Assembly: GCA_016806715.1 (NCBI GenBank) | Contig: CP060531.1 | Location: 977,966-1,041,965 of the forward strand | DNA: 64,000 nt | Reading direction: 5' to 3' | DNA from: Thermoplasmatales archaeon | GTDB taxonomy: Archaea > Thermoplasmatota > Thermoplasmata > Thermoplasmatales > Thermoplasmataceae | Shown here: positions 1 through 64,000 of the stretch, piece after piece | Position numbering within the stretch: position 1 is the first letter of the stretch | Layout: each line of letters begins with the position of its first letter | Program-made: the position numbers and the translations under genes | The notes under the pieces: generated by a model | What the model was told of the DNA's origin: nothing | The model's database searches: none | Seen by the model: the letters and a program-made list of their open reading frames with translations, nothing else

Positions 1-1
1 C

Positions 2-586
2 ATAGTTTTCTCGAAAGAAGGGGACGCCGACATAGTACTGGATTCATCGGTATCGATGATAAAACGGGGATTGAAGCCAAACTATTCCCTGATATCCGGA
101 CTGTCGGGATTCATGCCAGGCGTTGGAAATAAAATAGCCATATGGAGAAAGGGTAGCGCTGGAGACGTTCTTGCAAGGGCCGTTACTGCCCTGAAGGGAA
201 TGAAACCAGAAATTATATACGTCGATGAACAGCCAGGCATAAAGGAAATGCTGTCTTCAGGAAAGGCCGATTCAGCAGTTGTTGCTGCCCCAAATGGCAG
301 GATCATAACGTTTGAGGAGCTGCTCGCGGAGCATGGCATCAAAATGCCCGGGAGTTGTGTTGCAAAGGTCAGCGACTCCGTAAAGAACGATTTTCTCGAG
401 GCACACAATGCGGGGTTGAAAAGGTTCAGGGAGGATCCGGAAGGGACTTCCAATTTTGTCGCCTCGGTTCTGCCGGTAAAAACAGGCGTTGGATTTATCA
501 GGGACGCGATTCTGAAAGCCAGAACTGAAGTCAGTGAAATCAAGGATGACGAGGACTTCACGCTACTTGTGAAAAAATTCTCCTGA
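2..586 (+). CDS. Conserved hypothetical protein, 5'-truncated by window edge
   Basis: The frame is open from base 2 to the stop at 586, with an internal ATG at 56 giving 176 residues, so the gene probably starts before the window. No transmembrane segment or signal is visible in the part present. The mixed alpha/beta pattern, with a segment reading like a hinge (GKADSAVVAAP) followed by helices, recalls the second lobe of periplasmic-binding-protein-fold domains. A Thermoplasmatales DUF3834-type protein is my best guess, but it is only a guess. It ends 9 bp before the MFS gene that follows, so the two are probably co-transcribed. The function is not recognised. Confidence 0.6.
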   Translation: MVFSKEGDADIVLDSSVSMIKRGLKPNYSLISGLSGFMPGVGNKIAIWRKGSAGDVLARAVTALKGMKPEIIYVDEQPGIKEMLSSGKADSAVVAAPNGRIITFEELLAEHGIKMPGSCVAKVSDSVKNDFLEAHNAGLKRFREDPEGTSNFVASVLPVKTGVGFIRDAILKARTEVSEIKDDEDFTLLVKKFS

Positions 587-595
587 AGCCGGCAT

Positions 596-1774
596 ATGAT
601 CAGCAAGAGACCGTACATTGTGGTGTTGACTGTCATCGTTTCAATGACCTTTGCAGTAAGGTCGAGCAACAACATGTTCAGCACCACTGTACCGCTCCTG
701 GCAATGTATAACTTTCATTTCACCGATCTCATGGTTGGATTGCTCTCTGCAGTTGGAGCGGGGGCAACTTTCATCATGAGTGCCATGATTAACTCAAGGC
801 TGCATTCAGGACCCAGAAGATTGCTCTTTCTTGTCTCATCGTTCACCTACATGGTCATTTATCCATTATTTTACTTCTCAAACTATATCCTGATATGGCC
901 ACTTGTTATCATAGCTGGTTTTGTCCTTGGTTCATTGATGCCGAACATCATTACATCTGCAAGCCTTCTCGACAATAAGACACAGAGAGAAAGATTACTG
1001 TCAATTTACACTCTGACACTGAGCCTTTCCCTGATAGCGGGCCCTACAATTGAATCCGAAATCCTCCTGAAGTTCAGCCTCATTCAATCTTTCCTCTTCT
1101 TCACAGCATTACCTGTCGTGGCATTCATTTCGTCCTTTTATATCCAGTTTCCAGAAGATAAAAGCGCGGAGAAGATTCCGTATTACACTATATTCAAGGC
1201 TCATGGTTTCAAGGCGGCAACCCTGAATATCCTTACCTACAACATTCCATTTGCCCTGATCCTTACGTTTGGGGGTATTTATGCAAAGGATCAGTTTGGT
1301 GTTTCCTATTCCGTGATCACGCTCATATTCAGCCTGTTTTTCACATCATCGTTCCTGTCAAGGCTGCTCCTGACAATATATGTCCCGACGAAGATATTCA
1401 GGCTCATGACACTTTCGGTGATTGTAACAACAATAGGGCTCATTGCTCTTTCATTTTCTCCAAACATATACCTATTCGCTGTGAGTTTCCTCATTCTGGG
1501 GCTTCCCCATGGGTTCACGTACCCCCTCTCCATAATATCCATATCAAGAGGCTTTGAACAAACCATGAGAAGCGTTGCCAACAGCTACTTTTTCTCCCTT
1601 ATGATGATCGTAGGAGCATTGATGCCGGTCATATCTGGATTTATTGTTGGCTCAGTAGGCTTCAGGATCGGTTTTGTATCCATAGTCCCGGTGGTGGTAA
1701 TACTCTATATCCTCCTGAGGAAGGAGGCAGGATATCTTGAACTGCCGGAAAAAGCAATCGGGACAGTTGAATGA
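596..1774 (+). CDS. MFS transporter
   Basis: A 392-residue integral membrane protein with about twelve hydrophobic segments in two halves of six and a longer loop near residue 195, the layout of major facilitator superfamily carriers. The N-terminal half has the short basic loop after the second helix (NSRLHSGPRR) that corresponds to the MFS loop 2-3 motif. It would act in the cytoplasmic membrane as a proton-linked carrier. The substrate cannot be read from the sequence. It starts at an ATG 9 bp after the preceding gene, suggesting one transcript. A second, unrelated-looking MFS gene lies at 41207. Confidence 0.85.
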   Translation: MISKRPYIVVLTVIVSMTFAVRSSNNMFSTTVPLLAMYNFHFTDLMVGLLSAVGAGATFIMSAMINSRLHSGPRRLLFLVSSFTYMVIYPLFYFSNYILIWPLVIIAGFVLGSLMPNIITSASLLDNKTQRERLLSIYTLTLSLSLIAGPTIESEILLKFSLIQSFLFFTALPVVAFISSFYIQFPEDKSAEKIPYYTIFKAHGFKAATLNILTYNIPFALILTFGGIYAKDQFGVSYSVITLIFSLFFTSSFLSRLLLTIYVPTKIFRLMTLSVIVTTIGLIALSFSPNIYLFAVSFLILGLPHGFTYPLSIISISRGFEQTMRSVANSYFFSLMMIVGALMPVISGFIVGSVGFRIGFVSIVPVVVILYILLRKEAGYLELPEKAIGTVE

Positions 1775-2043
1775 GCCCTGGAAGTCTGGAGAAATATCTG
1801 TTCAGAACCTATGGCGAAAATCGAGCTTAGGGGAAAGCCTTTGTCAATTCCTGTTTTCCTTTGTCATCGTTTAGTTCCAGCAATTATTCCTCCCGTATAC
1901 TCATTTTCATCCCGCAGCTGAATTCTATTGTCTTTCTGGGATTTTACGACGTTTGCCTACATTGATTGTGACTGATTCCTGGCAATGGATTTCCGCCAAA
2001 GTTCAGAGCGCAAAGAGTAAATACCAATTGCAATTGTGAAGTT

Positions 2044-2241
2044 GTGGCATTTACCGACATGATAAAGATCTGTCCGAAGTGTGGGTCAATAAGAATAAAC
2101 TGGATAGCTGGTGGCATTGCTGGAGCAGTATACAAATGTGATGAGTGCAACTATGTCGGATCATTTATTCTTGAGATAAAACCTGAGAAGCTTGACCAGT
2201 TCAGGAGAGAGCTGAACGATAATAAGCGATCTGAACAATAA
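2044..2241 (+). CDS. Small zinc-ribbon protein
   Basis: A 65-residue protein with two CxxC pairs, CPKC near residue 10 and CDEC near residue 33, which together can form one treble-clef or zinc-ribbon site. The segment between them is hydrophobic and glycine-rich (AGGIAGAV). The C-terminal third is charged and helical. A TATA-like box (GTAAATAC, 2017-2024) lies about 24 bp before the GTG at 2044, which favours that leaderless start. The ATG at 2059 is an alternative that would place the first CxxC close to the N-terminus. Many archaea have such proteins. Its partner is unknown. Confidence 0.7.
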   Translation: MAFTDMIKICPKCGSIRINWIAGGIAGAVYKCDECNYVGSFILEIKPEKLDQFRRELNDNKRSEQ

Positions 2242-2297
2242 CTTGCTGTAGACACTGCAACAAGATACCCTGATGTTACGTTCTGCATTAAAAAATA

Positions 2298-2846
2298 TCA
2301 TTTATGAGCTATTTCAAGGGGTTTTGCTGACCCCTCCCGCTCAAGAAGAATTTTCTTCCTGCCAATTCCCATGCCGTATCCGCCAAGTTCGCCGTTTTTC
2401 CTGACGACCCTGTGACATGGTATTATAAGTGGCAAAGGATTGCTTGCACAGGCATTTGCAACGGCCCTGACTGCGTTGGGTTTACCTATCATTGATGCCA
2501 GTTGGCTGTATGTAACAGTTGTGCCGAATGGAATGTCCCTGAGGGCGTTCCATACCTTCAATTGAAATTCTGTCCCTGCAAAGTCCAGCGGAATATCGAC
2601 CCGCGAGCCCTGCAAATAAGCCAGTATCCTTTCTATGTATTTGCGCCCAGCCTCAGACTCTGAGAGTTTCGCACCTGGAAATTCATTTCTGAGGTACTCC
2701 ATTGCGTTATCCTCGGAGTCGGTGGCCGTAACTCCGCATAAGCCATTATCGGTGTAAGCAACAACAACTTTCCCGAGGTAGGTGTCTGCTACGGAATATG
2801 AGATTGTCTCCCCATATCTTCTTGCATCATGTCCAGACATGGTCAT
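2298..2846 (-). CDS. ogt: Methylated-DNA--protein-cysteine methyltransferase
   Basis: A suicide repair protein that moves the alkyl group from O6-alkylguanine in DNA to its own cysteine. The active-site motif IPCHRVV is present near residue 145. It is preceded by the DNA-binding HTH segment with the arginine finger region (GKPNAVRAVANACASNPLP) and followed by GGYGMGIGRKKILLERE, the usual C-terminal signature. At 182 residues it has the length of Ogt/MGMT proteins with the N-terminal ribonuclease-like domain. Two ATG codons lie two residues apart at the start (2846, 2840). It stands alone on the minus strand between plus-strand genes. Confidence 0.93.
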   Translation of the reverse strand: MTMSGHDARRYGETISYSVADTYLGKVVVAYTDNGLCGVTATDSEDNAMEYLRNEFPGAKLSESEAGRKYIERILAYLQGSRVDIPLDFAGTEFQLKVWNALRDIPFGTTVTYSQLASMIGKPNAVRAVANACASNPLPLIIPCHRVVRKNGELGGYGMGIGRKKILLEREGSAKPLEIAHK

Positions 2847-3312
2847 TACATGCTTAAATTACAATCTGGATATAATCAATTTGTCGGCATCACTGTGTCC
2901 GTATTCTTCTCAATCGCACGTTAGCCCATAGCCAGCCGGAATGCGAAAACCCAATTTCAGCTCTCATGCCATATAACCGCGCTTTCCTGGGACCCATTCT
3001 GATAAGTGAATGCTCAGGCTAAACTATCATCATTTCACGAGAGAAACTGTGTTATTGAATTGCTGGGAGATTATGGCGTTGATGTCAAGTCTTCTTTTCG
3101 AGAATCAAGGATCTCGATTCCAACGAGATGCACTCTCTACGATTATGTCATTATTGATGTCTGATCGCTCCTCAACTTTTCCTGATCTGTACAGAATTAA
3201 GATTAACAGGACACGTAAGATGTGTCACAGTTAATGAACTTCTGAATTATTCCTGACTGAGTGAAACTTTATAGTGCAATCAAAAATACCAAAGAAAATC
3301 GTATTGCTGTGC
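2847..3312. other. Intergenic region, possible decayed coding remnant
   Basis: This 466-bp gap has no convincing gene. Between about 3045 and 3165 one plus-strand frame reads as ordinary protein (ELLGDYGVDVKSSFRE and onward) without a start or any recognisable domain. It could be the tail of a lost gene. The other open frames here have atypical composition and look like chance. Confidence 0.4.
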
Positions 3313-3753
3313 TCACAAAGCTGTTTCCATGCCAAGTTTCCTCGCTGTTGCGTTAAGTTCCTTGTCCGCAGAGCAGAACACAGCTCTTCCAGCTTCAATG
3401 CAAGTTTCAAGCTGAATTGCATCTACAATGTATATATGTTGTTCAAGAACTGCCTTGATCGCTTGCCTGATTATCTGGCTACTTACAGGATATATTTCAA
3501 CCGAGGAGGATCTTTCAAGTACACCCAACTCGCTCAACATTGTTTGGAGTCTACTTCGGGCATCAATGCCTATCTTCCTGGAGTACTTGTCGAAAACAAC
3601 GGCAGCCTCGCCAAGGTTGATCTCGGACAGGCAAATTACTGTCTCTCCCCGATAAGCCTGATGAAAGTAAGCGTCGGTCATGCTGCTATTTTCCTCCTTA
3701 ACTTACCTTTTGACCAGTATACTGGTATCAAGATAGATGTGTGACGCGTTCAT
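3313..3753 (-). pseudogene. vapC: VapC-type PIN-domain toxin with in-frame stop codon
   Basis: Read from the ATG at 3753, the frame encodes MNASHIYLDTSILVKR, then TAA (3705-3703), then VKEENSS and a further 122 residues to 3313, all in one frame. LDTSILVKRYVKEE is the classic N-terminal signature of PIN/VapC ribonucleases, so TAA replaces the usual tyrosine codon. The other acidic catalytic positions remain (SEINLGEA, YIVDAIQLE, SADKEL). The downstream part could restart at the ATG 3681, which has AAGGAGG 11 nt before it, but that product would lack the first catalytic Asp. The gene start overlaps the antitoxin gene by 26 bp, as usual for vapBC. It is most simply a recently inactivated toxin. 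Confidence 0.8.
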
Positions 3754-4012
3754 TTCGCACTTCCCTGACTTCTTTCTCTGAGTATACTCTACCTGTGAGA
3801 TCGGGTCTGTTCATCTCTACATCTTCCCCACTAAAGTATCCACAATCGAGATTAAGCTCACTGCACAGATCAATAAGGATATCCATTGTGGAAAGGGAGC
3901 GAAGTGATTTTTCGATGTAGTCGCTGAGAGTCCTTCCTTTTTTCAACAGAACCAGCTTTGCGTTTTCCACGACCGGTTTTTCTACCGATACGGTTATCTT
4001 TGTTTTAACCAT
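3728..4012 (-). CDS. vapB: VapB-type antitoxin
   Basis: A 94-residue protein whose N-terminus (MVKTKITVSVEKPVVENAK) has the alternating beta strand and helix of ribbon-helix-helix DNA-binding antitoxins, followed by a charged C-terminal tail that would thread through the toxin. It sits directly upstream of the PIN-domain gene on the same strand with a 26-bp overlap. Such antitoxins dimerise, bind their own promoter and neutralise the cognate PIN ribonuclease. The antitoxin frame itself is intact although the toxin frame carries a stop codon, so it may persist as a harmless remnant or protect against related toxins. Confidence 0.75.
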   Translation of the reverse strand: MVKTKITVSVEKPVVENAKLVLLKKGRTLSDYIEKSLRSLSTMDILIDLCSELNLDCGYFSGEDVEMNRPDLTGRVYSEKEVREVRNERVTHLS

Positions 4013-4292
4013 CTATCCAAATATACGGTAAGACGTTTTAAGCATTTTCACCGGTTTGTTTTTGAGTCGAAAGCAGACTCAGCACTTACTGTCAGATATA
4101 ATCGCATTCACAAGTTGATGAATCAATATATAATCCGAAGATAAATCTGCGTTTTAGAATGAATCTGTCAATATTTGATTGAATTTAAGGGAATACCAAA
4201 TACTATGGAAAGAATAAATCCAAGGTTGATTACACCTTTGAGCGTAAGTAATAAATACTGTGGCTAATTATAGTTGAATATAGTGATTAATA
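4013..4292. promoter_or_regulatory. Intergenic region between two divergent toxin-antitoxin operons
   Basis: This 280-bp AT-rich spacer separates the minus-strand VapBC-type pair from the plus-strand RelE-type pair and must carry both promoters. TATA-like stretches occur near 4250 (GTAATAAATACT) and 4275. No gene or clear palindrome was found. Confidence 0.4.
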
Positions 4293-4511
4293 ATGTCAAC
4301 AACTATACAGGTGAGTGAGAAGTTACAGCAGGAATTGTCAAAACATAAATTGTATAGCAAAGAGACCTACGAAGAGGTAATCTGGGATCTTATGGAAGAC
4401 TCACACGAACTAGACGAGGAAACAAAGAAAGAACTTGCCCAAGCTCGCTTGGAGATCAAAGAGGGCAAGTATCATACCATGGAAGAGGTAAAGAAGGAAC
4501 TGGGCTTTTGA
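4293..4511 (+). CDS. RelE-system antitoxin (small, acidic)
   Basis: A 72-residue acidic protein. The first half (STTIQVSEKLQQELSKHK) matches the beginning of archaeal antitoxins that pair with RelE-like toxins. The second half is a strongly charged helix (KKELAQARLEIKEGKYH) ending in the TMEEVKKELGF pattern common in that group. It precedes the toxin gene and overlaps it by 4 bp: the toxin's TTG start shares bases with this gene's TGA. The antitoxin would mask the toxin and repress the operon. The family name is inferred from context and pattern, not from a database search. Confidence 0.75.
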   Translation: MSTTIQVSEKLQQELSKHKLYSKETYEEVIWDLMEDSHELDEETKKELAQARLEIKEGKYHTMEEVKKELGF

Positions 4512-4762
4512 CCTACCAAGTGATATTCTCTGATCTTGCTTTCAAGCAATTGAGAAAACTTGACGGAGAAATAAGGGAAAGAATAGTCTCAAGCCTTGAG
4601 CGGATAAGGATAAGACCTGATGCTTATGTCAAGAAACTCGTTGGTGACGATGGTTACAAACTCAGGATTGGAAGCTATCGGGTGATCTTGGATCTCGACA
4701 GGGAAAAACTAATAATTCTGGTATTAAGAATAGGGCATAGGAAGAACGTTTATGATTCGTAA
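4508..4762 (+). CDS. relE: RelE/ParE-type toxin
   Basis: An 84-residue basic protein with the RelE fold pattern: YQVIFSDLAFKQLRKL at the N-terminus, the two-helix hairpin to about residue 35, then LVGDDGYKLRIGSYRVILDLD and ILVLRIGHRKNVYDS. The conserved arginines of the RIGSYRV and RIGHRKNVY segments, which contact ribosome-bound mRNA in family members, are present. It starts at a TTG that overlaps the antitoxin stop by 4 bp, a coupling typical of these operons. The frame is intact, so unlike the neighbouring PIN toxin this one is probably active. Confidence 0.87.
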   Translation: MTYQVIFSDLAFKQLRKLDGEIRERIVSSLERIRIRPDAYVKKLVGDDGYKLRIGSYRVILDLDREKLIILVLRIGHRKNVYDS

Positions 4763-5336
4763 GTTAGTTCATTGCTCCTCCGGCTCTTTTATTCTGAGTT
4801 TGATGACCACATGGAAACCTAAATGCTAAATCTATCTGTAATTCCATTTCTCCAACAGATATGCTGTAAGTCTAGTCTATTTTTGCATCAGGAGAAATCT
4901 GGAGTTTTCCAAGTATAAAATAATAAACTGGCTCCAGATTGTTATTCATCCGTGTATCTGTATTTAGTGATACTTCATAAACGTATCACTGATAACTATC
5001 TGTTGACACAGATATCTTATGGATCGTAAGCGGGAAAACGCGATCTTCAAGGAGGGTGCGCTTTCATTATTGTGGTGGACTTTTCCAGTTTCATATCCAG
5101 TTATAATGGCTTCCGCTACCTGGTTTTGATTCTACAGCAATCTAGCTTGTGTGAATTCTCTACTCTATCACGCGTATGCGCTGATCATTGAGAAACTTGA
5201 ACGGTTTAACCTTAAAATAGCGGATTTATGCAACCTCATTTGTTCCATGTCCAGGCTCCATCTTATCTACCATATATTTATAAGCATCTTTTTGATGAAA
5301 ATTCACTGACTGTAATAAGGGGGATTGTAGTTTCTT
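4763..5336. other. Intergenic region without gene; contains a perfect 8-bp inverted repeat
   Basis: No open frame of this 574-bp stretch looks like protein. It contains an inverted repeat at 4966-4990 (listed separately) and a TATA-like sequence at 5273-5282 that could serve the nucleotidyltransferase gene at 5337, giving a leader of about 30 nt. Its AT-rich, gene-poor character fits an accessory patch shaped by insertions and losses. Confidence 0.5.
4966..4990. repeat. Inverted repeat, 8-bp arms with 9-bp loop
   Basis: AGTGATAC at 4966-4973 is exactly complementary in reverse to GTATCACT at 4983-4990. It could be an operator half-site pair or a transcript hairpin after the RelE operon. No gene lies within 200 bp on either side, so its role is open. 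Confidence 0.6.
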
Positions 5337-5732
5337 ATGGCAGAACCGGAATATATTATTGATGAAGCTGTCAAGGGAATAATGGCTTTGCCAGGCAGCG
5401 AAGGTGTTGAATTCATTTATCTCTACGGGTCAGTGTCAAGTGGAAAATCACATGCCGGCTCAGACATTGATCTTTGCATATATTATAGCGGCACAGATCA
5501 GGAAGCATACAAATTCCTTCTTAGTGCAATGTCCACAGTTGACATTAACATTCTTGACATCAAACTTTTCAGACAGTTGCCACTATATATCAGAATTGAT
5601 GTCCTCAAGGGCAGGCTACTGTACGCAAGGTATGGTCCCAAGGTTTACGAAATTGCCTATGATACCCTTAAGGAATATGATGAGTTTGAGCCCAGATTTT
5701 TTGACTATATAGGGAAAGAGGCGATTCGTTGA
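5337..5732 (+). CDS. mntA: MNT-type minimal nucleotidyltransferase (antitoxin of MNT/HEPN systems)
   Basis: A 131-residue protein with the pol-beta nucleotidyltransferase motif IYLYGSVSSGKSHAGSDIDL near residues 27-46, that is GSx(8)DxD with both metal-binding aspartates, followed by the third-acid strand and a helical tail. Proteins of this size act as MntA, which AMPylates and so silences a HEPN ribonuclease encoded next to it. Here the HEPN gene expected downstream appears cut down to about 38 codons (5729-5845). It may therefore be an orphan antitoxin. The start ATG follows GGGGGAT by about 13 nt. Confidence 0.82.
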   Translation: MAEPEYIIDEAVKGIMALPGSEGVEFIYLYGSVSSGKSHAGSDIDLCIYYSGTDQEAYKFLLSAMSTVDINILDIKLFRQLPLYIRIDVLKGRLLYARYGPKVYEIAYDTLKEYDEFEPRFFDYIGKEAIR

Positions 5733-5845
5733 AGAAAGGCGGAATAAGAGATCCTTTAGTGTACACGAAGATCACTGAAATGAAACATAGGATTGGGAGA
5801 ATGGATTGGAAAAGTTACATTTCAAGGGCAAAGATATGGCCATAA
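5729..5845 (+). pseudogene. Possible truncated HEPN toxin remnant
   Basis: A 38-codon frame begins at a TTG overlapping the MNT stop by 4 bp, the coupling expected for an MNT/HEPN pair, and reads RDPLVYTKITEMKHRIGRM before stopping at 5843-5845. The charged helical start resembles the first helix of HEPN/DUF86 proteins, but the RxxxxH catalytic motif would lie beyond the stop and is not found. I infer a toxin gene whose body was lost when the membrane-protein genes were joined downstream. It could also be a chance short frame. Confidence 0.4.
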
Positions 5846-5894
5846 CAAGGTTGTAGAACCTAAGAAAATTGAATATGAAGGTGTGGAGGTGGGT

Positions 5895-6224
5895 ATGACC
5901 GTGTCTGTGGATCCTGCGTTGGTACTTGCAGTCGCTATATTGGCTGCTGCGCTATTAGCAGACTGTGCATTTTTTTACGGCTACGCCCTGTACCATAATT
6001 CTCCTACGATGTATATAGACGTTGGTGGGAGTTGGGGAACCCAATGGTACAACTTGTATCAACTTGGGGCCTATGGAAAAGAAGGAGTTTTCTCTGGAAA
6101 CTTCAACTCCAACAGTGGTACATTCTATCACGTATGTATTGCAGGCGTGGGTGGACTGGAAGCCATCAGTGCGATGAATCCACACAGTGGGGTTTGGAAT
6201 CCAAATGCTGAGCCCCCGCGGTGA
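5895..6224 (+). CDS. Small exported or membrane-anchored protein, unknown function
   Basis: A 109-residue protein starting at the ATG 5895, which has a strong ribosome-binding site (GGAGGTG) just upstream. An upstream in-frame TTG at 5793 is less likely. Residues 6-30 form one hydrophobic segment (ALVLAVAILAAALLADCAFF). The remainder is rich in Gly, Asn, Tyr and Trp and would lie outside the cell (IDVGGSWGTQWYNLYQLG; GNFNSNSGTFYHVC). Two cysteines lie in or beyond the membrane segment. It is followed after 3 bp by a small multi-spanning protein. I do not recognise the family. A secreted peptide or surface factor with its membrane partner is possible but unproven. Confidence 0.6.
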   Translation: MTVSVDPALVLAVAILAAALLADCAFFYGYALYHNSPTMYIDVGGSWGTQWYNLYQLGAYGKEGVFSGNFNSNSGTFYHVCIAGVGGLEAISAMNPHSGVWNPNAEPPR

Positions 6225-6227
6225 TCA

Positions 6228-6512
6228 GTGATCCATGTGATTCCTTACACCATTACCCAAATTACTAATCTTCTATTTCAATCGGCCAGTCTCATCTGGA
6301 TTCCAGTCACTTTCCTGTACATCTATATTCTAATCAGGATTTCTCTTAGGAGACCCGTGACTTGGTTCATTTACGGACTATCTGCGCTTTTGGAATCACT
6401 ATTCAGCATCCTAGCTTTTTCGTACTTGGGCATTCTTGTTATCCTAGTGCTAGTTGGTCCCGTTTTGTTAAGTGCTGCTTTCCGCTTCAGAAGGCTAAGA
6501 GAACAGAAATGA
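6228..6512 (+). CDS. Small membrane protein, about three transmembrane segments
   Basis: A 94-residue hydrophobic protein starting at GTG 6228, 3 bp after the previous gene, so the two are almost certainly translated from one mRNA. Hydrophobic stretches at roughly residues 13-36, 42-60 and 62-80 are joined by short basic loops (RISLRRP; RFRRLREQK), putting the C-terminus in the cytoplasm by the positive-inside rule. No catalytic motif is seen. Small polytopic proteins paired with a single-span exported protein occur as immunity proteins, assembly factors or holin-like partners. Which applies here cannot be decided. Confidence 0.55.
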   Translation: MIHVIPYTITQITNLLFQSASLIWIPVTFLYIYILIRISLRRPVTWFIYGLSALLESLFSILAFSYLGILVILVLVGPVLLSAAFRFRRLREQK

Positions 6513-6639
6513 AAGATAACGTGACTTTACATAGATATTTTTGATGGCTGTCTGCAAATAACCTTCAATACTGTGTGTATTGCTGATTGTCTTCCGGGTG
6601 CTACACTATTCTCCTTTGGTTTAGTTTCTCCTTGTTTAT

Positions 6640-7055
6640 GCAGGTAAGGGAAGTTTGGAGCCTCTGATGGTCTTTCAGACTCTGGCTGGATCATTCTTGA
6701 GTTTCGTCATCGTTGCCACCACAGTGCTTTCAAGTTCCTCTGCACTGTCGGGACAAAAATGGGAAGTTCCTGGTATTTCAGCATGTTCCACACAAACTCG
6801 TCTGGATTCAGTTCAGGAGAATATGCGGGAATGCGCCTTATGATCAGCCCGTCATTGTGGATTCCAAGGAATTTCTTTACCTTCCTGCTCCTGTGGATCA
6901 TGATGTTGTCCCGGAATATGTAAAGGAATCCTGGTATTTCTGAGAGAAGCTGTTCCAGGAAAGCAATGATATCATCCTCATTCATGCTTTCATTTTTCGT
7001 CATGAAGTAGAGATCACTCCCCGTTGAGGCGTGGTTCTTTGGCAGTGAAATTCAC
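6640..7055 (-). pseudogene. IS630-family transposase remnant
   Basis: The longest piece (7003 to 6707) encodes the C-terminal catalytic part of an IS630/Tc1-like DDE transposase: FRDNIMIHRSRKVKKF followed by AYSPELNPDEFVWNMLK, where D, N and E positions fit the family. The same frame extends upstream without a start to about 7052 (LPKNHASTGSDLYF). Downstream, the reading shifts by one frame into VATMTKLKNDPARV, followed by a stop and further family-like sequence to about 6640. The N-terminal HTH half is missing and at least one frameshift and one stop are present, so it is dead. No terminal inverted repeats were identified. Confidence 0.8.
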
Positions 7056-7197
7056 TGATCCAGAACCTGTCCTTGTTTAGTTGTGCTATGAGAATTGACT
7101 TTTATTTCCTTGCAAATTTTATTAGAATATTAATCAGCCATTACTTTCCTTATATATCAACTTCGTAATTGAAACCTGAAGTAAACCTAAATAGAAA

Positions 7198-7269
7198 TGG
7201 ACCGGTCGGGATTTGAACCCGAGGCCTCCTGCTTGCAAAGCAGGCGATCTACCGCTGATCTACCGGCCC
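7198..7269 (-). tRNA. tRNA-Ala (anticodon TGC)
   Basis: The minus strand folds as a cloverleaf: acceptor stem GGGCCGG pairing with CCGGTCC (one G-T pair), D arm GATC/GATC, anticodon stem CCTGC/GCAGG around TTTGCAA (anticodon TGC, read as Ala), T arm TCGGG/CCCGA around TTCAAAT. Discriminator A is at 7198. CCA is not encoded. Confidence 0.95.
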
Positions 7270-7393
7270 TTTTTCTCCATTATGTGCAAACTGTATAAAA
7301 CGATTTATTTTACACCGGCTCAGCTAAAGCACTATAATTGATTATCAATTAGGACATGAATAATGTCTATAAACTAAGAAAGTATCACAAATT

Positions 7394-7699
7394 ATGGTAT
7401 CTGAAGGGACTTTTTTCATAACTGTGATTATTGTTGCAATTATCACCTTCTTCGTCGGAGCATGGCTCGGAAGATTTCTCGTTAGGTATCCGTTTGGAAG
7501 GGGCCCAGTAACAGGTAAGGAATCGATTGTTGGAAGATATGCCGTAGTAACTTTAGTCAAGGAGGATGAGTATGAGGTCAGCGTTGATTCACAGAAATGG
7601 GCCGCAATACCATCTGAGAATGCAAAATTTGAGCAGGATGAAAAGGTAAAAATAATAGGTATAAAAGGACTTAAACTAATTATTTCAAAATATGAATAG
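7394..7699 (+). CDS. NfeD-like membrane-anchored OB-fold protein
   Basis: A 101-residue protein with one N-terminal transmembrane helix (residues about 7-28) and a soluble beta-rich domain from about residue 45. The segment ESIVGRYAVV, the repeated beta strands and DEKVKIIGIKGLKLIISK match the C-terminal OB domain of NfeD proteins, which in other genomes pair with stomatin/SPFH proteins to organise membrane microdomains. It lacks the ClpP-like protease domain of long NfeD forms. A TATA box (CTATAAACT, about 7368-7376) sits about 22-25 bp before the ATG, indicating a leaderless transcript. No SPFH gene is adjacent. Confidence 0.7.
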   Translation: MVSEGTFFITVIIVAIITFFVGAWLGRFLVRYPFGRGPVTGKESIVGRYAVVTLVKEDEYEVSVDSQKWAAIPSENAKFEQDEKVKIIGIKGLKLIISKYE

Positions 7700-7718
7700 G
7701 GGGAGGGGGGTCATGTTC

Positions 7719-8804
7719 CTATGGAACAATTTTTGGCTTCGACACTGTAGCACCGTGATTTGCTTCCCTTATTTTTATCTCGCAAGCCATTCCAGGTTTT
7801 AACTGCTGCTTGTCGACGAATCCCAATCCTATACCCTTGTCCAGGATTGGTGAGAGGGTCCCGCTTGTTATTTTTCCAATCGTCTTTCCATTTAATTCAA
7901 CCGGAAACCCAGCCCTAGGAATCGACTTATCCCCAAGTATGAATCCCCTGAATATCTCCTTATCAGTTAACTTTCTCTTCATCAATTTCTCTTTTCCAAT
8001 AAATTCATGATCCGTATCAACTATGAAAGATATGGAACATTCAAATGGATCCCTGTTCATGTAAAAATCAACACCGGAAAGAAGCATTCCCTTTTCCATT
8101 CTCAAAGTATCCCTTGATCCAAGTCCACAGGGAAGGCCACTGTATCGTGGAAGTAATTTAGCAAGACGCTGCCATATGTTGACTATATCTTCATTGCTTC
8201 CTATAATCTCTACACCATTCTCCCCGGTATATCCTGTGCCTGATACTATTATATTTTTTTCTCCTGTAATTTTATTAACATGATCTGATTTTTCATAACT
8301 GAACTTAAACTGCTCTGGAGAAGAATACTTCATTTCTTTTAGCACAAGAACAGCCTTAGGTCCCTGGACAGCAATGGACCCTATATCATAGGATACATTA
8401 CTAATCTTTACATTGAATCCGGTACTGTGATCCATTACCCATTTGTATATTAATTCTATTGTACCGGCATTAGGCACAAAAAAGAACTTATTTTCAGATA
8501 ACCTGTATATTATGGTATCATCTATTATTATACCATCTTCAGTTAAAAAAGCTGTGTAAAGCGACTGTCCAACAACCAGTTTTGAAACTTTTGTTGGAAA
8601 TAGGTAATCAACGAACTTTATAGAATCGTTTCCCTCAATTACTATATCTCCCATGTGTGAGACATCAAATATTCCAAAGGCTTTCCTGACAGCCATGTGT
8701 TCCTCCAATATTCTTGAATATTGCAGGGGCATTTCCCAACCATGGAAATCAACCATCTTTCCTCCAAGTTTTATATGTTCTTCATACAGACACGTTCTTC
8801 TCAT
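7719..8804 (-). CDS. gcvT: Aminomethyltransferase, glycine cleavage T protein
   Basis: A 361-residue folate-binding T protein. With the H and P proteins it releases ammonia from the aminomethyl group and forms methylene-tetrahydrofolate. Visible family features are KMVDFHGWEMPLQYS at the N-terminus, FDVSHMGDI near residue 46, the folate-site segment YTGENGVEI near 193, GLGSRDTLRMEKGMLLSG near 230, and the C-terminal GFPVELNGKTIGKITSGTLSP. The length is normal. Its ATG overlaps the pdxT stop by 4 bp, so it is translated after pdxT from the same mRNA. The other glycine-cleavage genes are not in the window. Confidence 0.95.
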   Translation of the reverse strand: MRRTCLYEEHIKLGGKMVDFHGWEMPLQYSRILEEHMAVRKAFGIFDVSHMGDIVIEGNDSIKFVDYLFPTKVSKLVVGQSLYTAFLTEDGIIIDDTIIYRLSENKFFFVPNAGTIELIYKWVMDHSTGFNVKISNVSYDIGSIAVQGPKAVLVLKEMKYSSPEQFKFSYEKSDHVNKITGEKNIIVSGTGYTGENGVEIIGSNEDIVNIWQRLAKLLPRYSGLPCGLGSRDTLRMEKGMLLSGVDFYMNRDPFECSISFIVDTDHEFIGKEKLMKRKLTDKEIFRGFILGDKSIPRAGFPVELNGKTIGKITSGTLSPILDKGIGLGFVDKQQLKPGMACEIKIREANHGATVSKPKIVP

Positions 8805-9412
8805 TCCATCACCCTTTTTTCTTCCACTGGAACCGTACCTCTCTCCCCCATCCTGACAAAATACTCATGTATCCTCAAGTCTCCCGTCAGCTCAGGGTGA
8901 AATGTAAGTCCAAGTATGTTGTCCTTCCTCACCATAACAGGGCTTCCCTTATCATAGGCCATAACATCAACATTTCCGGTCTTTGCAATTACGGGAGCCC
9001 TGATGAATACTGCCGGAAATTTACCCACACCGTCTATTTCAATTCTATCTATAAAGGAATTTATCTGCCTTCCGTAGCCATTCCTCATGATCTCAATGTC
9101 AAGGAGGCCCATTCCCTGGACCCTTTCATCATTTGTTTCTCTTGAAAGTATTATCAATCCGGCACATGTGCCCATGATCGGAAGCCCGTTTCTCCCGAGT
9201 TCTCTTATTCTGTCATACATCCTGTACATTGAAATGAGCTTGTAGATCGTTGTGCTCTCCCCTCCGGGGATCACGAGTCCGGATATCGATTCCAGATCTT
9301 CAGCTTTCCTGATCAATATGACAGATCCTCCAGTTGGCTCAAGCACCTGTTTGAGCGCAGTGACGTGTTCCTGCACGTCTCCCTGAAAACCGAGGACACC
9401 AATTTTCACCAA
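8801..9412 (-). CDS. pdxT: Pyridoxal 5'-phosphate synthase, glutaminase subunit
   Basis: A 203-residue class I glutamine amidotransferase that feeds ammonia to PdxS for vitamin B6 synthesis. The catalytic triad is visible: Cys in GTCAGLI (near residue 82) and His/Glu in FHPELTGD (near residue 172). The PdxT-specific GGESTT loop is near residue 52 and the N-terminus starts with KIGVLGFQGDV. The pdxS gene is not next to it. Instead pdxT is followed, with a 4-bp overlap, by gcvT. The glycine-cleavage P protein needs PLP, so co-expression would make metabolic sense, though that link is my inference. Confidence 0.95.
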   Translation of the reverse strand: MVKIGVLGFQGDVQEHVTALKQVLEPTGGSVILIRKAEDLESISGLVIPGGESTTIYKLISMYRMYDRIRELGRNGLPIMGTCAGLIILSRETNDERVQGMGLLDIEIMRNGYGRQINSFIDRIEIDGVGKFPAVFIRAPVIAKTGNVDVMAYDKGSPVMVRKDNILGLTFHPELTGDLRIHEYFVRMGERGTVPVEEKRVME

Positions 9413-9536
9413 TGAGTATTGAATCCACGTATTATTGATTTTCTCAATTGTATTTGAGGTGAAAGAAAAACCCGTATTTGGCAGAGATATTGTATCGAGC
9501 TGGAAATAACTATATTCTTGTCGATATTCTCGGTAT

Positions 9537-10487
9537 GTGTCTTCAGACTATGATAATACAATTTCCGTTGACAATCTGGTAAAGAGTTACGGATCTGGCA
9601 AGAATGCCGTTGACGGCATAAGTTTTCACGTAGGGAGGGGAGAAATATACGGTTTCCTCGGGAAAAACGGCGCAGGAAAGACAACAACAATCAGGGTGCT
9701 GACAACACTGGTACCTCCAACATCCGGAACCGTGAACGTTCTTGGCATGGACGTAGTTCACAGGGCAACGCAGATAAGGAAACGGATTGGCGTCGTGGCA
9801 CAGCACGAGTCCTATGATTTCGCCACAATAGAGAGGAACATGAAAATATACGGGATGCTGTGGCAGGTACCCTCAGAGGTGCTATCGTCTAGGATAGAGG
9901 AGCTCATTGATCTGTTTGACCTGGAAAGGATCAGGAAACACAGGGCATTTGAGGTTTCAGGGGGAGAGAAGAAGAAGCTCCAAGTCGCAAGGGAATTTCT
10001 CCATGATATGGATCTGCTTTTCCTAGACGAGCCAACGGTCGGCATGGATCCAATAATGAGGCGAAAGGTTCTTGATTATGTGAGGAAGAAATCCAAAGAA
10101 GGGCTTTCTGTATTTTTCACTACACACATCCTGGAGGAGGCGGACTACATTTGCGACAGGATATCAATAATTGACAGGGGAAAGATTCTTGCGGAGGGGA
10201 CCACACAATTCCTGAAGGATAATTTCGGCCAGCTGAAGACCCTGGAGATTGAGGTATCCGGATCAGGTTCATTTACAAAGGAAGAACTGAAAAGCAACAT
10301 CGGCGAACTGGAGAACAGCAGGGAACTCATTGTAAACGGGAACCACATAACCGTGGTGGGGAAGAATATGGACAGGGCACTTGAAAACCTCATACTGTAC
10401 CTGAATCGCATAGGATCAAGGGCTGAGAGGATCAATCTCAGGGAATCCAGCCTTGATGACGTGTTCCTGGAAGTGGTCAGCAAATGA
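9537..10487 (+). CDS. ABC transporter ATP-binding protein (drug/lipid-exporter type)
   Basis: A 316-residue ATPase of the DrrA/CcmA group. Walker A GKNGAGKTTTIR lies near residue 43, the Q-loop region near VVAQHESYDF, the signature VSGGEKKKLQVAREF near 140, Walker B LLFLDEPTVGMDP near 160 and the switch His in FFTTHILEE near 198. A C-terminal extension of about 80 residues, as in DrrA-type exporters, ends in SSLDDVFLEVVSK. Start is GTG at 9537. Its stop region overlaps the permease start by 4 bp. The pair would form an exporter of unknown substrate. Confidence 0.93.
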   Translation: MSSDYDNTISVDNLVKSYGSGKNAVDGISFHVGRGEIYGFLGKNGAGKTTTIRVLTTLVPPTSGTVNVLGMDVVHRATQIRKRIGVVAQHESYDFATIERNMKIYGMLWQVPSEVLSSRIEELIDLFDLERIRKHRAFEVSGGEKKKLQVAREFLHDMDLLFLDEPTVGMDPIMRRKVLDYVRKKSKEGLSVFFTTHILEEADYICDRISIIDRGKILAEGTTQFLKDNFGQLKTLEIEVSGSGSFTKEELKSNIGELENSRELIVNGNHITVVGKNMDRALENLILYLNRIGSRAERINLRESSLDDVFLEVVSK

Positions 10488-11260
10488 TCCGGGCACCCGC
10501 ATTCCTCAGGCTTACTGTCAGGAACCTGTTTGTCAACACTGACCCTGGTACACTGGTTTTCCTGCTTGGGCTTCCGGCTTTATACCTGCTCATTCTTGGA
10601 ACAATGTTTGTGTCCCTCATTTCCAGCGTGCCAGTTGGCACCTCCGGCATATCATACACCCTGTTTGTTGCACCCGGCATAATTGCCATACAGACATTCA
10701 CCGCAGGAAACATCGGCGGAGGGATGCTGTGGTCGGATAGGCGCTGGGGTATGTTTGAACAGCTCATGACCGGTCCGTTCCGCAGGACGGATTACCTGCT
10801 CGGCATAATGGTTCTCGGCGTAATTCTATCACTTGGAGGCAGCCTTATAATGATAGCTCTATCCTATTATGTCACCGGGACTTTCATACTTTCCGTCTCA
10901 AACCTTGGCATTATACTGCTGACAATTATACTGGCCACAATCCTCTTCTCATCAATATTCCTGATACTTTCCATTCTGGTGAGAACAATGCAGGCCTACC
11001 AGACAATAACCATATTCCTGTTCTTCGTGCTTGATTTTGCAAGCACAGCATTTTATCCAGTGGATAACAGTACCCCGCTTCCGCTCAGGATTTTCTCCGA
11101 CCTTAACCCCCTGAGTTTTGTTTCAAACGTTCTCCGAAGTTCAGTCTTATCCGACATAACCGGCCAGACAATAATGTATCTTGAAGTGATTATAGGACTG
11201 ACAATTGTGTTTTTCCTCGTTGCCGTGGCACTCTACAGGAGGATAAAACCGGGCACGTGA
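10484..11260 (+). CDS. ABC-2 type permease
   Basis: A 258-residue membrane protein with six hydrophobic segments (about 22-45, 60-80, 107-130, 140-165, 170-190 and 225-248), the standard ABC-2 exporter arrangement. The segment WSDRRWGMFEQLMTGPFRRTDYLLG between the second and third helices is the cytoplasmic coupling region typical of the family. It overlaps the ATPase gene by 4 bp and has no other partner, so two copies with two ATPases probably make the full exporter. DrrB-like efflux or lipid/polysaccharide export are both possible. No substrate-specific gene is nearby. Confidence 0.9.
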   Translation: MIRAPAFLRLTVRNLFVNTDPGTLVFLLGLPALYLLILGTMFVSLISSVPVGTSGISYTLFVAPGIIAIQTFTAGNIGGGMLWSDRRWGMFEQLMTGPFRRTDYLLGIMVLGVILSLGGSLIMIALSYYVTGTFILSVSNLGIILLTIILATILFSSIFLILSILVRTMQAYQTITIFLFFVLDFASTAFYPVDNSTPLPLRIFSDLNPLSFVSNVLRSSVLSDITGQTIMYLEVIIGLTIVFFLVAVALYRRIKPGT

Positions 11261-11284
11261 TTCAGTGCCCACCGAAAAACCAGC

Positions 11285-11316
11285 AATAAAAGTTATATCA
11301 CTCTAACTCATAGTTA
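11285..11316 (+). promoter_or_regulatory. TATA-like box before aroB, leaderless start at 11316
   Basis: An AT-rich box (AATAAAAGTTATATC, about 11284-11298) lies about 20-27 bp before an ATG at 11316. This spacing matches the leaderless promoters seen elsewhere in the window and marks 11316 as the likely first codon of the shikimate operon. Confidence 0.5.
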
Positions 11317-12447
11317 TGCAGGTGTTTTGATATATCCACTAATGCAGAACGTTCGGTTTTAAGTGTCAATGGAGATGACATATCCCTTGTTGTTGGCGAG
11401 AAGACCATCCCCCACCTTGTCGATGAGGTTGACAGGTATGGGCATGTTGTGCTGATGATCAGCAAGACCGTGGATGAACTGTTTCCTGATATGATACCAA
11501 AACTGGGTTCCATACGCGGCGAGCTGACAAGAATCACGCTCAACGACGGTGAGAGCCTGAAAAGCATAAGGAATTACCAGAAAATAATGCGAGTGCTTAT
11601 AGAGCGTGACATTCCACGGGACTCACTGATTGCTTACATAGGTGGTGGCACCGTCGGTGATCTTGCAGGATTTGTCGCCTCCACTTACAAGAGGGGCGTT
11701 GACCTTCTCGCGGTTCCAACAACGCTGCTTTCCCAGTCTGACAGCTGTCTAGGCGGGAAGAACGGGATAAATTTCTCCGGCGTTAAAAATGCAATTGGAA
11801 CGTTTTACAACCCAAGGAGCATCATCGTTGACATTGACTTCATCAGGAACTCGCCTCCGGATACCATCAGGGATGGCCTTGGGGAGATTATGAAATATTC
11901 CCTTATAGGGGAGCAGACAGTCTTCAATCTTCTCCAGAACGGTACAGATGTTGAGAGCCTCCAGAAAGGGGACTCGCTTTCCAGGATAATTTCACTCTGC
12001 CTGAAGTTAAAGGCTGATAAGGTCTCCAGGGATTTCAAGGACAGGAATGGAGAAAGACGAGACCTGAATTTCGGACACACCGTTGCACATGCCATAGAAT
12101 CCGGCTCGAAGAACGAAGTACACCACGGAATTGCCGTAGCAACAGGAATGCTGGTTGAGCTCTATATTGGTGAAACACTGGGCGTTACTGACAAATCTCT
12201 CAGGCCTGCACTCACGTCAATCATGAACAGGTACTCAATACCCAGGATACAGTTGAGAAGCCTTGGCCTGGACAACATAGTGGCATTCATAAGAAACGAC
12301 AAGAAGAGCACCGATGGTAAGATCGCCATGAGGGTACCGGCGGATATGGGAACCATGACGGACATAACCATCGATCCTGAAGCCATAAGGAGCCATATAC
12401 GGTCATACATGGACAGTAACGAGTCACTGGCAAGAAGCACATTATGA
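11316..12447 (+). CDS. aroB: 3-dehydroquinate synthase, apparent frameshift near start
   Basis: Converts DAHP to 3-dehydroquinate, the second shikimate step. Family motifs are clear: GGGTVGDLAGFVASTYKRG, VPTTLLSQSDSCLGGKNGI, DGLGEIMKYSLI, and the metal-binding His of LNFGHTVAHAIE and VHHGIAVATG. The N-terminal strands (FDISTNAERSVLSVNGDD and LVVGEKTIPHLVDE) are in the main frame from 11314, yet that frame has no start codon before a GTG at 11449, which would delete about 44 residues. The promoter-placed ATG 11316 (MQVF) enters the main frame if one T of the run 11325-11328 is removed. So the given sequence has a one-base insertion, real or a sequencing error. The stop overlaps aroE by 4 bp. 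Confidence 0.88.
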
Positions 12448-13274
12448 TGCTCTCCGGGGTAATAGGATCACCAATCGGGCACTCAAGAAGCTCCCTGATA
12501 TTCAACAGCATATTCGCGGCCCATGGAATAGATGCATTCTACCTGTCCATGGACGTAAAGCCGGGTGAGCTTGATGGTTTCTGCAGGGCATCAGTCCAAT
12601 CATTCGCCGGTTACAATGTCACGGCTCCACACAAGATACCAGTCATGAATTACCTGGATTCAATCGAACCGGCAGCAGCGGAAATAGGATCTGTGAACCT
12701 GGTCAGGATAGCTGGCGGGAAATCAAGAGGATACAACGTCGACCTCGCGGGATTTGCCTCTGCGGTCAGGGACAGCGGCGTGAATCTTAATGGCAAGCGC
12801 ATCCTTATAGCCGGATCCGGAGGCATTTTCAGGGCCGTGTCCCATTACATATTCAGTAATTTTAAGCCGGAGTCGGTTGATGTAATGGTGCGTGACACTG
12901 CCAGAGCAGGTAAAAAACTAGGTGATTACGTTTTCAGGAACAGCTTTTCTATTGTCTCAGGTGAGAAAGCAATAGAGAAGGAATATGAAGTACTCATCAA
13001 CTGCACACCGGTGGGAACGGATCCGCGCATTTTGGAAACACCCTTCCCTGACGCGCTGATTGGCAGAGCCTCTATTGGCATAGAAGTAGTTTATAACCCA
13101 CCGATGACTGAATTCCTCAGGAGGATGTCAAATCGGGGCGGAAAGGTTGTCACGGGCGAGAATCTGTTCATCTATCAGGCTATGGAATCTATGAGGATTC
13201 TCTTTGGGCTGATTGTAGCGAAGGAAGAAATCATTAAAATTCTCGGGACGGTGCCAGGTAATGCCGGACATTGA
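12444..13274 (+). CDS. aroE: Shikimate dehydrogenase
   Basis: Reduces 3-dehydroshikimate to shikimate with NADPH. The shikimate-binding segment GSPIGHSRSSLIFN opens the protein and the catalytic Lys lies in NVTAPHKIPVMN near residue 68. The NADP-binding turn is GSGGIFRAVS near residue 121 and the conserved INCTPVGTD near residue 182. 276 residues is normal. The gene overlaps aroB by 4 bp upstream and aroK by 14 bp downstream, so the operon is tightly coupled. The nucleotide-binding motif (GSGG rather than GAGG) is within family variation. Confidence 0.95.
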   Translation: MMLSGVIGSPIGHSRSSLIFNSIFAAHGIDAFYLSMDVKPGELDGFCRASVQSFAGYNVTAPHKIPVMNYLDSIEPAAAEIGSVNLVRIAGGKSRGYNVDLAGFASAVRDSGVNLNGKRILIAGSGGIFRAVSHYIFSNFKPESVDVMVRDTARAGKKLGDYVFRNSFSIVSGEKAIEKEYEVLINCTPVGTDPRILETPFPDALIGRASIGIEVVYNPPMTEFLRRMSNRGGKVVTGENLFIYQAMESMRILFGLIVAKEEIIKILGTVPGNAGH

Positions 13275-14100
13275 AGTTCACTGCCATGGAGGCATATCGG
13301 TGATTTCCGCATTTGCACAGCGTTATGGTGCATCTATGGCCATAGGGCTTGGCATGGTTGTGCGATTCTCCCCATCACAGGAGTTTGATGGAGGGACGAA
13401 GGAAACCGAAAGGACATTCAGGTTTCTTCTGGATAAATACCCGGGAAGCATAATACCAAAGGTCACAATTGAGAGTGAAATACCACAGGCACAGGGGCTG
13501 AAAAGCAGCAGCGCATTTACACTTGCCCTGGTAATGGGGTTTTCAAGCGTCAACGGCATCGAAATTGATGGTATTGGGACGCTCAGGCTTGTCGCAGAAG
13601 CTTCCATTGTGAACGGCACATCGTTAACCGGGGCATTTGATGACCTCTGCTCCACGTACTATGGAGGAGTGTGCCTGACAGACAACGTATCCATGGATCT
13701 GCTTAAGAGGTATGAAGTTCCACGGGGTTACGTGCTCATAGCCTATAATTCAGAGAAATACAGGATGACCGGCAGCATTGATGTCGGGGCCATGAGAAGG
13801 TCATCCGAATCCTGGAGCCCCCTCAAGGAGCTTGTAATGAACGGTTTTCCGCTGGAAGCATCGATCATAAATGGCAACCTGGTTGGCGAGTTCACCGGAA
13901 TTAATGCTGATATTATGAGATATTTCCGGGAAAAGCGGGCAGTTTATGTCTCCCAGAGTGGAAAAGGACCTGCGGTTTTTGCAGTATTCCACAGGAAGGC
14001 GGATATGGAAGATGCCATCAGGCACTTCCCCTCAGGTACAGGTAACAGGTATGTGAACACAGCCTTCACCAATGAGGGCATCAGGGTAAATGAAATATGA
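13261..14100 (+). CDS. aroK: Archaeal (GHMP-family) shikimate kinase
   Basis: Phosphorylates shikimate at the 3-hydroxyl. It belongs to the GHMP kinase superfamily used by archaea, unrelated to bacterial AroK. The ATP-binding motif is PQAQGLKSSSAFTLA (near residues 77-91), and the C-terminal GHMP motif region is SQSGKGPAVFAVF near residue 233. 279 residues fits the family. Position within aroB-aroE-aroK-aroA confirms the substrate, since sequence alone could suggest homoserine kinase. It overlaps aroE by 14 bp and aroA by 4 bp. Confidence 0.93.
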   Translation: MPDIEVHCHGGISVISAFAQRYGASMAIGLGMVVRFSPSQEFDGGTKETERTFRFLLDKYPGSIIPKVTIESEIPQAQGLKSSSAFTLALVMGFSSVNGIEIDGIGTLRLVAEASIVNGTSLTGAFDDLCSTYYGGVCLTDNVSMDLLKRYEVPRGYVLIAYNSEKYRMTGSIDVGAMRRSSESWSPLKELVMNGFPLEASIINGNLVGEFTGINADIMRYFREKRAVYVSQSGKGPAVFAVFHRKADMEDAIRHFPSGTGNRYVNTAFTNEGIRVNEI

Positions 14101-15365
14101 ATGGGGCAACTTTTCAATACAATAAGATTGGCGGGTCGGTCAAGGCACCCTCATCAAAGAGCTACTCCCAGAGGATGATCCTGCTATCAGCAATATCCGG
14201 CAATCCAGTTACACTTAGGGGAATATCATTCTGCGACGATGAGACAGCTGCAGTAAACATGGCCAGGGATTGCGGATCTGAAATAACCACCGATGGAGAT
14301 GCCCTGACCATAGAGCCTCATTTCCGCTGCCCTTCCAGGGTCAATGTTGGGGAATCTGCAACACTCTACAGGATTTCCATGGGCATGCTGGCAGCCATGG
14401 CTTGCAAAACCGAATTCGTCGGAGCACCATCCCTTGCCGGCCGCCCAATGGAACCGCTAATCCATGCCCTGGAAAGAGCCGGCGTGAGGCTTTTGAGAAA
14501 GGATGATGGCTTTTATTCCATGGATGCCAGCGAAAGGAAAAACATTGAATTCCACATGGATCAGGGCATAAGCTCACAGTTCATCAGCTCATTGATCTTT
14601 TATAATGCAGCAGCCGGGAATGACCTCCCCCTGAACACGACCACGGAACCGGTTTCGGCATCATACATCGACATAACCCTGCAGGCACTGGATATGTTTG
14701 GATATGGCATTTCCCGCGAGGAGGGAGTATTCCAGTTCACAGGTAAGCATGTAGGCGGGAAGGAATTCCAGGTGGAGGGTGACTTTTCATCTGCCCTGTT
14801 CCCGGTGGTTCTCGGATCCCTGTGCTCCCAGGACGGAGTAAGGATCACCGGCCTTAATCCCGGGAGCAGGCAGGCGGACAGGATAGCCATGGATACCCTG
14901 GTGAAGGCATCCACCGGAATATCTGCGAAATCTAATGGTAAAAACCTTGAGATAGAAGCATCCAAATCCGACTTTGAACTCATTGAAGTAGATGCTTCAC
15001 AGGTTCCAGACAGTTGCCCTCCGATAAGCGTTATTGGAATATTCTCTGACAATGGGATAAGGATACTGAATTATGAAAGACTCCGGGCAAAGGAATCTGA
15101 CAGGGTCTCTGCAATAAAGGAAATTGTCACGGGCTTTGGGGCAGCATTCAGTGAGGGTAACAGATCGATCTCTGTGAAAAGAGGCATCAATGTCTTTCCG
15201 GAGGAATATCATGGAAACGATCACAGGATGCTTATGAGTGCCATTACGGCTGGCCTGGTTGCACGGTCATCGACAAAGTTCTTCAATCTCGATGTCGTGA
15301 GGAAGAGTTATCCCGGTTTCCTGAATGACCTGAAGCTCCTTGGGGTTTCAGCAAAACCCGTCTGA
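14097..15365 (+). CDS. aroA: 3-phosphoshikimate 1-carboxyvinyltransferase (EPSP synthase)
   Basis: Joins shikimate 3-phosphate and PEP to give EPSP. Characteristic segments are KAPSSKSYSQRMILLSA (residues about 16-32, with the substrate-binding Lys-Ser-x-Ser-x-Arg), ISSQFISSLIFY near 160, the DSCPPISVIGIF segment near 303 and RLRAKESDRVSAIKEI near 328. The length of 422 residues is typical of archaeal forms. It is the last gene of the operon (4-bp overlap with aroK). A 68-bp gap with its own TATA-like box then precedes argS. The missing pathway steps (aroD, aroC, the DAHP-forming enzyme) are outside the window. Confidence 0.96.
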   Translation: MNGATFQYNKIGGSVKAPSSKSYSQRMILLSAISGNPVTLRGISFCDDETAAVNMARDCGSEITTDGDALTIEPHFRCPSRVNVGESATLYRISMGMLAAMACKTEFVGAPSLAGRPMEPLIHALERAGVRLLRKDDGFYSMDASERKNIEFHMDQGISSQFISSLIFYNAAAGNDLPLNTTTEPVSASYIDITLQALDMFGYGISREEGVFQFTGKHVGGKEFQVEGDFSSALFPVVLGSLCSQDGVRITGLNPGSRQADRIAMDTLVKASTGISAKSNGKNLEIEASKSDFELIEVDASQVPDSCPPISVIGIFSDNGIRILNYERLRAKESDRVSAIKEIVTGFGAAFSEGNRSISVKRGINVFPEEYHGNDHRMLMSAITAGLVARSSTKFFNLDVVRKSYPGFLNDLKLLGVSAKPV

Positions 15366-15433
15366 CCAGGAAACCTGTTCCGGTCACAGCACCAATGGTC
15401 CAGTGAAAAACGTTTTATAGAAACCGTTAATCA

Positions 15434-17098
15434 ATGGTTGTGCTAGTATTTGAAGATTTCAGGTCAAGATTGTACAAGGCACTCACTAAGGCAATTCCGG
15501 GCCTGGACAATAAGGATCTGTTGCTGGATAGCAGCGGTCATGGAGATTTCACAATTCGGTTGTTCAGGATCGTAAAGGATATGAAGACAACCCCGGACAA
15601 GATATTCAGCATCGTCCGAGATGAACTTTCCTCTGAAGATTACATAGATAAAATGGAACTTGTAGGCTCATACATCAATTTCAGCATAAAACCGGAGCGA
15701 ATGTTTGCCGTAATAAGCGAAAGCCTGGCAAGAACCGGACAGTATCCGGACATATTCCAGGACCCTGAACGGATACTGGTAGAACATACCAGTGCCAACC
15801 CGACAGGCCCTCTACATGTAGGCAGGGTCAGGGGCTCAATTATAGGAGATTCCCTTGCAAAACTACTCACAAGATACGGCTACAGGGTGTCGACCCAGTA
15901 TTACATCAACGACTCGGGAAAGCAGATGATAGCTCTATACGAAGGATTCCTGCGCTATGGTAAAAACAGCATGACAGTCGGTTCACTGCTCAAGGGTTAC
16001 CAGGACATTTACCGTGAGATGGAATCAGACAAGAGTATAGCTGCAGAACTCGAGAAGATCATAGTGGCTTATGAGAGCGGTGACAGGTCAATAATAATGA
16101 AGATCCGGGAAATAGCATCTGTCATGCTGCAGGACATAAGAGATTCCCTGATGCAACTGGACATTAAGATAGATGACTATGTGTGGGAATCAGACTTCCT
16201 TCTGGGAGGCGATGTCGATAACGTGATGCATGAACTATCAGACAGCCTGGAAGATGAAGATGGAGCCCGGTTCATAACAACCGATGAGGGAAACAAGGTT
16301 TTCCTGAGGAGAAAGGACGGTACATCCCTCTACTTTGTAAGGGATATAGCCTATCACATGTTCAAGTCGTTGAACTTTGACTGGTTCATAGACGTGCTCG
16401 GGGAAGCCCATAAGGATCATGGAAAGAATCTCACGTACGTGTTGAAAGAACTTCTAGAGCTTGACCAGAGACTCGACTTCCTCTATTATGGTTTTGTTTC
16501 CCTGGAAAGCGGGAAGATGTCAACCAGGATGGGAAAGATCGTATCACTCTGGGACCTCATTTCAAGGACAGAGGAAGAGGCTCTCTCGATAGTGACCGAG
16601 AAAAGGAAGGATCTATCTGGAGACAAACTGGCCGAAATCTCCAGGAAAGTTGCAAGATCCTCGATAAGATTCAATATTATCAGGGTAAATCCAGTTAAGA
16701 CCATGGTGTTCCGCTGGAACGAGGCCCTCAATTTCGAAGGAGATTCAGCTCCATATATAATGTATTCCTACACGAGGGCTTCAAGCATACTTGAAAAGAC
16801 AACCGAATCAGTAAACCCGGTTTTGGAATTCACGGATGAGCGTGAGAGGAATCTTGTGCGCTCCATGTACATGTACCCGTACTATCTGGAAGAGGCAACA
16901 AAGAGCATGAGATCCGACATTATTTCCTCATACACGCTGGGCCTTGTAAAGTCATTCAACGACTTTTACTCGCAATGCCAGGTGCTGAACGCACTGGAAA
17001 CCGACAGAAATCGCAGGGTCGCGATTGTTAAAATGTACCGGGAAATCCTGGATGATGCCTGCAGGATCATCGGCATAAAGAACGTTGATGAAATGTGA
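15434..17098 (+). CDS. argS: Arginyl-tRNA synthetase
   Basis: A class I aminoacyl-tRNA synthetase of 554 residues. The HIGH motif appears as HVGR in HTSANPTGPLHVGRVRG near residue 125, and the KMSK loop is the ArgRS-type variant GKMSTRMGK near residue 357. The N-terminal Add1 domain and the C-terminal DALR anticodon-binding domain (MYSYTRASSILEK onward) are both present. A TATA-like stretch (GTTTTATAG, 15412-15420) sits so close that the GTG at 15440 may be the true leaderless start instead of the ATG at 15434. Confidence 0.96.
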   Translation: MVVLVFEDFRSRLYKALTKAIPGLDNKDLLLDSSGHGDFTIRLFRIVKDMKTTPDKIFSIVRDELSSEDYIDKMELVGSYINFSIKPERMFAVISESLARTGQYPDIFQDPERILVEHTSANPTGPLHVGRVRGSIIGDSLAKLLTRYGYRVSTQYYINDSGKQMIALYEGFLRYGKNSMTVGSLLKGYQDIYREMESDKSIAAELEKIIVAYESGDRSIIMKIREIASVMLQDIRDSLMQLDIKIDDYVWESDFLLGGDVDNVMHELSDSLEDEDGARFITTDEGNKVFLRRKDGTSLYFVRDIAYHMFKSLNFDWFIDVLGEAHKDHGKNLTYVLKELLELDQRLDFLYYGFVSLESGKMSTRMGKIVSLWDLISRTEEEALSIVTEKRKDLSGDKLAEISRKVARSSIRFNIIRVNPVKTMVFRWNEALNFEGDSAPYIMYSYTRASSILEKTTESVNPVLEFTDERERNLVRSMYMYPYYLEEATKSMRSDIISSYTLGLVKSFNDFYSQCQVLNALETDRNRRVAIVKMYREILDDACRIIGIKNVDEM

Positions 17099-17341
17099 AA
17101 CGAGCAATTCCGGAAGGGTAGGCGAAATATTTTAAGCATGTCATGGGGAAGTGTGTATTTTACCGCTCAATTAATAACATACCACAATAGCCCAGATCTT
17201 GAATAATTATTTTACATACGCTACAAAATCTGAAATGAACGCATTTCAAATGGAATACTTGTTACTGGAGCATAGACACGACCTTAGAAATAAAAAAGAT
17301 TGGAAAATTCTGGTAAAAAAATGGGGAAGGGTTTAAAAAAA

Positions 17342-20290
17342 TTATTTCTTCTTCTCGGGCGGCTTCTTTGAATCATCCTTCTTCCTGATTGCGGTTGACT
17401 TGCTACCTCTTGATGAGGATAGCCTGTAATAGACAAATCCGACAACAATTATGACCGCTATCACAGCACCGATTATTATGGGCGTTGTGTAAGGTGAAAT
17501 CTTGATGGATATTGTTGAACTATACTCACCTATAGATTGCATGAAGGACGGCTCACCGGAAGCGCTGCCAACTACGGTTATGCCAAGGGTCCCAGAGGAT
17601 CCTGGTTTCCAGGTCAGGCTGACGTTTAACGATGAACCCACAGTAAGGTTTGCGTTTGTAAACGTTTTAGAAGCCACTTGCGTGCCTCCAACCGTGATTG
17701 TCAGTGTAAAGTTTGTGGCTGTTACTGTACCGGCATTTGTAACGTTAACCCATATCGTGGATGATATTCCCTGCTGAGGCGTTGAAGGAAGATAGATGCT
17801 GTTGACCACTATTCTCGGGGAGTTGACTATCATTGCATACGATGAGTTTGAGGTTCCCGAGACATTTGCCGGGTTCTTGACCGTCAGAACAATATTTACA
17901 CTACTTACAGTTTCGAACTCAACGTTGAAAGTCTTCGAATAATTTGTGCCTGCAAGAACTTTATAGGTTGTGGAAGACGGACTCATCAGAACCCCGCTGG
18001 TACTTTCTATCTTCCAGGAGTAATTCAGCGTCAGGTTATTTGTGCTCAGATAGGTTGAATTATAGTAGGGATCATACGATGATGCAGCCGTCAGCGTAAT
18101 GTTCTGGCCGGCAACCGGCTGGCTTATTATCTGCCCTTTTTGGTTCATGATCGTTACAACTGCAACTGGAGGGGTGGTGTCGTTTACGGTGACGCTGAAT
18201 GTAGCAGATGCATTACCTGATACTGATGAAACATTGATGTATACGGTCTGGGGACCAACTGCAACAGATGGCTTCTGGAATACATAGCTGGAATTTGCAG
18301 CCAGGCTTACTGTTGTCGGGTAAGTCCAGTTATAGCTCAGTGGAACACTGTATGGCGATCCAGGCAAGCTGCTGTTTGAAATTGTTAGCTTTGAATAAAA
18401 GGCTGAGAATGTGACTGTCTGCGTCTGGTTTACGTAAATCGATATAGGCGAAGATGAAGCGGTGTTGTTGCTGATGGTTTTTCCATTTGATGTTATGTTA
18501 TAAACTATTGTTGGTGTGCTGTTAAATCCATACACGTAAAACGTATTATTCCCGGTCGCACCAGATCCGCTTGTGAAGTTTACGTAAACAGTGTTAAGCC
18601 CTTTATGGAAGGTGGTTGTGATATTTGATTTATCACTAAAAGAGACTGATTTCTGGTTAACCGCCCAGTTGAATACAGAGTTACTGTAATCATTTGTTCC
18701 GGTTACCGGGTTATAAAACCCTCTGGACAGATTAACATTCACTGGCACATTGTAGGGAACGGCGAATATTGTATTTGTCTGGGTTGAGTTCAGCAGGTTG
18801 TCGGCTAAGTTGCCATTTATCCTGAACTGAATAAGTGAATTTGTTAAAGTTGCATTCTTTACAGGCACAAGTGTCAGTGTGACATATCCGTTCGAGGCTT
18901 GGGCTGGTATTATTATTGGCGATGTCTTAAGCTTAACGCTGCTGGATGACGAAGTGTTAAGTGCAACACCCTGGTGATTGTATGAGATGTTATACTGGTA
19001 TCCAAGTGAACCATGAGTATACTGTGTTCCCATAGCATACACTTTCATCGAAAACGCGCTGTTGTAAATGGAGGTGCTGATCGGTGTCATGTTCGTATAT
19101 GTTGCATTAACTGTTGCGCTTATTCCATTTCTAGTTACGCTGGTTGGGGAAAATGTAGTCTTCCCGGTGAGGTTGTAATATACGCCGTTCACTAAGAAGC
19201 TATTTGCCGTATAGTTGACTACTGTTGAATTAATATATTTATCAACGTAACTGCCCGTTAGTTTGTCAATTGTCCATTGCCAGTAAAGCGATCCAACGGT
19301 GGAGTTTGCAAATTGCGGTATCGCGGTGGAATTCCCGATACGATAGGTTATGTTAAGGTGCAGAGTCTGGAGGTTTTCTGACAGGCTGTAATTGTAGTAG
19401 ACGGTGCTGCTATCTGGCTTGAGCATCACATTACCGAGATAGTACGAATCGCTTATCAGCTGGGACCCACTGTATTGTGATGAATTGTATCCGGCAGAAC
19501 TGACAATCAAAGTGTTATCAGTCCAGTCATGTGAATAGACGGTGAAACTGCTTCCAGGGAACTGGGTCGTGGTGTATGTGTTATCGGTTACATTTACAAT
19601 CGAAACGTAAACATTGCTGATCGTTGCTCCATTTGTGGAAGAAACAAATCCTGATACAGGTATTCCCGAGTTTATGTTCAAGCTAAGGATACTTCCAATG
19701 CCTGTTTCAAGGTATGTATAAGAAGCATCTTTGTAGCTGATTACAGCGTAGAACTCAGCCGGCAGTGATACATTTGTGCTATTGGAACCTGCAGTAACTG
19801 TAGCCGAATTGAACTGGAAGCCCTGAAGGCTCTTGAATATTATAGAAGCGCTTCCGGAACTGAGATTCTGAACGGTAACGTCGACCTTGTGTGTGGGGTC
19901 TACATTCAAGTTTAATGTATTCACTCCTTTTGCAGTGGTGCCGTTTAACGTGATATTGGTGAATGTCTGGTTAACGATCACAAATTTTCCACCTAGTGCA
20001 GAGTCTGTTAGATACTGCGCAGGGACTACCATGGTGTAATTGCCATAATATAGTGATGAAAACGTGACGGAAGATCCGGTTCCAGTTGACAAAACCTGCC
20101 CAGATGGGGTCTCCAGCATAACGATGGTGCTGCTGTTGGCCGGAGCTGGATACCCACCACCAACATAAACAACCTGTAAACTGAGCGAGCCTGTCTGCGG
20201 ACTGGACGCCCCGGCTGTTCCTACAGCTAGGAAAGCGCTTCCAATCATAGTCATTGCTATAAATACTGCTAATAGTTGAAACCTTTTCAA
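17342..20290 (-). CDS. Large exported, sequon-rich surface protein
   Basis: A 982-residue protein with an N-terminal signal peptide (KR, a hydrophobic core FQLLAVFIAMTMIGSAFLAV, then AGASS) and a single C-terminal transmembrane helix (TPIIIGAVIAVIIVVGFVYY) followed by a Lys-rich cytoplasmic tail, so nearly all of it faces outward. It is rich in Ser, Thr, Asn, Tyr and has dozens of N-x-S/T sequons. The region near 690-800 has the PKD-like pattern (TAASSYDPYYNST, YSWKI) and near 820-920 a CARDB-like domain (VNVTNAGTVTATNFTLTI). It is probably a main glycosylated surface or adhesion protein of a cell without a rigid wall. No catalytic domain is seen. Confidence 0.85.
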   Translation of the reverse strand: MKRFQLLAVFIAMTMIGSAFLAVGTAGASSPQTGSLSLQVVYVGGGYPAPANSSTIVMLETPSGQVLSTGTGSSVTFSSLYYGNYTMVVPAQYLTDSALGGKFVIVNQTFTNITLNGTTAKGVNTLNLNVDPTHKVDVTVQNLSSGSASIIFKSLQGFQFNSATVTAGSNSTNVSLPAEFYAVISYKDASYTYLETGIGSILSLNINSGIPVSGFVSSTNGATISNVYVSIVNVTDNTYTTTQFPGSSFTVYSHDWTDNTLIVSSAGYNSSQYSGSQLISDSYYLGNVMLKPDSSTVYYNYSLSENLQTLHLNITYRIGNSTAIPQFANSTVGSLYWQWTIDKLTGSYVDKYINSTVVNYTANSFLVNGVYYNLTGKTTFSPTSVTRNGISATVNATYTNMTPISTSIYNSAFSMKVYAMGTQYTHGSLGYQYNISYNHQGVALNTSSSSSVKLKTSPIIIPAQASNGYVTLTLVPVKNATLTNSLIQFRINGNLADNLLNSTQTNTIFAVPYNVPVNVNLSRGFYNPVTGTNDYSNSVFNWAVNQKSVSFSDKSNITTTFHKGLNTVYVNFTSGSGATGNNTFYVYGFNSTPTIVYNITSNGKTISNNTASSSPISIYVNQTQTVTFSAFYSKLTISNSSLPGSPYSVPLSYNWTYPTTVSLAANSSYVFQKPSVAVGPQTVYINVSSVSGNASATFSVTVNDTTPPVAVVTIMNQKGQIISQPVAGQNITLTAASSYDPYYNSTYLSTNNLTLNYSWKIESTSGVLMSPSSTTYKVLAGTNYSKTFNVEFETVSSVNIVLTVKNPANVSGTSNSSYAMIVNSPRIVVNSIYLPSTPQQGISSTIWVNVTNAGTVTATNFTLTITVGGTQVASKTFTNANLTVGSSLNVSLTWKPGSSGTLGITVVGSASGEPSFMQSIGEYSSTISIKISPYTTPIIIGAVIAVIIVVGFVYYRLSSSRGSKSTAIRKKDDSKKPPEKKK

Positions 20291-20406
20291 TCTGATCTTC
20301 CTCTCGTGTTAGGGGCTAAGGAAATCTTTTGATATAAATATTCGTGTCCGACAACGGACTCAAAACTTAGATTCCTGCTATGCTGCGCATCTGCTTTACT
20401 CATATA

Positions 20407-21450
20407 TTAATGCATCTTTTCCGCAGCCTGGATTCGGATCACTTTTTTTTCATAAAGGCTTGACTTCTTTACAATCTCATAGCTTGACAGCGCTACCTTG
20501 GGAAAATACAGGAATAGGTTGTTCAGCTGGTCAAGAAAATTTCCAAGGCGTTTGTGTGGATTATGGAAGGCCATTCTGACTATATTCTCCGGTGAAATCC
20601 TGTTAACTCCCTTCTGTACCGTATAAAGGAAATCCATTTCAGCATAAATGTCCGGGAGCGCGATCATGGAATTGTCGGTTCCTAGCATTAAATCGATTCC
20701 TTGGTCGATAAATTTCGAATAATCTGGCCTTTTTCCATAAAAATAGTTTGATCTTGGAGTTACCGCTACACCGATTCCAAGTCGTGAGATGCTCTCAAGG
20801 TCATCCTCGCTGGCTTCGAGGCAGTGAACGAGGAAATCCGGTTTTAGGGAGAGAATAAAGTCCATGTCCTCTCTTACGTTCTCGCTTGCGTGTATGGAGA
20901 ATATTTTGCCCAGCTTCTTTGCAGTTCTCGCCGAAAATGATAGCAAGTCATGATCTGCATCACTCTCAGCACTGATCCCAGTACCGTCTGATATGCTCAG
21001 CGCCAGTTCAACCTCTTCCCTGTTATGACCCCTGGATAGTATTATTGGAAACACTGATTCTGGTACGGATTCCCTTAACAATTTCACCCCAGTGCTTCCC
21101 GATTCCCTGAAATCTATAAACACAGGAGAGGAGATCAGTTTCATGTATTCCATTGCACGTCTCATGCCCCTCTTCACCAATTCACTGTTTGCGTTTGCGA
21201 GCTGCCTCTCCTTGAATCCCCCCGGCCCCACCACTGATGGCAGATCACCCGTGGGTTCAGTGGCTATGAAAGCGTCGCCTATGTGGGTATGTGCATTTAC
21301 AGGCACAGGCAGAATTGTGCCGGATGACCCTGAACCTACTTTTCCCTCCTCGAATATTATTTTATCCTTCTCACACAGGATAGTTCCATCACGAAACTCA
21401 CCGTCCCAGAAGACTCTGCCACTTGCATAGGGCATCTCATTAACTGTCAT
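20407..21450 (-). CDS. Amidohydrolase-superfamily protein
   Basis: A 347-residue metal-dependent hydrolase. The metal-ligand pattern of the adenosine/cytosine deaminase branch is visible: VNAHTHIGDA (near residue 52), SIHASE (near 190), VHCLEAS (near 213) and LGTDNSM (near 262). An N-terminal beta sandwich precedes the barrel. The substrate could be a purine-like or pterin-like base, and nothing in the sequence settles this. Its ATG overlaps the rtcB stop by 4 bp, so it is translated from the rtcB message. That hints at a nucleoside or RNA-modification role, but this is inference. Confidence 0.8.
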   Translation of the reverse strand: MTVNEMPYASGRVFWDGEFRDGTILCEKDKIIFEEGKVGSGSSGTILPVPVNAHTHIGDAFIATEPTGDLPSVVGPGGFKERQLANANSELVKRGMRRAMEYMKLISSPVFIDFRESGSTGVKLLRESVPESVFPIILSRGHNREEVELALSISDGTGISAESDADHDLLSFSARTAKKLGKIFSIHASENVREDMDFILSLKPDFLVHCLEASEDDLESISRLGIGVAVTPRSNYFYGKRPDYSKFIDQGIDLMLGTDNSMIALPDIYAEMDFLYTVQKGVNRISPENIVRMAFHNPHKRLGNFLDQLNNLFLYFPKVALSSYEIVKKSSLYEKKVIRIQAAEKMH

Positions 21451-22889
21451 CCCTTTACGACTCCTACCGGGACATTTTTAGCTACTCTTGTGGCAAGTCC
21501 AGCTCCCACGACAGCAGATATTACATCCTCTATATTCTTGTAACTTCCCGGTGCCTCCTCAATAAGCACCTTCCTGGAGGCAGACTTTACCAGCACACCC
21601 GCTTCCTTCAGCCTTCTTTCAACGTATGCGTCGTCAAAGTTCTTCAGGGATTTCTGCCTGCTCAGGAGTCTACCGGCACCATGGCATGATGATCCAAAAC
21701 TGGCATCCATTGATTTTTCAGCCCCGACCATTACGTATGAGGCACTGCCCATGTCACCGGGAACCAGGACGGGATGGCCGGTTTTCATGAATTTAGGTCC
21801 TGCAGCGGAATTCCCGGCAGGGAAAGCCCTTGTTGCACCCTTCCTATGCACCATCAGATTCATGATCTCACCGTTAACGTTGTGTCTTTCAACCTTGGCT
21901 ATGTTGTGTGCAAGACCATAAACCATCTTCATGGACAGTTCTTCCTCTGATCTTCCAAGAACCTTTGAGAATACTTCCCTGACCCTGCTCAGTATGATTT
22001 GCCGGTTCACGAAGGCAAAATTGGCCGCGCCTTTCATTGCTGATATGTACTCGCCGCCTATCCTGGAATTTATCTCGGCAGATATGAGCTGCCTGTCATT
22101 GGGAGAAGCGACCTTCCCGGGGATATCCTCGTTCAGCCGCTTCATGTAATCCGTTGCCACCTGATGGCCCAGCCCTCTTGAACCGGTATGCACCATCACA
22201 ACTATCTGGTCAGGCAGGCTTATCCCGAATGCAGATGCGATTTCCGGGTTGAAAATCCTTGAAACTTTCTGTACTTCCAGAAAGTGGTTCCCGGCGCCGA
22301 GTGTGCCGATCTGCTTCATTCCCCTGGCTTTTGCCTCCCTTGAAATATCCTCGGTGTTTACCCCGGACATTGTGCCATTTTCCTCAGTTGAATCGGAATC
22401 TTCCTTTGTAGCGTACCCATTGTCAAGTGCCCATCTGATCCCGGACTGCAGGATTTCATCCATGTCACCCGAAGTTACGGGAACCCTGGAATTTGATCCC
22501 ATGCCTGAAGGGACTGCATGGAAGAGGCCTTCCACAATATTGGATAACTTTCCCGAGATTTCGTCATATTTCAGGTCGACCTTCATCAGTGATACGCCGC
22601 AGTTTATGTCATACCCGACACCGCCAGGAGATACAACACCCCTCTCATAGTCAAAGGCGGCCACACCACCTATGGGGAAACCATAACCCAGGTGAATGTC
22701 CGGCATTGCAATTGATGCCTTCACTATGCCTGGCATGGATGCCACGTTAATGACCTGTTCCAGGGAAGGATCATTCTTCAGCGTTTCCATCATAACGTCC
22801 GTGGAATATATGATCCCTGGCACTCTCATGCCCTTCTCCCTGTTCACCGGTATCCTGAAGGTGAATTCATCCTGTTTTATCAGTTCCAA
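21447..22889 (-). CDS. rtcB: RNA-splicing ligase RtcB
   Basis: Joins RNA 2',3'-cyclic phosphate and 5'-OH ends, using GTP and Mn, and is required to finish archaeal tRNA splicing. The 480-residue protein shows MPDIHLGYGFPIGGV, SPGGVGYDINCGVSL (metal Cys), GTLGAGNHFLEVQ, HTGSRGLGHQV, and the guanylylated His in SCHGAGRLLSR. No intein interrupts it, unlike some archaeal rtcB genes. It is followed with a 4-bp overlap by an amidohydrolase. An archease gene is not nearby. Confidence 0.97.
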   Translation of the reverse strand: MELIKQDEFTFRIPVNREKGMRVPGIIYSTDVMMETLKNDPSLEQVINVASMPGIVKASIAMPDIHLGYGFPIGGVAAFDYERGVVSPGGVGYDINCGVSLMKVDLKYDEISGKLSNIVEGLFHAVPSGMGSNSRVPVTSGDMDEILQSGIRWALDNGYATKEDSDSTEENGTMSGVNTEDISREAKARGMKQIGTLGAGNHFLEVQKVSRIFNPEIASAFGISLPDQIVVMVHTGSRGLGHQVATDYMKRLNEDIPGKVASPNDRQLISAEINSRIGGEYISAMKGAANFAFVNRQIILSRVREVFSKVLGRSEEELSMKMVYGLAHNIAKVERHNVNGEIMNLMVHRKGATRAFPAGNSAAGPKFMKTGHPVLVPGDMGSASYVMVGAEKSMDASFGSSCHGAGRLLSRQKSLKNFDDAYVERRLKEAGVLVKSASRKVLIEEAPGSYKNIEDVISAVVGAGLATRVAKNVPVGVVKG

Positions 22890-22985
22890 AGCTTTCTCCT
22901 GGGTTCATGCACAATATGAAAATAATTATTTGCACAGCGGAGGTTCCTGAAAATATTTATTAATGGAAGCGGAATCAATTCTGCA

Positions 22986-23207
22986 ATGGCAAAGACTGTA
23001 AGCCTTTCTGATTATGATGAAAGAAGAAGATTCGAGATCAGGCTCCAGGTATCACTGAGATCCAATGCCATAAAGATCAAGGCGCAGTCAAAGCACCCGG
23101 AACGTTTTGACGAGTACATATTGCAGAGAGACCAGAAAATCAGGGAACTTATAGGATCGGAAGGGCAGCTTGAAATATTTGAGAACGGGATAAAAATATA
23201 TCCATGA
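22986..23207 (+). CDS. Small conserved-looking hypothetical protein
   Basis: A 73-residue charged protein (many Arg, Glu and Ile, no membrane segment) starting at an ATG 96 bp from the divergent rtcB gene. A TATA-like box (ATATTTATTAAT, about 22955-22966) lies about 25 bp upstream, so it is probably leaderless. The pattern suggests strand-helix-strand with a short C-terminal hairpin (GQLEIFENGIKIYP). It begins a run of four same-strand genes (to 24600). I do not recognise the family. Confidence 0.6.
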   Translation: MAKTVSLSDYDERRRFEIRLQVSLRSNAIKIKAQSKHPERFDEYILQRDQKIRELIGSEGQLEIFENGIKIYP

Positions 23208-23244
23208 TGCAATAATTTAATATTCCCTTCTAAACTGAAGGGAT

Positions 23245-23574
23245 ATGGTCAACGATGACCAATCAATATTTAGGGAAATAAGGAGAGATATCGAGAATCT
23301 AAGGAGGCATATATCCATTATAGAAAGTCTTCTTAAGGAACAGCCCCAGGGAATTATTCGCATATCCCAGGAAACGGGCATGCCCAGGCATAAAATACGT
23401 TACAGTTTGCGGATGCTGGAGAATGACAATATTATTCTCGCCTCAAAGGAAGGTGCGATTATCTCTCCGGAGTTCATAGGCAGCAAGGATCGGATTCTGG
23501 AAGAGTCTGACCGGGTGGTTGAGGAAATTAGCGACCTTAACCAGAGTTTGAGGAACATGCTATCCAGGAAGTAG
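23245..23574 (+). CDS. Winged-helix regulator-like protein
   Basis: A 109-residue protein. Residues 5-32 form an amphipathic, coiled-coil-like helix (FREIRRDIENLRRHISIIES). Residues 34-75 match a winged helix: IIRISQETGMPRHKIRYSLRMLENDNII is helix-turn-helix plus wing entry. The C-terminal helix (ILEESDRVVEEISDLNQSL) could dimerise. It probably binds DNA, or acts as a small archaeal-specific wHTH adaptor. It lies 37 bp after a hypothetical gene and 17 bp before a GNAT acetyltransferase gene, so co-transcription is likely. Confidence 0.7.
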   Translation: MVNDDQSIFREIRRDIENLRRHISIIESLLKEQPQGIIRISQETGMPRHKIRYSLRMLENDNIILASKEGAIISPEFIGSKDRILEESDRVVEEISDLNQSLRNMLSRK

Positions 23575-23591
23575 GCGGTCTGTGCTGGAAT

Positions 23592-24107
23592 ATGCTAAGG
23601 AAGAAGTCGCTGGATAATCTGGAATACGTAATAAGGGAAGCGCGAATTCCCGATGCAAAAGGCATTATAGAATGCATGCAGTCCGTAATGGACGAACGCA
23701 AGTATCTGGTCAGTGAATATTACCTTCTCACTGAGAGGGGGGAACAGGACAGGCTCAGGAATATAGAGGATCTCACGCTTGTACTGGATTATGGATCTGA
23801 AATAGTTGGCGTATTGACGCTCCAGAGAGGAATGTACAAAAAAAACAGGCACACCGCCTCGCTGGGCATCGCAATCAGGGATGGCCACAGATCCAGGGGA
23901 CACGGAACAAGGCTCATAGAGAATGCCATAGAATGGGCTCGTGAAAAGGATATAGAGAAAATAGGCCTTGAAGTATTTTCAACAAACGTAAAGGCCATAG
24001 ATGTCTACAAGAAGATTGGTTTTGTCGTTGAGGGAATCAGGGCGAAGCAGTTCAAGATCGACCAGGACTACGTGGATGACGTATTCATGGCATACTGGAT
24101 CGAATGA
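23592..24107 (+). CDS. GNAT-family N-acetyltransferase
   Basis: A 171-residue acetyl-CoA-dependent transferase. The acetyl-CoA pyrophosphate loop HRSRGHGTRLIENAIEWA (near residue 98-115) is the RxxGxG/A signature, preceded by the beta strand HTASLGIAIRD. It is followed by IGLEVFSTNVKAIDVYKKIGFVVEG, as in RimI/RimJ-type enzymes. The acceptor could be a protein N-terminus, lysine or small molecule. Its ATG lies 17 bp after the winged-helix gene. Confidence 0.9.
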   Translation: MLRKKSLDNLEYVIREARIPDAKGIIECMQSVMDERKYLVSEYYLLTERGEQDRLRNIEDLTLVLDYGSEIVGVLTLQRGMYKKNRHTASLGIAIRDGHRSRGHGTRLIENAIEWAREKDIEKIGLEVFSTNVKAIDVYKKIGFVVEGIRAKQFKIDQDYVDDVFMAYWIE

Positions 24108-24156
24108 AACGGTAAAACCAATAAAAGTATTTTAGCGAGATTTCATTTATGACGCT

Positions 24157-24600
24157 GTGCATGCATTCAGGTCAATAGTGGGGGTTCTTGCCCTGGCTCT
24201 TGGCATTTACCTAATAATTATCAATTCGCTGTTCATAGGCGCTGTTGCGCTTCTCTTCGGTGGATTCATGTCAGTTACCGGGTTCACGACGCCGTCAGGA
24301 AGGCAAATTTCCGGCAAAATCAACAGTCTTGTATATACGAACCTGAGAGAACGCGGCATAGATAGGATAAGGAAAGGAACATTTCACGTCAGCGAGGATG
24401 TTTTCATCGCATCAATAGACAAAATCAAGGATCTGTTCGGGAAACAGGCTGAAATGCCGGAGATCGGCTACGACTCGCTTTTCCTGCACTGCCAGTCTGA
24501 GGCTGAAGCCCAGAAAACCCTCTCTTTAATAGCATCTGCGGGACTGAATGCATCCGTTATACAGAACAAGAGGGACTGGCAGATCAAGGTCGAGTTCTGA
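24157..24600 (+). CDS. Hypothetical membrane-anchored protein
   Basis: A 147-residue protein with two N-terminal hydrophobic helices (about residues 5-22 and 25-42) and a soluble domain of about 100 residues containing CQSEAEAQKTLSLIASAG and ending in DWQIKVEF, which suggests a small ferredoxin-like or BON-like fold. Start is GTG at 24157, about 25 bp after a TATA-like stretch (AAAAGTATTTTA). No family is recognised. It lies between a GNAT gene and the ammonium transporter. Confidence 0.55.
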   Translation: MHAFRSIVGVLALALGIYLIIINSLFIGAVALLFGGFMSVTGFTTPSGRQISGKINSLVYTNLRERGIDRIRKGTFHVSEDVFIASIDKIKDLFGKQAEMPEIGYDSLFLHCQSEAEAQKTLSLIASAGLNASVIQNKRDWQIKVEF

Positions 24601-24666
24601 GAAAGAGGCGCCGATTGAATACTCGTTAACCCTTAAGCCTTACATGTACGGTACAACCTTTAGGAA

Positions 24667-26055
24667 TTGGAACAGTATTGTCGGTGCATCGGAGAATGGT
24701 TTTGTTTGAGTCCTGATCAGATCGTAGGTACTGTGCTTTCGGCTTATTTGCTGAACAATTTGTGGATAATACTTGCTGCACTGCTGGTTTTTCTAATGAC
24801 CATTGCTATCGGCTTTCTCGAGGTCGGAGAAGTTGGGAGCCGGTTTGAGTCCAGCTTCCTCAAAACCATAACCATAACAGCCACGGGACTGATTGTAATG
24901 GCTATTATTGGGTTTAACACAGCATTCGCCCCGACAATTTCAGGCATAATCGGGAACCCATTGTACCCGGCAGGATTGTTTCTAGGATCGTTCTCAAGTT
25001 ATCCTTCCAACCTGGAATCAGGGGTATGGTGGTCCATGACATCCAGCTGGTTTGGCACATATCTCACTACAGATGCTTACTACTTCTTTGAGGCAGCATG
25101 CGCTTCAGTAACTCTTGCACTTGTGGCAGTAATTCTACTGAACAAGGTTAAATTCAAGGCATTTTTCATCTATTCCATAGTTTACTTCATAATAATATGG
25201 AACCTGCCTGCTGCCTGGATATGGAACCCATCCGGATGGCTGTATGAACTTGGCATGAGGGATTTTGCCGGCGGCCTGGTTGTTCATGCCGCGGCAGGTG
25301 CTGCCGGTCTTGGCATTCTGTACCAGATATGGAGAGAGGAGAAACGCAGGGGACTGAAGACAAGCCCCAGGGTTGGAATCAAGGTAAGCGAGGGCTGGAT
25401 TACCCTGTCCATCCTTCTCCTGTGGGTAGGATGGTTTGGCTTCGATCCCGGAAGTGGACTCGCGTTCAATGGTGACGTTCCTGTAGTAGCCGTAACCACA
25501 TTTGTTGCGGCAGCAAGTGCTTTTATTTCCACAATGTTTTTCAAGTACATCGCAACAGGCAAGAACCCTGGAACGCTCTATGCAGTAAATGGAATATTAA
25601 TGGGGTTGATAATTATCACTCCCCTTGCCGGTTTCGTAAGCCCGGGCAGCGCCTTTATTCTTGGGATACTGGGTGGCCCTATTTTCCTGGCCGGCGATAA
25701 ATACTTATCCAGGGTGAAGTGGTTCACGGACCCAATCGGGCTGCTTCCTGAACATTTTGTAGGGGGGATATTCGGCGTAGCCATGATTGCTTTCTTCACC
25801 CAGAATTCTTACGCTGCCGCATCCGGAAATTCTTCTCTCCCTTCAGGGCTGCTGTTCGGCGGAGGTATGCACGCGGTCGGACAGCTTGGTCTTGAACTGC
25901 TCGGTGTCGCCGTGGTCCTGGTGGTTGTTTTCATAATCTCGTTCGTGACGATGTGGGTAATCAGCCTGGCGCTCAAGGGAATAACAACATCCGGTTCATC
26001 AGAGGAGATTGTTAGCGTTAATACCCCCGTCTATAGCGTGGCAAACTCTAAATGA
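24667..26055 (+). CDS. amt: Ammonium transporter (Amt/MEP/Rh family)
   Basis: A 462-residue channel with about eleven transmembrane helices. The twin-His pore is visible: DFAGGLVVHAAAGAAGL near residue 205 and PEHFVGGIFGVAMIAF near 360. The conserved segment WILLWVGWFGFDPGS is present in family form (LLLWVGWFGFDPGSGLAFN). The start is uncertain: TTG 24667 gives a 13-residue Cys-containing extension, while TTG 24706 starts just before the first helix (SPDQIVGTVLSAYLL) and may be correct. No PII (glnB/glnK) gene follows, which is unusual because amt is commonly paired with one. Confidence 0.93.
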   Translation: MEQYCRCIGEWFCLSPDQIVGTVLSAYLLNNLWIILAALLVFLMTIAIGFLEVGEVGSRFESSFLKTITITATGLIVMAIIGFNTAFAPTISGIIGNPLYPAGLFLGSFSSYPSNLESGVWWSMTSSWFGTYLTTDAYYFFEAACASVTLALVAVILLNKVKFKAFFIYSIVYFIIIWNLPAAWIWNPSGWLYELGMRDFAGGLVVHAAAGAAGLGILYQIWREEKRRGLKTSPRVGIKVSEGWITLSILLLWVGWFGFDPGSGLAFNGDVPVVAVTTFVAAASAFISTMFFKYIATGKNPGTLYAVNGILMGLIIITPLAGFVSPGSAFILGILGGPIFLAGDKYLSRVKWFTDPIGLLPEHFVGGIFGVAMIAFFTQNSYAAASGNSSLPSGLLFGGGMHAVGQLGLELLGVAVVLVVVFIISFVTMWVISLALKGITTSGSSEEIVSVNTPVYSVANSK

Positions 26056-26200
26056 ATGGGTATATACTCATTCCCTCGCCACTTTTTTTGTCCAGGGAAA
26101 TGTAATCATCGCCTTCTTCAAAATGTTCAACTTGGCATTTAACTTCTTCTGGAACAGGCTGGATCAGGGCACCTGGCAGGTCATGCCAGGTAAATGCTGA

Positions 26201-26833
26201 TCAGAGACCCTGCAGTATGCCTGGAAGCTCATCCGGATCTTTCAGCAGGAATTCTGGATGATACATTTCCAGGGTTGATTGATCGCCGTAACCCCAGGTC
26301 GCACCAATTGCAATCACTCCCGCTTCATGCGCAGCAATGACATCATACGGCTGGTCCCCCACGAATACTGCATCTCCAGGCAAGACCCCAAGCCTGGTCA
26401 GGGCTAACAGTACCGGTTCAGGATCTGGCTTCTGGTAACTGGTATCCTCCTGGCTGATATAGAATTCAAAAAACGGTCGTAAACCCGAGTTCGAAAGGAG
26501 CTCCTCTGCATCTGCCCTGTGGCTTGATGTCATAACAGCTAGCCTGTATGCGTTCCTCAGTCTTGCTATCAGCTCTCTTATGCCCGTATATGCTTTGACT
26601 GTACTGATTTCGCTTTTGAAATAATTCCTGGCATTATCATAGATTTTATCTCCCGTCTCCGGAAACCACTGTGAGAGCACCTTCTTGACCGGCATTCCAA
26701 CAAGCCCGGCATTTTCTTCGTCCGTAGTCTGCCGTCCGAGCACGGTCATGAAACCGTAGTCTCTTGCCTTCGAGGAAAGTGTTTCGCTATCCAGCAGTGT
26801 CCCGTCCATGTCAAAAATTATTGCTTTTATCAT
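26201..26833 (-). CDS. HAD-superfamily hydrolase (phosphoglycolate phosphatase-like)
   Basis: A 210-residue hydrolase with the nucleophile motif FDMDGTLLDSE at residues 7-17, a helical cap (residues about 18-80), the Ser/Thr motif VMTSSHRADAEELL near 105, the conserved Lys in SYQKPDPEPVLLAL near 140 and the acidic motif VFVGDQPYDVIAAHEAG near 165. The cap type fits phosphoglycolate phosphatase or beta-phosphoglucomutase subfamilies. The physiological substrate is not readable. It is a single gene between amt and the M48-like gene. Confidence 0.9.
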   Translation of the reverse strand: MIKAIIFDMDGTLLDSETLSSKARDYGFMTVLGRQTTDEENAGLVGMPVKKVLSQWFPETGDKIYDNARNYFKSEISTVKAYTGIRELIARLRNAYRLAVMTSSHRADAEELLSNSGLRPFFEFYISQEDTSYQKPDPEPVLLALTRLGVLPGDAVFVGDQPYDVIAAHEAGVIAIGATWGYGDQSTLEMYHPEFLLKDPDELPGILQGL

Positions 26834-27024
26834 CGGGCATTCTCAACTGGATTATTCCAGGTTAATTTATACTTTATCTGTAGCGGGAAGGCTCAAATCT
26901 CAACTGGAATTACCGTAAATGGCCTTGCGCCGGGAAATTCAAGGCAATCAATCCAGGGCCAGGATTATCATGTAATGTATATCTCTCCGGATTGCGAACG
27001 GGTCAACTGGATCTGAGCAGGCGA

Positions 27025-28038
27025 TCAGCGAATATTCAGGCTACCTTTGGACTTCATTTTTTCTATCTTTACTATCCTTTTCCTGTATCGCTTCTCATTT
27101 GAGATCACCAATTTCCCGACCAGTTTGCTGTGCGAAATTGATTGTGAACCCTGAATCCTCTGGATTTTGTCCAGGGCGGATAGCAGAGCATCTATATTGC
27201 CTGTTGTTCTTATGGCAAACCTGTCTGCGGCACTGACGGGTGAAAAGGTAAATCTGACAAGCAAAGTGGGTAAAAGTATGGGAAAAAGCACAACACCCAG
27301 GATAAGTAATACGCCTGTCACCGGGACAAGGATCAGTCCAAGCCCGGGAAAACCGCCCAGGATCAAATAGAAGAACACGTCAGCAAGTGCAACATATGGA
27401 GTGAAAAAGGTGAAAAGACTCTTAACAGCCCCATGCGATTTTGCAAGATAGGAAGCATAGCACAGGGTTGAGTCCATTTCATCCCGGGACAGCATTTCAA
27501 TCAGTTCTCTCGTTATAAGGACTCTTCTGGCTTTAATTTCCTGCGTAATGACATGCGATTTTCCATAATTCGGTATCGGCATGATGCATACTTCCGGTGC
27601 GACTCCATGATTTTTTCCTGTGAGTTCTCTGAGTCTTCCAGTCAGGGTCTCATCCGGGAAGCACTCTTTTTTCATCTCCTGCTTTCCTGCCTGGATAATA
27701 ATTCCAACTGGAATTAAATAGGCCAGGATCGTTATGAAGGACAAAACCAGGGCGGCTCGCTCGTTAAAAGAGGTAATCTGGCGGAGGAAAGCCATCAGGG
27801 TAAAAATCGCTGATTCCGGAAAGTAAATCGCAAAGAACATGTTTCTAAAGTTACCCACGTAATCAATCAGTGATCTCAGAAAGAGCCAGGTCGTCAGGAT
27901 CAAGACGGACCAGGCAATGGGAATGAAATAATAGATGGAAATCAAGCCTGAGGTAGCGAAATATGCTAAGACTATGGCAGGAGTGTTCAGGAAAGCGACG
28001 CCCGCAATTATCTGCATGGTTCGGTCTCTGGATGGCAA
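27025..28038 (-). CDS. M48-like membrane protein lacking the zinc site (pseudo-metalloprotease)
   Basis: A 337-residue protein with about six hydrophobic segments. Around residues 172-200 the sequence follows HtpX/M48 peptidases (RRVLITRELIEMLSRDEMDS), but where HExxH should stand it has YASYL (194-198). Near 268-290 the M48 third-ligand region is recognisable (SAADRFAIRTTGNIDALLS), yet the glutamate is Ala. All three zinc ligands are thus gone while the flanking family pattern is kept. It is probably a catalytically dead homologue with a scaffolding or regulatory role in the membrane. Homology is inferred from pattern and should be checked with a profile search. Confidence 0.7.
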   Translation of the reverse strand: MPSRDRTMQIIAGVAFLNTPAIVLAYFATSGLISIYYFIPIAWSVLILTTWLFLRSLIDYVGNFRNMFFAIYFPESAIFTLMAFLRQITSFNERAALVLSFITILAYLIPVGIIIQAGKQEMKKECFPDETLTGRLRELTGKNHGVAPEVCIMPIPNYGKSHVITQEIKARRVLITRELIEMLSRDEMDSTLCYASYLAKSHGAVKSLFTFFTPYVALADVFFYLILGGFPGLGLILVPVTGVLLILGVVLFPILLPTLLVRFTFSPVSAADRFAIRTTGNIDALLSALDKIQRIQGSQSISHSKLVGKLVISNEKRYRKRIVKIEKMKSKGSLNIR

Positions 28039-28163
28039 CGGAACATGATCCCCTGTGGAATATATTATTTTAATTGCCGCCTCCAGTATTAAACAGGAAG
28101 AAAGGAAGTATAATGGGGTTCAGGTAAAAAGCGTGTAGTCCAATGGAAAACAGATTCAGTAAA

Positions 28164-28238
28164 TGGGGTTGACCGGATTCGGACCGGTGACCTCCCGGTT
28201 ATCAGCCGGGTGCTCTAACCATGCTAAGCTACAACCCC
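28164..28238 (-). tRNA. tRNA-Ile (anticodon GAT)
   Basis: The minus strand gives acceptor GGGGTTG/CAACCCC, D arm around AGCATGGTTAGAGC, anticodon stem CCCGG/CCGGG with loop CTGATAA (anticodon GAT) and T arm ACCGG/CCGGT around TCCGAAT. Discriminator A is at 28164. CCA is not encoded. Length 75 nt, no intron. Confidence 0.95.
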
Positions 28239-28410
28239 CTATATCACGGAATAATATCAGTCTCTGAAGCCATTCTCAATAATAACGTGTTTATTAAATA
28301 TTTCGAAAACCGGCATTTTTCTAAAGAAACTGGTGCGTGAAATGAATATCTGCCGGAAGTTGTGTGCTACCCATCTAAACCGGATCGGCTTTTCGAGGCT
28401 TGTACACCCA

Positions 28411-29337
28411 TTATGCATCTTTCATTGAATCCAGAATCCCGATGCTAGTGCAGACCGAGCACAGGTCACCGGTTGTTGGGGCGCCACATTTTGTGCATTT
28501 CTTCATTTCGGTATTTCCATTCCCAATGGTGATGTGCTCACGCACTTCATCCAGGAAGTTGGCAATGGCGAATCCCGCTCCAGGGTTCTGTTCTTCCAGA
28601 TCGCTTACGATGTTCCTGAAGGTGTTTCTCTGGGCCCTTTCGTAGTATGGGCACCATCCCCCGTCGAATTCTACCCCGTTCAGTACGGCGTAAAGGATTA
28701 CCTCCTTCTCTGGAATCCTCCTGAGAGGCACGATCCTCCGGACCAGTCCTTCCTTTCTCTTTATATGTGGAGCCATCCTCATCATTCTCTCGAAGTCACC
28801 TTTCACGACATTCATCAGTATGGACTGGGCATAATCATCAAGGTTGATTCCCAGTGCAACGTAATCGCTTTTGTATTCCAGGGATTCAAGGTTCATCAGC
28901 TTCCTTCGCATCGGGCCGCAGTGGGAGCATGGAATCGTTTCCGGATCCATTTTGACGATGCCATCCATGGTTTTCCCGAAAACCTCTTCGAATGATACGG
29001 TCCGGTGTTTCACGTTGAGCTTATCGCAGAGTTTCCTGGCGGATTCGAGACCGCTGTCACGGTATCCCGCGATTCCCTCATCAATGGTGAACGCCGTAAG
29101 TTCAACATTTTCCCTGTCCCCGAGAAACTTGTTCATTAGATAAAGGGTAACGGAACTGTCCTTCCCCCCGGATATTGCAACGGAAATCTTTATGCCGGCA
29201 GCCTTCAGGTCAACCTGTTTCCTGAGCTCATGCTTGAACCTCCTCTCAACAGAATCGTTGAAATGCTTCCTGCACAGGTATGTCCCGTTGTATCTTGCCT
29301 CATAAACGGCCTTTCCCCTGCAAAGTGAACACTGCAT
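28411..29337 (-). CDS. ttuA: tRNA 2-thiouridine synthetase, TtuA/Ncs6 family
   Basis: A 308-residue PP-loop ATPase that adenylates a tRNA uridine before sulfur insertion. It has an N-terminal zinc knuckle (CSLC with CRKH), the PP-loop VAISGGKDSSVT near residue 53, the FeS/catalytic cysteines in IPCSHCGPMRR near 138 and GWCPYYERAQRN near 228, and a C-terminal zinc knuckle (CTKCGAP with CSVC). This arrangement matches the TtuA/CTU1 group rather than TtcA. It lies alone between tRNA-Ile and the divergent aminopeptidase gene. Sulfur donor proteins are not nearby. Confidence 0.9.
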   Translation of the reverse strand: MQCSLCRGKAVYEARYNGTYLCRKHFNDSVERRFKHELRKQVDLKAAGIKISVAISGGKDSSVTLYLMNKFLGDRENVELTAFTIDEGIAGYRDSGLESARKLCDKLNVKHRTVSFEEVFGKTMDGIVKMDPETIPCSHCGPMRRKLMNLESLEYKSDYVALGINLDDYAQSILMNVVKGDFERMMRMAPHIKRKEGLVRRIVPLRRIPEKEVILYAVLNGVEFDGGWCPYYERAQRNTFRNIVSDLEEQNPGAGFAIANFLDEVREHITIGNGNTEMKKCTKCGAPTTGDLCSVCTSIGILDSMKDA

Positions 29338-29403
29338 ATGTCATCAAATCCTGACGGAAGTAATGAAGTTGACTATCCCTGAGAATTGATGGTCATTGAA
29401 CGG

Positions 29404-29438
29404 CAAATTTTTAAAGGGATTTATCCCTGACCATTTCA
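29404..29438 (+). promoter_or_regulatory. Promoter defining the pepA start
   Basis: TTTTTAAAGG (29408-29417) is centred 26 bp before the ATG at 29438, the spacing for a leaderless transcript. This argues against the upstream in-frame TTG at 29396, which would place the TATA box inside the coding sequence. Confidence 0.65.
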
Positions 29439-30880
29439 TGAAAATTAGTGGCGGAGGAACTGCTGAAATTTCTGGACTTGACGTCGTCATATGCATGGAC
29501 ATGGAAGATTTTGAGCCAGCCAGTACCGGGGCATTGCTCAACTCACTCAGTCTGCGACCAATCATTGAGAGGCTGAGATTCACTCCAAAGAAGGGCAGGA
29601 CGCTGATGCTTCCTTCGACGGAGAGCACGAGATCCGTTCTCATTGTTGGGTTAGGACAACGTGGGGCCGTGAATTATGAGACCATACGTACAAGTTTTTC
29701 ATCCGCACTGAAGGCGCTTATCGGAGGAGAAAACAAGAAAATAGGTGTATTGATACCGGGAATCCTTTCAGCTGAGAGGGAAGCCCTCGAAATAGCTTAC
29801 ATATCTGAGTTGACATCGTATTCATTCGATGTATACAAGGCTGAGAAGAAGGCTGCTCCAGAGCTTATCCGGATACTGTCCGACTCCGCGGTTGGCACCA
29901 GTATCGAGGATGGCAGGATAATGGGGGAGGCTACCAACCTCACCAGGCATCTCGCAGACCTCCCATCGTCCATAGGCACTCCCGCATTCTTTGAAAGCGC
30001 TCTCAGGGAAAATAAAAAAGTTACTGTAACGGCACTGGGAAGGGATGATTTCATCAAGCTCGGGATGGGTGGGCTGGAAGGAGTATCGAGAGGCGCTCAT
30101 GAACCGCCCCGCCTCCTAATTGCAGAATATGGAGACAGGGACATGCCTGCAATAATGCTCGTCGGAAAGGGGATAACCTTTGACAGTGGAGGAATATCCA
30201 TAAAACCCTCAGAAGGAATGCAGGAGATGAAATTTGACAAGTGCGGAGCCGCTGCCGTGCTTGGAGCGTTGAAGGCGATCTCGGACATGGGCTTAAAGGC
30301 GCACGTCGTCGGTCTTATGCCATTGACGGAAAACATGCCGGGAGGTGGTTCTTACAAGCCCGGAGAGATCCTCAGGCACTACAACGGGGTAACTTCCGAA
30401 GTAATTAGCACGGATGCGGAAGGCAGACTTGTACTGGCTGATGCACTATCTTACGGCATTGATAAGTACAAGCCTTCGGCTGTCATCGACCTGGCAACAC
30501 TCACAGGTGCATGTGTTGTTGCCCTTGGAAACAATATTGCAGGAGTGATGGGAAATAACAGGGAGTTGCAGGACAAAATCATAAAAGCCTCGGGAAACAC
30601 ATGGGAAAGACTATGGCCGCTTCCGCTTGACGACGATTTCAAGGATCAGATCAAAAGCGATGTGGCTGACATCAAGAACACCGGAGGCAGGCCAGGCGGA
30701 TCAGAAACGGCAGGAGCATTCCTCAGCTATTTTGTTGGCGATGTTCCATGGGTACACCTGGACATAGCTGGAACGGCGTGGAAAGGGCAGAAGACGGCAA
30801 AAAAAGATTATATCGGCCTGGGAGCCACCGGATTCGGCACAAGGTTGCTTGTGGAATTCATAAGGGCAGGCACCGAATAA
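29438..30880 (+). CDS. pepA: Leucyl aminopeptidase (M17 family)
   Basis: A cytosolic di-metal aminopeptidase releasing N-terminal residues. Motifs are GKGITFDSGGISIKP (metal Asp and catalytic Lys) near residue 245, MKFDKCGAAAVLGAL and the family signature STDAEGRLVLADALSYG near 325. The N-terminal macro-like domain occupies roughly the first 150 residues. I choose the ATG 29438 (480 residues) on promoter grounds. In the last metal-site motif the usual Asn-Thr-Asp is Ser-Thr-Asp, a tolerated variant. The gene ends at the convergent PIN-ATPase gene with no gap. Confidence 0.94.
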   Translation: MKISGGGTAEISGLDVVICMDMEDFEPASTGALLNSLSLRPIIERLRFTPKKGRTLMLPSTESTRSVLIVGLGQRGAVNYETIRTSFSSALKALIGGENKKIGVLIPGILSAEREALEIAYISELTSYSFDVYKAEKKAAPELIRILSDSAVGTSIEDGRIMGEATNLTRHLADLPSSIGTPAFFESALRENKKVTVTALGRDDFIKLGMGGLEGVSRGAHEPPRLLIAEYGDRDMPAIMLVGKGITFDSGGISIKPSEGMQEMKFDKCGAAAVLGALKAISDMGLKAHVVGLMPLTENMPGGGSYKPGEILRHYNGVTSEVISTDAEGRLVLADALSYGIDKYKPSAVIDLATLTGACVVALGNNIAGVMGNNRELQDKIIKASGNTWERLWPLPLDDDFKDQIKSDVADIKNTGGRPGGSETAGAFLSYFVGDVPWVHLDIAGTAWKGQKTAKKDYIGLGATGFGTRLLVEFIRAGTE

Positions 30881-32668
30881 TCATTCTTCGGGAGAGAATT
30901 CTATCCTCTTCCCGTTCTTAATCTGGCCGTAAATCGATGATCCCAGGTCGCTATCGAGCTTAAGCCTGATGATCCCCTTTGAGGAGCTCCTTGCCTGCAG
31001 CACCATCAGGTCTTCCACGAAGATCTTCACATTCGTGTTCTTGTCGCCGACATACAGGTAAAGTATCTTGTTCTTCACCTCAATTTCCACCGGCTTTCTC
31101 ACGGAGCCTGAAGCTCCAGCCCTTGGTTCAACCTCCAGTCTCACCTTGAGCCGGCCTTCAAGGTCGGATATATTCACTCCCTTCTTCCCGATGAGTTTTG
31201 CAATGAATTTTTCAGGAACAGATACGACAGCCCTGTTCCCCCCTGTCATCTTGACTTCAACATCACCCGTTCCAAGAAACTTTGAAACCTCCTCCCTTAT
31301 CCGATCAGAGGCAAGTGAGAAGAGAGACGAATCCTCCGTCTGCACCGGAACAAGAACTATCTGGTCGCCAAATGTGTATATCTCATACAGCGGCGTCCCA
31401 GAGGGGAAGTCCTTGACAACAATAACGGGTCGTGCAAGGTCTTCCTGGTTCATCCCGCTTGGCACCTTGACGGTGTATTCCGTGATTATGACCTTCCTGA
31501 CCTGGCCCGCTTCTATGAACAGGATGGTATCTATGACCTGCGGTATCAGGCCCAGTTCTATCCTTCCTATGAATCTGTGGAATGCATCTATTGGCCTGGT
31601 TGCGTGTACTACGCCAATCATCCCGACTCCCGCAAGCCTCAGGTCTGAATACACATGAAAATCGGATGTTACACGCATCTCATCAAAGACGGTATAATCG
31701 GTCCTGACAAGAAGGAGTATATCCCCTGTCTTTTCCATGGATCCTTCCAGGCCCGTGTATTGGGTTATATCATTGATCAGCTGCAGGTCCCTGGGTTTCT
31801 CCATGGTTTTCACGGTCTTGTCCATCGAATTGAAGTATTCCGCCAGGGCTTGGACAAAGGTGCTTTTTCCTGCTCCCGGGGGTCCTGCAACAAGTATGCC
31901 ATTGCTGCCGACCGTCAGCCGTTCCACCACCCTGGGGTCAAGGTTGTAATCCACAAGATCCAGTTTCTTTATGGGCCTTACCGCAGTTATCTCAAGGTCA
32001 TCGGAGAACGGCGGCCTTGTAATGACTATGCGTATGTTCTTCAGCTGGATTACAGTGGCACCGAACATATCCATTTCGACAAAAGATTCGTCCTCAAATT
32101 TTCCCCTCTTTACAATGATGGACGCTATGGTCTCAAGTTCCTGCCTGGTGATAACATAATCAAGACGCACAACCCTGACGGCTCCAGGAATTCCCTTCTT
32201 GAGGACAGGTTTCAGGTTTGCCTTGAGGTGTACAGAGGAAGTCATCTCATCAAAGAAATCCTCAATGTTCTTGACAGATTTCAGTGAGGCTTCAAGGAAT
32301 TCTATCTGGATACCCTTTATTATGGCAAGGTCCCTCTGGATGATGTCTCCGGTGACGAGTATTGCATCATTCTCTAGGGCGGTGTTCCTTATGATCTCGT
32401 CGATTTCCCCGCTCTTTGCACTCTTTATCTGCCAGTCACCCGGTCTCTTCCCATAAAGGTCCAGGTATATCCTGCCCTCCTCGGCCATTGAACGGAGTGA
32501 CTTGAGCTCCTCAAGCCCTGCAAACCCGATGGACCTCCCATCATTTGCCTGGTGCTCAACCTCAGCCAGCATGGCTTCTGCCAGTATGACGTGCGATCCC
32601 TCCCTTGATGATATGAAAGCCGTGAAACGACCGTCAACTATTACCGATGTGTCAGGAACGTAATCCAC
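30881..32668 (-). CDS. PIN domain - PilT-like ATPase - KH domain protein
   Basis: A 595-residue archaeal protein of the COG1855 type. The N-terminal PIN domain begins VPDTSVIVDGRF and has further acids near residues 40, 95 and 110 (LVTGD). The ATPase carries Walker A GPPGAGKSTFVQ near 268, DEMRVTSDFHVYSDLRLAG (Walker B and Asp box) near 315, and the His box MIGVVHATRP. The C-terminal KH domain contains the GxxG-type motif AKLIGKKGVNISDLE near 497. It probably processes or degrades RNA with ATP, but its substrate is not established. It meets pepA tail to tail with no spacer. Confidence 0.92.
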   Translation of the reverse strand: MDYVPDTSVIVDGRFTAFISSREGSHVILAEAMLAEVEHQANDGRSIGFAGLEELKSLRSMAEEGRIYLDLYGKRPGDWQIKSAKSGEIDEIIRNTALENDAILVTGDIIQRDLAIIKGIQIEFLEASLKSVKNIEDFFDEMTSSVHLKANLKPVLKKGIPGAVRVVRLDYVITRQELETIASIIVKRGKFEDESFVEMDMFGATVIQLKNIRIVITRPPFSDDLEITAVRPIKKLDLVDYNLDPRVVERLTVGSNGILVAGPPGAGKSTFVQALAEYFNSMDKTVKTMEKPRDLQLINDITQYTGLEGSMEKTGDILLLVRTDYTVFDEMRVTSDFHVYSDLRLAGVGMIGVVHATRPIDAFHRFIGRIELGLIPQVIDTILFIEAGQVRKVIITEYTVKVPSGMNQEDLARPVIVVKDFPSGTPLYEIYTFGDQIVLVPVQTEDSSLFSLASDRIREEVSKFLGTGDVEVKMTGGNRAVVSVPEKFIAKLIGKKGVNISDLEGRLKVRLEVEPRAGASGSVRKPVEIEVKNKILYLYVGDKNTNVKIFVEDLMVLQARSSSKGIIRLKLDSDLGSSIYGQIKNGKRIEFSPEE

Positions 32669-32722
32669 GCCACAACATGCTGAATCCGTTATTTAAGATA
32701 TTTCAGTTGACAAAAAGCAATT

Positions 32723-33464
32723 ATGGCAGCAAGCACTATGACCCCCGGCGGCGTAACTGGATACAAACAGTTCCTTTTTAGGGGATATCATAAAGCAGTT
32801 CCTGGAGCAATGCAATGGTTCTTCCCTGGCATTTTCAGGTGGTCTTGACAGTACGCTCCTGATGGCACTGTCCGGGTATTCCCTCGATCCTTATACTGTG
32901 GGTTTCTCGGATTCCCATGACATAGCAAGGTCAAGGCTTGTCTCGGAGCAACTCAGCTTCAAGGTAAAGGAGATCATACTGGACGATCTTGACCTGAATG
33001 AGGGGATATCGGTCCTCAGGTCTATTGATCCATCCATCGGCAGATCTGAGATCGGATACGAACTGGTGCTTTATTACGCACTTTCGGAAATCATGGAGCC
33101 CAGGCTGGTGACGGGTCAGGGAGCCGATGAAATTTTTTATGGATACAGAAGATTCATTGACAACCCTGGAATCGATAACAGGGAACATCTTGCCAGGCTC
33201 TTCGGGACCACCCTTCCCAGGGAGACTAGGATCGCAAAGCATTTTGGGAAGGAACTTGCAACTCCCTATCTCGATACCAGGATCATGGAGAAATTCTCAG
33301 GTATGCCGAGAGAAGCTCATATAGCTGCAGGGACTAACAAGATCCTGCTGCGAGACCTGGCGAAGAGCACCGGTCTTCCCGAGGAGATCTGGGGATTCGG
33401 GAAAAAAGCAGCCCAGTATGGGTCCGGTATACAGGCGCGCCTGAAAAAAATACCTGGTTTGTAA
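32723..33464 (+). CDS. Asparagine synthetase-like PP-loop protein, apparent frameshift near start
   Basis: The main frame encodes the synthetase domain of asparagine synthetases without a glutaminase domain: SLAFSGGLDSTLLMALS is the PP-loop, VTGQGADEIFYGYRRF near the middle is the family signature, and KILLRDLAKSTGLPEEIWGFGKKA closes the domain. The only in-frame ATG after the PP-loop is at 32862, so a product from there lacks ATP binding. The upstream open part (DIIKQFLEQCNG) has no start codon. A TATA box (ATTTAAGA, 32691-32698) points to ATG 32723 in another frame (MAASTMTPGG). Removing one T from 32775-32779 joins the two. As given the gene is broken by one base. Confidence 0.75.
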
Positions 33465-33549
33465 TGAATATCTGTCCGATTCGGTTATATATTATTTACG
33501 CATTACTTCACATTCAAGGAGTTCATTGAACTAACAATTACGTGATTTC

Positions 33550-34323
33550 ATGACATACACAGGGATCATTGGAGGAAGCGGCCTCTACAGCCTTATTAAG
33601 GGCGGCAGGTCGCTTGACATAGAGACGCCATACGGAAAACCTTCTGACAAGGTTGAGATTGGAGAGATAGGCGGGGTTGAAGTAGCATTCATACCCAGGC
33701 ACGGAAAGCACCACACCATACCGCCACATGCAGTGAATTACAGGGCCAATATGTGGGCACTGAAAAGCATTGGTGTTGAAAGGGTGCTTGCGATAAATGC
33801 CGTGGGGTCACTCAAGGAACAGTATAAACCCGGAGAGATGGTCTTCCCGGATCAGTTTATAGATTTTACAAAATCAAGGAAACTGACCTTTTTTGACGGA
33901 CCGGAAGTATATCACGTCTCGGCTGCGGATCCATTCTGTCCGGAGATGACATCAGAACTGGTTTCATCTGCGAAGAAGGCAGGTTACCCTCATCATGATA
34001 CAGGTACATATGTGTGTATCGAGGGACCGAGATTCTCGACCAGGGCAGAATCGAGAATGTTCAGGCAGTTCGGGGACATAATAGGCATGACACTTGTTCC
34101 CGAGATAAATCTTGCAGTGGAACAGTCAATGTGCTATTCCATGATTGCAACAGTTACAGATTTTGATGTATGGTCAGACAAGCCGGTGGATGCATCGGAA
34201 GTCATGAAAATAATGAAGGAAAACGAGGAAAAAGTGTCTTCACTTGTAGAGATGTCCGTTAAGGGCTTCAACAGGGAAAGAAGATGCAATTGTTCAAGGT
34301 CACTTGAAAATGCAAAAGCATGA
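33550..34323 (+). CDS. mtnP: S-methyl-5'-thioadenosine phosphorylase
   Basis: Cleaves methylthioadenosine to adenine and methylthioribose 1-phosphate in methionine salvage. The phosphate-binding start is GIIGGSGLY and the segment [20 protein letters not shown] is the family signature near residue 55. [21 protein letters not shown] and [11 protein letters not shown] form the ribose and base site, and TVTDFDVW carries the purine-binding Asp pair. The 257 residues are normal. An Asp rather than Asn at the base position supports a 6-aminopurine substrate. The beta-CASP gene follows 12 bp later, probably on the same transcript. Confidence 0.93.
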
Positions 34324-34335
34324 GGAAAAACTAAA

Positions 34336-35562
34336 ATGAAAATAAAATTTTTAGGCGGAGCAGAAGAAGTAGGAAGATTAGCTATAAAGATAAGGGAGAA
34401 GGACTACGATGTCATGGTTGACTACGGTGTAATACCGGAAAAACCGCCAGAGTTCCCGATGCCACCCGAGCCTGTGAAGAGTATTTATCTCACACACGCG
34501 CACCTGGACCACATGGGTGCACTTCCGGTCTATTATCACGAGTACGACGCAAAATTCTACTCGACAATAATGACGGCAAACAGCATGAGGCCGATGCTCG
34601 AGGATTCAATAAAGGTCACAAATATAGAGGGATACCCGTCCAGGTTTGATGTTGACGACATCTCATCACTGTACAGCGCATTCCAGAACGTGAACTACAA
34701 TGAAACAATAACCGACGGTCCGTTCCAGGTAACGGCGCAGTCTGCCGGACACATTCCGGGTTCGACCATGTGGAGGTTCGAGAATTCCCGATCCATACTC
34801 GTGACAGGGGATCTTTACACCAAGGAAACATACCTCCTGAACGGTGCGAAACCGCAGAAGGCTGACATACTCATAATGGAAAGCACCTATGCGGGAAAGA
34901 ACCATGAGGAGAGAGACCAGGTTGTGAAGAGGCTCAGGCAGAGGGTAAAGGAAGTCGTTGAGGACGGCGGAAAGGTAATACTGCCATCATTTGCGATGGG
35001 AAGGACCCAGGAACTTATAATGATACTGAGCGACATGGGATACAGCATCTCGGTGGATGGAATGGGAAACGGGATCACAGGAATATACCTGCACACCCCC
35101 GGATTCCTCCGAACACAGAAAGGATTCTCCAAGTCTGTCGGGAAAGTGAGGCAGATCAGGGGCAGAAGGATGAGGGAAAGCGCACTTGACAGTGACATAG
35201 TTATCACCACCTCAGGCATGCTGGACGGCGGACCAGTGCTCTCATACATCGAAAAACTGATGAACGATACGAAGAGCGCCTTGTTCCTGACAGGTTACCA
35301 GGTGGAAGGCACAAACGGGAGAAGCCTTATGGAAAACGGAACAATAAAGATAGCCGGGGCAACCGTGAAGCCTAACATGAAGCTGGACTTCTTTGACTTG
35401 TCGGCTCACGCAGGTCACGACGATCTCATTGATTTCGTGAAGAAGGTAGACCCTGAGAAGGTAATACTGTGCCACGGCGACAACAGGGAAAACCTGCTGG
35501 ATGATCTATCCGAATTCGACGTGGAATTGCCCTTCAACGGCCATGAGTTTGAGGTTTCATAA
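34336..35562 (+). CDS. Beta-CASP metallo-beta-lactamase RNase (aCPSF2/RNase J-like)
   Basis: A 408-residue zinc nuclease. The metallo-beta-lactamase core has LTHAHLDHMGALP near residue 55, the next ligand His in AGHIPGSTMW near 140 and VTGDLYTK near 156. The beta-CASP motifs follow: ESTYAGK near 180, VLPSFAMGRTQE (as ILPSFAMGRTQE), SGMLDGGP near 295 and the final His in LSAHAGHDDLIDF near 350. It lacks the N-terminal KH domains of aCPSF1, so it belongs with aCPSF2-type or short exonucleases that act on mRNA. It follows the MTA phosphorylase gene by 12 bp. Confidence 0.9.
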   Translation: MKIKFLGGAEEVGRLAIKIREKDYDVMVDYGVIPEKPPEFPMPPEPVKSIYLTHAHLDHMGALPVYYHEYDAKFYSTIMTANSMRPMLEDSIKVTNIEGYPSRFDVDDISSLYSAFQNVNYNETITDGPFQVTAQSAGHIPGSTMWRFENSRSILVTGDLYTKETYLLNGAKPQKADILIMESTYAGKNHEERDQVVKRLRQRVKEVVEDGGKVILPSFAMGRTQELIMILSDMGYSISVDGMGNGITGIYLHTPGFLRTQKGFSKSVGKVRQIRGRRMRESALDSDIVITTSGMLDGGPVLSYIEKLMNDTKSALFLTGYQVEGTNGRSLMENGTIKIAGATVKPNMKLDFFDLSAHAGHDDLIDFVKKVDPEKVILCHGDNRENLLDDLSEFDVELPFNGHEFEVS

Positions 35563-35648
35563 CCTCTTCCTGTGCCTGGCGAGGGTACTGGCATCACTCA
35601 TGGTGCCGGTTCAATCAATATTTTATATGATCTTTAAATACCGCATCG

Positions 35649-36404
35649 ATGGATGAAGTTCTCACAGTTGATCACGTTGCTATGGAGTACAGGTACGCCA
35701 AAAGCTCCATCAAGACTATAGAAGATATCAACTTCACCGTGAGAAAGAACCAGTTTGTCTCAATAATCGGCCCGTCCGGATGCGGAAAATCAACCCTGAT
35801 AAGGATGATTCTCGGACTGACAAAACCAACCTCCGGCAGGATCCTGTATGGTGACAGGGAGGAGATGGGACCTAATTTCCGTGTTTCCGTGGTATTCCAG
35901 AATGCTGCTCTCTTTCCATGGCTGGACGTTCTTGACAATGTCGAACTTGCTCTGGAGCCACTGATCAAGGATCGCAGCAGGAGAACGGAGATAGCCATGA
36001 ACAATATCCGGCTGGTTGGCATAGATGGGTTTGAGAAAGCCTATCCAAAGGAACTTTCCGGGGGGATGAAGCAGCGTGTTGCCATAGCGCGTGCACTGGC
36101 CACGTCCCCTGATGTTATGCTGCTCGACGAACCGTTCAGCGGGCTTGATGTGTTCTCAGCACAGGCCATGAGGGAAGAACTGCTCGACCTTTGGGAATCT
36201 CCCGTGGAAAACCCGAATACAATACTGATGGTCACGCATAACGTGGACGAGGCGGTGCAGATGAGTGACGTGATAGTGATCCTGAGCCACCGCCCGAGCA
36301 AGGTTATCCAGGAGATGCCGATAACCCTGCAGAGGCCAAGAAACACGAGGAGCGATGAATTTTACAAGACCGTGGATCATGTCCTTACCGTTATGTCAGA
36401 ATGA
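35649..36404 (+). CDS. ABC transporter ATP-binding protein (nitrate/sulfonate-type), solitary
   Basis: A 251-residue importer-type ATPase. Walker A is IIGPSGCGKSTLIRM near residue 40, the Q-loop SVVFQNAALFPWLDVLDNVELAL near 83, the signature ELSGGMKQRVAIARALA near 137, Walker B VMLLDEPFSGLD near 160 and the switch His MVTHNVDEA near 197. FPWLDVLDNV is characteristic of the SsuB/TauB/NrtD group. No permease or binding protein is adjacent, so its membrane partner must be elsewhere. A TATA-like box (ATATTTTATATGATC, about 35617-35631) lies 20-30 bp before the ATG. Confidence 0.9.
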   Translation: MDEVLTVDHVAMEYRYAKSSIKTIEDINFTVRKNQFVSIIGPSGCGKSTLIRMILGLTKPTSGRILYGDREEMGPNFRVSVVFQNAALFPWLDVLDNVELALEPLIKDRSRRTEIAMNNIRLVGIDGFEKAYPKELSGGMKQRVAIARALATSPDVMLLDEPFSGLDVFSAQAMREELLDLWESPVENPNTILMVTHNVDEAVQMSDVIVILSHRPSKVIQEMPITLQRPRNTRSDEFYKTVDHVLTVMSE

Positions 36405-36633
36405 CAGTCCATAATGAGGAAGCTGCTTTAGCTTCAATGAAACAAAAGCGTCATGCCATTATATCCCTGTCAATCGAGTCAATGCCTCGTTCGTGGTAGA
36501 TAAGATGATTTGACATACCATTTCAACAACACCTGATATCAATTCATGCGGGTATGGTGTGAACACTCCACCATCCAGCAGCTGATCAATGATAGCATAA
36601 AATCTTAAAAGTCCCGCCGATATCAGTATTAAC

Positions 36634-37794
36634 ATGAAAGTTCTAATTCTCGGCGTTGATGGCTACATAGGCTGGTCGCTTGCGCTCAGGCTCATGAAAA
36701 GAGGTCACACCGTGGCGGGAGCAGACAATTTTATCACCCGCAGGCGTGTCAGGGAAGTCGGGTCCGCTTCTGCCCTGCCCATTTCATCAATGGACGCAAG
36801 GATCAAGGGGCTGGAATCCGCCGGGTATGGAGGCATGGAGTTTTTCAAGGGAGATGTAAGCAATGCGGACTTCATGTACAGGACAATCAGGGCTGTGCAG
36901 CCCGATACGGTTATCCATCTCGCGGAACAGAGATCTGCTCCATATTCAATGATAGGCCTTAAGCAGGCATCTGACACCATGGTAAAGAACATCGTGAGCA
37001 CGCTTAACCTGGTATACGCCGTGAAGGACACCGTGCCCGATACTCACATTCTCAAACTCGGTACCATGGGTGAGTATGGGACGCCGAACATCGATATTCC
37101 GGAAGGTTTCTTCGATATTGAGTACAGGGGCAGGAAGGATTACCTGCCGTTCCCGAAGAACGCAGGAAGCTGGTATCACTGGACAAAGGTTCACGATTCA
37201 AACAATCTCATGTTTGCAAACAGGGTATGGAACATCAGGGTTACCGATGTGATGCAGGGAGTTGTTTACGGAACCAGGATAGACGAGATCACAGAAACCG
37301 GACTATATACGAGATATGACATAGACGAGGTTTGGGGAACAGTCCTGAACAGGTTCTGCGCACAGGCAGTTGCAGGACTGCCGATCACCCCATATGGAGA
37401 GGGTGGGCAGACCAGGGGGTTCCTACCGCTTGAGGACAGCGTGACATGCCTTTCAATCGCAGTCGAGAATCCACCCGCTGATGGAGAATACAGGGTTTTC
37501 AACCAGTACGACAAGGCCTATTCCGTGAACTTCCTTGCCGGGAGAGTCAAGGAAATTTATGAACGTGAGTTCGGGAAGAGTGCAGAAATACGTCACATGG
37601 AGAATCCACGGGTAGAGAAGGAAACACACTACTACAACCCTGTCAACGAGAACCTCAAGAAACTCGGATACAGGAGCAAGAGAGCCTTGGATGACGAGAT
37701 ATTAAACATGCTCCAGGATCTGCAGAAATTCATTCCCCGGATAAGGAAACTTTCAGGCGTCATAATGCCAAGGACTTTCTGGAAAGCAAGCTGA
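36634..37794 (+). CDS. UDP-sulfoquinovose synthase-like NAD-dependent epimerase (SQD1/Agl3 type)
   Basis: A 386-residue short-chain dehydrogenase/reductase. The NAD motif GVDGYIGWSLALRL is at residues 7-20 and the catalytic YxxxK is in SWYHWTKVHDSNNLMF near 183. SQD1-specific features include the long insertion DNFITRRRVREVGSASALP near 32, HLAEQRSAPYSMIG and VMQGVVYGTR. SQD1 and archaeal Agl3 convert UDP-glucose plus sulfite into UDP-sulfoquinovose, used in membrane lipid or N-glycan head groups. A convergent NDP-sugar pyrophosphorylase lies 7 bp away and could supply UDP-glucose. A glycan role fits the many sequons in the exported proteins here. Confidence 0.87.
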   Translation: MKVLILGVDGYIGWSLALRLMKRGHTVAGADNFITRRRVREVGSASALPISSMDARIKGLESAGYGGMEFFKGDVSNADFMYRTIRAVQPDTVIHLAEQRSAPYSMIGLKQASDTMVKNIVSTLNLVYAVKDTVPDTHILKLGTMGEYGTPNIDIPEGFFDIEYRGRKDYLPFPKNAGSWYHWTKVHDSNNLMFANRVWNIRVTDVMQGVVYGTRIDEITETGLYTRYDIDEVWGTVLNRFCAQAVAGLPITPYGEGGQTRGFLPLEDSVTCLSIAVENPPADGEYRVFNQYDKAYSVNFLAGRVKEIYEREFGKSAEIRHMENPRVEKETHYYNPVNENLKKLGYRSKRALDDEILNMLQDLQKFIPRIRKLSGVIMPRTFWKAS

Positions 37795-37801
37795 TACGGT
37801 T

Positions 37802-38548
37802 TTACTTACTGGCGCACCTGTCAAGGCTTCGCTTCAGTATGTTTATGTATTCAGTTGCCACGCCTACGCTGATCCAGTCATTGCGATCGACCAGCAGGCC
37901 AGAGGTTTCCTTTCCCAACTCTATTGTCTTTTCTATGGCCGGTGTCAGTTCCTTCTCATCTGAACGCTGATCGTCAAGATAATCAAATACCTCCGGAACG
38001 AGGGCATAGAAGGCACAGAGTGCGTAGTTGCTCTCAGGAACAGCTGGTTTTTCAACAACCTTCCTTACCCTGATTTCGCTACCCCTTATTTCGACAGAAG
38101 CGACCCCGTATCTTTTCGGGTTGTCTACTTTCATAAGCGTGAGTATGTTCCTGTCAGGATTCTTATCCATCATCGTCTTTACAGACTTTATGTGCATCTG
38201 ATCCAGGACTATGCCGTCACCGGCATTGAGGATGAAGCTCTCATCTCCTATGTAATCCCTTGCAAGCATTACTGCCATGCCAAATCCTCTTCTCTCTCCC
38301 TGATAGATTATCGTTACTTCCGGATATTCATGCTCCACATATTCCCTGGTGGACCTATCCTCCCAGTCAAGAACCAGGTATATCTCCTTGATGCCCTCGC
38401 TGAGAAAGCTGTATATCACACAGTCAAGGATCGGCCTGAGCACTATTCTCCCTTCTCTCATTGTGTAGACAGGAAGCATCTCCTTGCGCATCTTTCCATC
38501 AAGGCCCGATCTTGAACCCTGGCCCGCTGCTGTAATCAGTGCCTTCAT
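37802..38548 (-). CDS. NDP-sugar pyrophosphorylase (glucose-1-phosphate nucleotidyltransferase)
   Basis: A 248-residue nucleotidyltransferase with the N-terminal loop ITAAGQGSRSGLDGKMRKEMLPV (GxGxR...K), the acceptor segment ILNAGDGIVLDQMH near residue 108 (metal-binding Asp) and VVEKPAVPESNYALCAFYAL near 165 (EKP motif). It would make UDP- or dTDP-glucose from sugar 1-phosphate. Lacking a C-terminal left-handed helix, it is a single-domain form. It is convergent with, and 7 bp from, the SQD1-like gene, which suggests but does not prove a shared pathway. Confidence 0.85.
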   Translation of the reverse strand: MKALITAAGQGSRSGLDGKMRKEMLPVYTMREGRIVLRPILDCVIYSFLSEGIKEIYLVLDWEDRSTREYVEHEYPEVTIIYQGERRGFGMAVMLARDYIGDESFILNAGDGIVLDQMHIKSVKTMMDKNPDRNILTLMKVDNPKRYGVASVEIRGSEIRVRKVVEKPAVPESNYALCAFYALVPEVFDYLDDQRSDEKELTPAIEKTIELGKETSGLLVDRNDWISVGVATEYINILKRSLDRCASK

Positions 38549-38633
38549 CTTCCTTTAATATCACAACAACTATAATAATAGTATTTCCCGTCGGCATCGA
38601 AACCAATATGAAGTGCCCAGCAGATCACTCTCC

Positions 38634-39881
38634 ATGGCTGAAGTTTTGCAGTCCTTTTTCACTATGGATTCGTTTGACCTGAGGGGAAAGACAGTGTTCC
38701 TGAGACTTGACATTAATTCTCCGATGAACCCGATGAACGGGGAAATACTTGGAGGGTCACGGTTCAAGTCCCATGTGGACACAATAAACAGCCTTATGGA
38801 TTCCAAGGTCGTAATTGTGGCGCACCAGAGCAGGCCCGGCAAGGAAGATTTCACGAGCCTTGAGAAGCATGCAGCCTACATGAAGCGCGTTCTTGGCCGC
38901 GATGTAAAATTCATTGATGCGCTCTTTGGCAGCAGTGTGACTGCAGCTGTTAAATCAATGAAAATAGGGGATATCCTGATGCTTGAGAACACGAGATTCT
39001 ACTCCGAGGAGACCGAGATTCCGGCAACGGACATTGAAGCCATGGAGGGCAGCCACATTGTCAGGAGCCTTGAACCACTCATGGATTATTACGTAATTGA
39101 CGCGTTCCCGGCAATACACCGTGCACAGACAACTCTTGTCGGGTTCCGGCGCGTGAAGCCAAACATAGCCGGAAGGCTCATAGAGAAGGAGGTTGCCATG
39201 CTCGACCGGTTCAGCCGTGGAAAAGAAAGGCCGAAACTCGCCATTCTTGCGGGATCGAAGATAGATGACTCGATTGCAGTGTCGAAGAATTTCCTTGAGA
39301 AGAAGATGGTTGATTCCATTATTGTTGGTGGTGTCGTTGCAAACGCTTTTCTATGGGCTTCAGGAAAGAATATAGGCAAAAAGAACATGGAATTCATAAT
39401 GAAGAACAACAAGAATTACGAATCCCTCCTGAAAGACTGTTCCGACATACTGAAGAATCACAGGGACAGGGTCGTGATACCGGTGGATTTCGTCCTCAAT
39501 CCATCGGGACGCCGGATATCCGTGGATGAAGAAGTGCCGGATGACGAATTGCTGGCGGATATAGGAGTCGATTCCATAGTCATGTTCACGGAACACATCA
39601 GGCAGGCGAAGGCCATATTCATGAACGGGCCGATGGGCATGTATGAGATGCCAGCCTATTCATCAGGGACGTTTGAGGTACTTAACGCAATATCGCGTAG
39701 CAGAGCTTTGCGGATCGCAGGGGGCGGGCACACCCTGAGCGCCATGGAGAAACTCGGCATGCTCAACAGGATTGACCATGCATCAACCGGGGGCGGCGCA
39801 CTGATAAGTTATTTATCCGGCGAGGCAATGCCAGTTCTGGAAGCACTCAGCGAAAGCCGTGCATTGTTCAAGGGTAATTAA
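38634..39881 (+). CDS. pgk: Phosphoglycerate kinase
   Basis: Interconverts 1,3-bisphosphoglycerate and 3-phosphoglycerate. The archaeal-type protein has FDLRGKTVFLRLDINSP (phosphoglycerate-binding Arg/Asp) at the N-terminus, VIVAHQSRPGKED near 55, MLENTRFYSEE near 110, the hinge and nucleotide loop LAILAGSKIDDSIAV near 200 and the C-terminal RIAGGGHTLSAMEKLG near 355. I choose ATG 38634 (MAEVLQSFF); a GTG at 38613 adds seven residues. It is followed by prefoldin alpha after one base, suggesting co-transcription with pfdA and ftsY. Confidence 0.95.
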   Translation: MAEVLQSFFTMDSFDLRGKTVFLRLDINSPMNPMNGEILGGSRFKSHVDTINSLMDSKVVIVAHQSRPGKEDFTSLEKHAAYMKRVLGRDVKFIDALFGSSVTAAVKSMKIGDILMLENTRFYSEETEIPATDIEAMEGSHIVRSLEPLMDYYVIDAFPAIHRAQTTLVGFRRVKPNIAGRLIEKEVAMLDRFSRGKERPKLAILAGSKIDDSIAVSKNFLEKKMVDSIIVGGVVANAFLWASGKNIGKKNMEFIMKNNKNYESLLKDCSDILKNHRDRVVIPVDFVLNPSGRRISVDEEVPDDELLADIGVDSIVMFTEHIRQAKAIFMNGPMGMYEMPAYSSGTFEVLNAISRSRALRIAGGGHTLSAMEKLGMLNRIDHASTGGGALISYLSGEAMPVLEALSESRALFKGN

Positions 39882-39882
39882 A

Positions 39883-40302
39883 ATGGCAGACGAGAATCAG
39901 GTAAACATTGTTGACGAGATAAATTACACAAAATCACTGATAGATTCACTGGATTCACAGCTGAACGGCCTTGTCAGGGGCATGGAGGAGATCAAGCGGG
40001 TCCAGAACATCCTGAAGGACACTGGAATACCTGCGTCAAAAGACAGGAGAATATCCATAGGAGCTGGCATATTCGCATCAGGAAGCATAGACACCAGTTC
40101 CAGGATGCTGGTGCCAATAGGGTCGGATGTATATGTTGAGGAGGATCCGGAAAAACTGTCAGGCAGGCTGGACAAAAACATAGCCGATCTGCAGAATTCT
40201 ATCGGGACACTCAGCGTGAGGCGTTCCGATCTCGTGAACCGCTACGAGGCTCTCATGTCTGTAGTGGATCAGGCAAAGCAGGAAGATCAGGGCAAGAGCT
40301 GA
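39883..40302 (+). CDS. pfdA: Prefoldin alpha subunit
   Basis: A 139-residue subunit of the hexameric chaperone that holds unfolded proteins with coiled-coil tentacles. The N- and C-terminal coiled coils (residues about 10-45 and 95-135) flank the beta hairpin region with the conserved LVPIGSDVYVEE segment. An in-frame extension back to 39859 overlaps pgk and is unlikely to be used. It ends one base before ftsY, matching the pfdA-ftsY order common in archaea. The beta subunit gene is not in the window. Confidence 0.93.
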   Translation: MADENQVNIVDEINYTKSLIDSLDSQLNGLVRGMEEIKRVQNILKDTGIPASKDRRISIGAGIFASGSIDTSSRMLVPIGSDVYVEEDPEKLSGRLDKNIADLQNSIGTLSVRRSDLVNRYEALMSVVDQAKQEDQGKS

Positions 40303-40303
40303 A

Positions 40304-41176
40304 ATGTTTGATGGACTGAAAAATCTTTTCAAGCACGACATCCCGGAAGATGAAGAAGTCCTTAACGCAAAAAAAGGGGAGATAGAGGATGAGATCAGGA
40401 CTGTGCTGCTGGAATCAGACGTTTCCTTTGAAGCAGTTGAAGTTATAGAGGATGACATAAGGAAAAGGATTGACAGGATAAAGAAGATCAGTAAATCCAC
40501 ACTTATGGGTGTCGTGAGAGACACGATCAGGGACGCGCTGATGACCAGTCAATTGGATTTTGACATCCTTACTGTTGAGCAGAAACCATACACAGTGCTT
40601 TTCCTTGGTATTAATGGCACAGGAAAGACCACAACCATAGCAAAGGTTGCAAAGTACCTGAAGGACGCAGGAAAACGTTCGGTTATTTCAGCTTCAGACA
40701 CTTTCAGGGCAGGAGCCATAGACCAGATTTCCATACTTGGGGACCGCGTTGGCGTGAAGGTTATCAGGCACGAAATTGGAAGTGACCCCTCAGCGGTTGC
40801 TTTCGATGCCATAGAGCATGCCAGGGCAAGAGGCCTGGACTATGTGCTCATAGATTCTGCGGGAAGAATGCAGACCAATAAGAACCTCGTTGATGAGATG
40901 AAGAAGATCAAGCGCGTCTCAAAACCGGACCTGACCGTCCTGGTCCTTGATTCAATGGTCGGGCAGGATGTCCTGAACCAGGCAGAGACGTTTCTGAAGG
41001 AGATTGGATTCGATGCGATAATCCTGACAAAACTTGACACAGACGCCAAGGGAGGTTCTCTGCTCAGCATTGTCATATCCATGAAAAAGCCGGTGCTGTT
41101 TCTCTGCACGGGGCAGGGAATGGATGACATAGTGAGGTTCGACCCTGACTGGTATCTTGAAAAGATTTTCTCGTAG
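40304..41176 (+). CDS. ftsY: Signal recognition particle receptor FtsY
   Basis: A 290-residue SRP-type GTPase that docks ribosome-nascent chain complexes to the membrane. The N domain occupies roughly residues 1-90. GTPase motifs are LGINGTGKTTTIAKVA (G1, with GTGKTTT), DTFRAGAIDQ, DSAGRMQTNKNL (G3), TKLDTDAKGG (G4) and GTGQGMDDIVRFD in the closing loop. The acidic A domain of bacterial FtsY is absent, as usual in archaea. One base separates it from pfdA. Confidence 0.96.
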   Translation: MFDGLKNLFKHDIPEDEEVLNAKKGEIEDEIRTVLLESDVSFEAVEVIEDDIRKRIDRIKKISKSTLMGVVRDTIRDALMTSQLDFDILTVEQKPYTVLFLGINGTGKTTTIAKVAKYLKDAGKRSVISASDTFRAGAIDQISILGDRVGVKVIRHEIGSDPSAVAFDAIEHARARGLDYVLIDSAGRMQTNKNLVDEMKKIKRVSKPDLTVLVLDSMVGQDVLNQAETFLKEIGFDAIILTKLDTDAKGGSLLSIVISMKKPVLFLCTGQGMDDIVRFDPDWYLEKIFS

Positions 41177-41206
41177 CAATAATTTAATATTGTACAACTA
41201 TCAAGT

Positions 41207-42424
41207 TTGTTTTCAATGCTTTCCAATAATTCGAAGTATCACCCTTCTATAATTGCAATTGCAATTGCGGATTTTATAAGGGGGTTCACCAGGTATCCTC
41301 TATGGATTCTCATTTCCATTTATCTCCTCACAGTAAGGCACATGGGCTATCTGGACATCGGGATCATATTCCTGCTGCAATCCGTATTCACGGTGCCATT
41401 TTCCATTTACGGAGGAAGGATATCGGACATTAGCGGCAGGAGAGGGCTGGCCCTGCTGATGCCTATACTGCTTCTTTTCACATACCTTGCATTCTTTTTT
41501 GTAGTATACAGAAACCTCTCCATCATTGCGGTAACCGCAATGATGATAGTCATCAGCATTCTCAATAACGTTCAGTACAACGTCGGAAACTCGATACTCA
41601 CGGACCTGTCAAGCGAGTCACAGCGCCTGAATTCCTTCAGCCTGGTCAGGGTGCTGAGCAATGCAGGTATCGGTGCAGGGCTGATTTTTTCCGGCTTTAC
41701 CGCTATCCTGAACCCAGCATACTTCTTTCTTGCCCCGGTTTTCGGGAGCTTCATAGAAATATTCATAATATTCAGGTATGTTCCCGAGTCCCTGCCAAAA
41801 ACGCATGAACTGGGGGAAAGTACAAGGCATGTTTTTTCCCTCAGGAAAGATAGAGTCCTGATCCTTGTTTCGCTGGTTCTAGCTTTCTCTGGGCTCTTCT
41901 CAAGCATGTTCGAGAGCCCGCTGCTCCCTCTATATCTCACAAGCCGGTTTGACTATCCTGAACTCCAGATAACCGCGCTATATGCTGTGAACACTCTCAT
42001 CGTGATCCTTTTCCAGTTTAGGGTAAACGCCCTCAGCAGGAAGATAGGCGAGGTATACACCTATGCAATAGGACTCATTATCTACTCAGCTTCATATTTT
42101 ATATTTGGCGTTACTGGTATCTTCGGAATACTGCTGGTGAACGCCGCCATGCTGACATTGGGGGAGAACATGACGTCGCAGTTTTCACAGGTCTTCATAT
42201 CCAGGATTGCTCCTGAAAATAGGAGAGGAGAGTATTTTGGATACAGTTCAGCGATATTCAGCTTTATATTTCCATTTTCCCCTTTCATAGGCACCCTGTT
42301 GCTGCAGATCTTCCATCCTCATCCATTGCTGTTATGGGGGATAATCTCAGCAGCCTGTGTTATAATGGCCATAATTTCACTCACGCTCGTGAGAGTGATC
42401 CCAAAACCGGATGCGGCAACCTGA
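41207..42424 (+). CDS. MFS transporter
   Basis: A 405-residue carrier with twelve hydrophobic segments. The MFS motif A region is GGRISDISGRRG near residue 65, between the second and third helices, and a weaker second copy (LSRKIGE) stands at the equivalent place in the C-terminal half. This pattern is close to drug and sugar exporters. A TATA-like box (ATAATTTAATATTG, about 41178-41191) 20-25 bp before the ATG 41215 or GTG/TTG alternatives suggests its own promoter, separate from ftsY. Substrate unknown. Confidence 0.88.
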   Translation: MFSMLSNNSKYHPSIIAIAIADFIRGFTRYPLWILISIYLLTVRHMGYLDIGIIFLLQSVFTVPFSIYGGRISDISGRRGLALLMPILLLFTYLAFFFVVYRNLSIIAVTAMMIVISILNNVQYNVGNSILTDLSSESQRLNSFSLVRVLSNAGIGAGLIFSGFTAILNPAYFFLAPVFGSFIEIFIIFRYVPESLPKTHELGESTRHVFSLRKDRVLILVSLVLAFSGLFSSMFESPLLPLYLTSRFDYPELQITALYAVNTLIVILFQFRVNALSRKIGEVYTYAIGLIIYSASYFIFGVTGIFGILLVNAAMLTLGENMTSQFSQVFISRIAPENRRGEYFGYSSAIFSFIFPFSPFIGTLLLQIFHPHPLLLWGIISAACVIMAIISLTLVRVIPKPDAAT

Positions 42425-42644
42425 CGGTTTTGTTTGGGCAACATATATGGTCATTGTGCAGGCGGAAGATAACTTTAAAGCCTGAGAATCCTGCTTCAGC
42501 CAATCTTGTTTACGGTAACTTGCATACCCGGAGCTGGAAAGCTACCTGGAAATGAAACTTCTTTAAAATTCCCATGTGGCGTGTAAAACGGGTTTTTGTA
42601 TGTCAGCATCGGTGAACGGGCAATCTGTGTGAACATATGGATTG

Positions 42645-44102
42645 TTAAGAAAGCAGGACAGCAGTTACCGGGAGTGGACCGTAATACCACCTTGAAGAGA
42701 CAGCAAGTGATATATTCATACCGGTGAAAAAGTAACTTGCATTGAAGTCACTGTCACCGTTATTAATCACCATGTTTTGCTCATAGTATGTTCCATCTGT
42801 CCTCAAAATGACCATTCCGCTGAAATCCACCAGGTATGGCAGGTTTTTACCGACCTGCGCGCTTAACATTCTTTCTGGAGATAAATTAACATTTCTCTCA
42901 TGGGAACTGAAATCCGAATTCAGGAGAGAAAGGCCCAGGTTGATGTAAAGAACAGTTAGGTTCCTGCTGTTGTTCATCAATCCCGAAATGTTCAGGTTCA
43001 GTTCACCGTTGGCCGATGTCCAGTTGCGGTCAAGTATTGTTGAGCCATTGGCACTTGGCGACCCCACTGTCTTTGTCACATTCGAAGTGTACTTGGAAAT
43101 GAACTTATCGAAATACGGAATATAAGAACTACCCTGAAAATCGGTTTCATTTATCTGCAAGGTACTGTTAGTCATGGAAACCTTCAATGTTGTTTGATAA
43201 TTCGTTGTTATTTTAACGAAAGTGTTATTTTTAATGTACCCGGAGTAAAGGTAGAAGTTTGAAACGTGCAGATCAACGGGTCCTAGATTCACATCAGAGT
43301 TTGAGTTTATTTCATTATTCATATCACTCATGTTAAAGCTTCCGCCGGAAAAGGAGTCATTAACGCTTTCCTGTGCGAAACGTGATCCGTTTATGTAAGA
43401 AATTCCCCTGAATGACGTTATTGCCAAAGGATTTTCTACACTTCTATTCGATGGAAAGAACTTCAGAGAGATCAATGATGAAATTCCAGGAAGGGCCATA
43501 TAACTTCCAAGCACCACAGATCCATTCTGTACTGTCGATGAATTTATGAATTGCATTTGTTCACTGAAAGTATAGTTTGATATATCGGCTGGTAAAGGGA
43601 TCACAAGCTCTGGCATGGAAAGGTTAAACACAGCCTGAGCAGTGAAGGAAGAAGGTTCCTTACTAGCAGGATTATATGGAATATTGTTGTAGAAGCTGTA
43701 AACATGGAGTTTCCCTCCAGAGACGTTATCATAAAAAGCATAAAGTGACAGCGAGATATTTTCACTTCCGGATTGCAATATGGAGTTCCAGGAACCGGTA
43801 ATGGAGTAAAAGGAACGGTTCAGGTATCCCGTGATGAGGCTCCCATGTGCAGATGACCCGCTGAAAAGCAGGACATCGTTCATATTGCTGCTTGAATTTG
43901 TCGTGGTGAGATAAACGAATGCCGAAAAATTCTCTACGCTCTGCTGTCCACCGCCAGTAAGGGCAGTAGCACCGATCGATATGTAAGGCCCCTGAAGGGG
44001 GATCGCTACTTTTCCGCCGTTGTAGTAGTATAGGACTCCGGAGAAAATCACGAGGATTGCGAGAAAGAATGCTATGGCATAGGTCAATTTTCTTCCATTC
44101 AA
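42645..44102 (-). CDS. Exported membrane-anchored protein with many N-glycosylation sequons
   Basis: A 485-residue protein with one N-terminal transmembrane helix (LTYAIAFFLAILVIFSGVLYYY) acting as an uncleaved anchor or signal, and an extracellular body rich in Ser, Asn and Thr with over twenty N-x-S/T sites (for example NSSSNMND, NISLSLY, NSTLQINETD). No catalytic motif or known repeat was found. It is similar in composition to the 982-residue surface protein at 17342 but differently anchored. Possible roles are surface coat or binding of substrates. The HTH regulator gene upstream is on the same strand, 31 bp away. Confidence 0.75.
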   Translation of the reverse strand: MNGRKLTYAIAFFLAILVIFSGVLYYYNGGKVAIPLQGPYISIGATALTGGGQQSVENFSAFVYLTTTNSSSNMNDVLLFSGSSAHGSLITGYLNRSFYSITGSWNSILQSGSENISLSLYAFYDNVSGGKLHVYSFYNNIPYNPASKEPSSFTAQAVFNLSMPELVIPLPADISNYTFSEQMQFINSSTVQNGSVVLGSYMALPGISSLISLKFFPSNRSVENPLAITSFRGISYINGSRFAQESVNDSFSGGSFNMSDMNNEINSNSDVNLGPVDLHVSNFYLYSGYIKNNTFVKITTNYQTTLKVSMTNSTLQINETDFQGSSYIPYFDKFISKYTSNVTKTVGSPSANGSTILDRNWTSANGELNLNISGLMNNSRNLTVLYINLGLSLLNSDFSSHERNVNLSPERMLSAQVGKNLPYLVDFSGMVILRTDGTYYEQNMVINNGDSDFNASYFFTGMNISLAVSSRWYYGPLPVTAVLLS

Positions 44103-44133
44103 CGGGTGATCATGCTAATTTCGATATAAATGA

Positions 44134-44820
44134 TTATCCGGTAGAAACTCTAAGGGCAGACATTACCTTTGATATGTCGTGTGGAGGCATGTCCGTCACT
44201 ATGAGCGGTATATTCTCTATCTCTGCTATCTTTATGGCGAGTTCATCTATCCGGTCCGGCTGAATGTAAATCACTGCAGCAGGTTTCAGCGGATGTACCC
44301 TGATGGCTATCATCGGGCTCCTTCCCATCTTGACTTCAGTGAAGAATATGATCCTCTGGCTAGACCACCCATAAAGCTTGCTGTATTCAGAATAGGAGAA
44401 TGAAAGTATGGCTTTCACTCCGTCAACGATGGTATATCCCCTGACAGCCCTCCTTAGATCGATGCTGGAGACATTCTTACCCTTTATCAGGGGAACAATT
44501 CTATCAAGCATGATATCGTGGTCGTAGTCCTTGATGTCTATGAGTGCATCCGAAGGCATTCCACTGACATATTTTCGTATGACATTTCCTCCCCTTTTCT
44601 TGTCTATGTCGACCAGGGCGTATACGATTTTCTTGACTGAGAACACGCCTGGGGATTTCCTTCTTCCCGATTCGTAATCATTTATGACAGATGGAGATAT
44701 GTCAAGGTACCTTGAGATCTCCTGTTGCGTTATTCCGAACTCCTCTCTCCATTTTCTTATTGTTTCCCCGGGATTGTCAGAGATTGTAATTTCCCCTGCA
44801 ATTTTTTCGTATATTTCCAC
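44134..44820 (-). CDS. XRE-type HTH transcriptional regulator (COG1709-like)
   Basis: A 228-residue protein with a Cro/C1-type helix-turn-helix at residues about 20-60 (IRKWREEFGITQQEISRYL and SPSVINDYESGRR). A long C-terminal domain contains IDLRRAVRGYTIVDGVKAILSFS and ends with a Rossmann-like segment (IAEIENIPLIVTDMPPHDIS). This layout fits the conserved archaeal regulators of COG1709. It starts with GTG at 44820. A TATA box lies about 25 bp upstream, and a 9-bp-arm palindrome abuts it at 44852-44871, so autoregulation is likely. Target genes are not known; the exported protein downstream may be one. Confidence 0.82.
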   Translation of the reverse strand: MEIYEKIAGEITISDNPGETIRKWREEFGITQQEISRYLDISPSVINDYESGRRKSPGVFSVKKIVYALVDIDKKRGGNVIRKYVSGMPSDALIDIKDYDHDIMLDRIVPLIKGKNVSSIDLRRAVRGYTIVDGVKAILSFSYSEYSKLYGWSSQRIIFFTEVKMGRSPMIAIRVHPLKPAAVIYIQPDRIDELAIKIAEIENIPLIVTDMPPHDISKVMSALRVSTG

Positions 44821-44840
44821 GCTTGTCTGATTGTTTTGGT

Positions 44841-44871
44841 ATTTAAAAATCTGTCGAATTAAAATTCGACA
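44841..44871 (-). promoter_or_regulatory. Promoter with palindromic operator before the HTH regulator
   Basis: Arms TGTCGAATT (44852-44860) and AATTCGACA (44863-44871) are exact reverse complements separated by AA. On the minus strand the palindrome immediately precedes the TATA box TTTTTAAATA (about 44841-44850), which lies about 25 bp before the GTG 44820. A dimer bound there would cover the TFB-recognition element and block initiation. Confidence 0.75.
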
Positions 44872-44877
44872 ATCGAC

Positions 44878-45399
44878 TTACGGGTTCCTGAACTTCGGGT
44901 CGTTGCTGCTGTCAACGGTGTTGGTCTGGGAATCCCTTATCGACCTGATATATCTTCGTCTCAGTGCTGATCCAATCCACATGCTCAGAACAAATACTAC
45001 AAGAATACCAACAAGGAAATAATCAGATGGGAGTAGCAAGTAATTCGATGCCAGGTAAATTCCCCCGTATCCGACCAGCAGTATTATCAGGCCAATATAC
45101 CTGTAAAGTGCGGGCATTTTCTGCATATTTGCCATATTTGGATTACTCTGGAAGTTCTTAATGGCATTAATCAGCCTTGTCGATTCGTTTGTGCTGATGC
45201 ACATCGGGTCTTCCAGCGTCTTAAGTGCTTCATTAAGCGCATAATCCGATTGGGGGACATTTCCCGTTGCCCTGTATAATCTTGAAAGCTCTATCTGCTT
45301 CCTGGCAATCCCCACACAGTTGGCGCCTCCAGATCCCGCTATTTTTTCATTCTCTATCTGTGTTTCCAGATACTGTATCTTATCCTCTCTTGAAGCCAA
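44878..45399 (-). CDS. Hypothetical membrane protein with N-terminal helical domain
   Basis: A 173-residue protein. Residues 1-95 are soluble and helical, like a small TPR-like hairpin repeat (ARKQIELSRLYRATGNVPQS; YALNEALKTLEDP). Residues about 100-145 hold two transmembrane helices (YIGLIILLVGYGGIYLAS; YFLVGILVVFVLSMWIG), and the tail is basic then polar. Start is TTG at 45399 preceded by GGGGATGA; no ATG or GTG lies in frame. It ends 6 bp before the palindrome of the regulator promoter. Family not recognised. Confidence 0.6.
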   Translation of the reverse strand: MASREDKIQYLETQIENEKIAGSGGANCVGIARKQIELSRLYRATGNVPQSDYALNEALKTLEDPMCISTNESTRLINAIKNFQSNPNMANMQKMPALYRYIGLIILLVGYGGIYLASNYLLLPSDYFLVGILVVFVLSMWIGSALRRRYIRSIRDSQTNTVDSSNDPKFRNP

Positions 45400-45531
45400 A
45401 TCTTCATCCCCAGTTCAATACTCTTTAATCTGCTGTTCTAGTCATGGGCATCTTAGTTCAAATAGATTGCTTAAGAAAAATGAAACCGGGAACTCAAAAC
45501 CTAGAGAAAGGCATTAGGTTTCCGGGCAAAA

Positions 45532-45723
45532 TCAGCCCAAGGCTGCAAAGCATTCGGTGCCACCCTTTTCAACGATCCTTTCAATCTTTGGCAGTTCAGA
45601 GACGATCTCGTTGACGGGCATCTGCTCAAGAATGTTGTGATTCTTCAGCACCTTCAGCATGCTTATTCTTATTCTCAGAGCAAGAAAAACGATGAAGAAG
45701 AATCCCTTCACTAGAAGTGCTTA
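45532..45723 (-). pseudogene. Transposase C-terminal remnant (IS1634/IS4-like)
   Basis: The minus strand reads without interruption LLVKGFFFIVFLALRIRI, then SMLKVLKNHNILEQMP, VNEIVSELPKIERIVEKGG and a stop at 45534-45532. The hydrophobic strand followed by a helix and the ELPKIERI pattern match the C-terminal end of large DDE transposases of the IS1634/IS4 kind. The frame is closed by TAA at its upstream end, so about nine tenths of the gene are missing. It abuts the IS3 remnant, making this a graveyard of insertions at the distal end of the CRISPR array. Confidence 0.6.
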
Positions 45724-45775
45724 AGTAATGTATGTCCGTCTCCCAGAGTATGTATGTTTATGTTCTCTGGCTTTG

Positions 45776-46330
45776 TTAAATACTTCGTCCTTGTGTTGTT
45801 CTTATGCTTTGCATATGGAACGAGAGATTGTTTCTCCTCGTCACTCTTCTGACCGTCTTTATGTTCACATGGATGCCGCTGCTCCTGAGAAGTGTACATA
45901 TCTTTCTGTATCCGTAGGTTGTCCTCTTTCCTGACAGGCCCTTTATGTTAGATTCCACACCTTCAGCTATGTGTGGCTTCCTCGTTCCATTTATTCTATC
46001 TCTCTTCCTGTTGTAAATTGTTGATCTCAGTATATCCAGCGTACTGGAGATCCCTGCAATGGGCATGTCTTCTTTCATTTCACCAACAACCATAGCCATC
46101 TCCTCCTTGTTGTTTTTTTAACGCGGCTATTGCAAGGGGCTGGTCACCGGCAAGCTGCTCGAGATCATCGATTTCCTTCTGGTATTTGTTTTCCTTTGAT
46201 GATTCGCCAAGACCTTTCTCTCCATCTGTGGAACTGTGCAACAGATACACCATGCCTTCTGCACAGTTCTGCTAGGTTTGTTGCAGTGAACTATTCAATT
46301 ACAATCTGTTCTTTCTGCTCAAGGGTAAAT
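45776..46330 (-). pseudogene. IS3-family element remnant (orfA and start of orfB)
   Basis: From right to left on the minus strand: an orfA-like HTH segment (EQKEQIVIE, stop, FTATNLAELCRRHGVS, then QFHRWRE), a frame change, the orfA end (YQKEIDDLEQLAGDQP and LAIAALKK) and the orfB start at 46099 (MAMVVGEMKEDMPIAGISS, then STIYNRKRDR). The HTH_21-type sequence KRTTYGYRKICTLLRSSG and NIKTVRRVTRRNNL follows. The catalytic DDE core is absent and several stops interrupt orfA. It is an inactive IS3 fragment lying 340 bp from the array. Confidence 0.78.
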
Positions 46331-46669
46331 TATCAGACACCCCTACCACCAATTCTCCGGGGAGCATACAGGAGATTTGCATAACCACCTCTTGACTTCC
46401 AGAATATGTCCTTCTTGCAATATATTATCTCTCTTATAACTGTCTATTAAATAAAGGGAACATGTGAATATTCAAGGGTCTCTGCTACAATCTTCTCACA
46501 CTGATGAATATGAAAAAACGCGGGAAGATAGCAGCAGTCATCTAAAACCGGCAGAAAAAATTGGAGAAGAATAGTAAAAAAGGGAAATCCAGGTTTTATA
46601 ATTTTTCGTCACGTTTCAATGAGATAATAGAAGAGGTCTAAAGTCCTTTTGAAACGCCTTTTGAGATAA
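46331..46669. other. Region between IS3 remnant and CRISPR trailer end
   Basis: This 339-bp AT-rich stretch has no gene that I can support. It corresponds to the sequence downstream of the array in its direction of transcription and could hold the crRNA-precursor terminator, but no clear signal stands out. Confidence 0.4.
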
Positions 46670-49600
46670 CTTTCAATCCTATCAAGGTTCTATTTTAACT
46701 TCACTAAGTCAGAAATCTACTCTATAAGAGATTGACTTTCAATCCTATCAAGGTTAGATTCTAATCACACAACACAGGGGGGCAAGTATTAGCAAATACC
46801 CAGCCTTTCAATCCTATCAAGGTTAGATTCTAATATTATTGGTGTCCTCGTATGCCTGCCACATCTGCATCTTTCAATCCTATCAAGGTTAGATTCTAAT
46901 TACAACGGGACGTACGTATTAATTCTTGTTGCATTACTTTCAATCCTATCAAGGTTAGATTCTAATGGGATCGGTGTATAACAACCTCACCTTTGCGATC
47001 TATCTTTCAATCCTATCAAGGTTAGATTCTAATGTTGCTTATGTAGGCTGTTAGGGGGATAAGACCGTTCTTTCAATCCTATCAAGGTTAGATTCTAATC
47101 TGGCCATCCTTGCGGTATACTTCCTTGGATACCTCTTTCAATCCTATCAAGGTTAGATTCTAATGACTGAGAGAAATCCCTGAGACAGAACATATAAAAC
47201 TTTCAATCCTATCAAGGTTAGATTCTAATGGGCTAGCTCTATCCTAGCTTGGCTAAACGTCTGCTCCTTTCAATCCTATCAAGGTTAGATTCTAATACCG
47301 GATGGCCGGTACGTTCCGGTGGACGTATCCCTTTTTCAATCCTATCAAGGTTAGATTCTAATCAGCTTTTACATATCCTGAATTATCAACAGTCTTCTTT
47401 CAATCCTATCAAGGTTAGATTCTAATTGAGTGACGAAGTTTCCACTCAAAAAAGGCATGAAACTTTCAATCCTATCAAGGTTAGATTCTAATGATGATAA
47501 GTTATACCTCTATACTTAATGTCTTTAGCTTTCAATCCTATCAAGGTTAGATTCTAATGTCTCAATAATAGGCTCAAACACCGTGACCCATTACCTTTCA
47601 ATCCTATCAAGGTTAGATTCTAATGAAAAGATGTTTGACAATATCAGGTCTTACAATCTCCTTTCAATCCTATCAAGGTTAGATTCTAATTAGACCTGTG
47701 CGTGGTTTAGGAACGCAAGGCTGGATAAAAATAGAATTCTTTCAATCCTATCAAGGTTAGATTCTAATTGAATAGACCGAGGAACCGGCATATTTGTTAT
47801 TCTGCTTTCAATCCTATCAAGGTCAGATTCTAATTCCCTGGGGTTATATGCATGTGGGATCTTTACATTATCTTTCAATCCTATCAAGGTTAGATTCTAA
47901 TCCAAAAGGTCGAGCAAATCCCGAAAATTATCAACCTCTTTCAATCCTATCAAGGTTAGATTCTAATGAGTGATGTTGCTCCTAGTATGCTGAGCAATTT
48001 CGGCTTTCAATCCTATCAAGGTTAGATTCTAATGAACAGATACAGGGGATAAGACCATGGCATTATTACTTTCAATCCTATCAAGGTTAGATTCTAATTG
48101 GGATCGCCTGTGCCGTAGATTCCGTTAGGTTTTCACTTTCAATCCTATCAAGGTTAGATTCTAATGAGAGGCGAAACAATGACAAAATGCGGGGCAGGAT
48201 ACTTTCAATCCTATCAAGGTTAGATTCTAATGATACCTTATCCCTCATTCCCAACCTCGACCAATATCTTTCAATCCTATCAAGGTTAGATTCTAATACC
48301 GGATGGCCGGTACGTTCCGGTGGACGTATCCCTTTTTCAATCCTATCAAGGTTAGATTCTAATCAAAGCAGGTTAAGGCATACAACTTGCCGCCCATACC
48401 ACTTTCAATCCTATCAAGGTTAGATTCTAATGAGAAGAATCCCCTTACTCTGGATAACAATCGCCTGCTTTCAATCCTATCAAGGTTAGATTCTAATTAT
48501 CCAAGGATTTAGCAATAAACCACGCACAGCTGAACTTTCAATCCTATCAAGGTTAGATTCTAATAAGTTCAAGGATAACCCCGGCAACCGAAGATGATAC
48601 TTTCAATCCTATCAAGGTTAGATTCTAATGATCGTGGCTTACATCGAAACGCCGGACGGGATATTCTTTCAATCCTATCAAGGTTAGATTCTAATATATG
48701 CCGGAAATTCGGCTATGTTGTATTCTTTACACTTTCAATCCTATCAAGGTTAGATTCTAATGACGGAGCAGTATATGAGAATGAACCTGTCACTCCTCTT
48801 TCAATCCTATCAAGGTTAGATTCTAATGACGGAGCAGTATATGAGAATGAACCTGTCACTCCTCTTTCAATCCTATCAAGGTTAGATTCTAATATAGCAA
48901 TAACACTCCTCGCAAATGCGCCAGCAGGCTTTCAATCCTATCAAGGTTAGATTCTAATGAATTGTGTCGTGTTGGAGCTGCTCAAATACGACCTCTTTCA
49001 ATCCTATCAAGGTTAGATTCTAATATAACATAGGCAGGGGCATCTCGAGTCGCCCGTGCACTTTCAATCCTATCAAGGTTAGATTCTAATCCCAGACCAT
49101 GTTATACACCCAGTGTTTTATCCTCCACTTTCAATCCTATCAAGGTTAGATTCTAATTAAGCTCGTCACGTGGTAAGTTTCTACCATGTATGACTTTCAA
49201 TCCTATCAAGGTTAGATTCTAATAAGTATCTTGAGGATCTATACGGAAAGGAAGCCTTCTTTCAATCCTATCAAGGTTAGATTCTAATGATAGCATATCC
49301 CCCATTCCCTAGCTCTACAAACATCTTTCAATCCTATCAAGGTTAGATTCTAATCACAGATTGGGACGGTCTCAGTGTCACCCGCAGTCCTCTTTCAATC
49401 CTATCAAGGTTAGATTCTAATTATGACACTCACACAGGCCAAAACTGCCTTCCGTACTTTCAATCCTATCAAGGTTAGATTCTAATGAGACAGCACAGCA
49501 CACAGGGGGGCAGGTATTAAGCCTTTCAATCCTATCAAGGTTAGATTCTAATACAATGTTCTTTTTTTCCTCTGCGTCGGCCTGTATCCTTTCAATCCTA

Positions 49601-51398
49601 TCAAGGTTAGATTCTAATATCGGGGAGGATGTCTTCAGGCTTGACAAGGATGGCCTTTCAATCCTATCAAGGTTAGATTCTAATCTGGCATAAGATAGGC
49701 GTTCTCCCTATTGTCGCTCGACTTTCAATCCTATCAAGGTTAGATTCTAATACCAAGAAGGGCAAGCCCGAATACACGCAGGTTCCTCTTTCAATCCTAT
49801 CAAGGTTAGATTCTAATGCCAAGGATCACAAGTGCCTATGTTTTATGATACTTCTTTCAATCCTATCAAGGTTAGATTCTAATATAATAGTCCTAGCAGT
49901 TGTATCTTACGTATTAGTCCTTTCAATCCTATCAAGGTTAGATTCTAATATATCCCCATGGTATTTCGCCGTCCTTGCGCATTTGCTTTCAATCCTATCA
50001 AGGTTAGATTCTAATTATCCCCCAAATTAGCATGCCGTGCTTTGCATGGATTACTTTCAATCCTATCAAGGTTAGATTCTAATGCGGACATATTTCGCTT
50101 CGAGTACGGCCGCATACCTCTTTCAATCCTATCAAGGTTAGATTCTAATACAGCGCCTCCTGAAGGACAATACACAATCAGCATCTTTCAATCCTATCAA
50201 GGTTAGATTCTAATAAGTTCCCGCATAAACAAAATTTCTGCCTCATTATACTTTCAATCCTATCAAGGTTAGATTCTAATCGGAAAGAGGTCTCCGATCT
50301 CGTCCACGACTAGATGCTTTCAATCCTATCAAGGTTAGATTCTAATATGCCAAAGCCTTTCATTGAGGAGCACAAGCTCTGGCTTTCAATCCTATCAAGG
50401 TTAGATTCTAATTTTGATAAAGGCAATTAATAATCGTGATGATTTTACTTTCAATCCTATCAAGGTTAGATTCTAATTGTCAATGGTTAAGTGTAATGTA
50501 GTGAAGGATAATGACTTTCAATCCTATCAAGGTTAGATTCTAATCTTAACATCGCCAACTGGAAGATCGACAGCCTCTTCTTTCAATCCTATCAAGGTTA
50601 GATTCTAATCACCTGGATTCTTCGAAACGTAACTGAAGCTATGCGCTTTCAATCCTATCAAGGTTAGATTCTAATGAAGAGTCCGGCGATTCCCGGGGAG
50701 CATTCAACTTCTTTCAATCCTATCAAGGTTAGATTCTAATGTGCACATGAATAGTGGGTCACGTGGATTGCGGTTGCTTTCAATCCTATCAAGGTTAGAT
50801 TCTAATGCATTGTAAAGCAGCACCCTAGTGTCCTCATCGAGCTTTCAATCCTATCAAGGTTAGATTCTAATCGGGGGCGGAAGAGTCGGCACCGGGGCTT
50901 CCTTTTACTTTCAATCCTATCAAGGTTAGATTCTAATTGGGAAGCTGGGAGGTGTGGAAGGAGTCCACATCTGCTTTCAATCCTATCAAGGTTAGATTCT
51001 AATACAAGCCAGTTATTTGCCTCTTCTATGCCACACTGGCTTTCAATCCTATCAAGGTTAGATTCTAATTACAGGAATTTTGTCTCTTCGAGTTCCCTCT
51101 CCGACTTTCAATCCTATCAAGGTTAGATTCTAATACGAACTGATACTTCTTCCTGGAATACGACAGCAAACTTTCAATCCTATCAAGGTTAGATTCTAAT
51201 TAGGATCAGGCTTAGGGGGTCTCTTTGTTTCAGGCCTTTCAATCCTATCAAGGTTAGATTCTAATTCAAACTGGGACTATCGACCTGTATTCAACATCTT
51301 TCTTTCAATCCTATCAAGGTTAGATTCTAATATATGGATACGGACGGGTTGTTGTTGATTGTAATAGACTTTCAATCCTATCAAGGTTAGATTCTAAT
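46670..51398 (-). CRISPR. CRISPR array, 72 repeats and 71 spacers, type I-D
   Basis: I count 72 copies of a 30-bp repeat. On the minus strand it begins ATTAGAATCTAACC and ends GATAGGATTGAAAG, so the 8-nt crRNA handle would be ATTGAAAG. Spacers are 34-39 nt, most often 36, except one of 48 nt at 47691-47738. The copy at 46670-46699 is changed in the ten bases that end it on the plus strand (CTATTTTAAC), marking the old trailer end. The leader is therefore at the right, next to cas2, and transcription runs right to left. One repeat (47805-47834) has a single substitution, and the copies at 47333 and 48334 have T instead of C at the plus-strand first base. Two spacers occur twice. Confidence 0.98.
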
Positions 51399-51818
51399 CC
51401 GTTTCAAAAACATCGTGATTTTAGGTATAAGGTTTCTGTTCCTTTTGCAAAAACAGATCAAACATAGCGTTGCGACTGAGCTATTTAAAGATTTGACTCT
51501 TTTGTTCTAGTTGCTCTCGTTGGTATGGAATCAAATTCGAATTTCTTGGATCACTCTAACATTGTTGGGGTAACTTGAGATCTCCTGCTACCAGATATAT
51601 GATAGAGTCCTGATATTCCTGAGCCTTGAATCCGTATCAACATAATTCTTGAAGAAACATCAGAAAGTTCAGTGTATTACCGTTTATTCATGAGATTGCT
51701 CTGTAGCCCCGTTTAGAAGCTCAAGTTGCAGGATACATGAAAAAACACATAAATCAAGCTAACAAGAAAATCTATTCCCTATAATTTGCGATGTTAAGGT
51801 TTCAAATCGATAAGCGCT
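51399..51818 (-). promoter_or_regulatory. CRISPR leader and spacer to cas2
   Basis: The 420 bp between the last intact repeat and the cas2 stop contain no gene. On the minus strand a TATA box (CTTTAAATAG, 51481-51490) lies about 85-90 bp before the first transcribed repeat, at leader-promoter distance. The first 100 bp are AT-rich with short A and T runs. No leader-anchoring repeat was identified. Confidence 0.7.
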
Positions 51819-52079
51819 TCAAATGATGTTACTGAATTCTTTGGAAAGTCCTAAGGATATTCTCTTAGCAAGGCTCTCATCCCTTAGAGTAAAGATCTGG
51901 ATGGAGTCCTCTTCAGCTTTCATCTTACTTTTCAATTTTGAGATCAATATGTCTAAGTTGGCCTTTGTGATATCACCTACAAATACAGAATTCTGTAGCC
52001 ATTTCAAGTACGGAAGGCAGGTCTTCCGAATGACTTGTACTCTCTTTTCGTTTATATCATACGAAAGAATTACCCACAA
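51819..52079 (-). CDS. cas2: CRISPR-associated endonuclease Cas2
   Basis: The 86-residue adaptor of the Cas1-Cas2 spacer integration complex. It starts WVILSYDINEKRVQVIRK, with the conserved Asp of the first strand (YDI), and has the ferredoxin-like pattern with LKWLQNSVFVGDIT near residue 30. I choose TTG 52079, 4 bp after the cas1 stop with GGTG upstream. An upstream in-frame ATG at 52121 would add 14 residues before the first strand, which does not fit the family. It is the last gene of the operon and faces the array leader. Confidence 0.93.
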   Translation of the reverse strand: MWVILSYDINEKRVQVIRKTCLPYLKWLQNSVFVGDITKANLDILISKLKSKMKAEEDSIQIFTLRDESLAKRISLGLSKEFSNII

Positions 52080-52083
52080 ATTT

Positions 52084-53043
52084 TCACACCCGAGATACGT
52101 AAGCTTTGTATTCCGAGTCACCCAATATATGTCGTTCTAGTTTATATAATTCTAATCTAATGAGTCTTCGATTCGAAACTTTCCTATTGAGCGATGAAAC
52201 ATACGTAGTTTCTTGCATTTTCTTGTCAAACTCCTGAAGCACTTTCCTTTTCCCCCTTTCGTTCATAAATACGCCCCCATCATTCACAAAGTCGCCTTCG
52301 CCCATAATTCCAAGGTTTATCAACTTAAGAATTGTTCTATCACAAAAAATAGGCCTGAAAATTTCCGCTATATCAAGAGCTAAGCTTGATCTTCTTTCCG
52401 ACAGTTCATGCAGATAACTCACCGAAGGAGAGAGATGAGTGCCAAATATTTCGGCGCCTACAACGCCGTATAGAACTGAGTATAGGTAACTCATCATTGA
52501 ATTGCTATAATTTCCTGGCGGGCGCCGAGTTCTAGAATTTATTTTGAATTTGCCTAGTAATTTTGTATCAAGAATTTCTAGATACCTGATGTGGATATTC
52601 CCTTCAATACCCATTAGTTCTTGTATTGAATTGGTAGAATTTATCTGTTTCTCCATTAGCGGGGATTTCTCTGTGCCCAATCTCGCTGTCACCTTGCGCA
52701 TATTTTTTGCCGCTCCGATTACAATTTTTTTCGCAATATACATGCGCTTTCCATAATCTACTTGGTGTTCTACTTGCTTCGCGAGTACAATTCCACTCTG
52801 TAGGTAATTTTCAGGTATAAGACTAGTTATATACCAGCCTCTTTCAGAAAAGAGAATCGCAGGGATATTTTTTTCAGATAATAGGGAAAGAGCTGGCGTA
52901 GTGAATGTTACGTTCCCAAAAATCATTAGTGTGTCCACAGCCTCCAACGGTATCTCAAAATTCTCTGTCTCATTCTTCAAAATCAGCGAATTAGACGATT
53001 TAGAAAGTGTCCCAGACTTTAAAAGATAATAGGTTTCCCCCAT
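52084..53043 (-). CDS. cas1: CRISPR-associated integrase Cas1
   Basis: A 319-residue spacer integrase. The start at ATG 53043 (MGETYYLLKSGTLSKSS) is preceded by GGTAGGT and follows the cas4 stop by 5 bp; the frame extends further upstream but overlaps cas4. Catalytic positions are recognisable: Glu in ELMGIEGNIHIRYLE near residue 130, His in THLSPSVSYLHELSERRSS near 205, and the acidic pair in LALDIAEIFRPIFCDR near 220. The position between cas4 and cas2 is typical. Confidence 0.95.
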   Translation of the reverse strand: MGETYYLLKSGTLSKSSNSLILKNETENFEIPLEAVDTLMIFGNVTFTTPALSLLSEKNIPAILFSERGWYITSLIPENYLQSGIVLAKQVEHQVDYGKRMYIAKKIVIGAAKNMRKVTARLGTEKSPLMEKQINSTNSIQELMGIEGNIHIRYLEILDTKLLGKFKINSRTRRPPGNYSNSMMSYLYSVLYGVVGAEIFGTHLSPSVSYLHELSERRSSLALDIAEIFRPIFCDRTILKLINLGIMGEGDFVNDGGVFMNERGKRKVLQEFDKKMQETTYVSSLNRKVSNRRLIRLELYKLERHILGDSEYKAYVSRV

Positions 53044-53048
53044 TTTAC

Positions 53049-53567
53049 CTACCCCCAGCAGAATTCTACATAGCTGCACCCATGAGAGCAAAAATAGTTG
53101 CGCTTTCCGATTGGTATACCCGATGTCATGAGTGAATCAATTTCTTGGTATTTTATCTTGACCCGTTCTACAAACTCATTCGGATAATCCAATTTTCTAA
53201 TCTTCCTGGCACCTAGTAGATGGATTTCACCGTGATCTATAGAAAATCCTTTGATACTCGCTATCAACATGTAATGTGTCAATTGAAGAGCATCGGCTTC
53301 AATAGTTTTGCGTCCCCTTTTAAATTCGTGGACAATCAGTTTCCCATTTGGAAGAAACTGAACGTAATCTAATTTGTTCCTCCCAATGCTAACTTGCGAA
53401 TACCCAAACTTTCTTTGTATTTCATTTGCATATGCACCTAACTTTACAAAATCAGTACCGTCTGTAATATATATTTCATGTAAAGATAACCAGGCCCTTC
53501 TGAGGCATATGGAAACATAGCTGATATCTGTCCCACGGTAGGACTCTGGCGCTTTCATTTCGTACAC
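53049..53567 (-). CDS. cas4: CRISPR-associated exonuclease Cas4
   Basis: A 172-residue RecB-family nuclease that trims prespacers and helps choose PAM-proximal ends. The iron-sulfur cluster cysteines are visible: one near residue 22 (ICLRRAWLSLHE) and three at the C-terminus (CSHGCSYVEFC). RecB motifs include GRNKLDYVQFLPNGKLIVHEFKRGR, with catalytic Asp and E-x-K. It overlaps the end of cas3' by 13 bp and precedes cas1 by 5 bp, forming the adaptation module cas4-cas1-cas2. Confidence 0.94.
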   Translation of the reverse strand: MYEMKAPESYRGTDISYVSICLRRAWLSLHEIYITDGTDFVKLGAYANEIQRKFGYSQVSIGRNKLDYVQFLPNGKLIVHEFKRGRKTIEADALQLTHYMLIASIKGFSIDHGEIHLLGARKIRKLDYPNEFVERVKIKYQEIDSLMTSGIPIGKRNYFCSHGCSYVEFCWG

Positions 53568-55399
53568 AACACCAAACGTTCCGGACCAGCAGTGGATAAG
53601 ATGCAGTTCCCTAAAGCCTCAAGAACGTCCTTTATTTCGTCCGGTAAGCCGAAATATTGCTTGTAAAATATCTTGAATCTGTCAATTATTTCTTTCCTTG
53701 ATTTGAAGTATATATCTCCATACCTCATTTTCACCCGTGAAGCAAAAGGTAACCCAGTCACGTATACACTGAAATTAAAATCTGGCCGATCTCGGAAATC
53801 CTTAACAATTATCATGCCATCCTTCTCATCTACAATTTCTTTGTTTTTCCTTAACCAGAGTTCTGAGTATTCAGTCATAAACCCACCGGTTTCCATGAAA
53901 TCCTCACTTGTGTCAAGAACTTGAATTTCATTCTGTGACGGGATAAATTTGTAAATAGTCTCTTTGTAATTTTTCCACCACTCTGAAATTTCCTTGATTT
54001 CGACAAGGATGCGAGAACTTCCGAGCGCAAATTGCTTATCGCCAAGAATCATATCTAAATGTTTCGTGCTAAAACAAGCTGCAAGCAAACTTGAATTCAC
54101 ACTTCCTTTCTTCAGGTTCTCGAGTACTGCTTCCTTTGCGTTTGCCGTAAGTTTATCAATAATAAACCACAGATATGTCCCCAGGGATTTCATCCATGGA
54201 GGGCGTTCATATCCGAACCCGAAATCACTTATAAAATCAAACAAATCGTCTATTTTCTCAACCTTTTCTGGAAAATTACTGACGTTCGTCTTTATAGCTA
54301 TATAGAGTTCGCTTACAACTGACGAACCTCTGCCAATTCTTCCGGCCCTTTGGATGAAGCTTTCCAGAGAATAACCAGGTTCTATCAGAAAATTTGTATA
54401 TTCACACGGCGGGTTTATACCCTGTTCAACCACATTTGACCCGATTATAATCCGTTTGCCGATCATGCCGTTCTTAACCATTGCATACGTCTCGTATGAT
54501 GGATCGTGGTATGCAGATATCAACATTATATTGGATTGGGCTATGCGTGGCACGAACTCTTGGTTTGCTTCATGTATATTCCGGATTGAATCAAGTATAA
54601 GGAACCATTTACCTGATTCAAAAATCTTTGGATTACTCCGAATAAAATCTATTGCAGTTCCTTTGTATATGTGTATATTTAGTTTTCCCTGCAACACTTC
54701 TGACCCCTCACTCCTCTGTTGAGTTCTTTCTACCGTTATTTTACAGACCTGATCCTCACCATACATTTCGATAAGAAGTTGATTGAGGTAGTTTGGAAGT
54801 GTTGCAGATGCAAACATCAGCTTAACATCATTTCGAAGCAACAAAGTCGAAGCTAGGATCATCGATGTTTGATCTCTTGAGTAAATGTGAAACTCATCAA
54901 AAATAACTGTGGACAGATTATTCCTCATCAATTCACTGAGCATGTCTTCCCTGCTCTGTTGGCTATAGTGGTTTGTGAGCAAATTATAAAATACGGTAGG
55001 ATTTGTTAAGATGAATTTCTTATTCCTCAGGATAAGTCCGATCGCCTTTCTTAGAGTAAAGTCGTGGAAACCCATACTCTTTTTTTCCCGCATTACACGA
55101 TTTATTGAAGATGCATTCAGTAAAGCAACATCATTTACGCCAGTTTTGTTGAAAGTATGAAGTGTTTCATTTGAGAGAAGATTATTCGGAAAAACGATTA
55201 GAGTGGTTTTACTGCCATTTCCCATCATACTGAACCCTAGTGTCTTTCCAGCGCCGGTTGGCGCTGATAGAACAGCGACTCTCTTCTCAGAATTTTCTGC
55301 GAATCGGACCATTTCAAGCTGGAACTGCCTTATGCCACCAATAGAATCTATGTATGAAGGCGGTATTTCATAAGTTATCACTTTGATATCAGCCCCCAT
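53555..55399 (-). CDS. cas3': Cas3' helicase (type I-D, no HD domain)
   Basis: A 614-residue superfamily 2 helicase that unwinds target DNA after Cascade recruitment. Motif I is VLSAPTGAGKTLGF near residue 44, motif II VIFDEFHIYSRDQ near 168, motif III SATLPNYL near 205 and motif VI QRAGRIGRGSS near 352. No HD nuclease domain is attached at either end. In type I-D that domain is on Cas10d, where one is indeed found here. It overlaps csc1 by 11 bp and cas4 by 13 bp. Confidence 0.93.
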   Translation of the reverse strand: MGADIKVITYEIPPSYIDSIGGIRQFQLEMVRFAENSEKRVAVLSAPTGAGKTLGFSMMGNGSKTTLIVFPNNLLSNETLHTFNKTGVNDVALLNASSINRVMREKKSMGFHDFTLRKAIGLILRNKKFILTNPTVFYNLLTNHYSQQSREDMLSELMRNNLSTVIFDEFHIYSRDQTSMILASTLLLRNDVKLMFASATLPNYLNQLLIEMYGEDQVCKITVERTQQRSEGSEVLQGKLNIHIYKGTAIDFIRSNPKIFESGKWFLILDSIRNIHEANQEFVPRIAQSNIMLISAYHDPSYETYAMVKNGMIGKRIIIGSNVVEQGINPPCEYTNFLIEPGYSLESFIQRAGRIGRGSSVVSELYIAIKTNVSNFPEKVEKIDDLFDFISDFGFGYERPPWMKSLGTYLWFIIDKLTANAKEAVLENLKKGSVNSSLLAACFSTKHLDMILGDKQFALGSSRILVEIKEISEWWKNYKETIYKFIPSQNEIQVLDTSEDFMETGGFMTEYSELWLRKNKEIVDEKDGMIIVKDFRDRPDFNFSVYVTGLPFASRVKMRYGDIYFKSRKEIIDRFKIFYKQYFGLPDEIKDVLEALGNCILSTAGPERLVLCTK

Positions 55400-56054
55400 A
55401 AATCTTTAGGAGGTCTTGAATGGAAAGCATACCTAGAAGGAAGTATTGAAGGACGCTATGACTAGCGTATTCATAATTAAACTTCGGAATACTTTTCCCC
55501 ATTATATTCTGAATAGTGTAGGCGTTAATTACAGCCCTGAATTCACTGCCATGATAATCTTGCAATTTTAGTAAGCCAGTTTTGTTGTTGCCAACTCTCA
55601 AGACTCTTGGTAACTCAAAGTCATCCTCTGTAGTGATTAGATAAGTATAGAAAATGTTTCCTGGTTTAATTGGTTGTTGAAAGTAGAAATTTTTATACAT
55701 TTTCGACCCTTCCCCGAAACCTGGATAAGAACTGGTTCCATTGTAATCGATGCCTTGCATTGTGTTTCTAACCATATTTTTCATGTAAATTGTGTCTCTT
55801 TCACCCCCAAAAGCCATTTTTTCATTTATAGCTACTGTAAACCAAAACGGAAATTCTAAGAGTTCCTCATATGTTGGCTGGAATTTAGTTGGGTAGAAAT
55901 AGTCCATTTTTCCCAATTGGTGAAGTGCGGCATATTTTAGTGCAATATCTCCGATGAAGTCTGACGTTCTCATTCCCCCAGCAGCTGGAATATAGTAGTA
56001 GTTGACCGGGCTGATTGTCTCAATTCTTATTGGTTTTAACCGAAGATTTTTCAT
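55389..56054 (-). CDS. csc1: Cas5-family protein Csc1 (type I-D)
   Basis: A Cas5-like RAMP protein of about 221 residues from the ATG 56054 (MKNLRLKPIRIETISP); the frame is open to 56075, deeper inside csc2. The first strand is followed by SPVNYYYIPAAGG, and the later segment FELPRVLRVGNNKTGLLKL is the Csc1-type glycine-rich loop. It would cap the crRNA 5' handle in the I-D Cascade and help read the PAM. It overlaps csc2 by about 35 bp and cas3' by 11 bp. The assignment to Csc1 rather than another Cas5 rests on gene order and the loop pattern. Confidence 0.85.
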   Translation of the reverse strand: MKNLRLKPIRIETISPVNYYYIPAAGGMRTSDFIGDIALKYAALHQLGKMDYFYPTKFQPTYEELLEFPFWFTVAINEKMAFGGERDTIYMKNMVRNTMQGIDYNGTSSYPGFGEGSKMYKNFYFQQPIKPGNIFYTYLITTEDDFELPRVLRVGNNKTGLLKLQDYHGSEFRAVINAYTIQNIMGKSIPKFNYEYASHSVLQYFLLGMLSIQDLLKIYGG

Positions 56055-57018
56055 TCCAAAACTCACTCCAGTCACTATCCATCTTATTTACAAGTACTAA
56101 GCCCATAGATCGAAGCTGATCCGGAGATTGCCTGAGCTCATTAACTTCGTTGATCAGGGACCTCAGTTCCTCTTTATTTAGGAGGTTCTTTCCATACGCG
56201 TTGTGCATGTCGTCGGCGACCATCTTTTGTGGATCATAGGAACCGGAATTCCATGCTTTCATTATAGTAGAATAGGAACTCACAGAAGTTTCTTGCTTTG
56301 AAAACCCAATTGCTACGATACTGTTCATCATGTTATCGCCAAGGATGGCTGTCCTTGCTCCGTATCTAGTTGTTCCGTTTATAGCCATCAACGCAAGCAA
56401 AAGCATCTCTCTTGAACAATTTTCCATTGAGATATATCGTATGAGTTTTACTCCAGGTCTCACATACGGCACGTTATAGAAAGCGTTGGATTTAGGAGTT
56501 CCATTTTCCTCGTGCAGTATGGTCCCTTCTTCGGAAAGAGAATTATGCAAATATCTGACTGTAATTTTTGCTAGAGACTCATAGCTATATGACCAGTCGT
56601 AGAACATCCTGGAGGCCATACCAGCGGCTTCCGTTCCAGTACCAGTGCTAGAATCTCCGAATATTAAGCTTGAGGGGTTCTTCAGCAATTTTTTCTTTAC
56701 AACCATGTTCCGGCTATATTCTGCAGGTATTATTCCACCCACCTTCCTTAGCTCAGATAACAGGTAAGATCTCTCTGCGCCTCTCCACTTTTGTGCGGGA
56801 ACTACGAGTCTCTCAGAGCCCTGAAAATTCTCGCTTGTAAGCTCGGTTGCTTCGTTATTTCTGTTTATAAAGAAACCAACCGTCTCTGAAACTACACCTA
56901 TTTTTAGAAATATGCCATAGTTCTTCTTTAGGTCAATATCTTCGAGTTTCAACAATAGCTTCTCTTTTTCCAATCTTTCAAAAATTTCCGACATTCTACT
57001 TTTCATCTCCTTTTCCAC
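56020..57018 (-). CDS. csc2: Cas7-family backbone protein Csc2 (type I-D)
   Basis: A 332-residue Cas7-like protein that would coat the crRNA as the Cascade backbone. Csc2-like features are the segment VPAQKWRGAERSYLLSELRKVGGI near residue 92, NPSSLIFGDSSTGTGTEAAG near 133 and NGTTRYGARTAILGDNM near 215, the last resembling the conserved N-Y/R-GAR motif of Csc2. It overlaps cas10d by 23 bp and csc1 by about 35 bp, so the effector genes are translationally coupled. Confidence 0.87.
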   Translation of the reverse strand: MEKEMKSRMSEIFERLEKEKLLLKLEDIDLKKNYGIFLKIGVVSETVGFFINRNNEATELTSENFQGSERLVVPAQKWRGAERSYLLSELRKVGGIIPAEYSRNMVVKKKLLKNPSSLIFGDSSTGTGTEAAGMASRMFYDWSYSYESLAKITVRYLHNSLSEEGTILHEENGTPKSNAFYNVPYVRPGVKLIRYISMENCSREMLLLALMAINGTTRYGARTAILGDNMMNSIVAIGFSKQETSVSSYSTIMKAWNSGSYDPQKMVADDMHNAYGKNLLNKEELRSLINEVNELRQSPDQLRSMGLVLVNKMDSDWSEFWNEKSSVKTNKN

Positions 57019-59710
57019 TTCTCATATATTCAAATTCAAAAGCATTGATTAGGTAAGACTTCATAGAACCAGACGGCACTCTCGAGTCAAAATCCTCTTT
57101 TAGAAGATAGATCAATTTATCTGCAAACTCTGCGATGTCCGTGTCTGTAGGCATCCAAGTCCTGCTCTTGTCTCTCTGCAGAGTCTTTAGAATGACCCCT
57201 TCAACGAATACTTTGTATTCTGACAAGTCTCTATCTTCCCCAGCTGTCAGAGAAACCTTTGCCTTCTCTATGGCTTCTAGGCTGTCTCTTAACATCCAAG
57301 TTCTGTAATTTCCACTCATATTCCACGTTGGTCTTACCATTTTAGCAGCTGATTTTGCCAGTTCTGTGATACTTTTCATCTTCTTTCCCCCATCCTTATC
57401 CCATTCATAAGCCAGTTTTCTTATATTTTCGATCTTCTCAGAAAACTGTTTCCCAAAGCCAGTCATCTTACTGTCTTTTTTATCGAAAACTAGTTTATGA
57501 ACATGATAAAATAATGACATAGGCTGCTGTATATAGTTGCCAATTACATTTGCAGTCTCTTTGAAATCTATCTTGCTTATTGATCCGTTCACGACTACAT
57601 TAAATGTGGTGATCGTATCCAGTACACCCTCTATTTGATTGCACCTGATTCTTTCCCATCCCATGGCTGTACAGATGGAATTCCCTACTTCTATCCTGAC
57701 GGCTTCATACTGGTCTTCAAAGAATGGCGAGTTGGAAAAAGAAAGTCTGATCAGCATTTTTGTTCTCCTGTAAATATTCAAAGCTTGGTACGTGTTCTTC
57801 AAGATTTCTTCTTCTGTCTTAAGATGCTTAACTGAGTAGAAGTATGTGCTATCAAGCCTTACTTCTCTCTTAAAACGATTAATTGCCCGCAACGAAAGCT
57901 TCAGATTGTTTACTTCTGAGAGTTCTTCTTCACGTGAGTACGCTAGATGAGTCATATAGTCAGACATATCAATAAAGGGGATTGCTCCAGGGAATGACAT
58001 AAACATCAAGCCCTCATCTTCGCTCCCGGATCGTGGTACTAAATTACGCCTTAGTGCAAACTCGAATTTTGATATTTGGTCTACTTTTCCGTTTGAAATT
58101 CCTGAAGTCGGGAGCCGATTATTAAACGTCTGAGTATTTATGCCAAAGAGATTCTCGCGGGTAGCCTTTTCAGATGCTGGGTATGCATTAACCATTGACA
58201 TCTTGAACTTGTTGGGGACTCTAGGTAGTACCAGTGAATCGATGTTACGAACTACAATCTTAGAGAGAATATCATTGAAGTCCACGAATTTTTGTTCTTT
58301 GTTTAAATCCGATAAAATATCACTTAGAAGAACATCCCAATCCACTTCTTTGGTTTGAATGGCAAAAGGGATCAATAGCCCAGAGTTCCTTTCTATTTTT
58401 CCCAAGAGACCTTTTAAAATTCCATCTTTATATTTTTCTAATGTTGATTCAAGGAAGGATCTAAGTTCTTTTGCATTTTGAGTATTGAGGTCTGTCTTAA
58501 GCTGTACATATCTTGCCATGAATACTTTCAGCCTTTCCTCAATTCCCTTTTCCTCATCCTGAATTTCATATATTTCCAAACCGTCTCGAAGCGAAGTTCT
58601 CGACTTTTCATTTATCTTCTTGAAATTTAAGGAAAAAGTAATTGTTGCAGTCTTTACTGCATCACTATATGCATACGCTGCATCCCGATTCTCGGGAGTA
58701 ATTTCTATATCTTCCATCCATATGCATTTTTTGAAACCGTCTTCTTTCACATAAGTTATAATTGAATCTTTTGTGTGCGCAACGATCCCTGAAGCTGAGT
58801 TGATCACGCTCCTATCATTGAATGTTAACAAATTTTCCGGTTGTAATATCTTATTTACTATGTCTTCAAAGGCCTTTGTCAAGCCAGTCTGAATAACCGA
58901 ATCGTCCCCGTCAGATACATAGAAAATTGCTCTATTTGTACTCCAGAGATAAAATCCTCCGGAAAGCTCAATCACTTGCAAACACGCTTTTCTAGCTACG
59001 TCTTCGCAAGCATATAGAGAAGTTGCTCCAAATAAAATTTTTTTCAGGAACCTGCCTGGTACAACGGGTTCGCTTCCCCAGTCGATTGAGTCCTCAATAG
59101 ACTTCATATTTCCGGATACTTCTCTATTGAATCTACTGGACAACTGATCCGCGACTCTGGAGAAGTTTGATTCAAAAAACAAGCCCGACCTTTGGTTCTT
59201 ATTTTTGATTATGTTATACGTAGTTCCCAATTCCGTCGAGAAGACAACCTGATACACCTCATCATTTGTAAGATTAAGTTCGTTTCTTAACTCCCTAAAA
59301 TATTTATCCACAAGTTCGAAAAGGGTACTCCTATCTTTCATACTGTAGTCAACGCCGGTTATCTTGTTATAATCATGAAAGAGAAAGCAGAAGATCGATC
59401 TCTTGATAGACAATATTTCTTCCTGTAATTGTCTGTCACTTACTGGCTCTGATATGTACTTATAGTCCAGTACTTTAAGCGCCATCAAGGTACCAGAAAA
59501 AATGTGGGCTAGGTAATCCATGTCCCTGTATTTTTCAAATTTCTTGTTATCATTTCCGCCCTTAGCGCAGCGGTTCCACTCACTTGAAAGCCAAATTTTA
59601 GAGAAAATATTATTTACCGCCCAATCCAAAACTTCCTCAAGGAAGGGTGCCCGAAAATCCATTACACTACGGATTGTTACATGATCCTTGTTGGATGGGG
59701 GTTCTGACAT
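56996..59710 (-). CDS. cas10d: Cas10d/Csc3 large subunit with N-terminal HD nuclease
   Basis: The 904-residue large subunit of the type I-D effector. The N-terminal HD domain has His69 (DYLAHIFSG) and the H112-D113 pair (FCFLFHDYNKITG), consistent with the DNA-cleaving nuclease that in I-D sits here instead of on Cas3. A segment IFYVSDGDDSVIQ at 262-273 resembles the strand-turn-strand carrying GGDD in cyclase Cas10 proteins but lacks the first Gly pair, so cyclase activity is doubtful. The remaining 600 residues are alpha-rich. It starts directly after cas6 (no gap), with GGGAGG inside the cas6 3' end as ribosome-binding site. Confidence 0.9.
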   Translation of the reverse strand: MSEPPSNKDHVTIRSVMDFRAPFLEEVLDWAVNNIFSKIWLSSEWNRCAKGGNDNKKFEKYRDMDYLAHIFSGTLMALKVLDYKYISEPVSDRQLQEEILSIKRSIFCFLFHDYNKITGVDYSMKDRSTLFELVDKYFRELRNELNLTNDEVYQVVFSTELGTTYNIIKNKNQRSGLFFESNFSRVADQLSSRFNREVSGNMKSIEDSIDWGSEPVVPGRFLKKILFGATSLYACEDVARKACLQVIELSGGFYLWSTNRAIFYVSDGDDSVIQTGLTKAFEDIVNKILQPENLLTFNDRSVINSASGIVAHTKDSIITYVKEDGFKKCIWMEDIEITPENRDAAYAYSDAVKTATITFSLNFKKINEKSRTSLRDGLEIYEIQDEEKGIEERLKVFMARYVQLKTDLNTQNAKELRSFLESTLEKYKDGILKGLLGKIERNSGLLIPFAIQTKEVDWDVLLSDILSDLNKEQKFVDFNDILSKIVVRNIDSLVLPRVPNKFKMSMVNAYPASEKATRENLFGINTQTFNNRLPTSGISNGKVDQISKFEFALRRNLVPRSGSEDEGLMFMSFPGAIPFIDMSDYMTHLAYSREEELSEVNNLKLSLRAINRFKREVRLDSTYFYSVKHLKTEEEILKNTYQALNIYRRTKMLIRLSFSNSPFFEDQYEAVRIEVGNSICTAMGWERIRCNQIEGVLDTITTFNVVVNGSISKIDFKETANVIGNYIQQPMSLFYHVHKLVFDKKDSKMTGFGKQFSEKIENIRKLAYEWDKDGGKKMKSITELAKSAAKMVRPTWNMSGNYRTWMLRDSLEAIEKAKVSLTAGEDRDLSEYKVFVEGVILKTLQRDKSRTWMPTDTDIAEFADKLIYLLKEDFDSRVPSGSMKSYLINAFEFEYMRSGKGDEK

Positions 59711-60424
59711 CTATATTGCCTCCCAGCATCCCAGTCCTAGCCCTGTTTTAGAACCAAGCCCTCTGTGATAAATCACTTCCAGAACTCCTGGGTCTCCAGA
59801 AATATTTCCTGTAATATCATATCCTCTCGTCATAGATTCTTTAGCAGGTCCACTGGATATCCTTATCGTCTTTGAATGGGCTTCTGTCACCTTTATGAAA
59901 AGGTCACTCAGATTGCTTTCGGCTATTCCGAACTGATTTTTCAGAGTCCATTTCATTACTTGGTTAAGGTTTTCTTCTATTTCTCCATGTTTCGCAACAA
60001 ACATTTTTTTGTTCTGAAAATTCCTGATCAGTACAGGTGAAAGTGTTTTGAATCCTACGTTCCCCCTACCCCTCAATCTTCCATCAGAATCGGTTACACT
60101 CTTTACAATGTACCGTGCGCTACCTATCCTCAGATAGGGGTCTATTGAAAGGCCTAACCTGAAATAGGATCCCATCCTCTTATCAATTGATCGCAAGATA
60201 AAGAATCCTCTTGAAATATCTAACCCGTTGTTACGGTGGCTTGCGCTCCTCGCTATAATATTGCTAATTGTGTGAATTCCTGGTTGGTTCCATTTATGCA
60301 GTGTTTTAATCTCCTCTTGGTAGAGCTTTAACTTGGAATATACAGATATTGCAAGATAATAGTTATATTCAAATGGAATGGAATTTTGATCGGAGCGTTC
60401 TATAGAAATTATAGAAGTAAGCAT
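59711..60424 (-). CDS. cas6: CRISPR RNA endonuclease Cas6
   Basis: Cuts the precursor within each repeat to leave the 8-nt handle. From the ATG 60424 it has 237 residues: a first ferredoxin-like strand (MLTSIISIERSDQNS, then PFEYNYYLAISVYSKL), and the C-terminal glycine-rich loop GLGSKTGLGLGCWEAI diagnostic of Cas6. A His in NNGLDISRG or HKWNQPGIH may be catalytic, but this cannot be told. A GTG at 60454 would add ten residues, but the TATA box TTAAATA at 60451-60445 lies about 24 bp before 60424 and supports the shorter form. It is the first gene of the operon. Confidence 0.9.
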   Translation of the reverse strand: MLTSIISIERSDQNSIPFEYNYYLAISVYSKLKLYQEEIKTLHKWNQPGIHTISNIIARSASHRNNGLDISRGFFILRSIDKRMGSYFRLGLSIDPYLRIGSARYIVKSVTDSDGRLRGRGNVGFKTLSPVLIRNFQNKKMFVAKHGEIEENLNQVMKWTLKNQFGIAESNLSDLFIKVTEAHSKTIRISSGPAKESMTRGYDITGNISGDPGVLEVIYHRGLGSKTGLGLGCWEAI

Positions 60425-60456
60425 AAGAATATAAACCGGGTGCGTATTTAACACTT
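60425..60456. promoter_or_regulatory. Interlocked divergent promoters of cas operon and csa3
   Basis: Only 32 bp separate the cas6 ATG (60424, minus) from the csa3 GTG (60457, plus). The plus-strand TATA box AATATAAAC (60428-60436) is about 25 bp before csa3. The minus-strand box TTAAATA (60451-60445) is about 24 bp before cas6. Each promoter's TATA-to-start interval contains the other's TATA box, so the two initiation complexes must compete. Confidence 0.75.
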
Positions 60457-61197
60457 GTGACAGACAACGACGAAAAATATTCTTCGCTGAATAGTGAAAA
60501 AAACAACATAACCCTTGTCACTTTCATTGGATTCCAGGAACATCTTGTACTAAATTTCTTAAGAACTTATCTTAGAAATGGGGTGAAAGAAGTTATGTTA
60601 TTTTCGTCTATTCCGCAAAGAAATGCAACGGAAGGGAAATCTACCATTGACCGTGAAATACGTGAAAAAGCGATCAAACTTATCAGAGATTCCTCGGGTG
60701 AAGACGTCACTATTATAGTTAAAGAAATAGAAAATATATGGGACTTTCAAGATTATTATTTCCAGCTCTCGCGAAAAGCTGTAGAGGATGCGATAATAAA
60801 CCTAAGTGCTGGCCCAGCAGTGTTTTCGGCGGCAGGAATGATTTGGGCTTTAGAGCATGGATACAGGGTTAGCTACAGTGTAGAGTACCATGATGATGGA
60901 AAACTGGTGTCTTCGGTTTTCAGCTTACTCGATCTAAGGCCATATATTAATTCAGTCTTTTCTACGGACAATGTTGACAAAATGATCCTTAGTGCTTTGA
61001 AAAAGGGGAAATCCGATACTTTGCAGATAAATAGGTATATAAATGATATAACCGACTACAGGATATCGCTCAGAACCGTAGAAATACACTTAGGGAAGCT
61101 GAACAAATTGGGTATCATAGACATAACTAAAGGAAGAGTAAACAAGTTAACCTTTAGCCAGAAATGGAGCAAAATTGGGACTCCAGATAGAAAATAG
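60457..61197 (+). CDS. csa3: CARF-domain winged-helix regulator (Csa3-like)
   Basis: A 246-residue protein. The N-terminal half is a Rossmann-like CARF domain: ITLVTFIGFQEHLVLNFLR begins it and NLSAGPAVFSAAGMIWAL near residue 117 is the conserved ligand-binding motif region. The C-terminal 80 residues form a winged helix (ILSALKKGKSDTLQINRYI; ISLRTVEIHLGKLNKLGII). Csa3 proteins sense cyclic oligonucleotides or other ligands and control CRISPR adaptation genes, best known from type I-A loci of Sulfolobales. Here it diverges from a type I-D operon across a 32-bp interlocked promoter. T-rich sequence (TTTAATTTTTTG) just after the stop may terminate it. Confidence 0.88.
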   Translation: MTDNDEKYSSLNSEKNNITLVTFIGFQEHLVLNFLRTYLRNGVKEVMLFSSIPQRNATEGKSTIDREIREKAIKLIRDSSGEDVTIIVKEIENIWDFQDYYFQLSRKAVEDAIINLSAGPAVFSAAGMIWALEHGYRVSYSVEYHDDGKLVSSVFSLLDLRPYINSVFSTDNVDKMILSALKKGKSDTLQINRYINDITDYRISLRTVEIHLGKLNKLGIIDITKGRVNKLTFSQKWSKIGTPDRK

Positions 61198-61510
61198 CTA
61201 AAAATTTAATTTTTTGTACTTGTATAGCGTTGATTCACATATTTTTAATGGCATTTTTAGCGAACCGCTGTAACACGAAACCAAAAAGTATTTTCATGAG
61301 TAATAAGGATCTCTTTGGTTTAGTGGGGGCAAATCTCATTGACCTTTTTCCTCACAAAATCCTGTAATACAAAAGAAAATTATCAGTTATGCCTGAAATG
61401 TACTCTTCCTTAGTGAGTTGGTCGTCAGGATGGGGAATATGCTTAACATGTGTCTAATATTCTTTGCTTTCTTACTCCCAGAGAGTTCAAGAGGTCCTTA
61501 AAAGTTTAAG
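61198..61510. other. Gap between csa3 and tRNA-Ser
   Basis: No gene is visible in these 313 bp. A T-rich stretch at about 61206-61216 is a plausible terminator for csa3. This is where the CRISPR island meets core genes. I saw no direct repeat of the tRNA end that would mark integration. Confidence 0.45.
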
Positions 61511-61591
61511 CGCCGAGGGAGAGATTCGAACTCCCGATCCACAAGGGAACCAGATCTCAAGTCTGGCGCCGTACCGCTGGGCCACCTCGGC
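61511..61591 (-). tRNA. tRNA-Ser (anticodon TGA)
   Basis: A class II tRNA on the minus strand: acceptor GCCGAGG/CCTCGGC, anticodon stem CCAGA/TCTGG with loop CTTGAGA (anticodon TGA), a 14-nt variable arm (TTCCCTTGTGGATC) and T arm GGGAG/CTCTC around TTCGAAT. Discriminator G at 61511 fits serine identity. CCA is not encoded. Leucine was considered because of the long arm, but the anticodon and discriminator fit serine. Confidence 0.93.
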
Positions 61592-61603
61592 AGCAAATAT
61601 GAT

Positions 61604-62200
61604 TTATCTTCTAAGCCTGCCGTTTGATTTGATGGATGGTCTGCTCTTGCTACTGCCCTTTCTTCCGGTTCTGAGTCCCCTGCCTTTGTAACCAGCGGAG
61701 GTAAGTCCCCTGTATACTCTTCCTGTATTCTGGGGTTCAGCAATCCACGATATCTTTGAGTCGTTAAGAATCGCAGGATGCGCCTTGTCAACTGCAATTA
61801 TTTCGTAATACTTGTACTTGCCATCCTCTCCTGCATAGTATGAGTTCAGGACTTCCATGTTCGGGTATTTGTCAGCAACTCTTTCTTCAGCAATCCACTG
61901 TATGCTTTTCTTCCTCGTGAGCTTGCTGTAAGCCATTCTTCTCGGTCTTCTTCCACCCATAATCTTGGGACGGTTGCTTCCTCCCCTTCTTACTCGCGAC
62001 CTGACAATGATGTATCCGTCCTTGCTCTTGTATCCAAGGGCTCTTGCCCTGTCAACTCTTGTCGGTCTCTCTAGCCTGACAGTGGAAGGACTGTTCCTCC
62101 ACTCTGCCATTCTTTGTTTGTGTAAACCGTATATTTCTGATCTCTTGAGATCTTTCCAAGCATTCCTGACTAAACTGTACGTGGTAATAGTTTCTGCCAT
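61604..62200 (-). CDS. rpl15e: 50S ribosomal protein L15e
   Basis: A 198-residue, strongly basic large-subunit protein found in archaea and eukaryotes. Family sequence is clear throughout: [28 protein letters not shown] near residue 30 (in parts), [10 protein letters not shown] near 70, [20 protein letters not shown] near 100, [16 protein letters not shown] and the C-terminal [19 protein letters not shown]. The tRNA-Ser gene lies 12 bp downstream on the same strand. The divergent Pop5-like gene starts 127 bp away. In other euryarchaea L15e is also found near RNase P protein genes. Confidence 0.97.
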
Positions 62201-62327
62201 GTTATTCTACCCTGATGATGTGGTATTTCTTAAGGGTTATAGAATATTTATATTTTGGCACCGGCATGGAAGCTCTGAAATCAGGTGAAAGCGATAGGTA
62301 AATATTGAATGTCCTGTTTTCGTCAGA

Positions 62328-62627
62328 GTGAAAGGTTCCCTATACAGGAAGCGATATTTCCTTTTTTATCATCCGGAAATGAGTCAATTCATCAAGACCC
62401 TCTCCGGAGACCTTTTCAGGACAATGAAGTCCAAGCTTAAGTTCAGTGACGGAGAATACTCAATCTTTCTCACCGATCAGTTCCGGAAGCAGGAGCTGTC
62501 GGAATACATGTCCTCGTATTACGGAGACGTCCAGATAATAACTGTCAGCGGCACAATCAGGAAGTGCAAGACCCGCCTCTCGGAAGACTCATCTAAAAGG
62601 AAGGAGAGCCTAACCGCTGCGAGATGA
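62328..62627 (+). CDS. rnp2: RNase P protein component 2-like (Pop5/Rpp14 family)
   Basis: A 99-residue protein starting at GTG 62328. The opening RKRYFLFYHPE and the segment VQIITVSGTIRKCKTRL near residue 70 resemble the first strand and the closing VSGTIkk motif of archaeal Pop5, which with Rpp30 activates the RNase P RNA. Neighbourhood supports this, since L15e lies beside RNase P protein genes in many euryarchaea. The match is weak in the middle, so a profile search is needed. It converges on rfcL, with the two stop regions overlapping by 18 bp. Confidence 0.6.
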   Translation: MKGSLYRKRYFLFYHPEMSQFIKTLSGDLFRTMKSKLKFSDGEYSIFLTDQFRKQELSEYMSSYYGDVQIITVSGTIRKCKTRLSEDSSKRKESLTAAR

Positions 62628-63917
62628 TCCTGCTTTTTTCAATATCTCTTCTTCCTTCTCAGAAATAACCAGTTTATCCGCAATGCTGGCGAAGCCCTTC
62701 TTATCCTTTCTGGAAATGTACGAAAAGAACCACATGAATTCCATTGCCGTTGCTGTACTAGAATGAGTCAGCCTGCCAAGTTTTGTTGCAATAGACTTCC
62801 TGCTGGACCTGCTGCCCTTCATCCTCGACATGGACGATATGTAGGAGGGGAACTGGTACTTCACAAAACTCCGGTTCCGCTTCGCAATCCTTGTTGCGAC
62901 ACCGGCCACGAGTTCTTCAGAGTACCGCTTGAAAGCGTAATGCTGTTTCTTCATTACCCTCCCGATGAACACATCGGCAAGCGAGACCAGGTCGAATGCG
63001 TTTGCCAGGTCATCAAATTCCCTTGCCTCTTCCGGCAGGTTCTTGTCTATCCACATGATGTAATCCTCAGTGCTGAAGTCATCCTCCTTGCTCTGGAGCG
63101 TTTCAAGAACCTCTTCATAACTGCTTGACTTGAATGTTGAGATCATTATGTTGAATGGGCTCTCTGTTTCATCCCTGAATGAAATGTCAAATCCCTGGTT
63201 CCGGCCTCCGGCACCGCCGCAGAAGGATTCGAGGTCGTTTATTATGCTCCTCAAATCCATGGAATCCCTGTCCATCACTTCATTTATCAGCGACTGCGGA
63301 AGATTCACCCCTTCGCTGTCCAGTATGTACCTGATCCTTTTCATAAGCTTAAGCCTGAACTGCTTGTAATCGTTAGTATTCTTCCTCTTGTACGGGGAGA
63401 AGTCAATCACGACTGCGTTCTCAGCTATCTCCCGGTTCTGTCCTCTCCTGCGGAATTCATAAAAATCATTCATTGTGATAATGACCGGATTCTTGGTCTC
63501 CCTCACCACCCGGGCAAGTTCAGCAGTGCCACCGGAGTCTCCTCCCGTTTCCGTGGATCTTGACTCAAACATATTGTCGGCCTCGTCCACGAGAATGATC
63601 TTCCTTGTGGTGTTCTGCTGGCCGGTAAAGCTGGTTATATCAGAATAGAGGGCCCCCATCAGCGCTATCTTCCTGACGCTGTCCCTGTTACGCTGATCAG
63701 ACGCGTTCATCTCGATCACGCTCCACCCGGTGTAATTTGCAATAGCATAAGCACAGGAAGTCTTTCCCATGCCGGGTTTTCCATGTAGAATCAATGTTGT
63801 CCTGGCAGGAACACCCTCCTTCCACGATTCGACCCACTTATTGAGTTGCGTCAGGGTCTCATCGCTGACTATGAGATCAGCCAGTGTCTTGGGCCTGTAC
63901 TTCTCTATCCAGGGCAT
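62610..63917 (-). CDS. rfcL: Replication factor C large subunit
   Basis: A 435-residue AAA+ clamp-loader subunit that, with small subunits, opens PCNA. The N-terminus PWIEKYRPKTLADLIV is the RFC box. Walker A is LHGKPGMGKTSCAYA near residue 45, Walker B IILVDEADNMFES near 108 and sensor 1 PVIITMNDFYEF near 145. The C-terminal collar domain follows (DLRSIINDLESFCGG onward), ending with basic residues rather than an obvious PIP box. It starts at the ATG 63917, with an AT-rich promoter region to the window end. Confidence 0.96.
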   Translation of the reverse strand: MPWIEKYRPKTLADLIVSDETLTQLNKWVESWKEGVPARTTLILHGKPGMGKTSCAYAIANYTGWSVIEMNASDQRNRDSVRKIALMGALYSDITSFTGQQNTTRKIILVDEADNMFESRSTETGGDSGGTAELARVVRETKNPVIITMNDFYEFRRRGQNREIAENAVVIDFSPYKRKNTNDYKQFRLKLMKRIRYILDSEGVNLPQSLINEVMDRDSMDLRSIINDLESFCGGAGGRNQGFDISFRDETESPFNIMISTFKSSSYEEVLETLQSKEDDFSTEDYIMWIDKNLPEEAREFDDLANAFDLVSLADVFIGRVMKKQHYAFKRYSEELVAGVATRIAKRNRSFVKYQFPSYISSMSRMKGSRSSRKSIATKLGRLTHSSTATAMEFMWFFSYISRKDKKGFASIADKLVISEKEEEILKKAGSSRSG

Positions 63918-64000
63918 CTGTTACTCCAATGATATGGTGCATTTATTCATTTTCATTTTTGAGCAAGATTTATTTCTTGAATTAGTGATGCACCTCACAG

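Follow-up and report, generated by a model that had tools for sequence, protein, structure and literature searches.

A diverged spacer pair in a type I-D CRISPR array of a Thermoplasmata-like archaeon probably reflects separate acquisitions from homologous sites

We analysed a 64,000-nucleotide stretch of DNA (the window) that carries a cas operon next to a long CRISPR array in a Thermoplasmata-like host genome (Table 1). Cas10d, Csc1, Csc2 and a type I-D Cas3' are encoded together in this one operon (51819-60454), as expected of type I-D, and cas1, cas2 and cas4 adjoin a regular array, as expected of the type I-D adaptation genes. TIGR03158, TIGR03159 and TIGR03157 all score over their cut-offs. 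Judged by its predicted genes, the operon adjoining the array is a complete type I-D system, and the named Cas10d relatives that we found are two Thermoplasmata MAGs. Type I-D adaptation in, for example, Synechocystis uses Cas1-Cas2-Cas4 and a GTN PAM according to PMC10212523, and the same cas1, cas2, cas4, cas3', csc1, csc2, cas10d and cas6 genes are found here; unlike the Synechocystis-type system, this one belongs to an archaeal, Thermoplasmata-like host, has a PAM that is predicted and has an array of 72 repeats. PMC8482600 likewise gives GTN as the type I-D PAM.

Table 1 Features of the CRISPR locus, with positions counted from the first letter of the window
Feature	Position	Strand	Remarks
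CRISPR array	46670..51398	-	72 repeats x 30 nt, with 71 spacers; leader at the high-coordinate side
Terminal repeat	46670..46699	-	4 differences from main repeat; 1 from the repeat of relative G009
Spacer 1 (oldest)	46700..46735	-	last 28 nt match repeat of another CRISPR family
Spacer 2	46766..46804	-	target overlaps that of spacer 43: 23/26 nt, different register
Spacer 24 (older of pair)	48232..48267	-	possible target frame on +: IPYPSFPTSTN
Spacer 40 (newer of pair)	49289..49324	-	16 units nearer leader; possible target frame on +: IAYPPFPSSTN
Spacer 43	49487..49522	-	target overlaps that of spacer 2, shift 7-10 nt
Putative leader region	51399..51500	-	TATA-like CTTTAAATAG at 51490-51481 (-)
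cas2	51819..52121	-	profile matches
cas1	52084..53091	-	profile matches
cas4	53049..53567	-	PADLOC Cas4 7.8e-30; NCBIfam Cas4 score under its cut-off
cas3' helicase, type I-D class	53555..55399	-	profile match Cas3 I-D
cas5/csc1 (type I-D)	55389..56075	-	profile match Cas5d
cas7/csc2 (type I-D)	56020..57018	-	profile match Cas7d
cas10d large subunit	56996..59710	-	Cas10_Id, E 2.6e-78
cas6	59711..60454	-	profile matches
CARF/Csa3-like regulator	60457..61197	+	profile match

The main repeat is CTTTCAATCCTATCAAGGTTAGATTCTAAT on the + strand, where it reads CTTTCAAT...; by convention we take the strand on which it ends ATTGAAAG to be the crRNA strand. The 1.96-Mb genome holds one array with this repeat (71 matches at ≤3 mismatches, all at 46670-51398). 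Because the low end of the array carries the degenerate terminal repeat and its high end faces the cas genes and a putative leader with a TATA-like motif, the array appears to grow toward high coordinates. This direction would place the PAM side of each spacer at its right end. Spacers are usually 34-39 nt long; spacer 16 (47691-47738), at 48 nt, is well above this range. Beside the old end of the array, a transposase-like fragment (HTH_21) and other short frames occupy 45776-46384.

As the initial annotation had described, spacers 24 and 40, both 36 nt long, are identical at 28/36 positions without a gap and at zero offset, so that both of their ends coincide. They differ by 22%, at positions 5, 7, 14, 22, 24, 28, 31 and 34, five of which share one phase of three, again as described. 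The next best non-identical pair of equal length has 18 matches (998 pairs compared). The probability that spacers 24 and 40 resemble each other by chance is practically negligible, for although 1/200 shuffled spacer sets equalled their local score of 20 (+1/-1 scoring), at least 28/36 matches over the full length at zero offset have a binomial expectation of 1.2e-7 over the 998 equal-length pairs, and scores against other species stay lower, with a top score of 14 for the 71 spacers against 450 related-species spacers on both strands and ≤17, mostly from low-complexity sequence, for cross-genome pairs in a pool of 710 spacers.

The array contains true duplicates, and one of the two spacers could in principle be an old in-array copy that has gathered mutations. 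Spacers 10 and 25 are identical (36/36) and lie 15 units apart (47297-47362 and 48298-48363, including the repeat); each precedes a repeat with the same C-to-T variant of its first base, indicating a copied spacer-repeat unit. Spacers 32 (48762-48797) and 33 (48828-48863) are identical neighbours (36/36), a tandem duplicate, and the array holds 69 distinct spacers. The mutated-copy explanation is highly improbable, since these duplicates have no differences at all, only 3 of the 2130 bases in the 71 non-terminal repeats are substituted, and 8/36 changes would require a rate more than 100 times higher in one unit. Spacers 24 and 40, far more alike than expected by chance yet not duplicated in situ, very probably represent two separate acquisitions from homologous sites of diverged relatives, anchored at the PAM side. 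The proposal of homologous targets and separate acquisitions in the initial annotation has good support. Its addition that the site was chosen again "as the target evolved" goes further than the data, because 22% divergence fits two different relatives equally well as one evolving lineage.

PAM-anchored capture predicts that separately acquired spacers from one site coincide at the PAM side. We compared spacers sharing a 7-mer within a pool of 710 spacers from the I-D-type arrays of 15 genomes; I-D-type repeats occur in 21 of the 117 genomes of the order, and the arrays of G066, G071, G078, G041, G046, G050 and G116, with parts of those of G067 and G052, lay outside the pool. The 18 within-genome matches reduced to six diverged same-strand pairs with a score of at least 20 after removal of five identical pairs, two low-complexity pairs (score 15), a pair with a homopolymer indel (G010 6/41), a pair free of substitutions (G012 78/83) and three opposite-strand pairs. 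The PAM-side end coincides exactly in four of the six, namely 24/40 in the window, G035 25/13 (36/38), G035 26/45 (32/38) and G010 22/55 (29/36), and in the latter three the far ends are 1 nt apart; the window pair 2/43 and G062 10/3 do not share this end. G012 78/83 also has only its PAM-side end in common. Pairs 16/28 (14/14, opposite strands) and 6/21 (12/12) of the window fell within the range of shuffled sets and were dropped. A fixed PAM-side end with a loose far end fits the scheme outlined in PMC10212523, in which Cas4 removes the PAM end and a host nuclease trims the other. The "same PAM site" of the initial annotation gains indirect support from the coincident ends of 24/40 and of the sister I-D pairs, although the PAM of 24/40 itself was not seen, as no protospacer was found. 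In two Sulfolobales papers, spacers anchored at the PAM end of one site and varying in length were likewise described for overlapping protospacers, with a ruler mechanism that measures from the PAM (PMC4390879), there in an experiment with one plasmid and here among diverged natural variants in one array, and the CRISPRome study (PMC6858448) similarly built all-against-all spacer graphs, linking related spacers above 70% identity to assemble viral sites, there from population sequencing and here from single arrays. Coincidence of PAM-side ends makes PAM anchoring testable from arrays alone, which is useful where few spacers have known targets, as in type I-D.

The codon-like spacing of the differences, read in the initial annotation as synonymous change in a coding target, is weak for 24/40 taken alone. 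The phase bias has P=0.062 for a named phase and P ~0.18 for any phase. Only + strand frame 2 is open in both spacers, giving the two peptides of Table 1 with 8/11 identical residues, and at least 8/11 identity arises in 28% of random placements of eight changes. The codon pattern of this pair alone does not establish a coding target. For eight diverged pairs pooled, made up of the six same-strand pairs plus G010 11/20, which lies on opposite strands, and G010 9/G104 18, which spans two genomes, the phase bias is significant (P 0.0004), as is the peptide identity (P below 0.0002); as a class, the targets of diverged pairs look like coding DNA. A literature search returned no paper on diverged type I-D spacer pairs whose differences follow codon phase, which is no proof that none exists.

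The cross-genus pair in this pool (IYTDTDSFLLLT, L073 in G010 C4; IYTDTDSFFVVN, L092 in G104 C1) has PAM-side ends that coincide, and 8/11 of its differences share one phase; it was picked afterwards, at a score of 16, from a cross-genome list that also holds chance pairs. IYTDTDSF.. can be read in both spacers, whereas host polymerases mostly have VIYGDTDS, and we take this peptide to resemble the YxDTDS motif of family B DNA polymerases. It is conceivable, but unlikely, that in Thermoplasmata-type I-D systems the PAM frequently coincides with codons that the invader is not free to alter, such as a possible Val before the polymerase-like YTDTDS, and that such sites are captured again across host genera and diverged viruses. 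If so, arrays would record, as paired time series, how viral coding sequence evolves at fixed, constrained positions.

For 24/40, separate acquisition would proceed by the choice of each prespacer at the same conserved PAM, expected to be GTN, followed by processing from the PAM end by Cas4-Cas1-Cas2 and insertion at the leader. The target would be coding DNA read on the + strand of the window, with the crRNA antisense to the message. Against the newer target, crRNA 24 would have mismatches at crRNA positions 3, 6, 9, 13, 15, 23, 30 and 32. Since these eight include seed positions 3, 6 and 9, crRNA 24 probably gave little protection against the newer element, making a second spacer useful. With a GTN PAM and 69 distinct spacers, chance alone would yield about 0.2-1.9 same-site pairs if all derive from one lineage of 10-80 kb, and 0.04-0.35 if they are spread over five lineages. 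If one lineage dominates, neither a hot spot nor priming is thus needed.

Primed adaptation, in which crRNA 24 would have matched the newer element in part and so promoted uptake nearby, is decidedly unlikely as the origin of spacer 40. Pairs that overlap, whether same-strand or opposite-strand, do occur in these arrays (2/43 in the window, G067 10/14, G010 11/20 and G065 83/86), as priming might leave them, but the seed mismatches would make pairing poor, about one same-site pair is already allowed by the chance expectation, and PMC10212523 notes a lack of data on I-D priming. It is very unlikely that the two spacers come from different genes or elements with a common short conserved stretch, such as a mobile domain or a repeat, instead of one orthologous site. 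The known sequence amounts to 36 nt and the searches found no target, which leaves room for such a stretch; against it, the match extends from end to end of both spacers, an outcome that would be rare for a short motif captured at independent PAM offsets. Repeat immunisation against diverged relatives of a virus or plasmid, that is, ordinary CRISPR biology, is the best reading of pair 24/40. On this reading the host encountered related forms of one element on two or more occasions, and the array keeps two ordered snapshots of a virus or plasmid that has not been collected.

We searched for this element in several collections. A wobble pattern covering spacers 24 and 40 and the codon pattern of the pair found no target in viral contigs, and a shortened wobble pattern found none in 84,980 genome species. 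Neither spacer has a target at ≤3 mismatches in the 117 genomes of the order or at ≤2 mismatches in 389 genomes of the phylum. Besides the array itself, the order genomes gave two matches, one out of frame within a different ORF and one in a putative isoleucyl-tRNA synthetase-like gene, and both were rejected. Searches by blastn gave E values of 1-5 only for the array against phages and plasmids, and of 0.9 or worse for spacers 24 and 40 with flanks against phages. Core patterns of pair 2/43, of spacer 55 and of the G035 and G010 spacers found no target, and the provirus markers terminase and polymerase B did not lead to one. The polymerase-like motif gave one match, an 18-residue frame that we regard as chance, and a scan of ten genomes located it in the two CRISPR arrays and nowhere else. 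The want of a target for 24/40 is not unusual, because low match rates are the rule for type I-D, with targets known for 11% of spacers in PMC8482600.

Among all 69 distinct spacers, only spacers 1 and 19 gave matches worth noting in the 117 order genomes, in a search that scored at most two candidate regions per genome, and so may miss matches, and that checked matches with E above 0.001 by their best mismatch count only. Spacer 19 matches a chromosomal gene with 6 mismatches and an adjacent GTA, which we take to be chance. Spacer 1 is the sole convincing match, to the repeat of another CRISPR family, with 1 mismatch in G077 and G087. This repeat is present in 30 copies in an array of G087, 21 in G077, 9 in G067 (3 mismatches) and one solitary copy in G002. 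In that family TAC directly follows the matched segment, that is, GTA on the crRNA strand. The repeat match and the adjacent GTA make spacer 1 look as if it was acquired from another CRISPR array; in the window's own genome it is the only copy of that repeat at ≤3 mismatches.

Follow-up and report, generated by a model that had tools for sequence, protein, structure and literature searches.

A candidate operator inside a csa3-like regulator gene at interlocked divergent promoters of a type I-D CRISPR locus in Thermoplasmatales

Csa3 proteins are already known to regulate cas genes, and a regulator and its target transcribed divergently from overlapping promoters have also been described (PMC3729527). 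In Sulfolobus islandicus, the gene encoding the CARF-wHTH protein Csa3a lies on the opposite strand beside the csa1-cas1-cas2-cas4 operon that it controls, Csa3a activates csa1, and the cas core promoter is preceded by an imperfect palindrome, with a footprint from -81 to -42 of csa1 (PMC4333418). The locus analyzed here resembles this system in its gene layout and its palindrome, but Csa3a serves type I-A adaptation genes and has a different site sequence, and neither interlocked promoters nor a site inside the csa3 coding sequence is described for it in the passages of that paper that were considered. In Methanothermobacter thermautotrophicus, msvR and its target operon fpaA are expressed from divergent overlapping promoters, and at one promoter the MsvR boxes overlap the start site, at the other the BRE/TATA, which is counted as a likeness; however, MsvR is a redox V4R regulator not related to CRISPR, and its sites occur in the promoters, outside the regulator coding sequence (PMC3729527). 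Overlap of regulator and operon core promoters of the msvR/fpaA kind is also found here (32-bp gap, two TATA signals near -29, 11 loci), so that the claim of a first-pass annotation of this DNA, that no locus with this geometry had been described, was too strong.

Other systems are more distant. The haloarchaeal gvpA/gvpD promoters are also divergent, share activator DNA and depend on the distance between UAS and BRE, but their start sites are 108 bp apart, are not interlocked and yield leader-containing transcripts (PMC4390858). In Pyrococcus furiosus, bidirectional BRE-TATA-BRE promoters direct transcription both ways from starts separated by tens of bp (49 bp in the example tested), with one shared TATA that gives rise to antisense RNA (PMC6640164), whereas here there are two boxes, each serving a protein-coding gene, and starts 33 bp apart; a single TATA for both starts at about 50 bp is not what this locus displays. 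Also, a 2023 review presents Sll7009 of Synechocystis as a local regulator of a type I-D locus, although it is a WYL-wHTH rather than a CARF protein and is reported as a negative regulator; the same review lists as open how the I-D regulator exerts its control and what signal it senses (PMC10212523). Compared with these systems, what appears to be new is the type I-D combination of interlocked leaderless promoters with a candidate operator located in the regulator coding sequence at a fixed distance from the cas promoter.

The window, a stretch of 64,000 nucleotides, derives from a genome of 1.96 Mb in a single contig, the relatives of which appear to be Thermoplasmatales, acid-loving archaea. 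The features relevant to the analysis are the following:

46671 to 51397, minus strand: CRISPR array, repeat CTTTCAATCCTATCAAGGTTAGATTCTAAT (plus strand reading), leader on the cas2 side
51819 to 59710, minus strand: remaining operon, with cas10d, csc2, csc1, cas3', cas4, cas1 (I-B-like) and cas2
59711 to 60424, minus strand: cas6, ATG start at 60424 (TIGR01877 and PF01881)
60425 to 60456, no strand: 32-bp spacer between the start codons, with both core promoters
60428 to 60437, plus strand: TATA-like box of csa3, best 8-mers at -29 and -27
60443 to 60451, minus strand: TATA-like box of cas6, best 8-mers at -27 and -26
60457 to 61197, plus strand: csa3-like CARF-wHTH gene, GTG start, 246 aa (ORF, PADLOC and AF2 model)
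60471 to 60486, no strand: candidate operator palindrome CGAA-N8-TTCG, 16 bp, at +15 to +30 of csa3 and -47 to -62 of cas6

Starting from ATG 60424, the minus strand operon reads cas6-cas10d-csc2-csc1-cas3'-cas4-cas1-cas2, and the leader stands between it and the CRISPR array, whose distal end is a degenerate repeat at 46671. Presence of cas10d, csc1, csc2, cas6 and a separate cas3' helicase is that expected of subtype I-D, the subtype previously proposed for the operon, and is backed by a Cas10_Id match of 2.6e-78 (PADLOC) and by the csc1, csc2 and cas3' profiles, with TIGR03157, TIGR03159, TIGR03158 and TIGR01877 all above cut-off. The cas1 gene (52084-53049) is best matched by the I-B model (TIGR03641, 6e-102, vs 7e-54 for the I-D Cas1d model), which points to a mixed adaptation module in this I-D locus. 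Within the array, an exact 66-bp spacer-repeat unit is present in 2.5 copies at 48732-48893 with 100% match, representing a duplicated spacer.

The width of the csa3/cas6 spacer depends on the start codons. While GTG 60457 is the sole ATG, GTG or TTG in frame nearby for csa3, cas6 has two candidate starts, GTG 60454 and ATG 60424. In an alignment, 10 orthologues begin where the latter does (MLTSIISIERS.. vs MKSAIIKIEKS..), which makes it the start of cas6, the GTG used in the ORF list being 10 codons too long. The gap of 32 bp, as given in the first-pass annotation, is therefore correct. The boxes named there are also in the sequence: AATATAAAC at 60428-60436, and TTAAATA as the complement of 60445-60451. 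A TATA matrix was obtained by fitting a motif by EM to a 464-kb sample of this genome, from the seed TTTATAAA, yielding TTWATAT, the first base of which peaks at -31 to -27 of start codons in that sample; this supports leaderless initiation for many transcripts in the genome. By the same matrix both boxes of the window are weak, the csa3 box being equalled by 10% of random sites and the cas6 box by 4%, and jointly they reach a P of about 0.06 in a comparison with shuffled spacers. Taken by itself, the sequence of the window would be marginal evidence for the geometry. A single shared bidirectional TATA was excluded, given the two separate boxes at 60428-60437 and 60443-60451 and starts 33 bp apart.

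Comparison with relatives gives a clearer picture. In 11 orthologous loci, all from one order and two families, the csa3/cas6 gaps are 32, 36, 37, 40, 46, 34, 36, 43, 44, 35 and 38 bp, so that the spacing, whose comparison in related genomes had been proposed as a check, is conserved. The mean box score across these loci is maximal at -29 on both sides, in support of interlocked divergent promoters, and the summed TATA score is 75.4, compared to 32.4 +/- 8.9 in dinucleotide-shuffled spacers (0/2000 as high). Among 66 divergent pairs sampled in the genome, 1-4 (depending on the choice of start) have a gap not exceeding 46 bp, and the majority are about 80 bp or more apart; in P. furiosus the median distance between head-to-head genes is 117 bp (PMC6640164). 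The interlocked geometry is real and unusual, and comparison of the predicted core promoters establishes both their overlap and its conservation.

Such conservation is what would be expected if interference between the core promoters were by itself sufficient to set the csa3/cas ratio, with the palindrome being no operator: a gap of 32-46 bp is found in 11/11 loci and both TATA signals are kept, also in G060, a member of another family that retains the interlocked promoters and lacks the palindrome. The closely spaced divergent pair occurs in 11 of the 13 genomes of the order with cas10d. One of the relatives, G012, matches Ferroplasma acidiphilum Y^T in where its cas island lies and in the order of its cas genes, as deduced from PMC5473848. 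However, G071 and G097, the remaining two, have a different I-D lineage, in which a divergent CARF-wHTH gene is located about 105-111 bp from cas6 (loci L109, 5066-5178, and L110, 8977-9089, respectively; same family), indicating that the divergent pair is common, that it does not need the overlap and that the overlap is specific to one lineage. The G071 spacer holds the palindrome TGCAACGTTGCA, a half-site of which occurs at a different position in G097. Searches of three further genomes of the genus (G001-G003, two of them assemblies less than 90% complete) recovered no csa3-like gene and no relative of cas6, suggesting an uneven distribution of the locus within the genus, where it is probably mobile or has been lost.

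The product of the divergent gene had been identified as a CARF-wHTH protein, and both profile and structural comparisons agree with this. PADLOC assigns it to CARF3 (6e-15) and Csa3 (1.5e-5), and an AlphaFold2 model built from the 11 orthologues (mean pLDDT 83) has as its best Foldseek matches among solved structures the S. solfataricus Csa3 entries 2wte (E 1.7e-7) and 6wxq (2.8e-7), representing the apo form and the form with cA4. The N-terminal CARF Rossmann domain and C-terminal winged HTH of Csa3 are both present. Sequence identity to Csa3 is about 15% and no Pfam or NCBIfam model reaches threshold on the protein, and for these reasons it is referred to as Csa3-like. The proposed cA4-binding motif 2 of Csa3 is small-small/hydrophobic-Gly-hydrophobic-Arg (PMC8844856). 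In the alignment, the Arg is absent from 11/11 regulator proteins, the corresponding stretch being SAGPA here and (S/T)(A/S)GPx in the other orthologues, so the ligand may be different from cA4, or there may be none. A search of the whole genome for a type III Cas10 palm (palm-2) domain gave no match, and this search revealed no evident producer of cyclic oligoadenylate that could serve the CARF domain.

Overlooked in the first-pass annotation, the palindrome CGAAAAATATTCTTCG falls within codons 5-10 of csa3. The pattern CGAA-N8-TTCG occurs in the first 36 nt of the gene in 8/11 loci, versus 0.065 expected from the encoded peptide and the codon usage, the expectation being derived by resampling synonymous codons according to the usage of each genome. 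Taking the loci as independent, P is about 4e-17, and after collapsing three closer pairs of loci it is 2e-7 to 3e-10, values that are not those of a blind test, as the palindrome was discovered in the same loci. This codon-based specific test was used because testing for palindromicity in general, with synonymous choice taken as given, yielded just P 0.009. The best competing combination of 4-mer palindrome and spacing occurs in 5 loci in the same stretch, and in no more than 4 in later csa3 windows. In G086 and G073 the related form GAAGAA-N5-TTCTTC takes the place of CGAA-N8-TTCG. Ancestry does not explain the palindrome, since synonymous sites elsewhere in csa3 are saturated (1347 identical codons at identical residues in the remainder of the gene vs 1294 expected from codon usage).

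A conserved N-terminal peptide of the regulator, ExxSS, could in principle account for the shared codons with no DNA site involved, and E6 is indeed the same in every aligned protein and S9/S10 in nearly all. This is very improbable, as judged from codon choice and spacing. The Ser codon at the end of the palindrome is TCG in 8 loci, whereas TCG makes up 3-22% of Ser codons, and in G031 and G080 the SS pair is shifted by one codon while the spacing of the DNA pattern is unchanged. Owing to this one-codon offset between peptide and DNA pattern in two loci, protein-aligned codon identity in the motif is raised moderately (59% vs 41%). Also, the N-terminal tail is of low confidence and disordered in the AF2 model and varies in length among orthologues. 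Formation of an RNA hairpin in the csa3 message was rejected, given that the segment folds no better than shuffles in 5/6 loci and weakly better in the sixth. The variable, low-confidence tail and the lack of an RNA fold signal favor a DNA element, and the codon comparisons demonstrate, at the level of sequence, a constraint acting on the DNA of the palindrome.

A scan of the genome allowing up to 1 mismatch recovered no further copy besides 60471-60486, and sites with 2 mismatches look like background; on these grounds a wider regulon was rejected. The Csa3a motif published in PMC4333418, TTCNTAACTAAANANGGNNNGAAA, shows no resemblance to the palindrome.

The position of the palindrome relative to the two genes is informative. 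Its distance to the cas6 start is 46-52 bp across the 8 loci (sd 2.2), while its offset from the csa3 start varies from 5 to 14 nt (a 9-nt shift) and the spacer from 32 to 46 bp, the two variations compensating each other. A permutation test gives P 0.007 for the constancy of the site-cas6 distance, and 0.03 when five lineages are considered, suggesting that the palindrome is tied to the cas promoter. Both this fixed distance and the DNA-level conservation of CGAA-N8-TTCG are left unexplained by promoter interference, which makes interference alone an improbable account. Overlap by itself gives only competition and no regulated switch; exclusion had previously been read as a switch between surveillance and immunity, yet the conserved palindrome is the likelier control element.

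The preferred reading, to which a probability of roughly 0.6 is assigned, is that of a divergent promoter under autoregulation: the Csa3-like protein would bind the palindrome, block csa3 and act on cas from an activator-like position. The two leaderless core promoters overlap in the 32-bp spacer (34-46 bp in relatives), and the csa3 and cas initiation complexes would compete for it, being presumably mutually exclusive. A dimer of the Csa3-like protein is the presumed binder of 60471-60486. Once bound, it would obstruct initiation or promoter escape at csa3, which would amount to autorepression, to judge from the position of the palindrome. The same dimer would lie 47-62 bp upstream of the cas start, beside the cas BRE/TATA, a location bound by archaeal activators, Csa3a among them; GvpE, for which UAS-BRE spacing is essential, also acts adjoining the BRE (PMC4390858). 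By analogy, binding would presumably help cas. The likely outcome would be that csa3 goes down and cas is freed from competition or actively recruited, so that most csa3 transcription would take place at low regulator occupancy. The initial suggestion that choosing csa3 blocks cas would hold just as competition at the moment of initiation, and the site position suggests that binding favors cas. Counting against the preferred reading are the weak TATA boxes of the window, the lack of the palindrome in G060 and its altered form in G086 and G073, the modest outcome of the general palindromicity test, the discovery of the pattern in the loci used to test it, and its dissimilarity to the Csa3a motif.

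Whether the net effect on cas would be positive is a closer call, with activation slightly preferred over repression. A serious, if unlikely, rival by comparison with known regulators is a circuit in which binding to the palindrome would shut csa3 and extend the repression to cas, either from upstream or through cooperative contacts, until a signal releases the regulator. Csa3b represses interference and adaptation genes of the Sulfolobus I-A system (PMC8844856, PMC7480081), Sll7009 represses a cyanobacterial I-D system (PMC10212523), and HFX_2341, a Csa3-like protein of haloarchaea, is reported as a repressor of cas genes. However, the palindrome leaves the cas TATA, BRE and start uncovered, and the repressive footprint of Csa3b on csa1 is far upstream, at -168 to -128 (PMC7480081), while Csa3 sites near -83 to -42 accompany activation.

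With regard to the autoregulated divergent promoter, the analysis makes the question of I-D control testable, offering a 16-bp candidate site, conserved in its placement with respect to csa3 and cas6, and 11 natural spacing variants. It also implies that the 5' codons of leaderless archaeal genes can conceal regulatory DNA, which searches of intergenic regions miss. More tentatively, a single operator in the first codons of a leaderless regulator gene, held at a constant distance from the facing CRISPR operon, together with interlocked promoters could constitute an exclusive switch, a possible but rather doubtful extension in which bound regulator would turn cas on and csa3 off, and its absence would leave csa3 on at the expense of cas. 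If true, this would represent a way of arranging control at CRISPR loci that has not been described, maintained through selection acting on synonymous codons.
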